This document shows, piece after piece, positions 1 to 47,973 of a stretch of 47,973 nucleotides of DNA. Location: NCBI GenBank assembly GCA_029263235.1, contig JAJCXW010000118.1, positions 1-47,973 on the forward strand. The letters run 5' to 3'. Positions within the stretch are counted from its first letter, which is position 1. Each line of letters starts with the position of its first letter. A program made the position numbers and the translations under genes. Source of the DNA: Acidimicrobiales bacterium (lineage in GTDB: Bacteria > Actinomycetota > Acidimicrobiia > Acidimicrobiales > Aldehydirespiratoraceae). The notes beneath the pieces are model-generated. The model did not search any database. It saw only the letters and a list, made by a program, of their open reading frames with translations, and had not been told where the DNA came from.

Positions 1-1
1 C

Positions 2-46
2 GACACCCTCCGCTTCTTCCAAGCCCGCTTCGAACCAGTCACCTGA
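2..46 (+). CDS. C-terminal end of an unidentified protein (partial)
   Basis: Fifteen codons run open from the left edge to a TGA at 44-46. The tail reads DTLRFFQARFEPVT. The next feature rightward is a strong hairpin and then a minus-strand gene, so a plus-strand gene ending here fits a convergent arrangement. It is too short to assign to a family, and the frame itself is only inferred from the layout. Confidence 0.3.
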   Translation, partial: DTLRFFQARFEPVT

Positions 47-60
47 CCCACCCCACCCCA

Positions 61-119
61 ATCCGAAATCAGGGCGCCCCGGCGACAAGAATTGTCGCCT
101 GGGCGCCCTGATTTCGGAT
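61..119. terminator. 59-nt near-perfect palindrome, probable bidirectional terminator
   Basis: Arms 61-79 and 101-119 are exact reverse complements (19 bp). A single C/T mismatch (80/100) follows, then arms 81-88 and 92-99 (8 bp) around a 3-nt GAA loop. The structure sits between the end of a plus-strand frame at 46 and the stop of a minus-strand gene at 129. There is no long T run, so a pure Rho-independent terminator is not certain. The stem is longer than usual, and a mobile palindromic repeat (REP-like) is the alternative. Confidence 0.7.
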
Positions 120-128
120 AGAAGACGG

Positions 129-1295
129 TCAGCGGGTGCGGGGGAGGCCGAGGTGGACTTCGGCTACGAGGTTTCGGTTGATCTCGCTGGTGCCGCCGTA
201 GATGGCGGTGACGGGGGAGTGGCGGAGGTTCTCCTCGATGCGACCGCCCATGTGGGCGTCGGGTTCGTCGTGGGTGAGCAGACCTTCGGCGCCCAGCATG
301 TCGTGGAACCAGCGGCAGTGCTTCTTGTAGCTCTCAGACGAAAACAGCTTCGTCATCGAGCCCTCGACCCCGAACATCACGCCCTCCGAAGCGAGCGATG
401 CCGTGTGGTACGCGAAGCCCCGACAGACCTCCACATCGATCATCGCTCTGATCAACTTCTCGCGCACCGTCGAATCGTCGATCACCGCCGAGCCGTCGTC
501 GCGAACGTTGGCCGTGGCCCAGTCGAGCGCGGCATCGATCACGGGAGGTGACGGAAACTGCCCTCCGGCGATCCCACGCTCGTACTTGAGCGCGGTCTTC
601 ATCACCGCCCAACCACCGTTGACATCGCCGACCCGCCACGAGTCGCGAATGCGGACGTTGTCGTAGAACGTGGCGTTGGATCGCTCGGTGCCCATGGTGT
701 GAACGGGCTGGATCTCGATGCCGGGGGTGTCGAGCGGGACGAGGAAGAACGTGAGCCCCTTGTGTTTCGCCACGTCGGGATCGGTGCGGGTCAGCAGGAT
801 CACGTAGTCGGCAACGTGAGCCATGGTCGTCCACATTTTCGACCCGTTGATGATCCACTCGTCGCCATCACGCACCGCACGGGTCCGGGCCGCCGCCACA
901 TCGGAACCCGATTCCGGTTCCGAATAGCCGAAGCAGCCGAGGGACTCACCCGACAACAGACGCGGCACCACCTCGCCCTTCAGGAAGTCGCTCCCGTGTT
1001 CGAGAATCATCGACACCATCACGATCGCCACACCCATGGCATCGATCGGGGCACGAGCGAGCTGCAGTTCCTCGATCAACACCAGGCTCTCGATGGGGTC
1101 TCGGCCGCCGCCGCCCAACTCCTTGGGGACAGCCCCGCTCAACCAGCCGCGATCTGCCATGGCTCGATGAAGTTCATCGGAATGGATCGTGCCGTCGTGG
1201 GTGGCGACGATCATGTCTTCGCTGAGATTGTCGGCCAGGAACTGTTTGACCTCGGCTCGGAACTCGACGGCCTCGGGAGGAAACGAGAAGTCCAT
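129..1295 (-). CDS. acyl-CoA dehydrogenase, FAD-binding-type subunit
   Basis: This 388-residue protein is an acyl-CoA dehydrogenase family member, oxidising acyl-CoA thioesters at C2-C3 with FAD. The flavin/substrate motif CFGYSEPESG lies at residues 121-130 and the C-terminal FAD-contact motif IYGGTSEINR near 365-374. The usual GF-x-x-E-Y segment that supplies the catalytic glutamate is not recognisable before it. The ATG at 1295 was chosen because it starts the family N-terminus (MDFSFPPEAVEF) and overlaps the upstream stop as TGATG; the frame stays open further upstream without homology. With the adjacent gene it probably forms a heteromeric enzyme of the ChsE type, as used in steroid side-chain degradation. 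The substrate is unknown. Confidence 0.88.
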   Translation of the reverse strand: MDFSFPPEAVEFRAEVKQFLADNLSEDMIVATHDGTIHSDELHRAMADRGWLSGAVPKELGGGGRDPIESLVLIEELQLARAPIDAMGVAIVMVSMILEHGSDFLKGEVVPRLLSGESLGCFGYSEPESGSDVAAARTRAVRDGDEWIINGSKMWTTMAHVADYVILLTRTDPDVAKHKGLTFFLVPLDTPGIEIQPVHTMGTERSNATFYDNVRIRDSWRVGDVNGGWAVMKTALKYERGIAGGQFPSPPVIDAALDWATANVRDDGSAVIDDSTVREKLIRAMIDVEVCRGFAYHTASLASEGVMFGVEGSMTKLFSSESYKKHCRWFHDMLGAEGLLTHDEPDAHMGGRIEENLRHSPVTAIYGGTSEINRNLVAEVHLGLPRTR

Positions 1296-2311
1296 CAGGT
1301 GTCCCCTCTCGCACCGAACTCGGCATCGGCCAGACGGGCGTACTCGGCCGACGGGTCGCCCAGCTGAAGGATCCAGCCTGTGGCCCGCCGATGGAACAGC
1401 TGGATGTCGTACTCCTCGGCAAACCCGTAGCCGCCGTGGTACTGCAGGGCCCGGTCGGTGGCGAAACGAGCCGACTCCGCTGAGAACAACAGAGCCATGC
1501 CGCTCAGCCGTGAGGCCTCGGGCTCGCCAGTGTCGAGCGCCCACAACGCACGATTCGCCAGCAAGAGCGCGCCTTCGACACTGGTGGCCGCATCGGCAAG
1601 ACCGTGTTGAACGGCTTGGAAGGTCCCCACCGGGACCCCGAACTGTTCACGCTGGGTCACGTAGTCGACCGTGATCTCGATCGAACGCTGGGCAAGCCCG
1701 ACGTAGGCGATCGACATCAGAGCCCGCCACTCGTCGAGGGCCCGCTGCCACACCACCCCGGTGTCGCTGCTGCTCATGATCGTCTGGCTCGACGATACGT
1801 CTCGGTCGGCGATGGGCAGGTCGGCGGTGTTGCGGGGGCCAGTCCCTGGAGCGGCCGATTTCGTGAGTCCGATCGACGCTCTGTCGTGGGAGACCACCAT
1901 GTCGGCCACCGCGCCGGCCGGCACGAGTCGGGCCGACCCATCGAGAGGCTGTCGCAGGGCGAGCGTGGCGATCGACCGACCGTCGACCAACTCGGCGACC
2001 GCGGCGGGGTCGGCCCCGGTGGTGTTGACGACACGGGAGGCCACCGTGTGTTCGACCAGCGGCACCGGGGCGAGATGCCTTCCCCACTCCTGGACGACGA
2101 TCGCCATGTCGCGCAGGCTGGCATCGCCACCTCCGACGTCGCCCGGAAGGGTCATGGCTACGGCCCCGGTCTCAGCGAGCTTGCCCCAGAGAGCCGCGTC
2201 GTGGCCGAGCGGCTGGGCTTCACGGACGGTCTCGATAGGACACTCGTTGGCGAAGAAGCCGGAGAAGACCTGCCGTATGGCCTCCTCGTCCTCGGTCAGT
2301 CGGGTGTGCAT
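1295..2311 (-). CDS. acyl-CoA dehydrogenase, catalytic-Glu-type subunit
   Basis: This 338-residue acyl-CoA dehydrogenase-like protein carries HGGYGFAEEYD at about 292-302, the segment that holds the catalytic base Glu in medium-chain acyl-CoA dehydrogenases. It lacks the IY-x-GT-x-x-I-x-R flavin motif at the C-terminus, which its neighbour has. The two genes overlap by one base (TGATG) and are co-directional. Known actinobacterial alpha2-beta2 dehydrogenases divide the active site between two such subunits, so an obligate heteromer is inferred. ATG at 2311 is preferred; an in-frame TTG lies at 2320. The middle (roughly 110-190) is poorly conserved, as is common in this subunit type. Confidence 0.87.
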   Translation of the reverse strand: MHTRLTEDEEAIRQVFSGFFANECPIETVREAQPLGHDAALWGKLAETGAVAMTLPGDVGGGDASLRDMAIVVQEWGRHLAPVPLVEHTVASRVVNTTGADPAAVAELVDGRSIATLALRQPLDGSARLVPAGAVADMVVSHDRASIGLTKSAAPGTGPRNTADLPIADRDVSSSQTIMSSSDTGVVWQRALDEWRALMSIAYVGLAQRSIEITVDYVTQREQFGVPVGTFQAVQHGLADAATSVEGALLLANRALWALDTGEPEASRLSGMALLFSAESARFATDRALQYHGGYGFAEEYDIQLFHRRATGWILQLGDPSAEYARLADAEFGARGDT

Positions 2312-2359
2312 GACTATCAATTCTCGCCCGTCGTGCCGGTGCTCGTCGAAACGGTTCGG

Positions 2360-2701
2360 TCAGCGGGGTTGATCGGAGGATCCCAGAGCGGCGCACATGC
2401 TGTCGATCCGATCGGGCTCGAGGCTGAACCACGCCCACTTGCCCCGCTGCTCCCGCTTGATGATCCCGGCCTTCACCAACTGGCTGAGGTGATGGCTGAC
2501 AGTGGCCTGAGACTTGCCAGTGGGGGTGGTGAGGTCGCACGCGCAGGCTTCGCCGGTGTCGGATGCCGCGATGAGGCTGACCAGTCTCAGGCGCACCGGA
2601 TCGGCCAACGCCTTGAGCAGATCCGCGAGCGTGTGGGCGTCGCCATCGGTGAGAGGGGTGTCCATCAGAGGTGCACAACAAGGAATGATCTGATCTGGCA
2701 T
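2360..2701 (-). CDS. arsR: ArsR-family metalloregulator
   Basis: A 113-residue winged-helix repressor. Its recognition helix region reads SQATVSHHLSQLVKAGI, preceded by CACDL, the cysteine pair of the classic arsenic/antimony sensing site. A further CC pair lies near the N-terminus (IIPCCAPL). The start at ATG 2701 gives the N-terminus usual for actinobacterial ArsR (MPDQIIPCCAPL); the open frame runs to 2797 but crosses the operator region. The gene is divergent from an ArsI/CadI-type enzyme, and two inverted repeats between them are the likely binding sites. It probably derepresses on As(III) or a similar thiophilic metal. Confidence 0.9.
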   Translation of the reverse strand: MPDQIIPCCAPLMDTPLTDGDAHTLADLLKALADPVRLRLVSLIAASDTGEACACDLTTPTGKSQATVSHHLSQLVKAGIIKREQRGKWAWFSLEPDRIDSMCAALGSSDQPR

Positions 2702-2709
2702 GAATACAT

Positions 2710-2737
2710 ATTGACAGATCTCGATATGTCTGGCAAT
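2710..2737. promoter_or_regulatory. imperfect inverted repeat, candidate ArsR operator 1
   Basis: The arms ATTG-N-CAGA and TCTG-N-CAAT face each other over a 28-bp window, lying 9 bp upstream of the arsR start. The centre contains TCGATAT, which resembles half of the second repeat at 2750-2773. Position and symmetry suggest autoregulation by ArsR; this is inference. Confidence 0.55.
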
Positions 2738-2749
2738 GTTCGTCTCGAG

Positions 2750-2773
2750 TCGTATCGAGAAATATCGATACGA
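2750..2773. promoter_or_regulatory. perfect 9-bp inverted repeat, candidate ArsR operator 2
   Basis: TCGTATCGA, six bases (GAAATA), then TCGATACGA: both arms match exactly. It lies 26 bp before the ATG of the ArsI/CadI-like gene, where an ArsR dimer would block transcription. The spacing of about 40 bp from the first repeat suggests both divergent promoters are controlled together. Confidence 0.65.
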
Positions 2774-2799
2774 CAGTGGTTCGACCAGAGGAGACAATC

Positions 2800-3258
2800 A
2801 TGCGATTGCAACTAGCACTCAATGTCAGCGACATCGACACCGCCGTCGACTTCTACTCGAAGATGTTCGGCACCGAGCCGGCCAAGCGGAAGCCGGGCTA
2901 CGCCAACTACGAGATCGCTCAGCCGCCCCTGAAGCTCGTTCTCATCGAGAACAGCGACGGCGGAGGCACCCTCAACCACCTCGGTGTGGAGACCGAGACT
3001 TCCGGTGAGGTTGTCGAAGCCGAAGGCCGACTGGGGCAGGCCGGCCTCGAGCCCACCGGGATCGAGGACACCACGTGCTGCTACGCCGAGAAGACCGAGA
3101 CCTGGGTCCACGACCCGGACGGAGCATCGTGGGAGTGGTACGTCAAGACCGCCGACGCCGAACAGATGTCGAACTCGGTGCGCGAAGGCGAGTCGTCGAG
3201 TGCATGTTGTGCCGAAGAGCCGATGACGAAGTCGGTGATGCCGGCCGGCTGCTGCTGA
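2800..3258 (+). CDS. ArsI/CadI family heavy-metal resistance metalloenzyme
   Basis: A 152-residue vicinal-oxygen-chelate (glyoxalase-fold) protein. The adjacent cysteines C93-C94 in TTCCYA, plus H60 and E112, match the trivalent-organoarsenical binding and metal-ligand positions of ArsI C-As lyases. The first ligand position is Gln4, as in CadI-type members, rather than the His5 of well-studied ArsI. The tail is cysteine-rich (ACC near 135-137, CC at the end), as in CadI. ATG at 2800 has a GAGGAG site just upstream. It is divergent from arsR and probably under its control. The substrate could be methylarsenite or a metal such as cadmium; the sequence does not decide. Confidence 0.85.
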   Translation: MRLQLALNVSDIDTAVDFYSKMFGTEPAKRKPGYANYEIAQPPLKLVLIENSDGGGTLNHLGVETETSGEVVEAEGRLGQAGLEPTGIEDTTCCYAEKTETWVHDPDGASWEWYVKTADAEQMSNSVREGESSSACCAEEPMTKSVMPAGCC

Positions 3259-3262
3259 TCGA

Positions 3263-5422
3263 CTAACCCGCCAGCAGGTGAATCACAAAGGCCCGCTCGG
3301 GTAGCAGCGTCGGCAACTGCAACCCATGTCCGCTCAGCTGGGCACCCGAAAGGGTGATCCCGGCGGCGGGCCAAGCCGGATGCGAAGACGCCATTCCCCA
3401 GGTTTCGCTCGGGAAAGCCACGTGAGTCACCCGATAGAGAGCGTCGGCATCGAGGCCGGGTAGCCGCAGCGGCGGAGGAGTGAGCGAAGCGCCCGAACTC
3501 ATGCGGGCGTACGACACCAACGCCTCGGACCGATCGGCCGAATAGACCCCGCCAGCCATGCCAGCGTCGTCGGACGGATCGAAACGCACCACGTCACCGG
3601 TGTGGAGAAGCTCACGGTGGCGCTTGTGGAGTTCCACGACTGACGCCAGATCGTCGAGTTCTCGGTCGGAACAGTCGAGCAGATTCCACTCGATCCCGAG
3701 ATGGCCGAACATCGCAGTGGCCGCACGGAATGACAGCGGATGGGTGCGCCCGGTGGTGTGCGCGGTGGGCGGACCGATGTGACAGCCCATGACCTCGGGA
3801 GGCAGCAGCAGAGAAGTACCGCGCTGAATGACCTGTCGATCAAGAGCATCGTTGCAGTCCGAGACCCACACCCGTTCGGTGCGGCCGAGAATTCCGAGAT
3901 CGATCCGACCGCCTCCACCTGAACAGGTCTCGAACTCCACTCCCGGATGACGGGCCCGCAACTCGTCGATCAGGCCATAGAGCGCCAGTGTCTGACGGCG
4001 GGCCCCCGCTCGCGACGACGCGTCGCTGCCCTGCACGAGCGGCCGGTTGTGATCCCACTTCACATACTCGACTTCGTGATCCTCCAGAAGGGCATCGAGT
4101 TGGGTCAACACGTGATCGAACGCCTCGGGTCGGGCGAGATCGAGCACCAACTGGCCCCGCCCGCGCACACTCGGGTAGCCCGGGGTCTCGAGGGTCCAGT
4201 CGGGATGGGCACGAAACAGATCTGAGTCCTCGTTGATCATCTCCGGCTCCACCCAGATGCCGAATGACATGCCGAGACCCGTCACATGTTGGATCAACGG
4301 ATCGAGACCATCGGGGTGGGCATCGGGGCTGACCGTCCAGTCTCCCAGTCCGGCCTGATCGTTTCGCCTCGCTCCGAACCAGCCGTCGTCGAGAATGAAT
4401 CGTTCGACACCGACCGCGGCCGCCCGGTCGGCCAGAGACCTGAGCTTCCCGCCGTCGTGATCGAAGTAGACGGCCTCCCATGTGTTGAGCGACACCGGTC
4501 GGAGCCGTGGATTCTCGGCACGGTGTGCCATCGACCTCACCAAGCGGTGGTAGCGACGGCTGGCCGTGCCGATGCCGTTGGGGCTGAAGCTGCCGATCAA
4601 TGGGGGAGTCGTGAAGGACTCGCCGGCAGCCAGGCACACCTCGCCGGGGTGAAGAAGATCGCCGCCGGTGAGGTAGCGCCGGCCATCGGGGAGTCGCACC
4701 GCCCCCACGCGGTGGTTGCCGCTCCACGCAAGGTGGGCCATCCAGACTTCCCCCGACCATTCGCCGAATCCGGAAGTGCCGACCATCACCAGCGGCGGCG
4801 ACTCGTGAGAGGTCCGGCCCAGAAGAGTCTCCGAAATGCTCGAGCCGCCCGACCACTCCCGTCGGCTGGACTGGAACTCCAATCCCCATCGCCCACCAAA
4901 CGAGACGATCTCAGCGGCATCGCGCGATACCGGCAACGCCAGATCGAGAGCGTCGACCCAGAGCTCACCCTCACCGGTGTTGCGCAGGGTGGAAGACACT
5001 GTCAACGCCCCATGTCGATCGAGTCCCACCGTCGTGGTGAGCTCGAGTTCGGCGACGACATCTGCCGCGGTGGCGACAAGCGTCGTCGAGTCGGGATGGC
5101 GCACCGACATCGCAGTGAAACGCGGAGCCCAGGAGGTGCCGTCGTTGCGGTGGACCTTGATGCCCGGCGGGCCCGCGAATCCGTCGCCGTGGCAAGGAAC
5201 GATCGTGAGCGGTGCGACCATGTCGAGAGCACCAAACGGGACCGGCAGGGCCAGAGCATCGGCAACGGACGCCAGCTCGATGTCGCCGAGGTCGCGGCCC
5301 CAGTGGATGATCGCCGGGACCCCACCGGAAGTGTCGGCCACCACCGACACGCCACCCCCACGAATGTGCACAAACGGGGCTATGGACGCTTCCTCGGGAT
5401 TCGATTCGGTGGACCGGTCCAC
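3263..5422 (-). CDS. alpha-galactosidase, GH36 family
   Basis: A 719-residue glycoside hydrolase of clan GH-D, hydrolysing alpha-galactosides such as melibiose or raffinose. It has an N-terminal beta-sandwich, a (beta/alpha)8 barrel with ILDDGWFG, the nucleophile in YVKWDHNRP (Asp about 457) and the acid/base in VSDCND (Asp about 522), then a C-terminal beta domain. The length is normal for bacterial GH36. The GTG start at 5422 has GGAGG seven bases upstream. No signal peptide is evident, so it is probably cytoplasmic. No sugar transporter gene is adjacent, so the imported substrate is not clear from context. Confidence 0.93.
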   Translation of the reverse strand: MDRSTESNPEEASIAPFVHIRGGGVSVVADTSGGVPAIIHWGRDLGDIELASVADALALPVPFGALDMVAPLTIVPCHGDGFAGPPGIKVHRNDGTSWAPRFTAMSVRHPDSTTLVATAADVVAELELTTTVGLDRHGALTVSSTLRNTGEGELWVDALDLALPVSRDAAEIVSFGGRWGLEFQSSRREWSGGSSISETLLGRTSHESPPLVMVGTSGFGEWSGEVWMAHLAWSGNHRVGAVRLPDGRRYLTGGDLLHPGEVCLAAGESFTTPPLIGSFSPNGIGTASRRYHRLVRSMAHRAENPRLRPVSLNTWEAVYFDHDGGKLRSLADRAAAVGVERFILDDGWFGARRNDQAGLGDWTVSPDAHPDGLDPLIQHVTGLGMSFGIWVEPEMINEDSDLFRAHPDWTLETPGYPSVRGRGQLVLDLARPEAFDHVLTQLDALLEDHEVEYVKWDHNRPLVQGSDASSRAGARRQTLALYGLIDELRARHPGVEFETCSGGGGRIDLGILGRTERVWVSDCNDALDRQVIQRGTSLLLPPEVMGCHIGPPTAHTTGRTHPLSFRAATAMFGHLGIEWNLLDCSDRELDDLASVVELHKRHRELLHTGDVVRFDPSDDAGMAGGVYSADRSEALVSYARMSSGASLTPPPLRLPGLDADALYRVTHVAFPSETWGMASSHPAWPAAGITLSGAQLSGHGLQLPTLLPERAFVIHLLAG

Positions 5423-5566
5423 GGTGCCTCCATCGTGCGGCTGACTCTCGAAGTGTTGCCCACCTGCAGCACTTCACACCAAACCGCACCGAGCCGAGAT
5501 CATCCGCACCGACCTGTTGCCACCGGTGATTGTGACCAGCCCCACCGCAACGGGCAGGATGGTCAC

Positions 5567-6718
5567 ATGTCAGAGGCCTACATCGTCGATGCCGTTCGGA
5601 CCCCCACCGGCAAGAGAGGGGGATCTCTCAGCCAGATGCATCCGGCCGATCTCGGAGCGGCCGTGATCCTCGATCTGCTTGAACGCACCGGGGTCGACCC
5701 CCATGCGGTCGAGGACGTGATGTTCGGAAACGTCGACTCCATCGGGCCACAAGCCGGCGACATTGCCCGCACCTGCTGGCTGGCCGCTGGGCTCCCGGAG
5801 TCTGTGCCCGGAACCACCATCGACCGTCAATGCGGATCGGCCCAACAAGCCGTGAGCTTCGCGGCGATGGCCGCCATGTCGGGGGTGCACGATCTTGTGG
5901 TGGCCGGCGGTGTCCAACAGATGTCGATGATTCCGATCGCGTCGGCGCTCACTGCCGCCGAGCCGCTGGGATTCACCGATCCGTTCTCCGGAAGCAAGGG
6001 ATGGGTGGATCGATACGGCAGCCAGGAAGTGTCGCAGTTCCGAGGCGCCGAGCTGATCGCCGAGAAGTGGGACATCACCCGCGAGGCCATGGAGGAGTTC
6101 AGTTTCGCCAGTCACCAGCGGGCCATCACCGCGATCGACGAAGGACGATTCGATGTGGAGGTTGCCCCTGTCGGCGAATTCCTCATGGACGAAACCCCGC
6201 GACGCGGTGGCACGCTCGAGAAGATGGCGACCCTGCCGACGCTCGTGGATGGAGGGCGTCTCACCGCCGCGGTGTCGAGTCAAATATGCGACGCGTCAGC
6301 GGCCCTTCTGATCGCCTCCGAACAGGCGCTGAAGGATCACGACCTCACCCCGCGGGCCCGGATCCATCACATCTCGGTAAGAGGCGACGACCCGATCTAC
6401 ATGCTCACCGGACCCATCGCTGCCACCTCCCATGCCCTCGCCAAGACCGGCATGACCATCGATGACATCGACCTGTTTGAATGCAACGAAGCGTTTGCCT
6501 GTGTGCCGTTGGCCTGGATGCACGAACACGACGTGCCCCACGAGAAGGTCAACGTGAACGGTGGCGCCATCGCCCTCGGCCATCCCCTCGGAGCCACCGG
6601 CGCCAAACTGATGACCACCCTCCTCCACGAACTCGAACGCACCGGCGGCCGCTACGGGCTGCAGACCATGTGTGAAGGTGGGGGCCAAGCCAACGTCACC
6701 ATCATCGAGAGGCTCTGA
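5567..6718 (+). CDS. acetyl-CoA acetyltransferase (thiolase)
   Basis: A 383-residue thiolase II family enzyme, condensing or cleaving beta-ketoacyl-CoA. The complete catalytic set is visible: nucleophile Cys89 in DRQCGSAQQ, His339 in GGAIALGHPLGATG and Cys369 in CEGGGQANV. The start ATG 5567 gives the family N-terminus (EAYIVDAVRTPTGK); the frame is open far upstream, antisense to the galactosidase gene, but that part has no homology. An SDR gene follows after 4 bp, so the two are co-transcribed and may act in one beta-oxidation-like or side-chain pathway. Confidence 0.92.
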   Translation: MSEAYIVDAVRTPTGKRGGSLSQMHPADLGAAVILDLLERTGVDPHAVEDVMFGNVDSIGPQAGDIARTCWLAAGLPESVPGTTIDRQCGSAQQAVSFAAMAAMSGVHDLVVAGGVQQMSMIPIASALTAAEPLGFTDPFSGSKGWVDRYGSQEVSQFRGAELIAEKWDITREAMEEFSFASHQRAITAIDEGRFDVEVAPVGEFLMDETPRRGGTLEKMATLPTLVDGGRLTAAVSSQICDASAALLIASEQALKDHDLTPRARIHHISVRGDDPIYMLTGPIAATSHALAKTGMTIDDIDLFECNEAFACVPLAWMHEHDVPHEKVNVNGGAIALGHPLGATGAKLMTTLLHELERTGGRYGLQTMCEGGGQANVTIIERL

Positions 6719-6722
6719 CGCC

Positions 6723-7484
6723 ATGCTGTTGGCCCACGACAAGATCGTGCTCGTGACCGGCGCAGCGTCGGGAATCGGAAGGTCGTCGGCACAACTCTTC
6801 GCCGACGAGGGAGCGGCCCATGTCGTGGTGGCCGACCGCAACACCGACGGGGCAGCAGAGACAGTCGCCATGATCGAAGCCGCAGGCGGTTCCGCCACCG
6901 CGGCCGGCATCGACGTGGCCGACGAGCCGGCGGTCGCCCAACTGCTCGATCAGATCGTGGCCGACCACGGGCGGATCGACATCGCCTTCAACAACGCCGG
7001 CATCTCCGACACGATCCGCGAGTTCCACACCCTCGATGTCGAGATGTGGCACCGGATGATCGCAGTCAACCTCACGAGCGTGTTTCTCTGCATGAAGCAC
7101 GAGCTACGTCACATGACTGCCGCGGGTGAAGGTGCGATAGTCAACACTTCTTCGGGGGCCGGCGTGGTTGCTGCCCCGGGCCAGCCCCACTACACCGCGG
7201 CCAAGCACGGCGTTGTCGGCCTCACCAAGGCCGCTGGGCAGGAGTACGCCCGCCGTGGGATTCGGGTCAATGCAGTGCTGCCGGGATCGACCGATACCCC
7301 AATGATCCGGGGCTTCATCGATGACAATCCCGACATCGAGAAGCTGATTGCCAGATCCAACATTCAAGGACGGCTCATCGAACCCGCGGAGATCGCGGCC
7401 ACTGTCGTCTGGCTGGCATCAGACTCGGCCTCCATGGTCAACGGGCAGTCGCTGGTAGTCGATGGCGGTGGAATCGTCCGCTGA
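6723..7484 (+). CDS. short-chain dehydrogenase/reductase (SDR)
   Basis: A 253-residue classical SDR. The cofactor motif TGAASGIG is near residues 12-19, NNAG near 90, and the catalytic triad includes NTSSGAG (Ser) and YTAAK (Tyr, Lys). The acidic residue after the second strand (VVADRN) suggests an NAD(H) preference. Starting 4 bp after the thiolase gene, it likely oxidises a 3-hydroxyacyl-CoA or a sterol/alcohol. The exact substrate cannot be read from sequence. Confidence 0.9.
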   Translation: MLLAHDKIVLVTGAASGIGRSSAQLFADEGAAHVVVADRNTDGAAETVAMIEAAGGSATAAGIDVADEPAVAQLLDQIVADHGRIDIAFNNAGISDTIREFHTLDVEMWHRMIAVNLTSVFLCMKHELRHMTAAGEGAIVNTSSGAGVVAAPGQPHYTAAKHGVVGLTKAAGQEYARRGIRVNAVLPGSTDTPMIRGFIDDNPDIEKLIARSNIQGRLIEPAEIAATVVWLASDSASMVNGQSLVVDGGGIVR

Positions 7485-7535
7485 GCGTCGAAGCCCGGAC
7501 CTCAAACTCGAGCCGTCGATGCCGATGAGACAGAC

Positions 7536-8084
7536 GTGGCTCATGTCGACACCTCCATCGCAACCGCGCAGCCTGCTGCCGCGTCGGCCGATGCGTTCGC
7601 CGAGGGCGGAGAGTTCGAACAGGCCGCCGCGGCGATAGCAACACGTCGCGAGAACGAGAACTCGCAGCGGGCGATGTGGAGAACCCACCATCACCACGAC
7701 CAGTACGACAGGTGCGTGGTGCTACGTGGACGACACGTCTGCCGACGCTGCCTGATCCTCTATCCGACATCGATCGCAGTGGCGATCCTGTCGCTTGCCG
7801 GAGTGGTCCTGTGGCCGACGCAGTACGACCTCTGGCTCATCTGGGGCCTGTGCATTCCGGGATCGATCGAGTTTGGTCTCGAACAAGTCGGCGTCGTGCG
7901 TTACTCCGCCCGCCGTCAGGTCTGGGTGACGCTCCTGGTTGCCTTGGCTCTTGGAAGAGGATTCGCCTACGAACTCGACTCGCGCTGGTCGTGGGAGTTC
8001 TGGGGTCCGGTGCTGGTGTTCAGCACGGCGTGGTTCGCGGCTGCGGTCGCCGGCCACCGACGGTCTGTCGATACGGAGATCTGA
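7536..8084 (+). CDS. DUF2085-like membrane protein
   Basis: Up to 182 residues. A His cluster (THHHHDQYDRC), then GRHVCRRCLILYP, recalls the H...C...CxRCxGxYxG pattern of DUF2085 membrane proteins, followed by three or four hydrophobic segments (IAVAILSLAGVVLW; LWLIWGLCIPG; VWVTLLVALALG; WFAAAVAG). The function of the family is unknown. The GTG at 7536 gives an alanine-rich N-terminus with no homology, so the ATG at 7674 (MWRTHHHH) is a plausible true start. The gene ends 10 bp before the next one. Confidence 0.65.
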   Translation: MAHVDTSIATAQPAAASADAFAEGGEFEQAAAAIATRRENENSQRAMWRTHHHHDQYDRCVVLRGRHVCRRCLILYPTSIAVAILSLAGVVLWPTQYDLWLIWGLCIPGSIEFGLEQVGVVRYSARRQVWVTLLVALALGRGFAYELDSRWSWEFWGPVLVFSTAWFAAAVAGHRRSVDTEI

Positions 8085-8094
8085 GGAGGACAAG

Positions 8095-8520
8095 ATGGCT
8101 GAGTTCGTATCCGAAGTAGAGGTCGCAGCCGACGCGGAAACGGCGTATGAGTTTCTGAGCGACCTGTCGAACCTCCCGAAATGGGACCCGAGCGTGCGCA
8201 CATCGGAGCCGATCGAGCCTGGCATTACCGGCGTCGGCTCGAAGCATCAGGTGGTGGTCGGCTTCTACGGCCGGGCCATCGATGCGACCTACGAGATCAT
8301 CGAAACCATTGCTCCCATGAGGATCGTCGTGGCGGTCGAGGGGAAGGTGACCGGCGTGATCAACCTCGCCATCGCCGACCGGGAGAGCGGGTCGACCATC
8401 ACCTACGACGCGTCGGCATCGCTGAAAGGGTTGGCGCGGGTGCTCGACAAGGGCCTGAAGCTGGCCTTCGAGGGGATCGGCGAGAATGTGATGTCGTCGC
8501 TGCGAAAGCAGCTCGCCTGA
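8095..8520 (+). CDS. SRPBCC (START-like) domain protein
   Basis: A 141-residue protein of the SRPBCC/polyketide-cyclase-2 type: VEVAADAETAYEFLSDLSNLPKWDPSV opens the helix-grip fold, and the C-terminal long helix is GLARVLDKGLKLAFEGIGENV. These proteins bind hydrophobic ligands or lipids in a central cavity. ATG 8095 follows an AGGAGGA site that overlaps the end of the upstream gene. It is convergent with carD, only 4 bp between stops. Confidence 0.85.
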   Translation: MAEFVSEVEVAADAETAYEFLSDLSNLPKWDPSVRTSEPIEPGITGVGSKHQVVVGFYGRAIDATYEIIETIAPMRIVVAVEGKVTGVINLAIADRESGSTITYDASASLKGLARVLDKGLKLAFEGIGENVMSSLRKQLA

Positions 8521-8524
8521 GCGA

Positions 8525-9004
8525 TCAGACGAGGGCCTTGTCGACCTTGTCGGTGGCGTCGTCCTCGCTCACATCAAGAGCAAACGACAGCTCGGAAACG
8601 AGAACGCTGCGGGCCTTGGTGTAGAGAGACTTCTCGCCAGCCGATAGTCCCTTGGCCTGATCACGAAGCGCCAGGTTTCGGACCACCTCGGCGACTTGGT
8701 AGACGTCGCCCGACTTGAGCTTTTCCTGGTGGTTCTTGAACCGGCGCGACCAGTTGGCGGGCTCGCGCACGTCGCGCTTGCCGAGCACCTCGAACAGGTC
8801 TTCGACATCTTCGGTCGAGATTGGCCAGCGCATGCCGACTTCCTCGACCTTGTCGACGGGTACGGAGAGGGTCATTTCGCCGTGAGCCATTCGCAGCACC
8901 AGGTATTCAGTTTCTTCGCCGAACATCTCGCGCTTCTCGCGCTTCTCGACCACTGCGGCGCCATGGTGCGGATAGACGACCTTGTCGCCTGGCTTGAATG
9001 TCAC
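8525..9004 (-). CDS. carD: CarD-family transcriptional regulator
   Basis: A 159-residue CarD/CdnL protein. The N-terminal RNA polymerase-interacting domain (FKPGDKVVYPHHGAAVVE) binds the beta subunit lobe, and the C-terminal helical DNA-binding domain contains EPANWSRRFKNHQEKL and AEVVRNLALRDQAKGLSAGEK, with the conserved tryptophan that wedges at the upstream edge of the -10 element. In mycobacteria CarD is essential and stabilises open complexes at rRNA promoters. The start is GTG at 9004, with GAGG eight bases upstream. Length and sequence agree closely with actinobacterial orthologues. Confidence 0.95.
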   Translation of the reverse strand: MTFKPGDKVVYPHHGAAVVEKREKREMFGEETEYLVLRMAHGEMTLSVPVDKVEEVGMRWPISTEDVEDLFEVLGKRDVREPANWSRRFKNHQEKLKSGDVYQVAEVVRNLALRDQAKGLSAGEKSLYTKARSVLVSELSFALDVSEDDATDKVDKALV

Positions 9005-9124
9005 AGTAGGAACCTCGGAGCTCTCGAAATCGCCGTGCTTTCAAGGATGCCATTTCGAACGACGTTCGGAAACGCGGCGGATGCATCTCCGCCATGCCAG
9101 CGTTGAATCATTGGCATATCCTCG

Positions 9125-10279
9125 ATGTTTCAGATGAGTTCGCGACCCGAGGATTCAGAGCTATTTGCTGCGGTGCCGTCGCCTGCGCCGGTGGCCTCAC
9201 AACGGCAGCGACGAACCGGCGTGTGGGTGGTGCTGGCCCTACTGCTGGGTGGTGTCGTCGGGGCGGCCGGCGGGGCGGCTGCTATCGGGCTCACGAGGGA
9301 CGCCGATCGGGTGTCGCTCGAGATCGCGGCCTCCGAAGTTTCGCGTACATCTGGTTCGATGGTCGTCGACACCACCGGGGAACGTTCGCTCGACAGCTAC
9401 GGCGGCTACGGGACGTGGATCGATGTGTTCGACTACTCGCCGGCCTACACGGCGCGGTCTCCGGTGCTGGTGCCGGGCGACGTTGCCGAGATGGCCGAGT
9501 TCGGAGTCGCCACCCTCTACATGCAGGCGGCCCGTCTCGATTCTCGAACCCCCAACGGACTCGAAGATCCGTGGCTCCTCGCCGACTTCCTGTTGTCGGC
9601 CCACGCCGTGGATATCGATGTGGTGGCCTGGTATCTACCCAAGTGGAGCGAGGATGACTCCGACCTGCGAAGGGTCGAGATGCTCCACGAGTTTGAGATT
9701 CTCGGCCACCGCTTCGACGGGGTGGCCATCGACATCGAATGGACCGGCGGAGACATCGATCTCGAGACCCGCAATTCACGGTTGGTCGCCCTCAGTGCTG
9801 CTGCCAACAAGTCGCTGGCTGGCGACCCCCTTGCCGCAGTGGTGCTGCCTCCGGTGTTGACCGAGGTGGTGAACACCGCGTTCTGGCCCGAGTTTCCGTG
9901 GACCGAGATCGCCGACGACTACGACGTGTGGATGCCCATGAGCTACTGGTCGTTCCGGTCGCAGCGATCGGGATACGGCGATGGCTACAACTACAACGAG
10001 GAGTCGACCAGGCGGCTGAGAGACAACCTCGGCGACCCCGATGCGGTGGTGCACGGCATCGGCGGCATCGGAGGAGTGGACGGCGTGAACGATGATCCGA
10101 GCCCTGAGGAACCTCTCACCGAGCTGGCGGAGCTCGACGCGTTCGTGAATTCGTTGGTGGACACCGATTCGATCGGCGGCTCGGTATATGACTGGGCGAC
10201 CCTCGAGACCGAGGCTCGCGAGCGTCTGGCGCGGTTGTTTGGCGAGGGCCCGGGTTCACAGTTGCCCGCCGTTCCCTGA
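9125..10279 (+). CDS. membrane-anchored GH18-like TIM-barrel protein
   Basis: 384 residues. A cytoplasmic N-terminus of about 30 residues ends in RQRR, followed by one transmembrane segment (VWVVLALLLGGVVGAAGGAA) and a large extracytoplasmic domain. Within it FDGVAIDIEW resembles the GH18 signature DG-x-D-x-D-x-E, keeping the final D-x-E but with Ala at the middle Asp, and DVWMPMSYW resembles the M-x-Y strand of GH18 barrels. A glycosidase or a carbohydrate-binding pseudo-enzyme is inferred. ATG 9125 and ATG 9134 are both possible. The 3' end overlaps the convergent next gene by 24 bp. Confidence 0.75.
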   Translation: MFQMSSRPEDSELFAAVPSPAPVASQRQRRTGVWVVLALLLGGVVGAAGGAAAIGLTRDADRVSLEIAASEVSRTSGSMVVDTTGERSLDSYGGYGTWIDVFDYSPAYTARSPVLVPGDVAEMAEFGVATLYMQAARLDSRTPNGLEDPWLLADFLLSAHAVDIDVVAWYLPKWSEDDSDLRRVEMLHEFEILGHRFDGVAIDIEWTGGDIDLETRNSRLVALSAAANKSLAGDPLAAVVLPPVLTEVVNTAFWPEFPWTEIADDYDVWMPMSYWSFRSQRSGYGDGYNYNEESTRRLRDNLGDPDAVVHGIGGIGGVDGVNDDPSPEEPLTELAELDAFVNSLVDTDSIGGSVYDWATLETEARERLARLFGEGPGSQLPAVP

Positions 10280-11071
10280 CCCGGAGGCATCGCCGGCCGG
10301 CACGGCATCTGGACGCAGACACGCCTCGATCTGTTGGTGCACAGCAGGATCGAGTAGCTCTTCCAAGTCGGTGAGAATGGGGATGGGCTCAGGGGTGTCG
10401 GCAATGCACCAGCGCGAGAACGAACCGGTGTCGAGCCACTGGGCGATCTCGGGGGTCATGCTGGGCCAGCGCAGGGAGCTGTCGGCCACCAGCGCATGAA
10501 GCTCGCGCCACCGCACCCGGAATTGTGCTCGTGCCACAGGGGTGGGGTGGGATCGTTGGGGGCGGGAACCACACACCGGATGAAGCGCGGCGACAACCGG
10601 CCATCTGATCTCGGCACCGAGCCCAGCGTCGAGGACCGTGGTCATCACGCGGTCGAGCCAGATGCGGTCGAGGAGGTCGATTGGTTGGCCGTCGGGCGGG
10701 GGAGTGGGGATCCGCATCGCCCGCCGACCGACATCGATGAGCGGCGCGACCTCGGTGGTGGGATGTAGTTGGCGATTCGCCGACCGGTCGATGATCAGAG
10801 ATCGGCCAGCGCGGGGCACCACGACGGCGATGAGTGTGCTCTGGCTGGCCGGCCCCGACCGCACCGAGACATCCAAGGGATAGGCGATGGCGGTTGTGCC
10901 GGGGGGACACACCACCCCGACCACCGGCCCGTAGTCGCTCGAGAACGAGGCGGGGTGGCCGGGCCGGTTGGACGGCGAAAGCATGAGTTGGCGACCCGCG
11001 ACGATCGCCACGGCTTCACCCGATCGGGCGACTGTCTCGCCGAGGTCGATCATTTCCTGGCTGGTGGTCAT
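10256..11071 (-). CDS. hypothetical protein
   Basis: A 271-residue protein I do not recognise. There is no signal peptide or membrane segment. The N-terminal half is beta-rich with short hydrophobic strands (GEAVAIVAG, VVGVVCPPGTTAIAYPL, STLIAVVVP); the C-terminal half is helical with several tryptophans (LDRIWLDRVMTTVL; RVRWRELHALV). ATG 11071 is the first start in frame. Codon composition is like the neighbours, supporting a real gene. Its end overlaps the convergent GH18-like gene. Confidence 0.6.
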   Translation of the reverse strand: MTTSQEMIDLGETVARSGEAVAIVAGRQLMLSPSNRPGHPASFSSDYGPVVGVVCPPGTTAIAYPLDVSVRSGPASQSTLIAVVVPRAGRSLIIDRSANRQLHPTTEVAPLIDVGRRAMRIPTPPPDGQPIDLLDRIWLDRVMTTVLDAGLGAEIRWPVVAALHPVCGSRPQRSHPTPVARAQFRVRWRELHALVADSSLRWPSMTPEIAQWLDTGSFSRWCIADTPEPIPILTDLEELLDPAVHQQIEACLRPDAVPAGDASGSGNGGQL

Positions 11072-11178
11072 TGTTGCCTTCGTGAGGTGGATCGTGGAGA
11101 TCCGTGTGGATCACGAGGGCGTGAGCACCAGGGCGTTGGCTGCCCGGGGTGCGACGTGTTTGGGAAGCATGCCTGAGT

Positions 11179-11227
11179 GGTGTGACATCGGCGGTATCGA
11201 GGACCTGGCGGCTCTGGATGTCACACC
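11179..11227. repeat. 11-bp inverted repeat in the intergenic region before the methyltransferase
   Basis: GGTGTGACATC at 11179-11189 and its exact reverse complement at 11217-11227, separated by 27 bp, about 90 bp upstream of the methyltransferase start. The same GGTGTGACATC word recurs at 28247-28257. It may be a regulatory site or a transcript hairpin. Confidence 0.55.
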
Positions 11228-11314
11228 CCTTGTTCAGGATCACCTCGTGGTCCAAGACATAGCCGGGCTCTCCGGCACGACCCGCCTACAATCATCAAAC
11301 CATCGGAGGCCCCC

Positions 11315-12847
11315 GTGGCGCAGCGATCGGCAACCCTGCCGAGGAGAACCTTGACCAATCACAGGAAGCCGACGTCTACGGCCTCGTTCGGTGCAGGACG
11401 CCGTGAGAGTCACGACTCGTCGGCCTTCTATTCGAGATTCACGCCTCCAGCCGTATCCGACTCCACCGATGTGGTCGCACCATCAGATCGCCCGCTCGAA
11501 GACGCGATTCTCTGCGGCACCGCCGAGCACTGTCTCGGTGGCCAGGAATCGGTGCGCGACGGCTCGGTTGCCCTGGTGGTCACCTCACCGCCCTACTTCG
11601 TGGGCAAAGACTACGAAGAGGCCATGGGCCAGGGCCACGTGCCCGCCGAATACAAGGACCATCTGGCCGGCCTCCACCGAGTGTTCGAATTGTGCGTCGA
11701 CAAGCTCGAGCCCGGCGGACGAATAGCGGTCAACGTGGCCAACCTCGGCCGACGGCCCTACCGCTCTCAGGCCGCCGACATCGTGCGCATATTCGAAGAT
11801 CTCGGCCTGCTTCTTCGAGGAGAGATCATCTGGAAGAAGGGCGAGGGATCCAACGGCTCCACCGCCTGGGGTTCGTTCCAGCGCCCATCAAATCCGGTAT
11901 TGCGCGACACCACCGAACGCATCCTCGTGGCCAGCAAGGGACGATTCGATCGGGCCATGCCGAGCCGCGAGCGGGCCGAGAAGGGTCTTCCGTCGGTTGG
12001 GTCCATCACCCGCGAAGCCTTCATGCGCGACACCAAGGACGTCTGGGAGATCGCCCCAGAGAGCGCCACCCGCGTCGGACACCCGGCTCCGTTCCCGCTG
12101 GCCCTCCCGGGACGGCTGATCGAGCTCTACACCTACTACGGAGACCTCGTGCTCGACCCCTACATGGGCTCGGGCACAACTGCGGTGGCCGCGGTGCGGA
12201 CCCAACGCCACTTCATCGGCTGCGACACCGAGGCCGAATACGTGGCAGCAGCCGAGAAGAGGGTTCAAGTCGAGCGGGTCCGGCTCGAGTCGGCTGAGCC
12301 CCGCATCCGGGTGGTCGTTCCCGCGGTCAGAGGGGCCGACGCCGACACTCCCGAGAATCCCCGGTCGCGAGCCATGCGCGAAGGTCGCAAGGCCAACGAG
12401 ATCGCGGAGTTGGTGCTCCACGAATGTGGCTTCACCGATGTGAAGACCAAGGTGAAGCTGCGCTGCGGGGTCGAGATCGACTTCTCCGCCATCGCCACCG
12501 ACGGATCTGTCTGGCATTTCGACTTCACCGGGGCGTTCACCAGCGAACGAGCCGGGCTGCGTCGGGTCGATTCTGTCTGGCGATCCCTCGGCAAGGCCGG
12601 GGTGCGGCGCTACGACGAAGAAGTGGCCGACGATTTCGTTCCATTCGTTCTGCTCACCACTGCTCTGCCCACGGCTGGAGTCGGGCTTCGCGCTTTAAGA
12701 ACCGCCCGAGATGCCGGACTGATTCACGATGCGGTCGAGGTGCTCAGCGACGCCGGCCAAGAGCGCCTGGCCCACTACGCGTCCACTGGTCGCGACTGTG
12801 GAGATCTCAAGTTTCTGGTGGCTCAAGAACCCGACTCGCTGTTCTGA
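11315..12847 (+). CDS. DNA methyltransferase (beta class) with C-terminal nuclease-like domain
   Basis: 510 residues. Motif IV, TSPPY (90-94), precedes motif I, DPYMGSGTT (280-288), the order of beta-class N4-cytosine/N6-adenine methyltransferases; the target-recognition region lies between. After about residue 355 comes an extra domain with EIAELVLHECGF, GVEIDF (386-388 = EID) and WHFDFTGAF, the layout of a PD-(D/E)xK fold. The lysine of the (D/E)xK motif is Thr here (DFT), so it may be inactive or serve DNA binding. GTG 11315 has GGAGG five bases upstream; a TTG at 11351 also has a GAGGAG. A nuclease-like gene follows after 15 bp, suggesting a restriction-modification-like pair. Confidence 0.85.
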   Translation: MAQRSATLPRRTLTNHRKPTSTASFGAGRRESHDSSAFYSRFTPPAVSDSTDVVAPSDRPLEDAILCGTAEHCLGGQESVRDGSVALVVTSPPYFVGKDYEEAMGQGHVPAEYKDHLAGLHRVFELCVDKLEPGGRIAVNVANLGRRPYRSQAADIVRIFEDLGLLLRGEIIWKKGEGSNGSTAWGSFQRPSNPVLRDTTERILVASKGRFDRAMPSRERAEKGLPSVGSITREAFMRDTKDVWEIAPESATRVGHPAPFPLALPGRLIELYTYYGDLVLDPYMGSGTTAVAAVRTQRHFIGCDTEAEYVAAAEKRVQVERVRLESAEPRIRVVVPAVRGADADTPENPRSRAMREGRKANEIAELVLHECGFTDVKTKVKLRCGVEIDFSAIATDGSVWHFDFTGAFTSERAGLRRVDSVWRSLGKAGVRRYDEEVADDFVPFVLLTTALPTAGVGLRALRTARDAGLIHDAVEVLSDAGQERLAHYASTGRDCGDLKFLVAQEPDSLF

Positions 12848-12862
12848 CGTCGGGAAGACTCG

Positions 12863-13873
12863 ATGGCAGCCATCCGCACCGAAATCTCCGAGATCGTCAC
12901 CGGGTTGGGCTTGTTCGGGTTTCGCGACCTTCCCCGGGCGCTGGCTGCCCGTCCCCGATACATCACCAATGTCGACGATTCCGTCTACGACCGGCTCGAC
13001 GTGGCATTCGCCGCAGGTCTTCACTCCGAGGTGTTCGAGACGGCGTTCGCCAACGGGGTGGCGTTCGCCCGGGCCGAGGAGGCCCTGCGCGGTAGACCCC
13101 CCTGGATTGTGGAGTGGAAAGGCCCACATCGGCCCCCGGCCTACGAACAGATACCAGCCGATCTCCGGGTCGATCACGTCTACCTGATCAGCTGCAAGTA
13201 CGGCTCCAACATTCTTCACAACTCCTCGCCCTGGCACCTCTTCGCCGGGGCCCTCGCCGACCGCTCCAAGAACTACAGCGACTGGTTCGTGGAGGCCGCG
13301 CCGCGTTCCTATCAGTCGTTCTACGACGAAGTCCGACAGTTGGTCGGGCCGCGAGTCCTTCCCGAGAAGGTCGCCGATCTCGAGCCCACCCATCGTAAGT
13401 TTCTGCAGAAATCGCTGCCTCGCCGCTGGCCCACCGAGCTGAGGCCACACTGGGAACTCGTTGCCTACGACATCGCGCGAGCCAGCGCCGACCGGCTTCT
13501 GGCCGCCACATCGACCAAGAGCCTCCGAGAAGAGCTTCTGTGGAGACTGCTGCGCCTGCAGGCATCCCCCTACTTTGTGTTGGGCGCCGATATGCGGGGA
13601 GATCCGCTCCGATATCGGGTCACCACCCCGTGGGACTTTCGTACCCGATATCGGGTCAAGTCGGTTGATCTATGGGGCGAACCAGCAGGTCAGCCCACCG
13701 TGCGATGGCGGGCCGACCTGATCGACCAGCAGCTCTCGCAGGCCCGCATCGTCGAAGGCCACGTCGAGATCAGATGGAGCCACGGCAAGTTCGCCGGAGC
13801 CCCCGAAGCCAAGGTCTATCTCGACACCCCGCACCACGACGTGGCTGGCTACGAAGTGATCAGCCGGCCCTAA
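12863..13873 (+). CDS. hypothetical protein, candidate restriction-type nuclease
   Basis: 336 residues, no family recognised with certainty. A conserved-looking core at 81-115 contains WIVEWKGP (E84-x-K86), VDHVYLISCKYGS (D104, S110-C-K112) and NILHNSSPWHLF, which resembles the D...(E/S)xK metal site of PD-(D/E)xK nucleases. The rest is helical with many Arg and Trp, and a beta-rich C-terminus (VRWRADLIDQ; HVEIRWSHGKF). It lies 15 bp behind the methyltransferase gene and is surely co-transcribed. The inferred role is the restriction or partner subunit of that methyltransferase. Its 3' end overlaps the convergent exonuclease gene by 14 bp. Confidence 0.65.
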   Translation: MAAIRTEISEIVTGLGLFGFRDLPRALAARPRYITNVDDSVYDRLDVAFAAGLHSEVFETAFANGVAFARAEEALRGRPPWIVEWKGPHRPPAYEQIPADLRVDHVYLISCKYGSNILHNSSPWHLFAGALADRSKNYSDWFVEAAPRSYQSFYDEVRQLVGPRVLPEKVADLEPTHRKFLQKSLPRRWPTELRPHWELVAYDIARASADRLLAATSTKSLREELLWRLLRLQASPYFVLGADMRGDPLRYRVTTPWDFRTRYRVKSVDLWGEPAGQPTVRWRADLIDQQLSQARIVEGHVEIRWSHGKFAGAPEAKVYLDTPHHDVAGYEVISRP

Positions 13874-14492
13874 CCAACTGCTGAACCTCGGCCGAGCCGA
13901 GAGTGAGCCGGGCCGTGGCCCAACGCCGCTCGACCAGCGCCCGAGCCAGATGGGCATCGCTCGCCACATAGGCCCGGCACTCGGCTGTCGACAACTCGTG
14001 GATACGACGGCGGTCGACCTCGATCACAGGTAGCCCCACGAACTTCGCCAGAGGCTTCAGCCCGCACGACAGGTGGACGGAGTCGCCGACATCGGCACGA
14101 AACAGCAGGTAGCCGTCGATGTGGGCCTGGCGAAACCAGGTGGCGCGACCACGGGGGTGGCGCAACCCGAGCTCGATTCCGAGCATCTCGGCGCGTCGGG
14201 CGATGAACGGAAGATCGAATCGGGTGCCGTTCCATGTGATGAGCGCCCCGGGACTCAGCGAGGAAATCAGATCGTCGAGACGTCGGAGGATCGCTGACTC
14301 TCCACCAACGGACTCGCCATCGAGAACCTCCTCCAGGCCCTCGCCCGTGAGCGCCACCGCCACGATCGGTGCGACCTCAGGGTCGAGGCCATTGATCGAA
14401 GTGTCGGTCTCGATGTCGAGTCCGTAGGTGGGGAAGTCACGCGGAGAGTTGATGGAGGAATCGTACGGCAGAGGTCCGACACGCACGGTCAT
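13860..14492 (-). CDS. RNase H-like 3'-5' exonuclease
   Basis: About 210 residues. The three exonuclease motifs of the DnaQ/PolB-proofreading superfamily are visible: Exo I YGLDIETDTS (D-x-E), Exo II ITWNGTRFDLPF (N-x3-F-D) and Exo III YVASDAHLARAL (Y-x3-D). It therefore probably hydrolyses DNA or RNA from 3' ends with two metal ions, like the stand-alone predicted PolB-like exonucleases. The start is uncertain: ATG 14492 and ATG 14519 are both in frame and lie inside a duplicated 16-bp stretch (CATGTCGGTGTCGCCA), and neither has a clear ribosome site. It is convergent with the nuclease-like gene. Confidence 0.8.
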   Translation of the reverse strand: MTVRVGPLPYDSSINSPRDFPTYGLDIETDTSINGLDPEVAPIVAVALTGEGLEEVLDGESVGGESAILRRLDDLISSLSPGALITWNGTRFDLPFIARRAEMLGIELGLRHPRGRATWFRQAHIDGYLLFRADVGDSVHLSCGLKPLAKFVGLPVIEVDRRRIHELSTAECRAYVASDAHLARALVERRWATARLTLGSAEVQQLVRAG

Positions 14493-14548
14493 GTCGGTGT
14501 CGCCACGTCGGCTGGCCATGTCGGTGTCGCCAGGTCGGAGTTGCCCTG

Positions 14549-15661
14549 TCAGCTCGGGATCAGCCTCACGGTGAACATTTCCGGCCATCTCTTGCCGCCC
14601 AGCAGCAGGGTGCCGTCGCCGAGATCGGCGATTCCGTTGAGCACGTTGCCCGAGTCGTTGCCGATGCGACCGGCAACACGGTCGAGCAACTCCGAGGCGT
14701 CGACGACGGCGAGGGTCCGGCCTGATTCCGGGTCGATGACGATCAAGTCGGTGGTCGTGTAGATGTTCGCCATCACGAGGCCATCGATGCATTCGAGTTC
14801 GTTGATCGCATCGATCGAGTCGCCGTCGACGGTCACGTCAACCGTCTTGATCACCGAGAAATCCGTGGGGTTGCGCCAAGTGAGTTGGTCGGTTCCGTCG
14901 CTCATCAGCAGATGCGTGTCGGCGAGACAGATTCCCCATCCCTCGCCTTCGTAGGACCATTCACCGAGGGGCTCGAGCGACGCCCGATCCCAGCGCAGGG
15001 CCCGGCCTTCCCGCCAGGTGATCTGCAGCAGTTCGTCTCCGACCACGGTGAGGCCTTCGCCGAAGAGTTGCCCGTCGAGTTCGACCTCGGTGAGCACCTC
15101 GCCCGACGACGGATCAACGATCCGGATCGACGATTCGCCGTAAAGACCGGCGCTCTCGTAGAGCACATCGTCGGCGAGTTCGAGCCCTTGCAGATACGAC
15201 GATGGGTCGTGGGGGGTGGAGTCGAGAACCTCGATGGTCCACGACGCGACACCGTCCCCATCAGCAGGATCATTGGGCCACGGACTGACACGGTCGTCCG
15301 ACCCCGACACTGACGAGGCAGAAACGGTCGATGACGACGATGACGACAATGATGACGCCGACGGCTGGACGGAGGTGGACGGCCCGTCGGTGTTGCCGAA
15401 CTGGCCAATGGCATCGGACCCACCGGAGCCACAACTCGCTGCCAATAGCGCGAGCAGGACAACCAAGGAAGTCCAAGGCCGAGGAGACGTGACCCGGGAA
15501 GGCCTAACCCCACTAGGCGAGGCCAGAGCGGACGTGGCCAGAGCGGACGTGGCCAGAGCAGACGAGGCCGGGGAGGACGTGGCCGGGGAGGACGCGACGC
15601 CAACCGAGGTTCGGTTAGACCGGCCTCGGCGAGAGAACCGGCTCTCAGAAGGGGAGGCCAT
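14549..15661 (-). CDS. glutaminyl-peptide cyclotransferase-like lipoprotein
   Basis: 370 residues. The C-terminal 240 residues match the bacterial/plant-type glutamine cyclotransferase beta-propeller (SYLQGLELADDVLYESAGLYG; GLTVVGDELLQITWREG; LNGIADLGDGTLLLGGKRWP), which forms pyroglutamyl N-termini. LVVLLALLAASCGS is a lipoprotein signal with lipobox cysteine; a Ser-rich linker follows. An unusual N-terminal stretch of about 57 residues precedes the signal, including an ALATS-type repeat encoded by five 15-bp DNA units, so the true start may be later. ATG 15661 is chosen; GTG 15679 is also open. It is divergent from the GGDEF-EAL gene. Confidence 0.85.
   Translation of the reverse strand: MASPSESRFSRRGRSNRTSVGVASSPATSSPASSALATSALATSALASPSGVRPSRVTSPRPWTSLVVLLALLAASCGSGGSDAIGQFGNTDGPSTSVQPSASSLSSSSSSTVSASSVSGSDDRVSPWPNDPADGDGVASWTIEVLDSTPHDPSSYLQGLELADDVLYESAGLYGESSIRIVDPSSGEVLTEVELDGQLFGEGLTVVGDELLQITWREGRALRWDRASLEPLGEWSYEGEGWGICLADTHLLMSDGTDQLTWRNPTDFSVIKTVDVTVDGDSIDAINELECIDGLVMANIYTTTDLIVIDPESGRTLAVVDASELLDRVAGRIGNDSGNVLNGIADLGDGTLLLGGKRWPEMFTVRLIPS
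15521..15595. repeat. five tandem 15-bp units within a lipoprotein gene
   Basis: Units start at 15521, 15536, 15551, 15566 and 15581. The first two are identical (GGCCAGAGCGGACGT) and the last two share GGCCGGGGAGGACG. The period is a multiple of three, so the repeat codes for an Ala/Ser/Thr peptide ahead of the lipobox and copy number can vary without frameshift. Confidence 0.85.
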
Positions 15662-15817
15662 GTCGAGATGGTGCCACACCTCGAAACCCTCGGGGTCTTC
15701 GGGTATTTGGCAGTTCGCGCCGTTTGATAGGCCGTCTGATCTGCTGTTTGGTGCTGATTGGTGAGCCGAACGGCCCGAACTTCGCTGAGAACTAAAACGA
15801 CGGACAGCAACGTACCG

Positions 15818-17410
15818 ATGACTCTCGTGATGAAGCGATCATCCGATCAGATCTCGCCGATCGACAGACCATCAAGGCTTGAGTTCATCGCGCAACCCGG
15901 CGTGGTGGAGTTGGTCGGACTGGTATCGACGGTGATTCTGTGGGTGTTCCTGCGAAACCGTCTGACGCTCGGAAGCCAGGCTGGGGCATACGTTCTCGTA
16001 ACCGGGGTGATGGTCACCGCCACCATGACCCTCGTCGCCCGACTCCAGCAGCGGGTGGTTCTGATCAACTACGCCCATGTCCGGGCCATCGAGCACCGGG
16101 CGATCCACGACGAACTCACGGGCCTACCGACGCGCTCAGAGCTCTCTCGTCGGCTCGAAGCCGCCCTCTCCGACGCCTACCGGCGCGATGCGGTCGTGGG
16201 GGTGTTGTTCCTCGACCTCGATGGATTCAAGGCCGTGAACGACAGCATGGGCCACAAGGCGGGAGACGAGTTGCTGCGACGATTCGCGCTGCGCCTCAGC
16301 GCGTCGGTGAGGGCCGGTGACGTGGTCGCCCGAGTCGGTGGCGACGAATTCGTGGTCGTGAGTGTGGGACTGAACAACGATCGGGCGGTCCGGACAGTGG
16401 CCGAACACTTGAGAATGGTGTTCGAGACGCCGATCGCCCTCACCGATGGAGAGGTCAACATCGTCCCGAGCATCGGGGTGGCCGTGGCGTCGAGGAGACA
16501 TCCGGCGCTGGCCGACGATCTTCTCACCCACGCCGATCAGGCCATGTACCGCGCCAAGCGAAGCGGCTCGGGGATCTTCGTGTTCGACGACAACCAGCGC
16601 CGTGAGATCAACGATCGACGCGAGGTCGAACGGGAACTGGTGCCAGCTCTCGCATCCGGACAGTTCCAGGTCTACTACCAGCCGATTGTCTCGGCTTCGA
16701 AGAACGCAACCGTCGGCTTCGAGGGGCTGATCCGATGGCAGCACCCCACCCAAGGGGTGATCGGGCCCGATCGATTCCTGGCCGTGGCCGAGGAGGCCGG
16801 TCTCGTGGCCCGGCTGGGTGAGGTGGTGCTGCGTGATGTCGCTGCTCAGATCTCCGTCTGGAATCACCTTGCCGTCGATGGGCAGAGCGTGTCGGTGGCG
16901 GTCAACCTCGCCGAACGCCAACTCGTCGACCCGTCGTTCCCGGACCGCGTGGCCGAGATCGTGATGTGGGCCGGAATCGAACCAGAGCAACTCGATCTCG
17001 AGATCCGCGAGGACCTCCTTCTCAGACGGGCGGAGGACAGCACTCAGGTCATACAGCGGCTGTCAGACATGGGATGCCGGATCGTTGTCGACGACTTCGG
17101 CAACATCGAAGGTTCTGTATCGAAGGTCAAGAGCATCACTCATGTCGATGTGGTGAAGATCGACCGGTCGATCACCGCCACGCTCCAGCACGACGAGTTC
17201 TCCCAAGCCGTGGTCGAGTCGACGGTGTCGCTGGCCCGATCGGTGGGCATAGAGGTGGTCGCCCAGGGAGTCGAGACCGAGCAACAGCGCGACCATCTCG
17301 TGCGACTCGGGATCGACCGGATGCAGGGGTTCTTGTTCCTGGAGCCTTCGCCGCCGGATGTGGTGGGTCTGGCCGGGATGCTTCCAGAAGACCGACAACT
17401 GAATCTCTGA
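15818..17410 (+). CDS. GGDEF-EAL c-di-GMP enzyme
   Basis: About 530 residues. Two N-terminal membrane helices (VVELVGLVSTVILWVFL and AYVLVTGVMVTATMTLVA) precede a GGDEF domain with an intact GGDEF (174-178) and an inhibitory site RAGD five residues before it, so diguanylate cyclase activity is likely. The EAL domain has FEGLIRW in place of EAL, N in VAVNLAERQ, DDFG, KIDRS and QGVET. The loop after DDFG reads NIEGS rather than the usual TGYSS, so phosphodiesterase activity may be weakened. No sensory PAS domain is present. ATG 15818 was chosen, but TTG 15758 and ATG 15830 are in frame. Confidence 0.92.
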   Translation: MTLVMKRSSDQISPIDRPSRLEFIAQPGVVELVGLVSTVILWVFLRNRLTLGSQAGAYVLVTGVMVTATMTLVARLQQRVVLINYAHVRAIEHRAIHDELTGLPTRSELSRRLEAALSDAYRRDAVVGVLFLDLDGFKAVNDSMGHKAGDELLRRFALRLSASVRAGDVVARVGGDEFVVVSVGLNNDRAVRTVAEHLRMVFETPIALTDGEVNIVPSIGVAVASRRHPALADDLLTHADQAMYRAKRSGSGIFVFDDNQRREINDRREVERELVPALASGQFQVYYQPIVSASKNATVGFEGLIRWQHPTQGVIGPDRFLAVAEEAGLVARLGEVVLRDVAAQISVWNHLAVDGQSVSVAVNLAERQLVDPSFPDRVAEIVMWAGIEPEQLDLEIREDLLLRRAEDSTQVIQRLSDMGCRIVVDDFGNIEGSVSKVKSITHVDVVKIDRSITATLQHDEFSQAVVESTVSLARSVGIEVVAQGVETEQQRDHLVRLGIDRMQGFLFLEPSPPDVVGLAGMLPEDRQLNL

Positions 17411-17445
17411 CGACCGGGCGGCTCGTGGATGATCTGCGGCCGCGG

Positions 17446-18027
17446 CTAGGGCTCGTCGTCGGGAAAGAGAAGTCTGTTCTCGAGTCTGGTGAACGACGAC
17501 GCACTCATGGAGGGCTGATCGGGAACCTCAACCTCGCATGCTTCGGTGATCGCCGCCCGAGCGGTTTCGAGGCCCGGCGCCGGCCGGGTGATCAGCTGTT
17601 GGAACCGTTCCTTGTCGCCCTCGACGATGATCTTGGCGGCATCGAAACCGAACGGTTGAGCCAGCTCAAGGTACGCGTCGTAGTAGTCGATGACCGCCAC
17701 GACCTCGGTCTGGAGTTCCAAGGAGGCGAGCTCGTGAATGTCGCTCCAGTAGGAGGCGGCCAGTTGGGCGGTCGGACCCGGGCCGGAGTCGTCGGGCAGA
17801 GCTGAGCTGACCGCCGCGAACTGAGCGCTTCGCTGGCAAATGGCATCGATTGCTTGCCGCGGTGTAGTCGTGGTCGGGGCTTCGGTGGTGGTCGTAGTGG
17901 AAGTGGTGGTCGCGACGACAGCCACGGCATCGGTCGTCTGCCAGTTTTCGATCGTGGTCCACGCCAAGGCGATCGCGCCGACGACCAGCGAGAACGCCAG
18001 AAACCCTCTCAGCTCGATCAGTCGCAC
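17446..18027 (-). CDS. hypothetical single-pass membrane protein with Thr-rich linker
   Basis: About 193 residues: a short cytoplasmic N-terminus, one transmembrane helix (FLAFSLVVGAIALAW), a threonine-rich linker (ATTTSTTTTTEAPTTTT) and a helical extracytoplasmic domain with three cysteines. No family recognised. The GTG at 18027 (VRLIELRGF) has GGGGA nine bases upstream; the frame is open far beyond, but that part is antisense to the YbaK gene. Thr-rich linkers of this type are typical of cell-envelope proteins in actinobacteria. Confidence 0.6.
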   Translation of the reverse strand: MRLIELRGFLAFSLVVGAIALAWTTIENWQTTDAVAVVATTTSTTTTTEAPTTTTPRQAIDAICQRSAQFAAVSSALPDDSGPGPTAQLAASYWSDIHELASLELQTEVVAVIDYYDAYLELAQPFGFDAAKIIVEGDKERFQQLITRPAPGLETARAAITEACEVEVPDQPSMSASSFTRLENRLLFPDDEP

Positions 18028-18153
18028 TTGGTGAATCCCCGTGTGGAGTCGGATTCGTGATCCCCTGCCCAGATTCGCACCCCGGTATTGTGCCGCGTCA
18101 GCGGTGATCATCACGGTCGCCAGCTGCATGATCAACAGGAGGGTCGAGAGGGC

Positions 18154-18633
18154 ATGGCATCTGAGAGCGGACTTGATCGGTTCAAACGGGCGGCCCAGGC
18201 GGTCGACGTGGTCGTGGAGCCAGTCCACTACCCGCAGGGGACCCGCACCGCTGCCGAGGCCGCGGCGGCGATCCCGTGTGATGTCTCCCAGATAGTCAAG
18301 TCGTTGGTGCTCGTGGCTGGAGACGAAGTGCTGCTGGCTCTCACCGCCGGACACAACCGAGTCGATCTCGACCGGCTCGGAGAGCTGGTCGGCTGCCCGG
18401 TGAAGATGGCCGATGCGGTGAAGGCGCGGGATGCCACCGGCTACTCGATCGGGGGGACCCCTCCGTTTGGTCACCCATCCAACCTGACCACATACCTCGA
18501 CCCATCTCTTCTCACCCACGAATTGGTTTATGGCGCCGCTGGCGCCCCCGACGCCTGCTTTCCGATTCAACCCCACCGACTCCTCGAGGTGACCGGCGCC
18601 GAAGTGGCGGACTTTGTGGCCCTGAACGGCTAA
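18154..18633 (+). CDS. YbaK/EbsC family aminoacyl-tRNA deacylase
   Basis: A 159-residue YbaK-fold protein. The invariant lysine in SQIVKSLVLVAGDE and the GYSIGGTPPFGH motif match the deacylase active site. Family members hydrolyse mischarged aminoacyl-tRNAs, for example Cys-tRNAPro or Ala-tRNAPro, or bind prolyl-tRNA synthetase. ATG 18154 follows GAGAGG; the longer frame from 18088 covers the divergent promoter region and was rejected. The exact editing substrate is not predictable from sequence. Confidence 0.9.
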   Translation: MASESGLDRFKRAAQAVDVVVEPVHYPQGTRTAAEAAAAIPCDVSQIVKSLVLVAGDEVLLALTAGHNRVDLDRLGELVGCPVKMADAVKARDATGYSIGGTPPFGHPSNLTTYLDPSLLTHELVYGAAGAPDACFPIQPHRLLEVTGAEVADFVALNG

Positions 18634-18688
18634 TTCTGAGCCGAATGGCTCAAGTAATGGCGGTCGATCTCTCGGTAAATTCTTGGGT

Positions 18689-19738
18689 ATGAGCGAATTC
18701 GAGTTGGAGGCACGCGCTCGGTTGGCTCTGGACGTTGCCCTGGGCATGGCCGCAGCGATGGGCGACGAGAGGTGCGGAACCGAGCACCTGCTATTTGGGT
18801 TGGTCGCCACATCCGACTCCGAGATGTCCAACCTCACCGATCTCTTCGTGCTCGACAAGACCCGTGTGGAGCGAGCCGTGGCGACTCTTCGCCAGCAGTG
18901 GTGCACCCCGACCGACCAGTCGGCAGCCGAGCGGCCGTTGTCGGTACGTGCCGAGCTCGCCCTCTACGTTCGCCCCCTCACTGGAACCGCTCTGAGTCCG
19001 TTCGATGTGCTGCTCGGAACTCTGTCCGATCCACGATCCGGAGCATCATCGGTGCTGCGGAGCCTCGGGGTCAGGCCCGGCGAGGTACGCCGCTTGGCCG
19101 AACTCGGTGCGGCCCGCCTCACGAGTGAGGAAGTGGAGCGGCTCATCGGGACCCTCGATCGCCGCGTCGAGAACTACAACGGGTGGTGGGGTCCCAAGAG
19201 CGACTCGCAGGTCGCTCGGGTGGATGTCGACAGCGGACCGACCGTCGTGTTGGCGTCGAGCAACTCGGCGGAACTGACGCTCAACGGTGTGGTCGCCGGC
19301 GAGGAGGGCTTCGGGTTCACCCTGAAGATCACCTCGACCGACAATTGGCTGCTCCCCCCACGGTGGGAGCCAGGAGAGGAACTCGTTCCGGGCCTGGGGG
19401 CGCGACACGAGATCTCACCCGATGTGGTGTCGCTCGACCTCGCCTACGGCGACGGGTCGTTGCTGACGAACCGGGAACCGTCGAGACGCTTCCGACGCGA
19501 CTGTCCAACCGACGGGGTCCTCACGCTTCTCGGCACCCGCCGAGAAGTGGAGGAAACCATGGACCGGCGTGTCCCGGTTCAAAGGTCGGATTCGGCCGAC
19601 TGGTGGGTGTGGCCGCTCCCACCCAAGGGGATCGTGACGGTGGCGGTCAATTGGCCGGCGGAGTCGATCCACGGTGTGGTCGATCTTGATTCCTCCAACA
19701 TCAACAATTCGGCGCTGGCTGTTCGTACTCGCCGCTGA
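18689..19738 (+). CDS. stand-alone Clp-N domain protein with unknown C-terminal domain
   Basis: 349 residues. The first 150 carry two Clp-N-like repeats (LALDVALGMAAAMGDERCGTEHLLFGLV and a second with PFDVLLGTLSDPRSGASSVLRSLGV). There is no Walker motif, so this is not a ClpC/ClpB ATPase. The C-terminal half is beta-rich and acidic with many tryptophans (NGWWGPKSD; DNWLLPPRW; SADWWVWPLPPKG) and matches nothing I know. Clp-N domains bind adaptors or substrates, so a proteolysis-linked adaptor or sensor is possible. ATG 18689 is used; TTG 18683 is also open. Confidence 0.75.
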   Translation: MSEFELEARARLALDVALGMAAAMGDERCGTEHLLFGLVATSDSEMSNLTDLFVLDKTRVERAVATLRQQWCTPTDQSAAERPLSVRAELALYVRPLTGTALSPFDVLLGTLSDPRSGASSVLRSLGVRPGEVRRLAELGAARLTSEEVERLIGTLDRRVENYNGWWGPKSDSQVARVDVDSGPTVVLASSNSAELTLNGVVAGEEGFGFTLKITSTDNWLLPPRWEPGEELVPGLGARHEISPDVVSLDLAYGDGSLLTNREPSRRFRRDCPTDGVLTLLGTRREVEETMDRRVPVQRSDSADWWVWPLPPKGIVTVAVNWPAESIHGVVDLDSSNINNSALAVRTRR

Positions 19739-19851
19739 GCGGAAGTTTGTTGCCAACCGTGCCGATGTGTTCTACTCGGTCGCTCTGGATCGGCCGCCTG
19801 CTCTGAACGGCTGCCGACGGGTCTCTGTCACTTGATGGCGAGGTGTGCTCG

Positions 19852-20748
19852 ATGGGTTCGAACGATGGTCGCGTGGTCATCATCAGCGGCGCGGCCCGCG
19901 GACTCGGACGGGCCCACGCGGTGGCCTTCGCCGCTCAAGGGGCCCGAGTCGTGGTGAACGATCTCGGGGTCGAACGGGATGGCTCCGGCGGAACCAGCGA
20001 TGCCGCCAATGAGGTCGTTGCCGAGATTCTGGCGTTGGGTGGTGAGGCTGTATCCAACGCGGCCGACGTCGCCGATTGGGATCAGTCGCGGGCGATGATC
20101 GCTCAGGCGATCGACACGTGGGGCCGACTCGACACGCTCGTGTGCAACGCCGGGTTCCTCCGGGATCGGATGCTGGCCGGCATGTCGGAGGACGAATGGG
20201 ACTCGGTCACCCGCGTGCATCTCAAGGGCCATTTCGCGCCGGCCCGCCATGCCATCGAGCACTGGCGGGAGCGAGCCAAAGCCGGAGAGAACGTCGACGC
20301 CCGGCTCGTCAACACGTCGTCGGGAGCCGGGTTGATGGGGTCGATCGGCCAAGGAAACTATGCGAGCGCCAAGGCGGCGATCGCGCTGCTCACCGTCCAG
20401 CAGGCCGCCGAGTGGGGCCGCTACGGCGTGGCGGTCAATGCCGTTGCCCCCGACGCCCGCACCCGCATGACCGCCGGGGTCTTCTACGACTCCGAGCCTC
20501 CCGACGGGTGGGACGAGAAGTCGCCGGACAACGTCTCGCCGCTCGTGGTCTGGCTGGGAAGTCAAGAGTGCGACATCACCGGCCGGGTCTTCGAGTGCAC
20601 CGGTGGTCAACTCAACGTCTGTGACGGCTGGCAGCACGGCCCGGTTGCTTCGGTCGGTGAACGACGAATGACCGTCGATGAGGCCGGTCGACTGGTCCAC
20701 GAATCGCTCGACGCCGCGCCAGACCCGGCCCCGGTGTTCGGTACCTAG
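19852..20748 (+). CDS. SDR, 17beta-HSD4/(3R)-hydroxyacyl-CoA dehydrogenase-like
   Basis: A 298-residue SDR. SGAARGLGRAHAVAFA is the nucleotide-binding motif, VVVNDLGVERDGSGG is the signature of the MFE-2/HSD17B4-like branch acting on 3-hydroxyacyl-CoA, and NTSSGAG with YASAK supplies Ser, Tyr and Lys. A C-terminal extension of about 50 residues (GQLNVCDGWQHG onward) is typical of this branch. It is followed after 12 bp by an acyl-CoA dehydrogenase gene, making a short catabolic operon. ATG 19852 is preferred to GTG 19843. Confidence 0.88.
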   Translation: MGSNDGRVVIISGAARGLGRAHAVAFAAQGARVVVNDLGVERDGSGGTSDAANEVVAEILALGGEAVSNAADVADWDQSRAMIAQAIDTWGRLDTLVCNAGFLRDRMLAGMSEDEWDSVTRVHLKGHFAPARHAIEHWRERAKAGENVDARLVNTSSGAGLMGSIGQGNYASAKAAIALLTVQQAAEWGRYGVAVNAVAPDARTRMTAGVFYDSEPPDGWDEKSPDNVSPLVVWLGSQECDITGRVFECTGGQLNVCDGWQHGPVASVGERRMTVDEAGRLVHESLDAAPDPAPVFGT

Positions 20749-20760
20749 GCGCCGTTGACC

Positions 20761-21990
20761 ATGGACTTCGACGACACCCCGCAAGAGAGCCAGTGGCGGA
20801 CCCGGTGCTTCGAGTTTCTGCACGCCCACGCCGAAAAGCGTCCGCGGGTTGTCGACTGGAGCAACAGCCCCTGGGCTCACGCTTCAGGAGAAGACAAGCA
20901 TCAGGACCATGTCGAGACGTGCAAGCAATGGCAGCGACTCAAGTTTGATGCGGGTTGGGCCGGACTGACCTGGCCGGCGGAGTTCGGTGGTCAGGGCCAG
21001 TCGAGTCACTTCAACGGGATCTTCCGTGAGGAGGAGGCTCGTTTCGATGTGGCGACCGGACTGTTCGCCCAGTCGATCGGTATGGCCGGACCGACGATCA
21101 TCGCCCACGGTACCGAAGACCAGAAGCAGCGCTTCCTCACCCCGATGCTCACCGGCGAACACGTGTGGTGTCAGCTCTTCTCCGAGCCCGAGGCCGGTTC
21201 GGACCTGGCCGGGTTGCGCACAACGGGGGTGGTCGACGGTGACGAAATGGTCGTCAACGGCCAGAAGGTGTGGACCTCCAACGCCACCGATGCCGTCTAC
21301 GGAATGCTGCTGGTGAGGACCAACGCCGACGTGCCCAAGCACCGAGGGATCACCTACCTCCTGGTCGACATGACCACACCCGGGATCGACATTCGGCCGC
21401 TCAAACAGATGACCGGCCGGGCCGAGTTCAGCGAGGTCTTCCTCGACGATGTGCGGCTTCCCATGGCCAACGTGGTGGGGGAGGTCGACAAGGGTTGGGG
21501 TCCGATTCTCACCACCCTCTCCAACGAACGTGAGGGCATCGCCTCGAATGTCCGGGCCGGGGTCTCCGATGTGGCGGCATTGGCCCGGCGTTTCGGGGTG
21601 CTGAACGACCCGACCATCAGGCAGGATCTCGCTCGGCTCCACTCGATCGGTGAGACGATCCGATTTCTCGGCTATCGCGTGCGCACCGCGGCGTCCCGCG
21701 GGGAGGCCCCGGGGCCCGAAAGTTCGATCCTGAAGTTGGCGGCTTCGCGACGGCTGGCTCTCCAGGGAGATCTCGTGATGACGATTATGGGAGCCAAGGG
21801 CATGCTCTACGACACCGACGCCGAGATGAACGGGTTCTGGCAGAACTACGCGTTTCTCATGCAGTGGGCTTCTCGCATCGGCGGCGGAACCGAGCAGGTG
21901 CAACGCAATATCGTCGGCGACAACGTGCTCGGAATGCCCCGTGAGCCGAGACTCGACAAAGGCATCCCGTTCCGCGATATCCCTACCTGA
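20761..21990 (+). CDS. acyl-CoA dehydrogenase
   Basis: 409 residues, a complete single-subunit-type acyl-CoA dehydrogenase. LFSEPEAGSDLAGLRT contacts substrate and flavin, KVWTSNATDA is the middle beta domain, and RIGGGTEQVQRNIVGDNVLGMPREP is the C-terminal FAD motif. WPAEFGGQG near residue 74 is typical of FadE17-like enzymes from steroid or long-chain acyl-CoA degraders. ATG 20761 lies 12 bp after the SDR stop; a TTG at 20755 is also in frame. Confidence 0.92.
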   Translation: MDFDDTPQESQWRTRCFEFLHAHAEKRPRVVDWSNSPWAHASGEDKHQDHVETCKQWQRLKFDAGWAGLTWPAEFGGQGQSSHFNGIFREEEARFDVATGLFAQSIGMAGPTIIAHGTEDQKQRFLTPMLTGEHVWCQLFSEPEAGSDLAGLRTTGVVDGDEMVVNGQKVWTSNATDAVYGMLLVRTNADVPKHRGITYLLVDMTTPGIDIRPLKQMTGRAEFSEVFLDDVRLPMANVVGEVDKGWGPILTTLSNEREGIASNVRAGVSDVAALARRFGVLNDPTIRQDLARLHSIGETIRFLGYRVRTAASRGEAPGPESSILKLAASRRLALQGDLVMTIMGAKGMLYDTDAEMNGFWQNYAFLMQWASRIGGGTEQVQRNIVGDNVLGMPREPRLDKGIPFRDIPT

Positions 21991-22038
21991 CTCGGAACCA
22001 ATTTGGCCGGGATCCGGCGAAGAGTCCTGCGGTCCAAA

Positions 22039-23406
22039 TCAGGTCTTCAGATGGTCGTCTCCAGCGACCATCGCTCCTGATGCGGCGAGGTCGCGTCGCA
22101 GGGCGGCGACATCGACATCGCGAACCTGTCCGCCTCTATCGAGAGCAGCCACTGCCGCCGCTCCTGAAGCCTCGCCGGTGGCCATCGCCGCCGGGATCTC
22201 CTTGGTGGCCTGATGCACGAACCGGCTGGTGGAGATGCATCGGCCGGCCGTGAGGAGATTGTCGACCACCGGGTTGGTCAGACAACGGTAGGGGATGTCG
22301 TAGACCACCCCGCGTTTGGTCCAGTGCCCGGTGCGGGCGATCGAGTCGCCGAATGCCCGATTCTCGTCGTCCTTTTGCAGCACGTAGTCACCGACCAGCC
22401 GCCGCGACTCGGTGATGCCCATCTGCTTGGATATGTCGTCGAGCCACGACTCGGAGAAACCGGGAGCGTGCTGCTGGATCCGGGCGACCTCGGCCATCAC
22501 CGCCCGTCGACATTCGATCTCGGCCCGGGTGAGATCGTCGGGATCGAGAGGGTTGACTCTCGACGCAGCAAACCCGGGCCCACCCCACGGCACCAACACC
22601 CGGCCGGCGTTGGTCGTTCGGAAGTAGGTCTTGCCCACGTCGGAGTTGTCGTCGATACCGAGATCACCGACACCACCCATCCTGAACCACTGGTAGGGGT
22701 ACACGGTCACCGCCTCGGCGTCGGCCCCGGCGTGGGTGAACACATCGCCGTCGCCGGTGGTGTCGATGATCACCGACGGCTGGATCGCTTCTCGGCCGGC
22801 TTTCGATTCCACGATCACGGTGTCGATGCGTCCGTCGACGGAGCTGGTGGCGGCACAGCCGGTGTGGAGTCGTAGTCGCACCCCGGCGGATTCGAGCAGG
22901 TCGTAGGCGACATTGATGAACGACTCGGGTTCGAACGCAACGGAGTAGCGGACCGCTTCGGGTGGCGCCCCCCAGATCAGTCCCCATTTGCGCCACTGTT
23001 CGATCTGGCGAGGATCGGTACTTCCCCAGTCGCCACGTTGGGGGTGTTGAGCGGCCCCTTGGGAGTCGAGTCGGTCGACGAACTCCTGACATATCCCGGC
23101 CACCACCTGCTCACCCTCGCCGTCGTCGAGAGTGAGCAGCAGGTTGATCAAGCCGAACCCTGCCAGGCCGCCGACGTGGCTCAGCTTCTCGATCAGCCAG
23201 GTATCGGCCCCGCGTCGGGCGCTTGCCAACGCCGCGGTCACCCCGGCGGATCCGGCGCCCACCACCAGCACATCAGGCCGGCCAATGACCGGCAGATCAC
23301 GCGCCGACTCTCTCCAGATGTCCGGTGCCGAGCCCGGACGTGAATCTGAATCTGACCCGGGAGCGGAGTCCAGAGTCCGATCTGCGGTTGGGGTCGCGTC
23401 AGCCAT
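22039..23406 (-). CDS. FAD-dependent oxidoreductase (FAD_oxidored type)
   Basis: About 455 residues. The dinucleotide motif DVLVVGAGSAGVTAALASARRGADTWLIEK is followed by GGLAGFGLIN, and IIDTTGDGDVFTHAGAD is the second flavin contact seen in the PF12831 family, often annotated as secreted xanthan lyase-like or sugar-acid oxidoreductases. The C-terminus has TAGRCISTSRFVHQATKEIPAAMATGEA. About 45 disordered residues precede the FAD domain. The start is uncertain: ATG 23406 is used, with ATG 23449 and GTG/TTG codons up to 23547 open. The substrate is unknown. Confidence 0.82.
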   Translation of the reverse strand: MADATPTADRTLDSAPGSDSDSRPGSAPDIWRESARDLPVIGRPDVLVVGAGSAGVTAALASARRGADTWLIEKLSHVGGLAGFGLINLLLTLDDGEGEQVVAGICQEFVDRLDSQGAAQHPQRGDWGSTDPRQIEQWRKWGLIWGAPPEAVRYSVAFEPESFINVAYDLLESAGVRLRLHTGCAATSSVDGRIDTVIVESKAGREAIQPSVIIDTTGDGDVFTHAGADAEAVTVYPYQWFRMGGVGDLGIDDNSDVGKTYFRTTNAGRVLVPWGGPGFAASRVNPLDPDDLTRAEIECRRAVMAEVARIQQHAPGFSESWLDDISKQMGITESRRLVGDYVLQKDDENRAFGDSIARTGHWTKRGVVYDIPYRCLTNPVVDNLLTAGRCISTSRFVHQATKEIPAAMATGEASGAAAVAALDRGGQVRDVDVAALRRDLAASGAMVAGDDHLKT

Positions 23407-24086
<680 letters not shown>

Positions 24087-24161
24087 TCTGAGAAGCCCCG
24101 GCTGGTCTGAAACGCTCCGGCGCGAGTGCGAGGCTTCGGGAATGAACCGAGAAGCTCCGGG

Positions 24162-24779
24162 TCAGGCCGGTTTGACGACTATTCCGCGGTAGAGCCAGGA
24201 GAGCGCCTTCGGTCCCTTGGCGTACCACTCGTCGAGTGACTCGATCTCGAACCCGGCCTCGCCGAGCAACGATCGGTGATCACGGTTGAGGTGGCAGCCG
24301 TCACCGATTCGCTTCTGGATCGGGGTGAGCCGACTCTGCCACTTGGACACTCCGTGCTCGTGGGCAAGACCGTGCTCGAGCACGTGGAATCTCCCTCCGG
24401 GCTTGAGGACCCGCATGACTTCGCTGAGCGCCAGTTGCACGTCGGGGATTGTGCACAACGTGTAGGTCGACAGTGCGGCATCACACGATTCGTCGTCGAG
24501 TGGCAGGGACTGGCCGTCGAGCCCGACGTACTGCACATCGACATGGGTGTCGGCAACCCGATCAGCGGCCAGCTTCTGGCCGACAGTGGCGGGGTCGACT
24601 GCATAGACCGTCTTCACCTCGGACGGATACAGGTCGACATTGAGCCCGGATCCGAATCCGATCTCGACGACCTTCCCGTGCAGTCCCACGACGGTCTGCG
24701 AGCGGTACTTCATGACTTCCCCGGTCGACAGCAGTCGGTCGATGACTCGAGGAAGTACCTGGCGGCGGTAGATACCCAT
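24162..24779 (-). CDS. class I SAM-dependent methyltransferase
   Basis: 205 residues. VVEIGFGSGLNVDLYP is motif I, VYAVDPA motif II, and DAALSTYTLCTIPDVQLALSEVMRVLKPGGRFHVLEH the Methyltransf_11 core. The N-terminus (MGIYRRQVLPRVIDRLLS) resembles UbiE/phospholipid-methyltransferase-like proteins of unknown substrate. ATG 24779 was chosen over upstream starts because the longer frame covers the repeat-rich intergenic region. It is divergent from the acyl-CoA synthetase gene. Confidence 0.87.
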   Translation of the reverse strand: MGIYRRQVLPRVIDRLLSTGEVMKYRSQTVVGLHGKVVEIGFGSGLNVDLYPSEVKTVYAVDPATVGQKLAADRVADTHVDVQYVGLDGQSLPLDDESCDAALSTYTLCTIPDVQLALSEVMRVLKPGGRFHVLEHGLAHEHGVSKWQSRLTPIQKRIGDGCHLNRDHRSLLGEAGFEIESLDEWYAKGPKALSWLYRGIVVKPA

Positions 24780-24860
24780 ACAAGAGTGTGGCCCCAGCCC
24801 CCGTCCTGCGCCACTCGTCCGGTTGTGGGGGCAGCCCCGGTATCGGCAGCGGTGGCAGAA

Positions 24861-24913
24861 GAGGAGTGGCGGCGGCGGTAGAGGAGTGGCAGCGGCGACA
24901 GCAGAGGAGTGGC
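24861..24913. repeat. short direct repeat (GAGGAGTGGC, three copies)
   Basis: GAGGAGTGGC occurs at 24861, 24881 and 24904 with purine/GGC-rich spacers of 10 and 13 bp, in the region between the divergent methyltransferase and acyl-CoA synthetase genes. It could affect transcription or be simple slippage; there is no CRISPR-like regular spacing. Confidence 0.7.
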
Positions 24914-25022
24914 AGTCGTGCCCCGTCCGAGTCAACCGTCTACTGTCGGCCGGCAACGAGGACGGAGCCCCACCGCGGAGATCCGTCCGAGAGAGATGCC
25001 GGTATCCATTGGGAGGGTCGAC

Positions 25023-26642
25023 ATGACACAACAGACGCCTGACCTCGGGCCGATCGCCAATGCCGGGCCAGCTGCCGACCCCGGGCCCATTACCGATGCC
25101 TCCACGTTCTGGGAACTGCTGGAGCGGCGAGTTGCGGCCTCGCCGGACCTGCCGCTGTTGATCGACGACACCGATCGCGTGTTGACCTGTCGCCAGTTCA
25201 AGGACCAGGTCGAAAGGGTGGCAGCCGGCCTGCACGACCTCGGAGTCGGGGAGGGCACCGCGGTCACCTGGGAACTACCGACCCGTATCGAGACGCTTGT
25301 CGTCAGCTTCGCTCTTTCGAGACTCGGTGCGGTACAGAATCCGATCATTCACATCTACCGGCATCGTGAGGTCGGGTTCTGCATCCGTCAGACCGGTGCC
25401 GAGTTCGTGATCGTGCCGGGGGAGTGGAATGGCTTCGACTACCGGGCGATGGTGGAGGAGGTGACGGCCGGGCTCGATCCGCAGCCAACCATTCTGATCG
25501 GCTACGACGATCTACCCGAAGGTGATCCGGCGACACTGCCGTCGGCACCAACATCCGTGCCGCCCGGCCAGGACTCGCCGGTGCGCTGGCTCTACTACAC
25601 GTCGGGCACCACGTCTGACCCCAAGGGTGTGAAGCACACCGATCAGACGCTCATCGCGGCCGGTGTCGGCCTGGCCAAGGCCCTCGGCGCCGGTCCCGAC
25701 GACGTCGGCACGATCGCGTTTCCCTACTCCCACATCGGTGGACCCGACTACATCGTCATGATGCTGGTCGCCGGCTTCCCGGCGGTTCTCATAGAGAAGT
25801 TCGCTCCCGCGTCGGCGATGGAGGCCTTCGCTCGGCACGGGGCGACGATCATCGGCGGATCCACCGCCTTCTATCAGATGTATCTGGCCGAAGATCAAAA
25901 GACGGAAGGGGCGTCGCTGCCCCATCTGCGGGCGATGGCCGGCGGCGGAGCTCCGAAGCCCCCGGAGATCTACTACGACGTGCTCGAGAAGATGGGTGTG
26001 CCGATCGCCCACGGCTATGGCATGACCGAGTGTCCGATGATTTGCCAGGGGTCGCCAACCGACTCTGACCAGCAGCTTGCTAACACCGAAGGCGCCCCCA
26101 TCGAGGGTTGCGAAGTCGTGATCGTGAAGTCCGATGGTTTGGTTGCGGCTCCGGGCGAGGAGGGCGAGGTGCGGGTGAGCGGGCCGATGCTGTTCAAGGG
26201 CTACACCGACCCGGCGCTCGAGGCCGATGCGTTCGACAGCGAGGGCCGGTTCCGGACCGGCGATCTGGCTGTGTGTCATGCCGATGGTCATGTGACTCTC
26301 ACCGGCCGGGTGAAGGACATCATCATCCGCAAGGGCGAGAACATTTCGGCCAAGGAGATCGAGGATGTTCTCTACGCCCACCCCAAAGTCGAGAACGCCG
26401 CGGTGATCGGCCTTCCCGATCGAGAACGCGGAGAGCGTGTCTGCGCGGTGATCGAGACAGCCCCCGGCGAGGCGCCACTCACCTTCGATGAGATGGCCAG
26501 ATCCTGCACCGATGCCGGACTGATGCGTCAGAAGACTCCGGAACAATTGGAGATTCACGACGGACCGTTGCCTCGTAACGCCACAATGAAGATCCTCAAG
26601 TACGAACTACGTGACCTCTACAAGGAGCAGCCCTGGCCGTGA
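25023..26642 (+). CDS. AMP-dependent acyl-CoA synthetase
   Basis: A 539-residue ANL-superfamily ligase. The P-loop YYTSGTTSDPKGVKHT, the AMP motif HGYGMTECP and the hinge/C-terminal motifs FRTGDL, GRVKDIIIRKGENIS and NATMKILKYELR (catalytic Lys) are complete. It activates a carboxylic acid to acyl-CoA via an acyl-adenylate, feeding the beta-oxidation genes in this window. GGGAGGG precedes ATG 25023. Its stop overlaps the start of the next gene as GTGA, so the arsenate-reductase-like protein is translated in coupling with it, an unusual partnership. Confidence 0.93.
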   Translation: MTQQTPDLGPIANAGPAADPGPITDASTFWELLERRVAASPDLPLLIDDTDRVLTCRQFKDQVERVAAGLHDLGVGEGTAVTWELPTRIETLVVSFALSRLGAVQNPIIHIYRHREVGFCIRQTGAEFVIVPGEWNGFDYRAMVEEVTAGLDPQPTILIGYDDLPEGDPATLPSAPTSVPPGQDSPVRWLYYTSGTTSDPKGVKHTDQTLIAAGVGLAKALGAGPDDVGTIAFPYSHIGGPDYIVMMLVAGFPAVLIEKFAPASAMEAFARHGATIIGGSTAFYQMYLAEDQKTEGASLPHLRAMAGGGAPKPPEIYYDVLEKMGVPIAHGYGMTECPMICQGSPTDSDQQLANTEGAPIEGCEVVIVKSDGLVAAPGEEGEVRVSGPMLFKGYTDPALEADAFDSEGRFRTGDLAVCHADGHVTLTGRVKDIIIRKGENISAKEIEDVLYAHPKVENAAVIGLPDRERGERVCAVIETAPGEAPLTFDEMARSCTDAGLMRQKTPEQLEIHDGPLPRNATMKILKYELRDLYKEQPWP

Positions 26643-27013
26643 GCACGATCCAGATATTCCACAAACCCCATTGAAACTCTTCCCAGAACGCCGTGACGGT
26701 CGCCACGGATCTAGGAATCGATTTCGAAACCGTTCTCTACATGAAGACCAATCCCGACGAGGACGCGCTCAGGGACATCATCGCCAAGCTCGAGGACCCG
26801 GTCGAGAATCTGGTCCGCAAGGACGCGCAGTTCAAGAAGCTCGAGCTCGATGCGGACGATTACGTGGGCAATCCGGACGCCGTGGTCGAGGTCCTTCTGC
26901 GTTACCCGAGATTGATTCAGCGCCCGATCATCGTCACCGATGACAAGGCCATCATCGGGCGTCCTCTCGGTGATCAGAAGGCCAAGGACCGCGTCGCTCA
27001 GATCTTCGCTTGA
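26639..27013 (+). CDS. ArsC-family arsenate reductase, candidate selenoprotein (in-frame TGA at residue 12)
   Basis: Read from GTG 26639 the frame gives V-S-T-I-Q-I-F-H-K-P-H-(TGA)-N-S-S-Q and continues to the stop at 27011-27013: 124 residues counting the TGA. The TGA (26672-26674) falls at residue 12, the catalytic Cys12 position of ArsC (H-x-P-x-C-x-x-S). The rest is an intact ArsC: NLVRKD, YPRLIQRPIIV and AIIGRPLGD keep the arsenate-binding arginines. The start is supported by a GTGA overlap with the upstream stop and AAGGAG at 26622-26627; the alternative GTG 26693 has no ribosome site and would delete the active site. A stem-loop follows the TGA. Selenocysteine is the favoured reading; a Cys-to-stop nonsense mutation is the alternative. 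Confidence 0.75.
26680..26717 (+). promoter_or_regulatory. SECIS-like stem-loop downstream of the TGA codon
   Basis: Pairs: TTCC 26680-26683 with GGAA 26714-26717, AGA 2685-26687 region with TCT 26710-26712, CCGTG 26691-26695 with CACGG 26704-26708, then C26697-G26702 closing a GGTC loop (26698-26701). The loop begins 23 nt after the TGA and has G at its first two positions, features expected of bacterial selenocysteine insertion elements read by SelB. It was folded by eye and not scored. Confidence 0.5.
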
Positions 27014-28256
27014 CCTTCGCCGAGCCGGCGGAAGCCGCTCCCGTTTCGGTGGGTTTGGCGATCCAGGTGCCGTCGGATTGTCGGTGAAGGCGAATGTGGC
27101 CGTCGTGGAGCAGCGTGTGACATCGCGGGCAGAGAAGGGCCATGGTGTCGATATCTGTGGCGCCCCCGTCCTGCCATTCGTGGATGTGGTGAGTGTGGCA
27201 GCGCTGCACCGGTGCGTTGCAGTTGATGCATCCCCGATCGCGCACTGCTGCCACCAGACGCTGATCGTTGTTGGCGAGACGTCGGCCTCGGCCGAGCCAC
27301 AACGGCCGGCCGGGCCCATCGAACAGCGCTCCATGCCAAGTGGTGTCGGCTGGTAGTTGAGTGAGCACGCTGGCAGGAATGGGGCCGGTGTCGAGGATCT
27401 CGCATCGTGCGTTGGGGTCGGTGCCGTCGATGACACCGATGTCGGCAACCACGACCACCGTGGTGGAGACACGACCGGTGTGAGGGGCGTCGTCAGTGTT
27501 GTCGGGCTGGTGGGGACTGGCGGCCCCGAGAAGCCGGGCCACAGCGTCGGCCCGACGTTGTGCCGCGGTGCGGATCTCGTCGGGGCGTCCGTCGCGGCCG
27601 CCATCGGAGCGCCACAGGGAGTCGGTCTCGGCGTCGAGTCGGGCCAGCGCTCCGGCCCCGGTGACGGGGTCGAACTCGAGGTTGCACACCAACATGCCAT
27701 CGGGGTTGGTGAACCACGACGCACGACGGGCCTTGCGCTGGCGTTCGAGCTGCCGCTCGGCATCGTCGGTGCGTTGGTGACGGCGAATCCAGTCGCGGAT
27801 CTCGCGCGCCGCGAGATCCGCCGGACGCGACCCGCACAACCCGAGCAGCTTCTGGTCGGTGTCGACCGCGTCGGCGGAGATCAGGGTGGCGGCACGGGCC
27901 AGATCGTCGACCGTCTCGGCCGGGATCGCCCCCGAAGCCAGACCCTCGGCCACATTGGGCATCGCGGCCACGGCAGTAGCGCGGCGAGAGCGCCTCTTGG
28001 CCTCACGGCTACTGCAATGGGTGACGCTTCGGACCACGCCGGCAGCATCGAGGCCGTGGTCGTCGAGCCCGTCGATAGCGGCTGCGAACCGGGAATCGGC
28101 CATGTCGAGAGCACCCCGCAGCCGGCTCAGCGCCGCGACAGTGTCGACCAATGCACGACGGGACGCGCCCTCGGGCGACAACTTGACAACCTCCCCGGCA
28201 ACCCGATCAACGACCTCTACGAACATGTGTATGACTCTAGGAATGGGGTGTGACAT
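26952..28256 (-). CDS. HNH endonuclease, 13E12/DUF222 family
   Basis: 434 residues. A DUF222 helical N-terminal region (SRLRGALDMADSRFAAAIDGL through ASGAIPAETVDDLARA) is followed by a C-terminal HNH domain: GCINCNAPVQRCHTHHI, then H-x8-D and LLCPRCHTLLHDG with two zinc-type CxxC pairs. The family is highly repeated in actinobacterial genomes, and its role (homing or mobile-element nuclease) is not settled. ATG 28256 lies within an inverted repeat, so ATG 28226 (MFVEVVD) may be the true start. Its 3' end overlaps the convergent arsC-like gene by 62 bp. Confidence 0.9.
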   Translation of the reverse strand: MSHPIPRVIHMFVEVVDRVAGEVVKLSPEGASRRALVDTVAALSRLRGALDMADSRFAAAIDGLDDHGLDAAGVVRSVTHCSSREAKRRSRRATAVAAMPNVAEGLASGAIPAETVDDLARAATLISADAVDTDQKLLGLCGSRPADLAAREIRDWIRRHQRTDDAERQLERQRKARRASWFTNPDGMLVCNLEFDPVTGAGALARLDAETDSLWRSDGGRDGRPDEIRTAAQRRADAVARLLGAASPHQPDNTDDAPHTGRVSTTVVVVADIGVIDGTDPNARCEILDTGPIPASVLTQLPADTTWHGALFDGPGRPLWLGRGRRLANNDQRLVAAVRDRGCINCNAPVQRCHTHHIHEWQDGGATDIDTMALLCPRCHTLLHDGHIRLHRQSDGTWIAKPTETGAASAGSAKVKRRSERRGPWPSDHREDAR

Positions 28257-28266
28257 CGTGATGTCA
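28251..28266. promoter_or_regulatory. 7-bp inverted repeat TGACATC-GT-GATGTCA, candidate operator
   Basis: A 16-bp near-palindrome about 58 bp before the TetR-family gene and at the 5' end of the divergent HNH gene. Size and symmetry fit a TetR-family operator. The extended word GGTGTGACATC (28247-28257) is shared with the inverted repeat at 11179-11227. Confidence 0.5.
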
Positions 28267-28323
28267 AGTGGTGCGCGCGATCAGCTTTCATGTCGCGACA
28301 GCGGTCCGGGTTACCATCCGGCC

Positions 28324-28908
28324 GTGCCGGACACCGCCCGATTGACCGACAAACAGGCCAAGCGTCGCAGTGGTGTGATCGCGGCTGCGCTCGACCTCGC
28401 GGCCGAGGGCGGTTACGAAGGCGTGCAAATGCGAGATGTGGCGAGCAGCGCCGATGTCGCCCTCGGAACCGTCTACCACTACTTCTCCTCCAAGGACCAT
28501 CTGCTGGCCGCTTCGATGATCGAACTGCTCGGTGGTCTCGAGAAGTCGGTGGCCAAGACGCCTGCGGTCGGCCCCGCCACGCTTGACCGTGTGCTCGACC
28601 TGCTCCAACGCATCACCGGTGCGATGGCCTCCAATCAGAACATCAGCTCCGCCCTGATATCGGGCTTGGTGGCCGAGGGCGAGGAAGTCGCCGCTTGCCA
28701 GGAGGAGATGCACGAGACGTTCGAAGCCGTGCTCCAGACAGCCTTCGCTGGCGATTTTCCAGCCGACGACCGGCGGCGGATCATTCGTGCTCTCGAACAC
28801 GTCTGGTTCTCGGCGCTCATCGGCTGGAAGAACGGCTGGATGCCGTTCGAGCAGGCGGTTGGCGAACTGGAGGACGCGGCCGCGATGCTGTGTGCGGGGA
28901 GGAACTGA
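28324..28908 (+). CDS. TetR-family regulator, KstR-like
   Basis: 194 residues. The HTH domain (GGYEGVQMRDVASSADVALGTVYHYFSSKDHLL) is close to that of KstR, the cholesterol-catabolism repressor of mycobacteria (GGYEAVQMRAVA...). The C-terminal ligand domain contains HVWFSALIGWKNGW. The start is GTG 28324. Its stop overlaps the next ATG (TGATG), so regulator and downstream lipid genes form one operon; CoA-thioester intermediates of a steroid or related acid are plausible ligands by analogy. Classic KstR target motifs were not seen, but the 28251-28266 palindrome is a candidate site. Confidence 0.87.
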   Translation: MPDTARLTDKQAKRRSGVIAAALDLAAEGGYEGVQMRDVASSADVALGTVYHYFSSKDHLLAASMIELLGGLEKSVAKTPAVGPATLDRVLDLLQRITGAMASNQNISSALISGLVAEGEEVAACQEEMHETFEAVLQTAFAGDFPADDRRRIIRALEHVWFSALIGWKNGWMPFEQAVGELEDAAAMLCAGRN

Positions 28909-29948
28909 TGTCGGACGAAGTTCTCGAAGCGCCGCTGGTTCTCGAGTATCCGTTCACCCGCACCACCGGTCCGGTCGTGGGGGCGTTCCTCACCGGCTTG
29001 CGTGAGGGTGTCGTTCTCGGGGTGAAGCGAAGTGACGGCTCGGTGATGTGTCCGCCGCTCGAATACGACCCCGCCGATTCGGCGGCGCTGTCGGAGATGG
29101 TCGAGATCGGACAGGCCGGTGAGATCGTCACGTGGAGTTGGAACGGTGCGCCCCGGCCCCAGCAGCCCTTCGACCGGCCATTCGCCTGGGCCATGGTTCG
29201 TCTCGATGGAGCCGACACGACCATCCTGCACGGAGTACTCGTCGACGATCCGTCCGAGATCCACACCGGGATGCGGGTCGAGATCGTGTGGCGCGACGAA
29301 CGGGTCGGTCACATCAGCGATATCGCCGGGTTCGCACCGGAGTCAGCCCCGGCCGGATCGGAGCGCACTCCGGTGTCGGGCGACGGAGTCGAGGTGGTGT
29401 CGGCGGCCGAGCCGGTGCAGAGCGTCCGCACCCCGATCCGAATCGAGTACAGCTACACGCCGGGTCGTGGATTGTCGGCCTATCTGAGAGCCATGAAGGA
29501 CAAGCGGATCCTCGGCGACAAATGCCCGGTCAGCGGTCAGGTGTTCGTGCCGCCCCGAGGTGTGAGCCCGATCGCCGGAATGCCGACCTCCGAGATGGTC
29601 GAGCTCGCTGACACCGGCTACGTCGAGTCCTTCAACATCACTCGGGTGCCCATCCACGGCCGCGACGATCTGCATCCTCCCTACTGCAGCGCGTGGATCG
29701 TGCTCGACGGAGCGTCGGTCGGGTTCATGGGTCTGGTCACCGGAATCGAGGCCGACGATGTCACCATTGGGCTTCGGGTGAAGGCCCTGTGGAAGCCCGA
29801 CGACGAGCTCGAGATGTCGGCCACCAACATCTTGTCGTGGGTCCCCACCGGCGAGCCCGACGTGGTGATCGACAACTACGAACTGGTCGGTCGCGTCGAC
29901 GAGACCACACCCGGCAAGACCTCCACAGACGAGGAGGCCGAGTCGTGA
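28908..29948 (+). CDS. double DUF35 (OB-fold, acyl-CoA-associated) protein
   Basis: 346 residues built of two DUF35 units, roughly 5-160 and 175-330. Each has a rubredoxin-like segment (GSVMCPPLEYDP; LGDKCPVSGQVFVPPRG) and an OB-fold (EIVTWSWNG...; GYVESFNITRVP). Neither zinc ribbon has its full cysteine set: one Cys is seen in each. DUF35 proteins partner thiolase-fold enzymes, for example ChsH2 with Ltp2 in steroid side-chain cleavage. Here two DUF35 units in one chain precede two thiolase-fold genes, suggesting one partner each or a pseudo-dimer. GGGGAGGAA precedes ATG 28908; the TGATG overlap couples it to the regulator gene. Confidence 0.85.
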   Translation: MSDEVLEAPLVLEYPFTRTTGPVVGAFLTGLREGVVLGVKRSDGSVMCPPLEYDPADSAALSEMVEIGQAGEIVTWSWNGAPRPQQPFDRPFAWAMVRLDGADTTILHGVLVDDPSEIHTGMRVEIVWRDERVGHISDIAGFAPESAPAGSERTPVSGDGVEVVSAAEPVQSVRTPIRIEYSYTPGRGLSAYLRAMKDKRILGDKCPVSGQVFVPPRGVSPIAGMPTSEMVELADTGYVESFNITRVPIHGRDDLHPPYCSAWIVLDGASVGFMGLVTGIEADDVTIGLRVKALWKPDDELEMSATNILSWVPTGEPDVVIDNYELVGRVDETTPGKTSTDEEAES

Positions 29949-30997
29949 GAGACGTGGCCGTGGTCGGGTTCGCCCAGCGACAAGAAGCGGAGATCGCCGA
30001 CGAGTCCGAAGTCGAGCTGATGGTCCCGCTCATGGATCAGGTCAAGAAGTCGGTCGGGCTCAGCCAGCAGGACATCGGCTTCACTTGTTCGGGATCGTCG
30101 GACTTTCTCGCCGGCCAGGCCTTCTCGTTCGTGATGACGATCGACGGCACCGGCCCGGTCCCTCCGATCAGCGAGAGCCACGTCGAGATGGATGGTGCGT
30201 GGGCGCTCTACGAAGCCTGGGTGAAGCTGCAGATCGGCGACATCGACACGGCATTCGTCTACTCCTACGGACGGTCTTCGAGGGGTTCGTTGCGCGATGT
30301 CCTCGCCACCCAGATGGACCCCTACTACGTGGCCCCGCTCTGGCCCGACGCGTTCGCCATCGAGGCGCTGCGGGCCCGGCTGCTGCTCGACTCGGGGAAG
30401 GTCGACGAGCGGCATCTCGCCGAGATCGCCTCACGGAGCCGTGAACATGCCGCCGCCAACCCCAACGCGGTTCGCTGTTCGCCCAAGTCGGTCGACGACA
30501 TCCTCGCCGAACCGTTCTCGGTCGATCCTCTGCGGCCCTCCGACCTTCCCGCCTCGGCCGATGGGGGAGCGGTGATGATCCTCGCCGCTGGCGACCGGGC
30601 CCGGGACCTGTGCGACCGTCCGGTCTGGATCCGCGGCATCGATCACCGGATCGACGCCCACAGTCTCGGGGTGCGCGACCTCACCCGGGTCGAGTCGGCC
30701 GAGATCGCCGCCCACCATGCCGGAGTGGCCGACGACAAGATCGATTTCGCCGAACTCCACGCACCGTTCACCACTTCGGAGTTCCTCCTCACCGAGGCCT
30801 TGGGCCTCGAATCCGACACCATCGTCAACCCGTCGGGAGGCGCTCTGGCAGCCCACACGATGATGGCCTCCGGACTGATCCGCATCGGAGAAGCCGCCAC
30901 TCGCATCCAGGCCGGTGATGGCGACCGGGCCGCGGCTCACGCCTCGTCGGGACCATGCCTGCAACAGAACCTCGTCTGCGTACTGGAGGGGGACTGA
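29945..30997 (+). CDS. thiolase-fold lipid-transfer-type protein (Ltp-like)
   Basis: 350 residues with the thiolase fold. C-terminal motifs ELHAPFTTSEFLL and NPSGGALAAHTMMASG are present, but the N-terminal nucleophile region reads HVEMDGAWALYEAW, without the usual catalytic cysteine. This is the pattern of Ltp-type retro-aldolases and SCP-x-like proteins, which act with DUF35 partners, rather than of Claisen thiolases. GTG 29945 overlaps the preceding stop (GTGA); the next gene starts 1 bp after its stop. A role in shortening a steroid-like side chain is inferred from context. Confidence 0.85.
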   Translation: MRDVAVVGFAQRQEAEIADESEVELMVPLMDQVKKSVGLSQQDIGFTCSGSSDFLAGQAFSFVMTIDGTGPVPPISESHVEMDGAWALYEAWVKLQIGDIDTAFVYSYGRSSRGSLRDVLATQMDPYYVAPLWPDAFAIEALRARLLLDSGKVDERHLAEIASRSREHAAANPNAVRCSPKSVDDILAEPFSVDPLRPSDLPASADGGAVMILAAGDRARDLCDRPVWIRGIDHRIDAHSLGVRDLTRVESAEIAAHHAGVADDKIDFAELHAPFTTSEFLLTEALGLESDTIVNPSGGALAAHTMMASGLIRIGEAATRIQAGDGDRAAAHASSGPCLQQNLVCVLEGD

Positions 30998-30998
30998 C

Positions 30999-32165
30999 AT
31001 GGGCGGGGAACGCGCTGCGGTCATCGGAGTCGGCCAGACCAAGTACGCCTCCACCAGAGGCGACGTGTCGATGGCAGGACTCCTGCGTGAGGCCGCGTTT
31101 AGAGCCCTCGAGATGGCCGACAAGACCTGGGCCGACATCGACGCGATCGTGCTCGGAAAGGCCCCCGACTTCTTCGAGGGGGTGATGATGCCAGAGCTCT
31201 ACCTGTCCGAAGCGCTCGGTGCGGTGGGAAAGCCCATGTTGAGAGTCCACACCGCCGGATCCGTGGGTGGCTCCACTGCTTGTATGGCCACATCGCTGGT
31301 GCAGAGCCGGGTGCACCGCACCGTTCTCACGATCGGGTGGGAGAAGCAATCGGAGTCCAACGCCATGTGGGCTCTGTCGTTGCCCCAGCCCTTCTCCACT
31401 TCGATCAACGCCGGTGCCGGTGGGTACTTCTCGCCGATCATCCGCCGCTACATGATGAACACCAACGCCCCCGAACTGATCGGCTGCATGGTTGCGTTCA
31501 AGGACCGTCAGCATGCTCTGCGCAACCCGCTGGCCCATCTTCATCAGCGCGACCTCACGTTCGAACAGGTGGTCGAGTCGCCGATGTTGTGGGACCCGAT
31601 CCGATACTCCGAGACGTGCCCGTCGTCCGACGGTGCCTGCGCCATGGTGATCACCGACGAGACCGGCGGAGATGCCCACAGCGGCCCAGTGGCGTGGGTG
31701 CAGGGCACCGCCATGCGCACCGAAGCCAACAACTACGGCGGTCGAAACATGGTGTCGCCCGCCGCCAGCGAACAATGCGCCGCCGACGTGTTTTCCCAGG
31801 CCGGCATCACCGACCGCCGAAGCGAGATCGACGCGGTCGAGATGTATGTGCCGTTCTCCTGGTACGAGCCGATGTGGCTCGAAAGCCTCGGGTTTTGCGA
31901 CAAGGGCGAGGGATGGAGGATGGTGGAGAGCGGTGCCACCGGCATCGACGGCGGCGATCTGCCCGTGAACTGTTCCGGAGGGGTGCTGTCGTCCAACCCG
32001 ATCGGGGCGTCGGGCATGATCCGCTTTGCCGAAGCGGCGTTGCAGGTGATGGGCGCTGCCGGTGAACATCAGGTCGACGGCGCTCGCACCGCGTTCGGCC
32101 ATGCCTACGGCGGTGGTGCCCAGTATTTCGCCATGTGGATCGTGGGCGCCGACAAGAACCGCTGA
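30999..32165 (+). CDS. thiolase-fold protein, acetyl-CoA acetyltransferase-like
   Basis: 388 residues. AAVIGVGQTKYASTRGDVSM opens the thiolase fold and GEGWRMVESGATGIDGGDLPVNCSGGVLSSNPIGASG is near the C-terminus. The nucleophile region reads AGSVGGSTACMAT instead of CASG, and the GHP motif is SNP, so His is replaced by Asn. It is therefore probably not a classical thiolase; a retro-aldolase or structural partner of the adjacent Ltp-like and DUF35 proteins is likely. ATG 30999 has GGAGGGGG upstream, 1 bp after the previous stop. Last gene of the KstR-like operon. Confidence 0.86.
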   Translation: MGGERAAVIGVGQTKYASTRGDVSMAGLLREAAFRALEMADKTWADIDAIVLGKAPDFFEGVMMPELYLSEALGAVGKPMLRVHTAGSVGGSTACMATSLVQSRVHRTVLTIGWEKQSESNAMWALSLPQPFSTSINAGAGGYFSPIIRRYMMNTNAPELIGCMVAFKDRQHALRNPLAHLHQRDLTFEQVVESPMLWDPIRYSETCPSSDGACAMVITDETGGDAHSGPVAWVQGTAMRTEANNYGGRNMVSPAASEQCAADVFSQAGITDRRSEIDAVEMYVPFSWYEPMWLESLGFCDKGEGWRMVESGATGIDGGDLPVNCSGGVLSSNPIGASGMIRFAEAALQVMGAAGEHQVDGARTAFGHAYGGGAQYFAMWIVGADKNR

Positions 32166-32169
32166 ACGG

Positions 32170-32187
32170 CCTGTGGGTGCCTGATTC
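32170..32187. repeat. direct repeat, copy 1 (CCTGTGGGTGCCTGATTC)
   Basis: Identical 18-mer to 34298-34315; similarity fades out over a further 25 bp or so (TCGTGG, CTGRYC, GGCG). It lies 4 bp after a stop codon. A weaker third relative lies at 36716-36751. Confidence 0.85.
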
Positions 32188-32300
32188 TTCGTCGTGGCTG
32201 GTCAGGCGGTGCAGCGGGTCGACTTCACGACGCGAAGGTGGCTCGGATCCGCGAGTGGTGGCTCGATCCCCCTGGTCGTTCAGTAGACCCAGCTTGTATT

Positions 32301-32405
32301 GAGTGTCGAAGAGTGGCTCGACAGCGATGATGTGATGCATCGCTGAGCGTCCCACAGCTACAGTCGCTCAGATCACCCCGAGTACACAGAAGACCTGACA
32401 GACCC
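32301..32405. repeat. sigma-gene upstream repeat, copy 1
   Basis: Aligns without gaps to 34881-34983 at roughly 70% by eye, best over GAGTGGCTCG and the GCATCGCTGAGCGTCC block. Both copies sit 75-135 bp before an ECF sigma gene, so a shared promoter or leader is likely. Confidence 0.75.
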
Positions 32406-32478
32406 AGCCCTGGAGCGTTTCCGAACCATTTGCGAAGACGTGCAACATTTCGCATGGATAGGGCATCGTTGAGGGTAG

Positions 32479-32973
32479 ATGGATGAGGTGTCGCTCCCCG
32501 CGCAGGGGCCTGTGGGTTCGGCCGAGGACGGTGTTTCACTGTTGTTCGCTCAGGAGCGGCAGCCCATGGTGCGCATGGCGACCTTGATGGTTGGGTCCGC
32601 TGCGGTGGCCGAGGAGGTCGTACAGGACGCGTTCTCGGTGGTGAGCCAGCGGTGGGGCTCATTGGTTCGGCCAGGGGCGTATCTCCGCCAGACGGTGGTC
32701 AACGGTTGTGCTCAAGTCTTGCGCAGGCGATCAGTGGAAGATCGCTACGCCCGACTCGAGTCAGTGCCGGACAGTGTTGAGATTCCGACCCGGTTGCTGG
32801 AGATACGGGATGCGCTCGATCGCCTGAGCGAGCGCCAACGGATTGTCGTGGTGCTTCGCTACTTCGTTGATATTTCCGACGGTGAGATCGCTGAGGTGTT
32901 GGGTGTGCGGCCGGCCACGGTTCGCTCGCTTGCCCGTCGAGCGCTCGCTGCCCTCCGGAAGGAACTGAAATGA
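32479..32973 (+). CDS. ECF-type RNA polymerase sigma factor
   Basis: 164 residues with the sigma-70 region 2 (FAQERQPMVRMATLMVGSAAVAEEVVQDAF and WGSLVRPGAYLRQTVVNGC) and region 4 HTH (LSERQRIVVVLRYFVDISDGEIAEVLGVRPATVRSLARRAL). It belongs to the SigE-like actinobacterial ECF group. GAGGGTAG precedes ATG 32479. It overlaps the next gene by ATGA, so the membrane protein encoded there is the likely anti-sigma factor. A second such module lies 2.6 kb downstream. Confidence 0.9.
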   Translation: MDEVSLPAQGPVGSAEDGVSLLFAQERQPMVRMATLMVGSAAVAEEVVQDAFSVVSQRWGSLVRPGAYLRQTVVNGCAQVLRRRSVEDRYARLESVPDSVEIPTRLLEIRDALDRLSERQRIVVVLRYFVDISDGEIAEVLGVRPATVRSLARRALAALRKELK

Positions 32974-34295
32974 CCGCACTCGAAGATCGGCTTCGTACGG
33001 AGTTGCCCCAACTGGCCGACGTTCTGACGTCAACTGAGCGGCCCGAGCAGCCAATCCTGCCGTCCTCGGACAGTGAGCTCGAGGAGAACACCTCGGTATT
33101 GGAGTTGTCGATCCCGACCAACCGCTCAAGTCGGCGGTGGTCTCTCGTGGCAGGTGCTGCGGCCGCTGTTGTCGCGGCCGTTGCGCTGGGCGTGGTCCTA
33201 CGCGACACGGACGAACGGACGACCGTCGTAACCAAGCCCGATGCCGGGGAAGTCCCAGCCGATTCCAGCGTCGGTGCGGTGACGCCGTCGACACTTGGCA
33301 TCTGGTCGGTGTTGCCCGAAGCGCCGATTGATCCCCGGCCGTACGCAGTCGCAGCCTGGACCGGCAACGAGGCTGTGTTCTGGGCTGGCTCCAGTCTCAG
33401 TCGTGGATTCGCTTACAGCGATGGGGCTGCATATGACCCTGAGACAGACACCTGGCGAAGCATCACCGTTCCTGGTTGGGGACACCCTGGCCTGACTAGC
33501 GCATTCTTCGACGGCGAGTTATACGCACTAGCGAAGGGGGGCGGGTCGAGATTCGATCCCGTCAACGGCATTTGGGCCGACCTGCCATCGGTCACCGGGA
33601 TGTTCTTGGCGGCGACAGTCGCCTCCGATGACGCGATCTGGGGTCTCGGGCCGGCGGGGCAGAATCCGGTCGGTCAGCCCGACATTGCCATCGCCCGCTA
33701 CCAACCAGACACGGACACATGGGACTACGGGCCCGTCTTCGAAGGCACCGACGAGCAAGCCTCGATCGTGCAAGGCTTGGCGCGGCTTGAGTCGTCAGTT
33801 CACTGGGACGGATCCGAGATCATCGTGTGGGGCGGAAGCGATGGTGGTGTGGCGTTTGATCCAGCGAATGAGACCTGGCGGATCATCGATCCGCCCGAAC
33901 CGCCTTCCGGGCTAGCAAAGAACAGCCTCGCAGCTGCCACAGATGCTGGCTTCACCGTGCTGGTCGACATCGACACCACGCAAGGGCCCCTTAGTTCGGT
34001 AGCTGTTCTCGAACCCGACGGCTGGCGCTGGCTTGACACGGCGATCCCGATCGAGAACTTCGAAAGCGTTACGATCGCCGCCGCACCAGGCTGGCTCATC
34101 ATCTTCTCTGCAGATGAGTCCCCGGCTACCGTCCACTTGCCGTCGGGCGCGTGGTCCAGCCATGACGATGGTCCCCTCGGAGGTGTCGAAGCCCCGAACG
34201 CTGTGTGGACGGGAGGCCAACTCGTGATCTGGGGTGGGGTGCCCAACGACACCGCATCCCCCGAAGGTGCTTCCTGGACACCACCGACACCGTGA
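32970..34295 (+). CDS. single-pass membrane protein with Kelch-like propeller, putative anti-sigma factor
   Basis: 441 residues. An N-terminal cytoplasmic part of about 55 residues is followed by a transmembrane helix (WSLVAGAAAAVVAAVALGVVL) and an extracytoplasmic beta-propeller with repeated YDPETDTWRSI, FDPVNGIWADL, YQPDTDTWDYG and FDPANETWRII blades. There is no HxxxCxxC zinc motif of the ZAS anti-sigmas. Coupling (ATGA) to the sigma gene suggests it binds that sigma and senses an envelope signal through the propeller. This is inference from layout. Confidence 0.8.
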   Translation: MTALEDRLRTELPQLADVLTSTERPEQPILPSSDSELEENTSVLELSIPTNRSSRRWSLVAGAAAAVVAAVALGVVLRDTDERTTVVTKPDAGEVPADSSVGAVTPSTLGIWSVLPEAPIDPRPYAVAAWTGNEAVFWAGSSLSRGFAYSDGAAYDPETDTWRSITVPGWGHPGLTSAFFDGELYALAKGGGSRFDPVNGIWADLPSVTGMFLAATVASDDAIWGLGPAGQNPVGQPDIAIARYQPDTDTWDYGPVFEGTDEQASIVQGLARLESSVHWDGSEIIVWGGSDGGVAFDPANETWRIIDPPEPPSGLAKNSLAAATDAGFTVLVDIDTTQGPLSSVAVLEPDGWRWLDTAIPIENFESVTIAAAPGWLIIFSADESPATVHLPSGAWSSHDDGPLGGVEAPNAVWTGGQLVIWGGVPNDTASPEGASWTPPTP

Positions 34296-34297
34296 CC

Positions 34298-34315
34298 CCT
34301 GTGGGTGCCTGATTC
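34298..34315. repeat. direct repeat, copy 2 (CCTGTGGGTGCCTGATTC)
   Basis: Exact match to 32170-32187, again directly after a stop codon (34293-34295). With copy 1 it flanks the first sigma/anti-sigma module. Confidence 0.85.
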
Positions 34316-34683
34316 GGTCGTGGGTACTGACCGGGCGACGATCGTCAGGCCGAGGCCCCACTGTCGGCGCATTTCACATGGAGTGGCCCAAACGAGCGCG
34401 GTGCGATAAGCCGCTCTGCGGCGCACGAGAACCAGCCGACCGGCCTACTGCGCCTCAACGATTACTCGGCTGGTGGAGTTCCCCCGCTATGTGAGACAGG
34501 GTGATGTTCCCCAGGGATTTGGTGACATCTGCTGTGCGATGTTCTTACTTCAGGCTGACGCCGGGGTTTAGCTGCTCGGCCATCCCATCCCGTATCCCAT
34601 CTACTGCACGGACTGGGTGACATTGGCCGGTCGTAGACGGACGGAATCACACGTGTTCGCACGGGTTGGACGGTCTTCGGTGT

Positions 34684-34729
34684 CTTGTCAAGGTTGAGGT
34701 CGCCGGTTCGAACCCGGTCGTCCGCTCCA
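34684..34729 (+). pseudogene. 3' half of a tRNA-Gly gene, anticodon loop to CCA
   Basis: The 46 bp read as loop TTGTCAA, stem GGTTG, the T-arm GCCGGTTCGAACCCGGT, acceptor strand CGTCCGC, discriminator T and CCA. The T73-CCA end and the GGTTG stem match tRNA-Gly; the loop has GTC where Gly-GCC would be. No matching 5' half precedes it: there is no CAACC before the loop and no D-arm. Such 3' halves are left by integrases that target tRNA genes, so this is a probable att remnant. Confidence 0.7.
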
Positions 34730-34880
34730 TAAACATGCAGGTCACAGCCTTTTGCGGGTTGTGACCTGTCGTCGTTTTGGCTCGAAAACGTCTGTCAGGG
34801 ATGGGATGGCCTGGTCAGAGGCGGTTTCTGGGGCCTGTTGAGGGTTCGGCTGTGCTGCCTCTGACGTCGTGTGGTCGAGT

Positions 34881-34983
34881 TTGGGATCAAGAGCGGCTCG
34901 TTTGAGACGATGCGGCGCATCGCTGAACGTCCGACAGTTGCAGATGCTCGGGTCATCTCCAAGAGCAGAACTCCGGACAGTCC
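34881..34983. repeat. sigma-gene upstream repeat, copy 2
   Basis: Partner of 32301-32405; GAGCGGCTCG and GCATCGCTGAACGTCC are the best matching blocks, in the same order and spacing. It supports duplication of the module, with the downstream genes having since diverged. Confidence 0.75.
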
Positions 34984-35117
34984 CTTTGCCGGAACCCGGG
35001 GGGAGTCCTTCCGGTTCGGACGGTGGCATTGAGTGGGTCGGGCCGGCGATGCCATTGCTTTCCCGGAGAATATTCGTCTGGTGTATGAATCAGGGGTCGG
35101 TGTGCGTGGGAAGGGTG

Positions 35118-35624
35118 ATGGTTCAGATTCGATCTTCTTCAGCCGGTGAGGGCGCTAGCCGGGTTGGTACGGGCTTTGCAGCGTTCTACGAGGCTGAGAT
35201 CTCTGGTCAGGTCCGTGGAGCGACGCTGATGCTCGGCTCGCGTGCGGCTGCCCAAGACGCTGTGCACGACGCGTTTGTTGAGGTGTTCAAACGGTGGGAG
35301 ACGATCGTTGAGCCCGGGCCCTATCTCCAGCGTGCCGTCGTCAATCGTTGCCGCGATCTCATGCGGCGTGACCGGGTCGCTCTTCGCAATCGTCATCTTC
35401 TGAGATCCGAGGCGATGCTTGAGGCAGATGTAGCTCTGTACGACGCCCTGGCAAATCTTCCGTTCAATCATCGAGCCGCGGTCGTTCTTCGTTTCTACCT
35501 ACAGCTGAGCGAGGCCGACATCGCACACCATCTCGACTGCCCGACTGGATCGGTGGGGCCCTGGATTCGCCGCGGCCTGGACCGACTCGCAACGGAACTT
35601 CAACTCCCAGAGGAGAACCAATGA
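35118..35624 (+). CDS. ECF-type RNA polymerase sigma factor
   Basis: 168 residues. Region 2 (FYEAEISGQVRGATLMLGSRAAAQDAVHDAFVEVFKRW) and region 4 (LPFNHRAAVVLRFYLQLSEADIAHHLDCPTGSVGPWIRRGL) are clear. ATG 35118 follows GGAAGGG; the frame is open from 34869 but that covers the upstream repeat. It is only moderately similar to the first sigma factor. It overlaps the next gene by ATGA, repeating the sigma/anti-sigma layout. Confidence 0.88.
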   Translation: MVQIRSSSAGEGASRVGTGFAAFYEAEISGQVRGATLMLGSRAAAQDAVHDAFVEVFKRWETIVEPGPYLQRAVVNRCRDLMRRDRVALRNRHLLRSEAMLEADVALYDALANLPFNHRAAVVLRFYLQLSEADIAHHLDCPTGSVGPWIRRGLDRLATELQLPEENQ

Positions 35625-36715
35625 CTAACACCGCCGCGATCATTGCCGAACGCCTTCGAGATGCCGCCGAGCGGATCCCAGTCGAATCCAGGTTCGACGC
35701 CATCACGCAGGCGGCGAATGCTCCGCTCGGTCAGGCTCCCGACGGCCATCCGACCCCTACCGTCGTTGTGATCGAGCCCGCCATCCAAGCCCGCCGACCC
35801 CGCGTCCATTGGGTCCGGTTCGCTCTGGTCGCGGCGTCGTGCGCCGCCATCGTCGGTGGCCTGGTCGTCGCGGCGCGACCAGGCAAAGAGGCGACTCAGG
35901 TTACCTCCGAGGCCAGGCCCGTAGCGCCGATAGGTATCCCCGAAGGAGCGCCATCACCGGGTTCTGTTGCCCCGATCATCGAGGAACCACCCGACTGGTT
36001 TGGCCGGCGTCAGGAGGGCAGGCGCGATGGTGCGCTTCACACCGGACGATGGGTTAGCACCGCCATCGGCATCACCACCGACGATGGAACGACCCGGTTC
36101 CCGATCTCCGTTGCCGTTACAGATGGATCTCTACGAGGTCTCAATGCCACGAGAACCGTTGTCATCGACGGCGAGACGTTCCGTCAGATCCAGTTCGGTC
36201 AGTGGCAGACCCTCGCTACCACCGGGCAACCCACGATTGTCGTTAGCGGAGCAGTCGAAGGCTCCCTGCTCGCAGAAGTGCACCGTGCCGTCCGGCTCGT
36301 CGCCTTCCCTGACGGCCCCTCGCTCCAACTGGGTGATCTCCCCGACGGCTACAGCGAGCTGCTTCCACCGCAGCTCCACGCCGAAGACGTCGCCGACCGG
36401 CGCACCCTCACCAACGCCGCTAGTGACGTATCCATCACCGAGATATCGGACTGGGTGGAACCCGAACTCGCTGCAGCAGCGACTGGGGCCGAATACCGAC
36501 CAGTCGACATTGGTGACCTCAAGGGGTGGACCGGCCAAACCGAGTTCAACGCCTTCGGACCAATCAAGTTCCTGATGTGGTCTCCCAGCCCGGGAGTGGT
36601 CCTCGAGATCGATACCACCAACAGCGACCACACATTCGAGGACCTCGTGGAGCTCGCCAACCTGACGCGAGTACTGCCCATCGCCCAATGGGACGAAGCG
36701 ATCGCGGGTCGGTGA
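35621..36715 (+). CDS. single-pass membrane protein, putative anti-sigma factor
   Basis: 364 residues: a cytoplasmic N-terminus of about 65 residues (ERLRDAAERIPVESRFDAI), one transmembrane helix (FALVAASCAAIVGGLVVAA) and an extracytoplasmic domain of unknown fold, beta-rich with many aspartates. No zinc anti-sigma motif and no Kelch repeats, so it differs from its counterpart in the first module. Translational coupling (ATGA) with the sigma gene is the main reason to propose anti-sigma function. Confidence 0.75.
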   Translation: MTNTAAIIAERLRDAAERIPVESRFDAITQAANAPLGQAPDGHPTPTVVVIEPAIQARRPRVHWVRFALVAASCAAIVGGLVVAARPGKEATQVTSEARPVAPIGIPEGAPSPGSVAPIIEEPPDWFGRRQEGRRDGALHTGRWVSTAIGITTDDGTTRFPISVAVTDGSLRGLNATRTVVIDGETFRQIQFGQWQTLATTGQPTIVVSGAVEGSLLAEVHRAVRLVAFPDGPSLQLGDLPDGYSELLPPQLHAEDVADRRTLTNAASDVSITEISDWVEPELAAAATGAEYRPVDIGDLKGWTGQTEFNAFGPIKFLMWSPSPGVVLEIDTTNSDHTFEDLVELANLTRVLPIAQWDEAIAGR

Positions 36716-37045
36716 GCGGCTGGGTGTCCGAAACTCGGCCGTAGTGTCTGACTACGAACTCTGCGTCAGCGACAGCGACCGCGACAGGGTTTGCCTCAGG
36801 CTCAGGTCGTGCCACTCAGGCGCCCCGAATACATCGAACGGCTGTCTCAAGATCTCAGATTCCATGTCATATGGCGGCAGTGCAGGTGAGAATGTTCTCC
36901 CAGACGTCGTCGTCTTCGAGGAGGGGGCGAGGAGGCCTTCCGCGGTCATCCCGCCTCCTTGGTCCATCTTCCGGGAGAACCAGTGGCCACGAGTTCGGGC
37001 TGGGTCCCGAAGGTCTCACCGGAGGCCGTGCCCGACAACGAAGCC
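36716..37045. other. intergenic region between convergent units
   Basis: 330 bp. The first 36 bp (36716-36751) resemble the direct repeat found at 32170 and 34298 (GGGTG..CCGA..CTCGG.CGT). Short open frames exist on both strands but none has a ribosome site or recognisable sequence. I see no clear terminator. Confidence 0.5.
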
Positions 37046-38029
37046 TCAGGGCAGGCGCTGGAACCAGGCGAGGCTCATCAGCCCGGTTGCCGCCGCCAAG
37101 GCGAGGGCAATGGCGAGGAACCAGTCGGTGATGTCGCGGTCGATTGACTCGAAGCCGACGGTGGTCCCGATGTCGCTGTAGACCGAAGTGAGTTCGTCGG
37201 CCGATGCCGCGGTGAAGAACTGGCCGCCGGTGTCGTCGGCAATGCCCGACAGGGTCTCTTCATCGACCGGCACGGCGACGGTGACCTGACTTCCGGGGTT
37301 GTCGGGGTCATCGATGGTGACGCTGCCGGTTGCCGTGCCGAGCGAGACGGTCGAGACAGGAATGCCGGCATCGACAGCGGCTGCCACCGCCACCTCAACC
37401 GGTCGGCCGACGGTCGGTGTGCCATCGGACAACAAGACGATGATCGCCGCGGTGTTCTCGTCGGAATCCGGCTCCAACGGCGGAGGATTCGGGGCCGATC
37501 GGATGGCGTCGATGGAAGCGAAGATGGCATCGCCGGTGGCAGTGGCCTCACCGAGTTGGAGACTCTGGATCGAAGCCGCGACTGCGGTCCGATCGCGAGT
37601 TGGAACGACCCTCACGACCGGAATACCGTTGAACGACACCAACCCGATGTCGAGGGTGTCGGGGGCACTCTCGACGAAGGCCAGAGCCGCCTGCTTGGCG
37701 GCGTCGATGCGGCTCGGCACGACGTCCTCGGCGCCCATCGATAGAGAGGTGTCGATGGTGAGCACCACCGTGGCGTTACGGCGAGGGACATCCTCCGATC
37801 GGGTCGGTCCGGCGATGGCCAGCACCATCGACGAAGCGACCGCCAGAAACATCAACGCCACGAAATGGCGTCGAATCCCGGGCCGACGCGGCGCCACCGT
37901 GTCGAGAAGCGAGGTGTCGGAGAATCTGACGGCGTAGCGGCCACGTCGGCGTTGCGCGATCAGATAGCCGATCGCCAGCAGGCCGACACCAAGCAGCAGC
38001 CACAGACGTTCGGAATCGACGAAGTTCAC
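37046..38029 (-). CDS. VWA-domain membrane protein (BatA-like)
   Basis: 327 residues. Two N-terminal hydrophobic segments (LWLLLGVGLLAIGYLIA; FVALMFLAVASSMVLAIAG) precede a von Willebrand A domain with the MIDAS motif TIDTSLSMGAED (DxSxS) and IIVLLSDGTPTVG, and a C-terminal membrane helix (WFLAIALALAAATGL). BatA-like proteins act with MoxR ATPases and DUF58 proteins in envelope or metal-insertion maturation. GTG 38029 overlaps the DUF58 stop (GTGA). Last gene of a three-gene operon. Confidence 0.88.
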   Translation of the reverse strand: MNFVDSERLWLLLGVGLLAIGYLIAQRRRGRYAVRFSDTSLLDTVAPRRPGIRRHFVALMFLAVASSMVLAIAGPTRSEDVPRRNATVVLTIDTSLSMGAEDVVPSRIDAAKQAALAFVESAPDTLDIGLVSFNGIPVVRVVPTRDRTAVAASIQSLQLGEATATGDAIFASIDAIRSAPNPPPLEPDSDENTAAIIVLLSDGTPTVGRPVEVAVAAAVDAGIPVSTVSLGTATGSVTIDDPDNPGSQVTVAVPVDEETLSGIADDTGGQFFTAASADELTSVYSDIGTTVGFESIDRDITDWFLAIALALAAATGLMSLAWFQRLP

Positions 38030-38979
38030 TGGGCGACCTTCGTGATCATGCGGCGTCCGCCCCGCCGTCGACGGTCGACGAACTTGGCGAGCGCCACGAC
38101 CCAATCCTCGTCGGTTCGCAGCACCACGTGATCGGCCCCGGCCTTCCGGACCGCCGCCGCGTGGTCCGACAGCCGGACACGGCCAGCCTCAGCGAAACGT
38201 TCGCGCAGCGCCCGGCTGCCCGTGTTGATCTCGACCACATCACCGGTCTCGGAGTCGACGAACTCGACCACCCCGACATCGGGAAGTTCGAGCTCGCGTT
38301 GGTCGACGATCTCGATCACGAGGGTCTCATGGCGGATACAGACGGCCTTCAGGGCGTCGGCCCAGTCGGCGCCGAGCAGGTCGGAGATCACCACAGCCAG
38401 GCCTCCCCGACGGCCCGGACCGGCGAGACGGCGGAGTCCCGCATCGAGTCCTTGGCTGCCTCCGGTTCGTGAAGCGATCGTCGACATCCGATGCAGCATG
38501 GCCATGGTGTGTCGCCGGCCGGATCCGGTGGGGATCTCATGCAGAGTCTCGCCGTCGGAGATCACCGCCCCGATCCTGTTGCCGACCCGGTCGGTGAGAA
38601 TCCCGATGGCCGCGGCGGCCGAGATCGCCAGATCGGCCTTGGTTCGGGTCGACGTGCCCCAATCGAGGCTCGGTGAGAGATCGATGAGTGCCCAGGTCTC
38701 GAGCTCGCGGTCGGCCACGCTGTCGCGGATGTGGGCTTCCCCGGTTCGGGCGGTGACGTTCCAATCCATGCGCCGAACGTCGTCTCCCGGGGCGTAGATA
38801 CGTGCCTCACCCGCCTCTGAGCCCAACCCGGGGATCAGGCCGCGGTAGTCGCCCTGCAACAACCCATCGAGGCGACGCGTGACGTCGAGTTCGAGCCGTC
38901 GCAGCACCGCTCGCGTCTGTTCGTCGTCGGTTGCGTCGGCCTGATCGGCCGAGGAAGCACCGTGGTGCCGTCGGATCAT
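38026..38979 (-). CDS. DUF58 domain protein
   Basis: 317 residues. The DUF58 signature EARIYAPGDDVRRMDWNVTARTGEAHIRD is at about 60-90, and the rest is a VWA-like fold (ETWALIDLSPSLDWG, a D-x-S-x-S variant; GGLAVVISDLLG). There is no membrane segment. DUF58 proteins accompany MoxR ATPases; their biochemical role is not settled. It is coupled on both sides by four-base overlaps (ATGA with moxR, GTGA with the VWA gene), so the three are made together. Confidence 0.9.
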   Translation of the reverse strand: MIRRHHGASSADQADATDDEQTRAVLRRLELDVTRRLDGLLQGDYRGLIPGLGSEAGEARIYAPGDDVRRMDWNVTARTGEAHIRDSVADRELETWALIDLSPSLDWGTSTRTKADLAISAAAAIGILTDRVGNRIGAVISDGETLHEIPTGSGRRHTMAMLHRMSTIASRTGGSQGLDAGLRRLAGPGRRGGLAVVISDLLGADWADALKAVCIRHETLVIEIVDQRELELPDVGVVEFVDSETGDVVEINTGSRALRERFAEAGRVRLSDHAAAVRKAGADHVVLRTDEDWVVALAKFVDRRRRGGRRMITKVAQ

Positions 38980-40010
38980 GGCCGGTCGGTCGAGCGCACC
39001 GGATCCTGGGTTGACGGCGACACGATCGGCGCGGGAATGGTGCTGAGGATCCGAAAGAGGACGTCCTCGGAGGTCATATTGGCGGCCAGCGCCTCATAGG
39101 ACAGCACCATGCGGTGCCGGAGTACCTCCGGGGCCACATCGAAGATGTCCTGGGGCACGGCGTAGTCGCGACCCCGAAGAAGGGCGATCGACCGACCGGC
39201 CCGCACCAGACCGAGTGTGGCTCGGGGACTGGCCCCGTATTCGATCATGTCCTCGAGTTCGGGGACTCCCAGCAGCGTCGGTTCGCGCGTCGCGGTCACG
39301 AGGTTGACCGCATACTCGACCACCGCCGGCTCGACGATCACGCGATCGGCCTGCCCCTGAAGTTCAAGAATTCCGGCCGGAGTGAGAACTTGCGACGCCA
39401 CTGGCGCCTTGACCCCCATGCGGCGGACGATCTCAACCTCTTCGGCCGGCGACGGATAGTCGACGAGAACCTTCATCAGGAACCGGTCGCGCTGGGCCTC
39501 CGGCAACGAATAGACGCCCTCTGATTCGATCGGATTCTGGGTGGCGAGCACCAAAAACGGATCGGGAACGCCATGGGTGGTTTCGCCGATGGTGACCTGA
39601 TGCTCGCCCATCACCTCGAGCAGGGCCGACTGGACCTTGGCCGGTGCCCGGTTGATCTCGTCGGCGAGCACGAAGTTGGCGAACACCGGACCGAGCTCGA
39701 CATCGAAAGTCTCCGACGAAGCCTTGAAGATCCGGGTTCCCACAATGTCGGAGGGCAGCAGGTCGGGCGTGAACTGCACCCGACTGAAGGTGCCGCCGGT
39801 GATGTCGGCGAGAGTGCGCACGGCCAGCGTCTTCGCCAGCCCCGGTGGCCCCTCGATCAGGCAGTGTCCGCCGGACAACAACGCCACGAGCAGGCGTTCC
39901 ACCAGCAGTTCCTGCCCCACGATCACCCTTCGCAGTTCGACCAGCGCACGCTCAAGCGTCGGTTGTGGTTCGTTCGAGGCGAGCGGTGCCTGATCTTCGA
40001 AATTGGTCAC
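38976..40010 (-). CDS. MoxR-family AAA+ ATPase
   Basis: About 344 residues. Walker A GPPGLAKT, Walker B FVLADEINRAP, sensor I ATQNPIESEG and the C-terminal lid are complete. MoxR ATPases act as chaperones for assembling or activating protein complexes with VWA partners, as encoded next in the operon. The start is uncertain: GTG 40010 (VTNFEDQAP) is used because it leaves a promoter region before the divergent response regulator; TTG 40061 is the most upstream choice and neither has a strong ribosome site. Confidence 0.9.
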   Translation of the reverse strand: MTNFEDQAPLASNEPQPTLERALVELRRVIVGQELLVERLLVALLSGGHCLIEGPPGLAKTLAVRTLADITGGTFSRVQFTPDLLPSDIVGTRIFKASSETFDVELGPVFANFVLADEINRAPAKVQSALLEVMGEHQVTIGETTHGVPDPFLVLATQNPIESEGVYSLPEAQRDRFLMKVLVDYPSPAEEVEIVRRMGVKAPVASQVLTPAGILELQGQADRVIVEPAVVEYAVNLVTATREPTLLGVPELEDMIEYGASPRATLGLVRAGRSIALLRGRDYAVPQDIFDVAPEVLRHRMVLSYEALAANMTSEDVLFRILSTIPAPIVSPSTQDPVRSTDRP

Positions 40011-40113
40011 TTGATCCGGTCTTTCGGTGCTTGATGTTGTGATGTGGTCAATGGCAGTCAACGTGGCGCACGATAAGCGCGAGCGAAAGGGCTTGGGAGG
40101 TAGCGTCTCGGCA

Positions 40114-40833
40114 ATGAGGATTCTTGTTGTCGACGATGAGGTCGATCTCGCCGACGCTGTAGCCCGGGGCCTTCGTCGCGAGGGCTATGCCGTTGATGTT
40201 GCCACCGACGGCCAGGACGCCCTCGACAAATCGGATTACACCCCCTACGACCTCGTATGCCTCGACATCACGATGCCCGGCATCGACGGCGTGGAGGTAT
40301 GCCGACGGTTGCGCGAACGTGCCACCGACGGCAACTCACCACGAGTACTGATGCTCACCGCCCGCGACAGTGTCGACGACCGCATAACCGGCCTCGACGT
40401 GGGCGCCGACGACTACCTCGTCAAGCCATTCGCGTTCGGCGAACTCACCGCACGGGTGCGAACGCTGCTCCGCCGTGACACTGCCCAGCCCTCCGCGGTC
40501 ATGGATGTCGGCGACATCCACCTCGACGATTCCCGTCACCGGGCCTGCCGCGGCGAACGCGAACTCGAGCTCACCGCCAAGGAATTCGCGCTGCTCCGAT
40601 ACTTCATGCACCACCCCGACAAGGTGCTGTCGCAGGAGCATCTGCTCGAACACGTCTGGGACGAACACGCCGATCCCTTCACCAACACGGTGAGGGTCAC
40701 CGTGGGCACGCTCCGCCGCAAGCTCAGCGAGGGCGTTGAGCCTCAGGTGATCGAGACCGTGATCGGTTCGGGATACCGGCTTCTGCCCGACGGACCGACC
40801 GCCGACTCGAGTGAATCGGTCTCAGGTGACTGA
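40114..40833 (+). CDS. OmpR/PhoB-family response regulator
   Basis: 239 residues. The receiver domain has D7-D8, phosphoacceptor D51 (LVCLDITMPG) and K104 (YLVKPF); the C-terminal winged helix carries ELTAKEFALLRYFMHHPDKVLSQEHLLEHVW and VRVTVGTLRRKL. It binds DNA as a phosphorylated dimer. ATG 40114 is preceded by GGGAGG at a slightly long spacing. It overlaps the sensor kinase gene. An MprA-like role is suggested by the HtrA-type protease gene that follows the kinase. Confidence 0.93.
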   Translation: MRILVVDDEVDLADAVARGLRREGYAVDVATDGQDALDKSDYTPYDLVCLDITMPGIDGVEVCRRLRERATDGNSPRVLMLTARDSVDDRITGLDVGADDYLVKPFAFGELTARVRTLLRRDTAQPSAVMDVGDIHLDDSRHRACRGERELELTAKEFALLRYFMHHPDKVLSQEHLLEHVWDEHADPFTNTVRVTVGTLRRKLSEGVEPQVIETVIGSGYRLLPDGPTADSSESVSGD

Positions 40834-40834
40834 C

Positions 40835-42049
40835 GTGTCCGAGACGCCGGTATCGCCCCGCATGTCGGGCTGGCGCGGCTCCATCCGCTTTCGGCTCACG
40901 GTGCTCTACTCGGTGTTGCTCTTCGGCCTCGGGGCCATCGTGGTGGGCGGAATCTACGCCGGGCTTTCACGCAGCCTCGAACAGCAGGACATCTCTCGAT
41001 CCGGCCGAGCCGACGTCATGTTCCGCGACATCGACGGCGAGCCTGCGCTCGCTCGGATCGAGTTCGAGGTAACCGACCCGCTGGCGGTCTTCGAGCGCGA
41101 GGTCAACTCCCAGGCGCTCGATCAGCTACGCACCTATGCCTTCGGTGCGCTCGGAATGCTCTTCGTGGGAAGTCTCGGAGTTGGCTGGTTCGTGGCCGGC
41201 ATAGTGCTGCGCCCGGTGGGGCGAATCACGGGAGTGGCGCGCGACATTCAGGCCACCGACCTGTCGCGAAGAATCGACCTCGAAGGCCCCGACGACGAAC
41301 TCCGGCAACTCGCCGACACCTTCGACGACATGCTCCAACGAATAGACAGCGCGTTCGAGTCGCAGCGCGAGTTCATCCACGAAGCCAGTCACGAACTCCG
41401 CAATCCTCTCGCGGTGATCCGCACCAACGTAGATGTGGCTCTCGCCGACCCCGACGCCACCGTCGACGATCTTCGTTCGGCCAGCGAGGTCGTGGGCAAG
41501 TCGGCCTCGCGGATGTCGACCCTCGTCGACGATCTTCTCGACTATGCCCGTCACGGCACCCGCCCCACCCGCGAGGAAGACCTCGATCTCGGACCGCTGG
41601 CCTGCGACCTGGCCGCCGAGTTCGCCACGCTGGCCGAGGCCCGCGAGCTCACGCTCACCGCAGCCGTCTCCGAGGAACCGCTTCCGGTCTGTGGCGATGG
41701 CCCGGCCATTCGCCGGGCGATCGCCAATCTGCTCGCCAACGCGGTGAGGCTGGCCCCAGCCGGATCTTCGATAACGGTCGAGACCGGCGAGGACAGCGAC
41801 GGAATCTGGGTCCAGGTGGCCGATGAGGGCCCCGGAATCGCCTCCGACGCCCAGGACAAGGTCTTCGACCGCTTCTGGCGCGGCGACCGGGCTCAGGCCC
41901 GCAACGAAGGCCGTTCCGGTCTGGGCCTCACGATCGTGCAGCAAATAGCTCAAGCTCACGGCGGACGTGTCGATCTCGAATCAGAGGTCGGCGCCGGGTC
42001 GTCGTTTACCCTTCATTTGCCCAGAAGCCATCACCAGCCCCGGGCCTGA
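40835..42049 (+). CDS. sensor histidine kinase
   Basis: About 404 residues. Two transmembrane helices (near 21-42 and 101-124) enclose a small extracytoplasmic loop of about 58 residues; then come HAMP, the dimerisation domain with phosphoaccepting His in EASHELRNPLAVI (about 186) and the ATPase domain with N (AIANLLANAV), DEGPGI, FDRFWRG and GRSGLGLTIV boxes. GTG 40835 has AGGTGA five bases upstream; GTG 40811, GTG 40826 and ATG 40862 are alternatives. The cognate partner is the response regulator just upstream. Confidence 0.92.
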   Translation: MSETPVSPRMSGWRGSIRFRLTVLYSVLLFGLGAIVVGGIYAGLSRSLEQQDISRSGRADVMFRDIDGEPALARIEFEVTDPLAVFEREVNSQALDQLRTYAFGALGMLFVGSLGVGWFVAGIVLRPVGRITGVARDIQATDLSRRIDLEGPDDELRQLADTFDDMLQRIDSAFESQREFIHEASHELRNPLAVIRTNVDVALADPDATVDDLRSASEVVGKSASRMSTLVDDLLDYARHGTRPTREEDLDLGPLACDLAAEFATLAEARELTLTAAVSEEPLPVCGDGPAIRRAIANLLANAVRLAPAGSSITVETGEDSDGIWVQVADEGPGIASDAQDKVFDRFWRGDRAQARNEGRSGLGLTIVQQIAQAHGGRVDLESEVGAGSSFTLHLPRSHHQPRA

Positions 42050-42115
42050 GCGTCTTTCTTCCGATTTTCGGAACTTCTTACTGTCCCTTTCCCCCTCGAG
42101 GAATACGGTCTTCAC

Positions 42116-43573
42116 ATGGATCGAGATTCGACCAACCACTCGCCTGACGGCCATTCCCCCCAGCCGTCGAGCCGGCCCGCCGGAGATGAGCTGGTGACAC
42201 CTACCCCCGACGATACGGCACTTCCCCCAGCTGCATCTGTCCCCGTCCCTCCCAGAGACGGTGTCACCGACCTCCCGGCGGGCCAAGACTTGGCCGTGCC
42301 CCCGCCCCCGCCCCGGTCGGTGTTCGGGGAGTCGCCCCCGACGGAATTTCGTCCGGAGCCGCCGTCATCGCCGGCTCCCCCCAGTCCGGCCGACTTCGAG
42401 CCGCCGAATTCGGTGCTCGGTCGGCCCCCGTTCGCCCCACCCCCAGCCTCCCCCGTGGCAGATCCGCCTCTCCCACGGCGCCGAGGCTGGAGGGTGGCGG
42501 CAGGTGTAGCCGCCGTCATCATTCTTGCGGTTGGCAGCTTCGCGGCCGGCACGATCGTGTCGTCCGACAGCAGTTCGGATTCCTCGGGCGGCACCCAACA
42601 GGTCGCTTTGCCCTCCACCAACACCGACCTGACCCCACCCCGATCACTTCCCGACGCTCCCGGCCCTCTCGGCTCGGGCGCCGATTCCGACGAACCGGTG
42701 GCCGATGTCGCGCGTGTGGTTGCCCCATCGGTGGTGCTGGTGGTGGCCGATCTGGGGCAGGGTTCGGGCATCGTGTGGGACGCCCAGGAGGGCTACATCG
42801 TCACCAACAACCATGTGGTGGCCGATTCCCAAAACGTACAGATCACCTTCGCCAGCGGCGCCACGGTTCCGGGCGAAGTGATCGGAGGCGACTCACGACG
42901 CGACGTGGCCGTCATCAAGATCGACCCCGATGCCGTCGACATGGTTCAGGCCGTGTTCGCACCGGCCCACACCGTTGAGGTCGGTCAGTTGGCGGTGGCC
43001 ATTGGCAGCCCGTTCGGGCTCGACCAGACCGTCACTGCAGGAATCGTCAGCGCCATCGACCGAGTCAACTTGGATGCCGGATCCGATCTCGAGAACACGG
43101 GTCCGGTGGGCATGATCCAGACCGACGCTCCCATCAATCCGGGCAACTCCGGTGGGGCGCTGGCCGACCGCCAGGGCCGGGTGGTCGGCATGAACACGGC
43201 GATACGCACCGATGGTCGCACCGAAGGCAACATCGGCGTCGGGTTCGCGGTTCCGTCCGAGACGGTCGACCTGATCGCCCAGCGCATCGTCGCCGGCGAA
43301 TCTCTCGAGTTCGGTTTCCTGGGCATCAGCGGAGAATCACCCACCGACGGCACCCAGGGTGCGGTGGTCGTGGACGTCGTGGCCGACTCGCCGGCTGACA
43401 CCGGTGGACTCGAGATCGGCGATCTCATCGTCGACATCGGCGGTGAGCCCGTCGACACGATGAACGAGCTGGCCGCACAGATCCAGCTCTACCGCCCGGG
43501 CGACACCATCGTTGTGGATGTCGTCCGTGAAGGCGGCAGCCTGAGCCTCGTGGTGGTCCTCGGCTCGAGGTGA
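42116..43573 (+). CDS. HtrA/DegP-like membrane-anchored serine protease with PDZ domain
   Basis: 485 residues. A proline-rich cytoplasmic segment of about 120 residues is followed by one transmembrane helix (126-148), a linker, a trypsin-like protease domain with catalytic H233 (TNNHVV), D263 (RRDVAVIKI) and S345 (NPGNSGGAL), and one C-terminal PDZ domain (from FGFLGISGES). The layout matches mycobacterial PepD/HtrA proteases regulated by MprAB, and here too it follows a two-component pair, so envelope-stress quality control is the likely role. The ATG is 66 bp after the kinase stop. Confidence 0.93.
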   Translation: MDRDSTNHSPDGHSPQPSSRPAGDELVTPTPDDTALPPAASVPVPPRDGVTDLPAGQDLAVPPPPPRSVFGESPPTEFRPEPPSSPAPPSPADFEPPNSVLGRPPFAPPPASPVADPPLPRRRGWRVAAGVAAVIILAVGSFAAGTIVSSDSSSDSSGGTQQVALPSTNTDLTPPRSLPDAPGPLGSGADSDEPVADVARVVAPSVVLVVADLGQGSGIVWDAQEGYIVTNNHVVADSQNVQITFASGATVPGEVIGGDSRRDVAVIKIDPDAVDMVQAVFAPAHTVEVGQLAVAIGSPFGLDQTVTAGIVSAIDRVNLDAGSDLENTGPVGMIQTDAPINPGNSGGALADRQGRVVGMNTAIRTDGRTEGNIGVGFAVPSETVDLIAQRIVAGESLEFGFLGISGESPTDGTQGAVVVDVVADSPADTGGLEIGDLIVDIGGEPVDTMNELAAQIQLYRPGDTIVVDVVREGGSLSLVVVLGSR

Positions 43574-43614
43574 CAACCGATCAGTGGCAAGGCCGCCGGT
43601 AGTATCGATCGGGC

Positions 43615-44706
43615 ATGTTCCTCGCACTGATAATCGCAATAGCCGCTCTCGGCCTCATCGCAGCTTCGGCCTTCGTGTTGCTGCGCGATCGGGGCGACGA
43701 CCGGATGGCCGTCGGCTCACCGGCCGCCCCACCGACAGTCGATCGACCCGGAGCGACTTGGGCGGAGTCCGACGACGACGTCGCAGCCGAGACGCCGGCC
43801 GTCCGGCCCTCGTTCAGAGATCGTCTGTCCAATGCCCGCTCTTCGATGTCGGGATACCTCGGGTCGGTGTTCAGCCGAGGCGCGATCGACGACTCGACCT
43901 GGGAATCGCTCGAGGAGGCACTCATTCGAGCCGACGCCGGAGTGGCCACCGCCACCGACATCGTCGGAGCAGTGAGGACCACTTCCGAGGCCGACGGAAT
44001 CGAGGATGCGAGCGAACTAGCCACGCTCGTCAAGGCCGAAATCAAGCAGCGCCTGACCGGCTTCGATCGCTCCCTCGATGCCGAGACCGCCGACGGAGGT
44101 CCAGCAGTGTGGCTGTTCGTCGGGGTCAACGGAGTGGGGAAGACGACCACCATCGGCAAGATCGCGTCACGTGAGGTCGAGGCCGGCCGTCAGCTGGTGC
44201 TGGCAGCCGGCGACACGTTCCGGGCGGCCGCCGCCGAGCAACTCGCCATGTGGGCCGAAAGAAGCTCGGTCGACATTGTGAGCGGGGCCGATGGCGCCGA
44301 CCCTTCGTCGGTGGTGTTCGACGCTGTCGAGCGGGCCGCGGCGCGGGGAGCCGATCTGGTGCTGGCTGACACGGCCGGAAGGCTCCACACCAAGACCAAC
44401 CTGATGGAAGAGCTGAGCAAGGTCCGTCGGGTGGCCGAGAAAGGTGCGGGAACCGTCACCGAGACACTGCTGGTCATCGACGCGACCACCGGACAGAACG
44501 GAATGTCGCAGGCCCGTCAGTTCGCGGAGGCGGTCGACGTCACCGGCGTGGTGCTCACCAAGCTCGACGGATCGGCACGCGGCGGCATCGTCCTGGCCAT
44601 CCACTCCGAGCTCGGTCTTCCGGTGAAGCTCGTGGGACTCGGAGAGGGAATCGCTGATCTCGTCGACTTCGACTCAGACGAGTTCGTCGACGCCCTCTTC
44701 GACTGA
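43615..44706 (+). CDS. ftsY: signal recognition particle receptor FtsY
   Basis: 363 residues. An N-terminal hydrophobic segment (FLALIIAIAALGLIAASAFVLL) is a membrane anchor as in actinobacterial FtsY; a short acidic linker follows, then the NG domain: GVNGVGKTTTIGK (G1), DTFRAAAAEQL, DTAGRLHTKTNLMEEL and TKLDGSARGG. FtsY pairs GTP hydrolysis with Ffh to deliver nascent membrane proteins to SecYEG. The neighbouring ffh-rpsP-khpA-rimM-trmD cluster is the usual context in these bacteria. Confidence 0.96.
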   Translation: MFLALIIAIAALGLIAASAFVLLRDRGDDRMAVGSPAAPPTVDRPGATWAESDDDVAAETPAVRPSFRDRLSNARSSMSGYLGSVFSRGAIDDSTWESLEEALIRADAGVATATDIVGAVRTTSEADGIEDASELATLVKAEIKQRLTGFDRSLDAETADGGPAVWLFVGVNGVGKTTTIGKIASREVEAGRQLVLAAGDTFRAAAAEQLAMWAERSSVDIVSGADGADPSSVVFDAVERAAARGADLVLADTAGRLHTKTNLMEELSKVRRVAEKGAGTVTETLLVIDATTGQNGMSQARQFAEAVDVTGVVLTKLDGSARGGIVLAIHSELGLPVKLVGLGEGIADLVDFDSDEFVDALFD

Positions 44707-44733
44707 CAATCCGTCGATCGATACCCTGACCGG

Positions 44734-45186
44734 TCAGCCAGCCGCGGGAATCGGCGAATGACCGCAGGCCACAACCGACTCGTTGATCGCGTCGACGGCT
44801 GCGTCCAGTCGAACCGAGTCGGTGACCCCCAAGGCATCGGCGATGGCGACCGCCAGGTCGGATCCCGAGGCCAGTCCGGTATCGATGTTGATCGCCCAGT
44901 CGAGAACTCGGGCCAGCTCGGGCCGTAGATCCTCCGGGGCCACGAGCAGGGCATCCTCCATCGAACGGTTGAGGTTGATCAGCTCCGAGTTGGGATCGCC
45001 CCCGAAACCGGGATCGAGAACGCCGCTGCGCGCGCTGACCGCACCCGCCGCCTGGCACCAGGCGACCTCGTCGTAGCCGCCGCCCGCCGAATCGGAATCG
45101 CCTCCCGACGCCACGATCACGGCAATGATTCCGAATCCAACCACGGCGACCGCAACGGCCGCCCATTGACGAGGCGAAAGGCTCAC
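44734..45186 (-). CDS. hypothetical exported or membrane-anchored protein
   Basis: 150 residues. An N-terminal transmembrane or signal segment (WAAVAVAVVGFGIIAVIVASG) is followed by a helical domain with cysteines in EVAWCQAAGAVS and ESVVACGHSP. No family recognised. GTG 45186 is divergent from ffh, 36 bp apart. It interrupts the ftsY-ffh pair on the opposite strand and ends 27 bp from ftsY, with a CTGACCGGTCAG palindrome at 44726-44737 overlapping the stop. Confidence 0.7.
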   Translation of the reverse strand: MSLSPRQWAAVAVAVVGFGIIAVIVASGGDSDSAGGGYDEVAWCQAAGAVSARSGVLDPGFGGDPNSELINLNRSMEDALLVAPEDLRPELARVLDWAINIDTGLASGSDLAVAIADALGVTDSVRLDAAVDAINESVVACGHSPIPAAG

Positions 45187-45222
45187 GTTGCCGACCGTAG
45201 CGGCCGGTAGCCTGACCCGACC

Positions 45223-46653
45223 ATGTTCGAGACACTTTCCGACCGCTTCGAAGGAATATTCAGTCGAGTCCGAGGTCGCGGCGTTCTCTCCCAGGACGAC
45301 ATCGACGAGACCCTCAGAGAGATCCGGCTGGCGTTGCTCGAGGCCGACGTCAACCTCGATGTGGTCAAGAGCCTGGTCGGACGCATCCGCGAGCAATGCT
45401 CAGGCGAGGCCGTCTCGAATTCGCTCAACCCCGCCCAGCAGGTCGTGAAGATCGTCCTGGCGGAACTCACGACCAGCCTTGGTGGCGAGTCGATGAAGCT
45501 CACCTTCGCCTCGAAGCCCCCCACCGTCGTGTTGCTGGCCGGGCTCCAGGGTGCAGGCAAGACCACCAACGCCGGCAAGCTCGCCAAGTGGTTCAAGAAA
45601 CAGGGCCGCAACCCGTTGTTGGTCGGAGCCGACCTGCAGCGCCCGGCCGCGGTCGAGCAACTCCGCACTCTCGGATCTCAGATCGGCGTGCCCGTGTTTT
45701 CCGAACCGGGCGACCCGGTCGATGTAGCCGGGAAGTCGATCGGTGAGGCCGAGCGCACCGGGCGCGATGTCGTGATCGTCGACACGGCCGGCCGTTTGGC
45801 CATCGACAGCGAAATGATGGATCAGGTCCGCCGGATCTCCGGAGCGGTCGACCCCCATTACACATTCCTCGTGATCGACGCCATGACCGGTCAGGACGCC
45901 GTCAACACCGCTCAGTCGTTCAACGAGACTCTCTCGCTCGACGGAGTGATCCTCACCAAGCTCGACGGCGACGCCCGCGGTGGCGCCGCGATCTCGGTCA
46001 AGGAAGTGGTCGGCCGTCCGATCGCCTTCGCGTCCACTGGCGAGAAGCTCGAAGACTTCGAGGCGTTTCATCCCGACCGTCTGGCCAGCCGGATTCTCGG
46101 TATGGGCGACATCGAAACGCTCATCGAAAAGGCCGAGCAGGCCTACGAAAAGGAAGAAGCGGAGGAGGCGGCATCTCGGCTCCTCGAAGGCACCTTCACC
46201 CTCGAGGACTTCCTCGAGCAGATGCAACAGATCAAGAAGATGGGCCCGATATCCAACCTGATGGGCATGATGCCGGGGATTCCCAAGGAAGCCCGCGACG
46301 TCGAGATCGACGACAGCCACCTTGCTCGAATCGAGGGGATCATCCATTCGATGACCCCGGCCGAACGCAACAACCCCGACACGATCGACGGATCCCGCCG
46401 CCGCCGAATCGCTGCCGGCTGCGGCCAACAGCCCTCCGATGTGAAACAACTTCTCGATCAGTTCGGTCAGATGCGACGCATGATGAAGCAGTTCGCGGGC
46501 TCCGGAACCAAGAAGGCGAAGGGGAAGAATCGGTCCAAAAAGGGCCAGCGACGCAAGGGCGGACGCACCACTCCGAAGGGTCCGGCTCAGGTGTCCAAGA
46601 AACCGCTATCGCTTCCGGGGTTGGAAACAGGTGGGTTCCCAGGATTGAATTGA
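45223..46653 (+). CDS. ffh: signal recognition particle protein Ffh
   Basis: 476 residues. The N domain is followed by the GTPase motifs GLQGAGKTT, ADLQRPAAVEQL, DTAGRLAID and TKLDGDARGG; the methionine-rich M domain contains MMPGIPKEA and the RNA-binding helix SRRRRIAAGCGQQPSDVKQLL. Ffh binds 4.5S RNA and signal sequences and docks with FtsY. The lysine-rich tail (KKAKGKNRSKKGQRRKGGR) is longer than in E. coli. No 4.5S RNA gene was seen nearby. Confidence 0.97.
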   Translation: MFETLSDRFEGIFSRVRGRGVLSQDDIDETLREIRLALLEADVNLDVVKSLVGRIREQCSGEAVSNSLNPAQQVVKIVLAELTTSLGGESMKLTFASKPPTVVLLAGLQGAGKTTNAGKLAKWFKKQGRNPLLVGADLQRPAAVEQLRTLGSQIGVPVFSEPGDPVDVAGKSIGEAERTGRDVVIVDTAGRLAIDSEMMDQVRRISGAVDPHYTFLVIDAMTGQDAVNTAQSFNETLSLDGVILTKLDGDARGGAAISVKEVVGRPIAFASTGEKLEDFEAFHPDRLASRILGMGDIETLIEKAEQAYEKEEAEEAASRLLEGTFTLEDFLEQMQQIKKMGPISNLMGMMPGIPKEARDVEIDDSHLARIEGIIHSMTPAERNNPDTIDGSRRRRIAAGCGQQPSDVKQLLDQFGQMRRMMKQFAGSGTKKAKGKNRSKKGQRRKGGRTTPKGPAQVSKKPLSLPGLETGGFPGLN

Positions 46654-46730
46654 CGGGTTGCCGTGGCTCAGCGTCGCCGCGCTCTCGCGAACTCTCAAGA
46701 ATCTCAACATCGAAACACCAAGGAATCAAA

Positions 46731-47165
46731 GTGGCTGTCAAGCTCCGCCTCGTGCGGGTAGGTAAGAAGAAGCAACCGACATACCGAGTCGTCGCCGCCG
46801 ACGCTCGCGCTCCCCGCAACGGGCGTTTCATCGAGATCCTCGGAACTTACGAGCCTCGCCAGGAACCATCGGTTGTGAAGATCGACAACGACCGTGCCGT
46901 CCATTGGCTGAAGGTCGGCGCTCAGCCCACCGAACGTGTCGCCAAGCTGCTCAAGATTTCTGGTGCCTGGGAACTCCACACCGGTGAGGCCACCGAGGCT
47001 GTCGTCCCGGCTGCCTCGGCCAAGAAGTCGGCCAAGCAACTCGCACGAGAGGCCGAAGCTGCCGAAGCCACGGCCGAGAAGGCCTCCGCCGTTGAAGAAT
47101 CAACCGAAGAAGCAGCAGCTGAAGAAGCACCCGCTGCCGACGAGACGGAAGAGGCCAGCGAATGA
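46731..47165 (+). CDS. rpsP: 30S ribosomal protein S16
   Basis: 144 residues. The first 85 are canonical S16 (AVKLRLVRVGKKKQPTYRVVAADAR; RFIEILGTYEPR; GAQPTERVAKLL). The remaining 60 form an Ala/Glu-rich tail (EESTEEAAAEEAP) typical of actinobacterial S16. GTG 46731 was chosen by homology; AAGGAA lies just upstream. It overlaps the next gene by ATGA. Confidence 0.96.
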   Translation: MAVKLRLVRVGKKKQPTYRVVAADARAPRNGRFIEILGTYEPRQEPSVVKIDNDRAVHWLKVGAQPTERVAKLLKISGAWELHTGEATEAVVPAASAKKSAKQLAREAEAAEATAEKASAVEESTEEAAAEEAPAADETEEASE

Positions 47166-47413
47166 GCGCCGAATCAGCCAAGTCAGTTTGTGAGTTCGTC
47201 GTGAAGGAGATCGTCGGCGACCCCGATTCGGTCGCTGTATCGGTGAGCGAAGACGACTCCGGCATTCGCCTCGACGTCACGGTCGGCGACGGTGACATGG
47301 GTCGGGTCATTGGCAAGCGCGGTCGAGTGGCGATGGCCATTCGCACGGTCGTACGTGCCGCTGGGCACGACTCCGACACCGACGCCAACATTGAGGTCGA
47401 GTTCGTCGACTGA
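47162..47413 (+). CDS. khpA: KH-domain RNA-binding protein
   Basis: 83 residues. A type II KH domain with the GKRG loop (VIGKRGRVAMAIRTVVRAAG) of the KhpA/YlqC family, which binds RNA, often with KhpB, and influences cell division and ribosome-related functions. It lies between rpsP and rimM as in many Gram-positive genomes, overlapping rpsP by four bases. Confidence 0.93.
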   Translation: MSAESAKSVCEFVVKEIVGDPDSVAVSVSEDDSGIRLDVTVGDGDMGRVIGKRGRVAMAIRTVVRAAGHDSDTDANIEVEFVD

Positions 47414-47417
47414 GCTG

Positions 47418-47885
47418 ATGCTCGACGTCGGCCGCATCGCCCGATCCCACGGACTACGTGGCGAGGTCGTGGTCGTACTCACATCCAACAGAGTCGAGCG
47501 GGTCGCCCCCGGATCGATCCTCTTCGCAGGAGACCGTGCGCTCACGGTCGCAACGTCGCGCCCCCACAAGACCGGACACATCGTCGTCTTCGCCGGCGTC
47601 GACGGCCGAGAACAAGCCGACCTGCTCAAAGGCCAGGTGCTGCAGGCCGAACCGATCGACGACCCCGACGAGCTGTGGGTCCATGAGTTGATCGGTTCGA
47701 TGGTCGTCGATCAGACCGGTGTCGAGCGAGGCACCGTGACGCGGGTACTCGAGAACCCCGCGTCCGACATTCTCGAGCTCGACACCGGGCCGCTGGTTCC
47801 GGTTGGGTTCGTGACCGAACTCGAACCCAACACCAAAATCGTGGTCGACGTCCCCGACGGATTATTCGATCTCGATTCACCATGA
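47418..47885 (+). CDS. rimM: 16S rRNA processing protein RimM
   Basis: 155 residues. VGRIARSHGLRGEVVV is the RimM N-terminal signature; the C-terminal PRC-barrel is ELWVHELIGSMVVDQTGVERGTVTRVLENPASDILEL. RimM binds S19 and helps mature the 30S head. ATG 47418 starts 4 bp after the khpA stop; the stop overlaps trmD (ATGA). Confidence 0.95.
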   Translation: MLDVGRIARSHGLRGEVVVVLTSNRVERVAPGSILFAGDRALTVATSRPHKTGHIVVFAGVDGREQADLLKGQVLQAEPIDDPDELWVHELIGSMVVDQTGVERGTVTRVLENPASDILELDTGPLVPVGFVTELEPNTKIVVDVPDGLFDLDSP

Positions 47886-47973
47886 CCGAGCCGCGAACCC
47901 TTCGGGTCGACATTTTCACGATCTTCCCCGAGATGGTTGATTCGTTCGCCGGTGAATCGGTCATCGGTCGAGG
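47882..47973 (+). CDS. trmD: tRNA (guanine-N1)-methyltransferase TrmD, N-terminal part
   Basis: Only the first 30 codons lie in the window. LRVDIFTIFPEMVDSF and ESVIGR match the conserved TrmD N-terminus, which contributes to the SAM-binding trefoil knot fold and methylates G37 of tRNAs. Its position after rimM and the ATGA overlap support the call. The gene runs off the right edge. Confidence 0.93.
   Translation, partial: MTEPRTLRVDIFTIFPEMVDSFAGESVIGR

Follow-up and report, generated by a model that had tools for sequence, protein, structure and literature searches.

The described systems closest to the locus considered here each share some of its parts. In Type IIP restriction-modification (R-M) systems, as here, an amino-methyltransferase and an adjacent nuclease (in the present case a candidate one) are encoded in one operon, the pairing is conserved, and the nuclease is lost more readily than the methyltransferase. 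The present locus differs in that its methyltransferase bears a dead domain apparently derived from a partner nuclease, its candidate nuclease belongs to a family outside Pfam, its chromosomal place is fixed in one family, and its methyltransferase is near order-wide. CfrBI-type systems (the CfrBI site is CCWWGG) likewise pair the methyltransferase with a REase gene; the enzyme from plasmid NZ_CP063000 is ~31% identical to ours over residues 43-310, a match that stops short of the C-terminal domain, and our candidate nuclease has no profile similarity to the CfrBI REase.

Two further systems resemble the locus in layout. DnmA of Bacillus subtilis is described, in the accessible part of PMC7261158, as an MmeI homologue that lacks the nuclease motif and is followed by genes for a helicase and an endonuclease. 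The DnmA-YeeB-YeeC arrangement thus shares with ours a chromosomal methyltransferase whose nuclease motif is missing or non-functional, an endonuclease encoded separately behind it (here the candidate) and, as far as that part of the paper goes, no shown restriction; by analogy, it is a precedent for the layout. The differences are plain: in DnmA the motif is missing from the N-terminal part of an MmeI-like enzyme of ~120 kDa, and a helicase gene is present; here the enzyme is of the beta class, with 510 aa and the dead domain at the C-terminal end, and instead of a helicase gene there are 15 bp between the two genes or, elsewhere, a small gene, X, of ~107 aa. In the heterodimeric Type IIT/IIS enzyme BspD6I, according to the portion of a review available (PMC4081073), a small PD-(D/E)XK catalytic subunit again stands beside a larger subunit; that large subunit is itself a nickase, whereas the partner in our locus is a methyltransferase bearing a dead domain.

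The window, that is, the whole stretch of 47,973 nucleotides analysed, carries the two genes intact, on the + strand and 15 bp apart. M (11315-12847) encodes 510 aa from a GTG start codon, with GGAGG 5 nt upstream; R (12863-13873) encodes 336 aa from an ATG. The methyltransferase domain of M, residues 85-315 by the boundaries of the Pfam match (11567..12259, +), matches PF01555 with E 3.5e-37; the PADLOC model MTase_II (PDLC03350) matches residues 14-323 with E 1.6e-83, and the nearest solved chain, 2zie, matches residues 79-317 with E 1e-28. A PF01555-type enzyme in which motif IV (S/D-PPY) precedes motif I (DPxxGSGTT) is of the beta class. M has the PF01555 domain and has TSPPY preceding DPYMGSGTT, as the sequence-only reading of this DNA had claimed, and is a beta-class DNA amino-methyltransferase; its SPPY motif hints at N4-cytosine as the base.

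The reading we prefer, with a probability of about 0.68, is that M and R form a chromosomal, largely vertically inherited, Type II-like R-M operon of the Acidimicrobiales. M would methylate a specific site and so mark the chromosome; R would be a separate nuclease that cuts the same site when unmethylated. An older partner, a small PD-(D/E)XK enzyme designated N, would have become fused to the methyltransferase and have lost its catalytic residues, giving the C-terminal domain designated Mc; Mc may have been retained to help M bind DNA or assemble; the slot behind M once filled by N would now belong to R, which is apparently of an unrelated family. Many lineages lack R or have it in an eroded state, and there M would persist alone as an order-wide methylase.

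The argument begins with Mc, the ~170 residues at the end of M (residues 343-510; 12341..12844, +), delimited by an AlphaFold2 model, by structural matches and by homology with N. The model (pLDDT 75, pTM 0.74) has mostly PD-(D/E)XK nucleases as its top structural matches: BsoBI (Z 10.0, rmsd 3.5, 143 aligned), Cdn1 (Z 9.2), BstEII (8.9), PspGI (8.7), EndoMS (8.2) and the small subunit of BspD6I (Z 8.1, rmsd 3.8, 134 aligned). The Foldseek E-values are weak, 0.02 at best, and CheY-like proteins appear lower in the list at Z 6.4-7.0. The clinching evidence for a nuclease origin is the sequence: hhalign shows N and Mc to be homologues (prob 99.6, E 3.1e-24), and yet N has its active site intact. 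Model and homology together give Mc a PD-(D/E)XK fold, with a predicted alpha-beta-beta-beta-alpha-beta core.

By its residues, Mc is catalytically dead. The hairpin corresponding to the active site (residues 387-405, E-I-D389 ... F-D403-F-T405; 12473..12529, +) was placed by alignment with N, and its columns were counted over 108 of 117 M proteins and the six N; the nine M proteins of <=430 aa (G051, G068, G070, G075, G092, G144, G156, G221 and G232) were left out. The catalytic Lys is present in 0/108 Mc, which mostly have Ser, Ala or Thr there (T405 in the window), and in 6/6 N; the catalytic Glu (E58) is Glu in 7/108 Mc, with Asp in 96, and in 6/6 N; the catalytic Asp (D44) is kept in 17/108 and 6/6. 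Other columns are retained on both sides: R67 (104/108), G69 (108/108), R72 (101/108) and D74 (95/108) are each 6/6 in N, and G61 is 108/108 in Mc. The sequence-only reading had seen a PD-(D/E)xK-like region with its Lys replaced, and this holds for all 108 relatives counted. Some of the omitted M rows are not devoid of the domain: part of Mc or more is present in those of G051, G070, G092 and G221, and in G232 a gene of its own encodes Mc.

One might suppose that Mc is nevertheless a working nuclease with a substituted Lys, so that M alone would be a bifunctional enzyme resembling Type IIG. The window's Mc does retain D389 and D403, and the D/E or K of some known nucleases is recruited from another place, as noted in the available part of the review (PMC4081073). 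The column counts make this extremely improbable: the D ... (D/E)xK residues of an active nuclease are lost from Mc and all three are kept by the standalone N, and M then lacks what marks a Type IIG/IIC single-chain enzyme, an active nuclease domain within the methyltransferase chain.

N itself was found in six genomes (G051, G095, G144, G156, G189 and G285), as small separate proteins with an intact D-x13-E-x-K site (D44, E58 and K60 in 6/6). In G189, G285 and G095 the N gene lies behind M-Mc, either directly or after the small gene X, and in G051 it lies behind the end of Mc and X, all at a contig edge. This position is the slot taken by R in loci with the order M-X-R, and R is absent from 6/6 of the N genomes. 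Because an intact-site N sits in R's slot behind M-Mc, Mc is, on homology and gene order, an inactivated paralogue of the nuclease that belongs to the system itself. The earlier claim of a degenerate nuclease domain is amended to this extent: the domain is dead, as claimed, and is to all appearance the relic of a partner nuclease that is intact in other genomes. In two N genomes M has no Mc: in G156, N follows an Mc-less M with a stop/start overlap, and in G144 it is convergent to one (these M proteins have 302-306 aa). In a quick tree of the methyltransferase domain, a branch supported at SH-aLRT 99 has the four Mc-less M proteins of G075, G144, G156 and G232 on the same side, though the branches are long. 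In G232 the Mc-less M is followed by a separate dead Mc protein and then by R, in a tight operon with a 1-nt overlap between the Mc gene and R.

The last case bears on a different account of what Mc does. In this account restriction depends on the methyltransferase: M with Mc would be the specificity and assembly subunit, and R (or N) would cut only when docked on M by way of Mc, which would be a docking or regulatory half-site analogous to the inactive half of a nuclease dimer. We think this unlikely, though it has something to recommend it: the fold residues of Mc are kept though the catalytic ones are gone, an Mc match is present in all 44 genomes with intact R, the unfused Mc of G232 stands between M and R and overlaps the latter, and the accessible part of PMC7261158 suggests that DnmA is part of a Type I-like system. 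However, the 60 of 108 Mc rows from genomes without R are equally conserved; therefore, R alone does not explain Mc. Moreover, N can stand beside an Mc-less M, as it does in two genomes. A broader and equally tentative version would treat M as a platform of modular design: its dead domain, once the restriction enzyme of the system and since domesticated, would dock and license an effector that can be exchanged (N, R or none at all, X being an additional companion), with restriction dependent on M. Were this true, the mark of M would be a housekeeping epigenetic signal of most Acidimicrobiales, and R a new nuclease family. Under the preferred reading of a Type II-like operon, Mc would help M to bind DNA or assemble.

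R is the less tractable of the two proteins. It has no match in Pfam, NCBIfam or PHROGs, and comparison with PDB sequences, singly or as a profile, gave nothing convincing; its family lies outside the full coverage of every curated family model searched. The R profile shows no similarity to a cyanophage REase or to the N/Mc alignment, as with the CfrBI REase. The one match is to the PADLOC model REase_II (PDLC03456), in the window over residues 300-322 only (23 residues, against the 387 positions of the profile) with E 0.0015. The same model matches 28 of 29 R proteins (best E 8.9e-5), and at E<=0.01 all 12 of its 12 matches in the 100 relative genomes are R loci; a search of 296 phylum genomes at 1e-6 gave none and is uninformative, since the controls gave none either.

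Conservation picks out two clusters in 50 R proteins. In the first (13112..13198, +), E84, P98, D100 and K112 are found in 50/50 and D104, S110 and C111 in 49/50. In the second, residues 300-322 (E302-x12-E315-A-K317; 13760..13828, +), E302, R304, W305, P314, E315 and K317 are 50/50, and the model places them in a predicted hairpin of strands 293-305 and 314-320. The halves of the PD...D/EXK motif can vary, and 4 to 51 residues may separate them, according to the part of the review at hand (PMC4081073); given that latitude, D100-x9-SCK would be compatible with the motif, with Ser at the acid position. E302-x12-EAK also fits it, by sequence, and coincides with the stretch matched by the one REase model. 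The sequence-only reading had proposed D104 and S110-C-K112 as a metal site: the residues are there and near-invariant, but D100, not D104, is the invariant acid, and the second acid/Lys set is as well conserved as the first. The chain ends 19 residues after K317, however, which leaves too little for the remainder of the canonical fold.

Modelling of R, through which the same reading might have failed, leaves the matter where it was: pLDDT is 68.5 overall and below 50 over residues 100-121, much of the stretch from 72 to 137 is unreliably modelled, and the fold searches are uninformative. Foldseek with VIA-align returned no E <0.001 for R, with a best Z of 4.0 among cystatin/NTF2-like rows; because VIA-align only re-examines the hits of Foldseek, no fold is excluded by this. 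The fold model being unreliable, the nuclease claim for R rests on operon position, on the alternation of N with R and on the REase match; on these grounds R is best read as the cognate restriction nuclease.

Might R instead be a companion of a housekeeping methylase, a DNA-binding or regulatory protein such as a reader of the mark? A nuclease fold was not detected in it, the locus occupies a fixed chromosomal position in one family, and M widely survives where R does not. This is a doubtful alternative all the same: R occupies the operon position that elsewhere belongs to an intact PD-(D/E)XK nuclease, the six genomes with N being R-less; the Type II REase model matches 28 of 29 R proteins; and two acid/Lys sets are invariant.

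That M and R belong together was, in the sequence-only reading, a point on which the proposal stood or fell, and it stands: R is intact in 44/100 relatives and M is adjacent to it in 39/44 of these, 37 on the same strand, one (G042) by match coordinates and one (G050) with M divergent to R; in the other five (G007, G013, G029, G069 and G074) M lies elsewhere. R is also under strong purifying selection, with dN/dS 0.045-0.137 in ten close pairs; conserved adjacency and this selection together put the pair far beyond chance ORFs.

Regional synteny alone could be thought to hold two unrelated neighbours together. In family f1 the order CarD, p384, p271, M, (X), R, exo310, QC is found at one chromosomal place in 12 loci (L021-L023, L025-L028, L032-L034, L038 and L054), with single genes missing in some, so that CarD, p384, p271, exo310 and QC are conserved neighbours too; M has gone from this place in L028 and L032, where R remains, and R itself is a remnant in L033 and L034. 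Together with the five genomes in which M lies away from R, this is what such an account has in its favour. It is very improbable, as M and R are adjacent without the other window neighbours in, for example, L036, L039, L041, L042, L044-L048, L050, L051 and L053, and even in another class (L202).

The distribution is that of an R-M system long resident in the chromosome, of which many lineages keep the methylase alone. The 100 relatives are mostly MAGs of Acidimicrobiia, Acidimicrobiales or Acidimicrobiaceae. R matches occur in 47, 44 of them full-length and three remnants (G004, G024 and G071) in genomes that keep M; in a phylum-wide draw they occur in 10/396, eight of the same order or class, and there are none in plasmids, phages or IMG/VR viral contigs. 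Mc is present in 87/100 relatives, and an M match in 44 of 50 genomes picked mostly for having no R or no M beside R. Mc-type M accompanies intact R in 44/44 genomes and is present in 43/56 without it (Fisher p 0.0004, phylogeny ignored); among genomes >=90% complete and <=5% contaminated, the figures are 31/31 and 35/42 (p 0.018, phylogeny again ignored). With M near-universal and the phylogeny shared, this co-occurrence is only moderately informative.

Mapped on the M tree, the presence labels of R change 17 times, compared with 37.6 when they are shuffled; therefore R was lost or gained several times. The R of the window's genus is closest to those of other f1 genomes (0.72 identity to G012) and its M is closest to that of G066 (0.60, against 0.48 to G012), which suggests, from these identities, that M was exchanged in place in this genus. 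Distances of R and M correlate at 0.67 over 49 of the 50 R genomes (one was left out for having no M row), and at 0.78 without the window's genus; shared ancestry alone could give either value. Palindrome avoidance, surveyed over 200 kb from each of four genomes, two R+ and two R-, and over 486 kb of pooled R+ loci, revealed no site tied to R: CTAG, CGCG and others are low in both kinds of genome alike.

If the preferred reading of an R-M operon is right, these genomes display likely stages on the way from restriction system to solitary methylase: M and N as separate proteins; a fusion of M with an inactive N; an unrelated R in place of N; and R lost. They also point to a DNA methylase spread through nearly a whole order, and the literature search found almost no methylome data for this group: it yielded one paper, which in its accessible part gives 0 motifs and 0 methylases for its Acidimicrobiia bin. 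The search found no account of the M-R pair, which does not by itself prove it unpublished. R, N and X are three protein families without a Pfam match above cut-off and are cheaply testable.

Two neighbours were considered as further components and set aside. X lies behind M in 32/100 genomes, 24 with intact R and eight without; it adjoins M whether or not R is there and is absent from the window's genus, and is not an obligatory part. The gene exo310 stands beside R in family f1 and elsewhere in several other families.

The dead PD-(D/E)XK-fold domain at the C terminus of the methyltransferase M (Mc) also occurs outside that protein. One relative genome, G232, encodes an Mc-less M, then a 305-aa protein with the dead Mc domain and an additional C-terminal region (L202:6476-7393, minus strand), then the candidate nuclease R. 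Mc-like genes that stand alone and lack the ExK motif lie on the plus strand at L049:5884-6627, L196:2573-2974, L197:2575-2946 and L198:2334-2528; in the first three of these loci M is convergent with the standalone gene. A second M-Mc copy in G071 (L144:1599-2338, plus strand) is decayed.

Other standalone homologues of Mc, designated N, are small PD-(D/E)XK proteins with the catalytic motif (D-x13-E-x-K) intact, encoded at L142:2723-3100, L143:2437-2853 and L192:2974-3375 (minus strand) and at L193:3424-3840, L194:1845-2261 and L195:2268-2675 (plus strand); genomes carrying N also encode the methyltransferase family of M. A Pfam scan of three N proteins gave no match above the cut-off.

Immediately behind M, 32 of 100 relative genomes carry gene X (~107 aa; L023:5660-5998, plus strand, and homologues), which belongs to no known family and is possibly a third component of the M/R system.

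In G006, which lacks R (loci L229-L238), CAGCTG occurs 0 times in 200 kb, against 180 expected (both strands counted). A search of this genome for a PvuII-type REase found no match; neither did the control.

In the window, a 271-aa protein without a Pfam match (10256-11071, minus strand) is a conserved neighbour of CarD and M/R throughout the family. The 310-aa exonuclease-like ORF (13860-14792, minus strand), which shares 14 bp at its 3' end with R, has probably been called too long, because many relatives align only from about residue 107 and several have stops within the matched region.

Follow-up and report, generated by a model that had tools for sequence, protein, structure and literature searches.

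Positions 26639 to 27013 of the window (the whole stretch of DNA that was analysed, 47,973 nucleotides from an Acidimicrobiales bacterium) almost certainly encode a selenocysteine (Sec)-containing protein of the ArsC family, as predicted from the sequence. A selenoprotein had been proposed in a sequence-only reading of this DNA, and the proposal is now backed by the selenocysteine machinery of the host genome, by the presence of TGA in the relatives of the gene and by a hairpin that covaries across the family.

Reading frame, fold and active-site residues

When the frame is read from GTG 26639 (VSTIQIFHKPH-TGA-NSSQNAV...), the TGA at codon 12 is its sole interruption before the stop, as had been claimed (Table 1). 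The GTGA overlap between the start (26639-26641) and the stop of the upstream gene (26640-26642) was also re-read in the letters, together with the AAGGAG motif 11 nt before GTG. The warning that an ordinary gene caller would begin at 26693 and lose the active site was justified, as the plain list of open reading frames gives a product of 106 amino acids from that GTG. This false start falls within the 5' arm of the hairpin described below.

Table 1. Features of the arsC region in the window.
Feature	Position	Strand	Details	Basis
Acyl-CoA synthetase gene, AMP-binding	24909..26642	+	stop overlaps arsC start by 4 nt	pair kept in 27/35 family genomes
Ribosome-binding site	26622..26627	+	AAGGAG, 11 nt before GTG	read directly from sequence
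Predicted ArsC-family selenoprotein gene	26639..27013	+	124 codons, Sec at codon 12, TGA stop 27011-27013	frame reading, PF03960 match, E. coli ArsC alignment, relatives
UGA codon, predicted to be read as Sec	26672..26674	+	aligned with E. coli ArsC Cys12	frame and homologue alignment
SECIS-like hairpin	26691..26708	+	arms 26691-26697 and 26702-26708, loop GGUC 26698-26701, 23 nt after UGA	alignment, folding, covariation
DUF222-HNH endonuclease gene	26952..28256	-	overlaps arsC 3' end; at this place in the genus only	

The product had been described as a full-length ArsC body with its arsenate-binding arginines, and both parts of that description hold. The protein belongs to Pfam ArsC (PF03960; 48 bits against a curated cut-off of 24). 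Its score for the arsC equivalog TIGR00014 (81.7 bits) is below the cut-off of 106.05, so it is filed here as ArsC family, with a putative arsenate activity. The alignment with E. coli ArsC spans residues 1 to 105 and sets U12 on Cys12, R60 on R60 and R95 on R94, while R108, beyond the aligned part, was matched to R107 by its GRP motif. The three arsenate-binding arginines of the glutaredoxin-type arsenate reductases are present, and R60, R95 and R108 are invariant among the aligned relatives (sets of 20 and 26). The sequence U-N-S-S corresponds to the UxxS motif of selenoprotein ArsC 1. An AlphaFold2 model (pLDDT 82.9) has the Trx fold of ArsC, and its best PDB matches are arsenate reductases. 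Apart from the Sec position there are zero cysteines in the window protein; a cysteine downstream of Sec is absent in 146 of 151 Sec rows. No second PF03960 gene was found in the assembled genome (86% complete).

Codon 12 in relatives and the selenocysteine machinery

Of 61 genomes of the order, 40 carry the gene with a single TGA in it (35 of the 37 in the family, genus included, and five in other families); in the others the match is a more distant cysteine form or is missing. Every one of the 35 family genomes having the gene has TGA at codon 12. Altogether, TGA occupies this codon in 117 non-identical homologues and TGC or TGT in 24 others, and the in-frame UGA is aligned with the conserved cysteine of the homologues, as is characteristic of selenoproteins.

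The TGA itself, found in a fragmented genome (266 contigs), could be explained by a cysteine arsC gene that has recently suffered a nonsense mutation (TGC or TGT to TGA) or was misread in sequencing, which was the alternative offered by the sequence-only reading. This explanation deserves practically no credence. A single TGA at exactly codon 12 recurs in the 117 non-identical homologues, which excludes a chance TGA and refutes the alternative. A local sequencing error is excluded because the TGA is shared by independent assemblies across species, genera and families, including the single-contig genomes G011 and G042, and the protein is undamaged before and after the TGA. The comparison of orthologues that had been suggested gave TGA with an intact protein in sister species, free of downstream damage; over codons 3-11 the sister sequence L018 differs from the window in two synonymous and zero non-synonymous codons. 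A single mutation or error is therefore ruled out by these assemblies together with the covarying hairpin, which is absent from the cysteine homologues.

The search for the sel genes, also suggested earlier, was successful in the window's own genome (266 contigs, 86% complete). It contains tRNA-Sec (67.2 bits, cut-off 47), selA (387.8 bits), selB (266.6 bits) and selD (357.4 bits), all exceeding their cut-offs, with selA immediately preceding selB on a single contig; the set selA, selB, selC and selD that goes with a bacterial selenoprotein is complete. Among the genomes of the order, selA accompanies TGA-ArsC in 40 of 40 cases (one of the matches being a fragment at a contig end) versus 9 of the 21 genomes without TGA-ArsC (Fisher p 1.7e-7, shared ancestry not corrected for), and none of the 12 genomes without selA has TGA-ArsC. 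Low-scoring tRNA-Sec matches were noisy, and the count was limited to those of at least about 58 bits; at this level tRNA-Sec is absent in G008, G009 and G027, though selA is present in them.

Any readthrough yields the same protein frame, and a standard amino acid might in principle be inserted at the UGA by a reassigned code or by natural readthrough. The probability of this is equally negligible: TGA is the normal terminator in 140 of 175 rows of these genes, the genome has a complete Sec machinery whose occurrence follows that of TGA, the site is cysteine in homologues and a hairpin stands at the distance of a SECIS. Code reassignment was rejected on the first of these points and on the association of selA with TGA-ArsC. 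Selenocysteine is the preferred reading of codon 12.

The selD gene of this genome (L076:1282-2205, G000:C240) has an in-frame TGA of its own within SHGAG-U-ACK, at the active-site cysteine position of SelD. Judging from this motif, a Sec-containing SelD is likely to be a second selenoprotein of the genome.

Beyond the order, a class-wide sample of 395 genomes gave many further TGA matches among the cysteine ones, and named records come from Acidimicrobiales, Acidimicrobiaceae, Ilumatobacteraceae, Candidatus Microthrix and Verrucomicrobiota MAGs. In the genus coded g37 the species differ: one (L157) has TGC and is without the hairpin, and two others (L174 and L175) have TGA. Three genomes (G028, G011 and G018) hold a second, distant TGA-ArsC paralogue (L060, L061 and L062) with a U-S-K-A motif and its own hairpin, whose GGUC is 17 nt after UGA. 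More TGA-ArsC lineages occur in other families of the class (L168-L173, L176, L193 and L196), with the motifs UGKS, UGQS, UGKA, UGQA or UGTA; the GGUC hairpin at 23 nt is absent in them. A tree of 141 rows, built with codon 12 left out and weakly resolved by its few columns, needs nine changes between Sec and Cys, which fits a repeated exchange of the two.

The hairpin downstream of the UGA

A SECIS search over the TGA and the letters after it had been suggested, and a hairpin was found at the right distance. In most family members it reads CCGUGGC-GGUC-GCCACGG, 23 nt after UGA. The constraints of the bacterial SECIS model summarised in PMC13188914, which were used as the hairpin criterion, are reached by 93 of 114 TGA rows versus 2 of 24 Cys rows, and the best 5% with respect to codon-synonymous shuffles include 75 of the 114 TGA rows and one of the 24 cysteine rows. 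Of all 114 TGA rows, 91 have the loop GGUC at one common position, two third codon positions included; since these 91 rows were picked by that loop, its constancy among them is by selection.

The stem shows compensatory change. Pairing reaches 98% versus 88.5% in shuffled alignments, and the cells changed on both sides are 23 versus 6.7, with 0 of 500 shuffles as high. The covariation score is 0.343 versus 0.169 in shuffles (again reached by 0 of 500) and does not exceed 0.08 when the helix is slid. One stem pair, 22-35, is GC in 44 rows, TA in 36 and CG in 7. RNAalifold recovers the same helix unaided. In a side branch the loop is CGUGC, 17 nt after UGA.

The copy in the window carries A instead of G at 26696, producing an A-C mismatch (26696/26703) beside the loop-closing pair that is common to three other rows. 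Its upper stem is of -5.4 to -6.0 kcal/mol versus -12.6 in the sister L018, and its folding advantage over shuffles is only moderate (z -1.2). Because of the mismatch it fails, taken alone, the strict contiguous-stem rule; the GGUC loop, the closing pair and the outer five pairs are kept. On the sequence evidence, the hairpin is the expected bacterial SECIS for the family, and the mismatch makes the window copy the weaker one.

Arsenate, the neighbouring genes and known ArsC proteins

The new selenoproteins reported from the Sargasso Sea in 2005 (PMC1088965) and from the GOS set in 2008 (PMC2398784) include arsenate reductases with the UxxS motif (14 and 77 sequences, respectively), so the earlier statement that ArsC selenoproteins are listed in marine surveys was correct. 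A selenoprotein arsenate reductase is also in the list of a 2022 review, with MBT3519430.1 (PMC9312934). The window gene is a well-supported further member of this known family, sharing with selenoprotein ArsC 1 (pfam03960/COG1393, UxxS) the Pfam ArsC assignment, Sec in place of the catalytic cysteine, the motif and a downstream SECIS. However, the proteins of 2005 and 2008 are metagenome sequences, whereas those described here are placed in Acidimicrobiia genomes with Sec machinery and in Verrucomicrobiota-named records; their hairpin is defined and conserved, and so is the gene upstream. No paper tying Sec-ArsC proteins to Acidimicrobiia was found in a literature search that covered few subscription papers.

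The ArsC of E. coli plasmid R773 (1i9d, 1jzw; glutaredoxin-linked) has the same fold and the equivalents of Cys12, R60, R94 and R107, but the window protein differs from it in having Sec for Cys12, Gln for Arg16 and no other cysteine, and in lying outside an arsenic operon. Arsenate reductase 2 (cd03032; PMC2398784) is likewise an ArsC-like protein with Sec; its UxxC contains a possible resolving cysteine, which the UxxS of the window protein lacks. The Spx and YffB proteins have the same ArsC fold, and the window protein is less similar to them than to arsenate reductases.

By analogy with E. coli ArsC, the main substrate is probably arsenate. Translation would be coupled to that of the upstream gene and begin at GTG 26639, and the ribosome would insert the selenocysteine delivered by SelB at UGA 26672, SelB recognising the hairpin through its GGUC loop 23 nt downstream. 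Arsenate bound to R60, R95 and R108 would be attacked by Sec12, the single catalytic chalcogen of the Trx-fold enzyme. As there is no cysteine besides the Sec position, regeneration of the selenol would have to come from thiols outside the protein: as for the E. coli enzyme, arsenite would be released and the selenol restored by a low-molecular-weight thiol together with a glutaredoxin-like protein. Arsenite would then exit by an Acr3-type transporter, a fragment of which (257.9 bits) is encoded elsewhere in the genome. The search for electron donors gave an MshA-like (mycothiol) match and a CGFC mycoredoxin/glutaredoxin-like protein, both below the curated cut-offs and not beside the gene.

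A selenoprotein with another main substrate, acting with the acyl-CoA synthetase in redox or thiol-transfer reactions or having some other ArsC-like function, seems rather unlikely and yet has points in its favour. The synthetase, for which we know of no link to arsenic, is directly upstream on the same strand in 27 of the 35 family genomes (from a 36 nt overlap to a 94 nt gap), and a Rieske dioxygenase follows the gene in some genomes (L040, L052). The neighbours examined include no ars gene, and the arsC equivalog score is under its cut-off. None of 12 cysteine homologues tested has the synthetase upstream, a comparison confounded by ancestry as they belong to other families. Nevertheless, the three arginines are invariant, the genome has the Acr3-type transporter, gene pairs can persist for expression reasons and the neighbours are others in other clades. 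As the gene lies outside any ars operon and is kept beside the synthetase, the arsenate role is considered likely but putative. The more specific proposal, that the Sec-ArsC of the Acidimicrobiia family is a selenium-dependent partner of the adjoining synthetase and not primarily an arsenic enzyme, is more doubtful still; if true, the ArsC label would mislead for a whole selenoprotein lineage.

Sec-ArsC proves to be widespread and consistently maintained in one large actinobacterial branch, the Acidimicrobiia. Since a plain call starts the gene inside its own recoding hairpin, this selenoenzyme is likely annotated as a truncated protein with its catalytic residue dropped. Besides, the A-V-A-V-A-T stretch of the protein appears to be held fixed by the RNA constraint of the SECIS-like element, and the ArsC family supplies a single enzyme in many natural forms, with Sec or with Cys.
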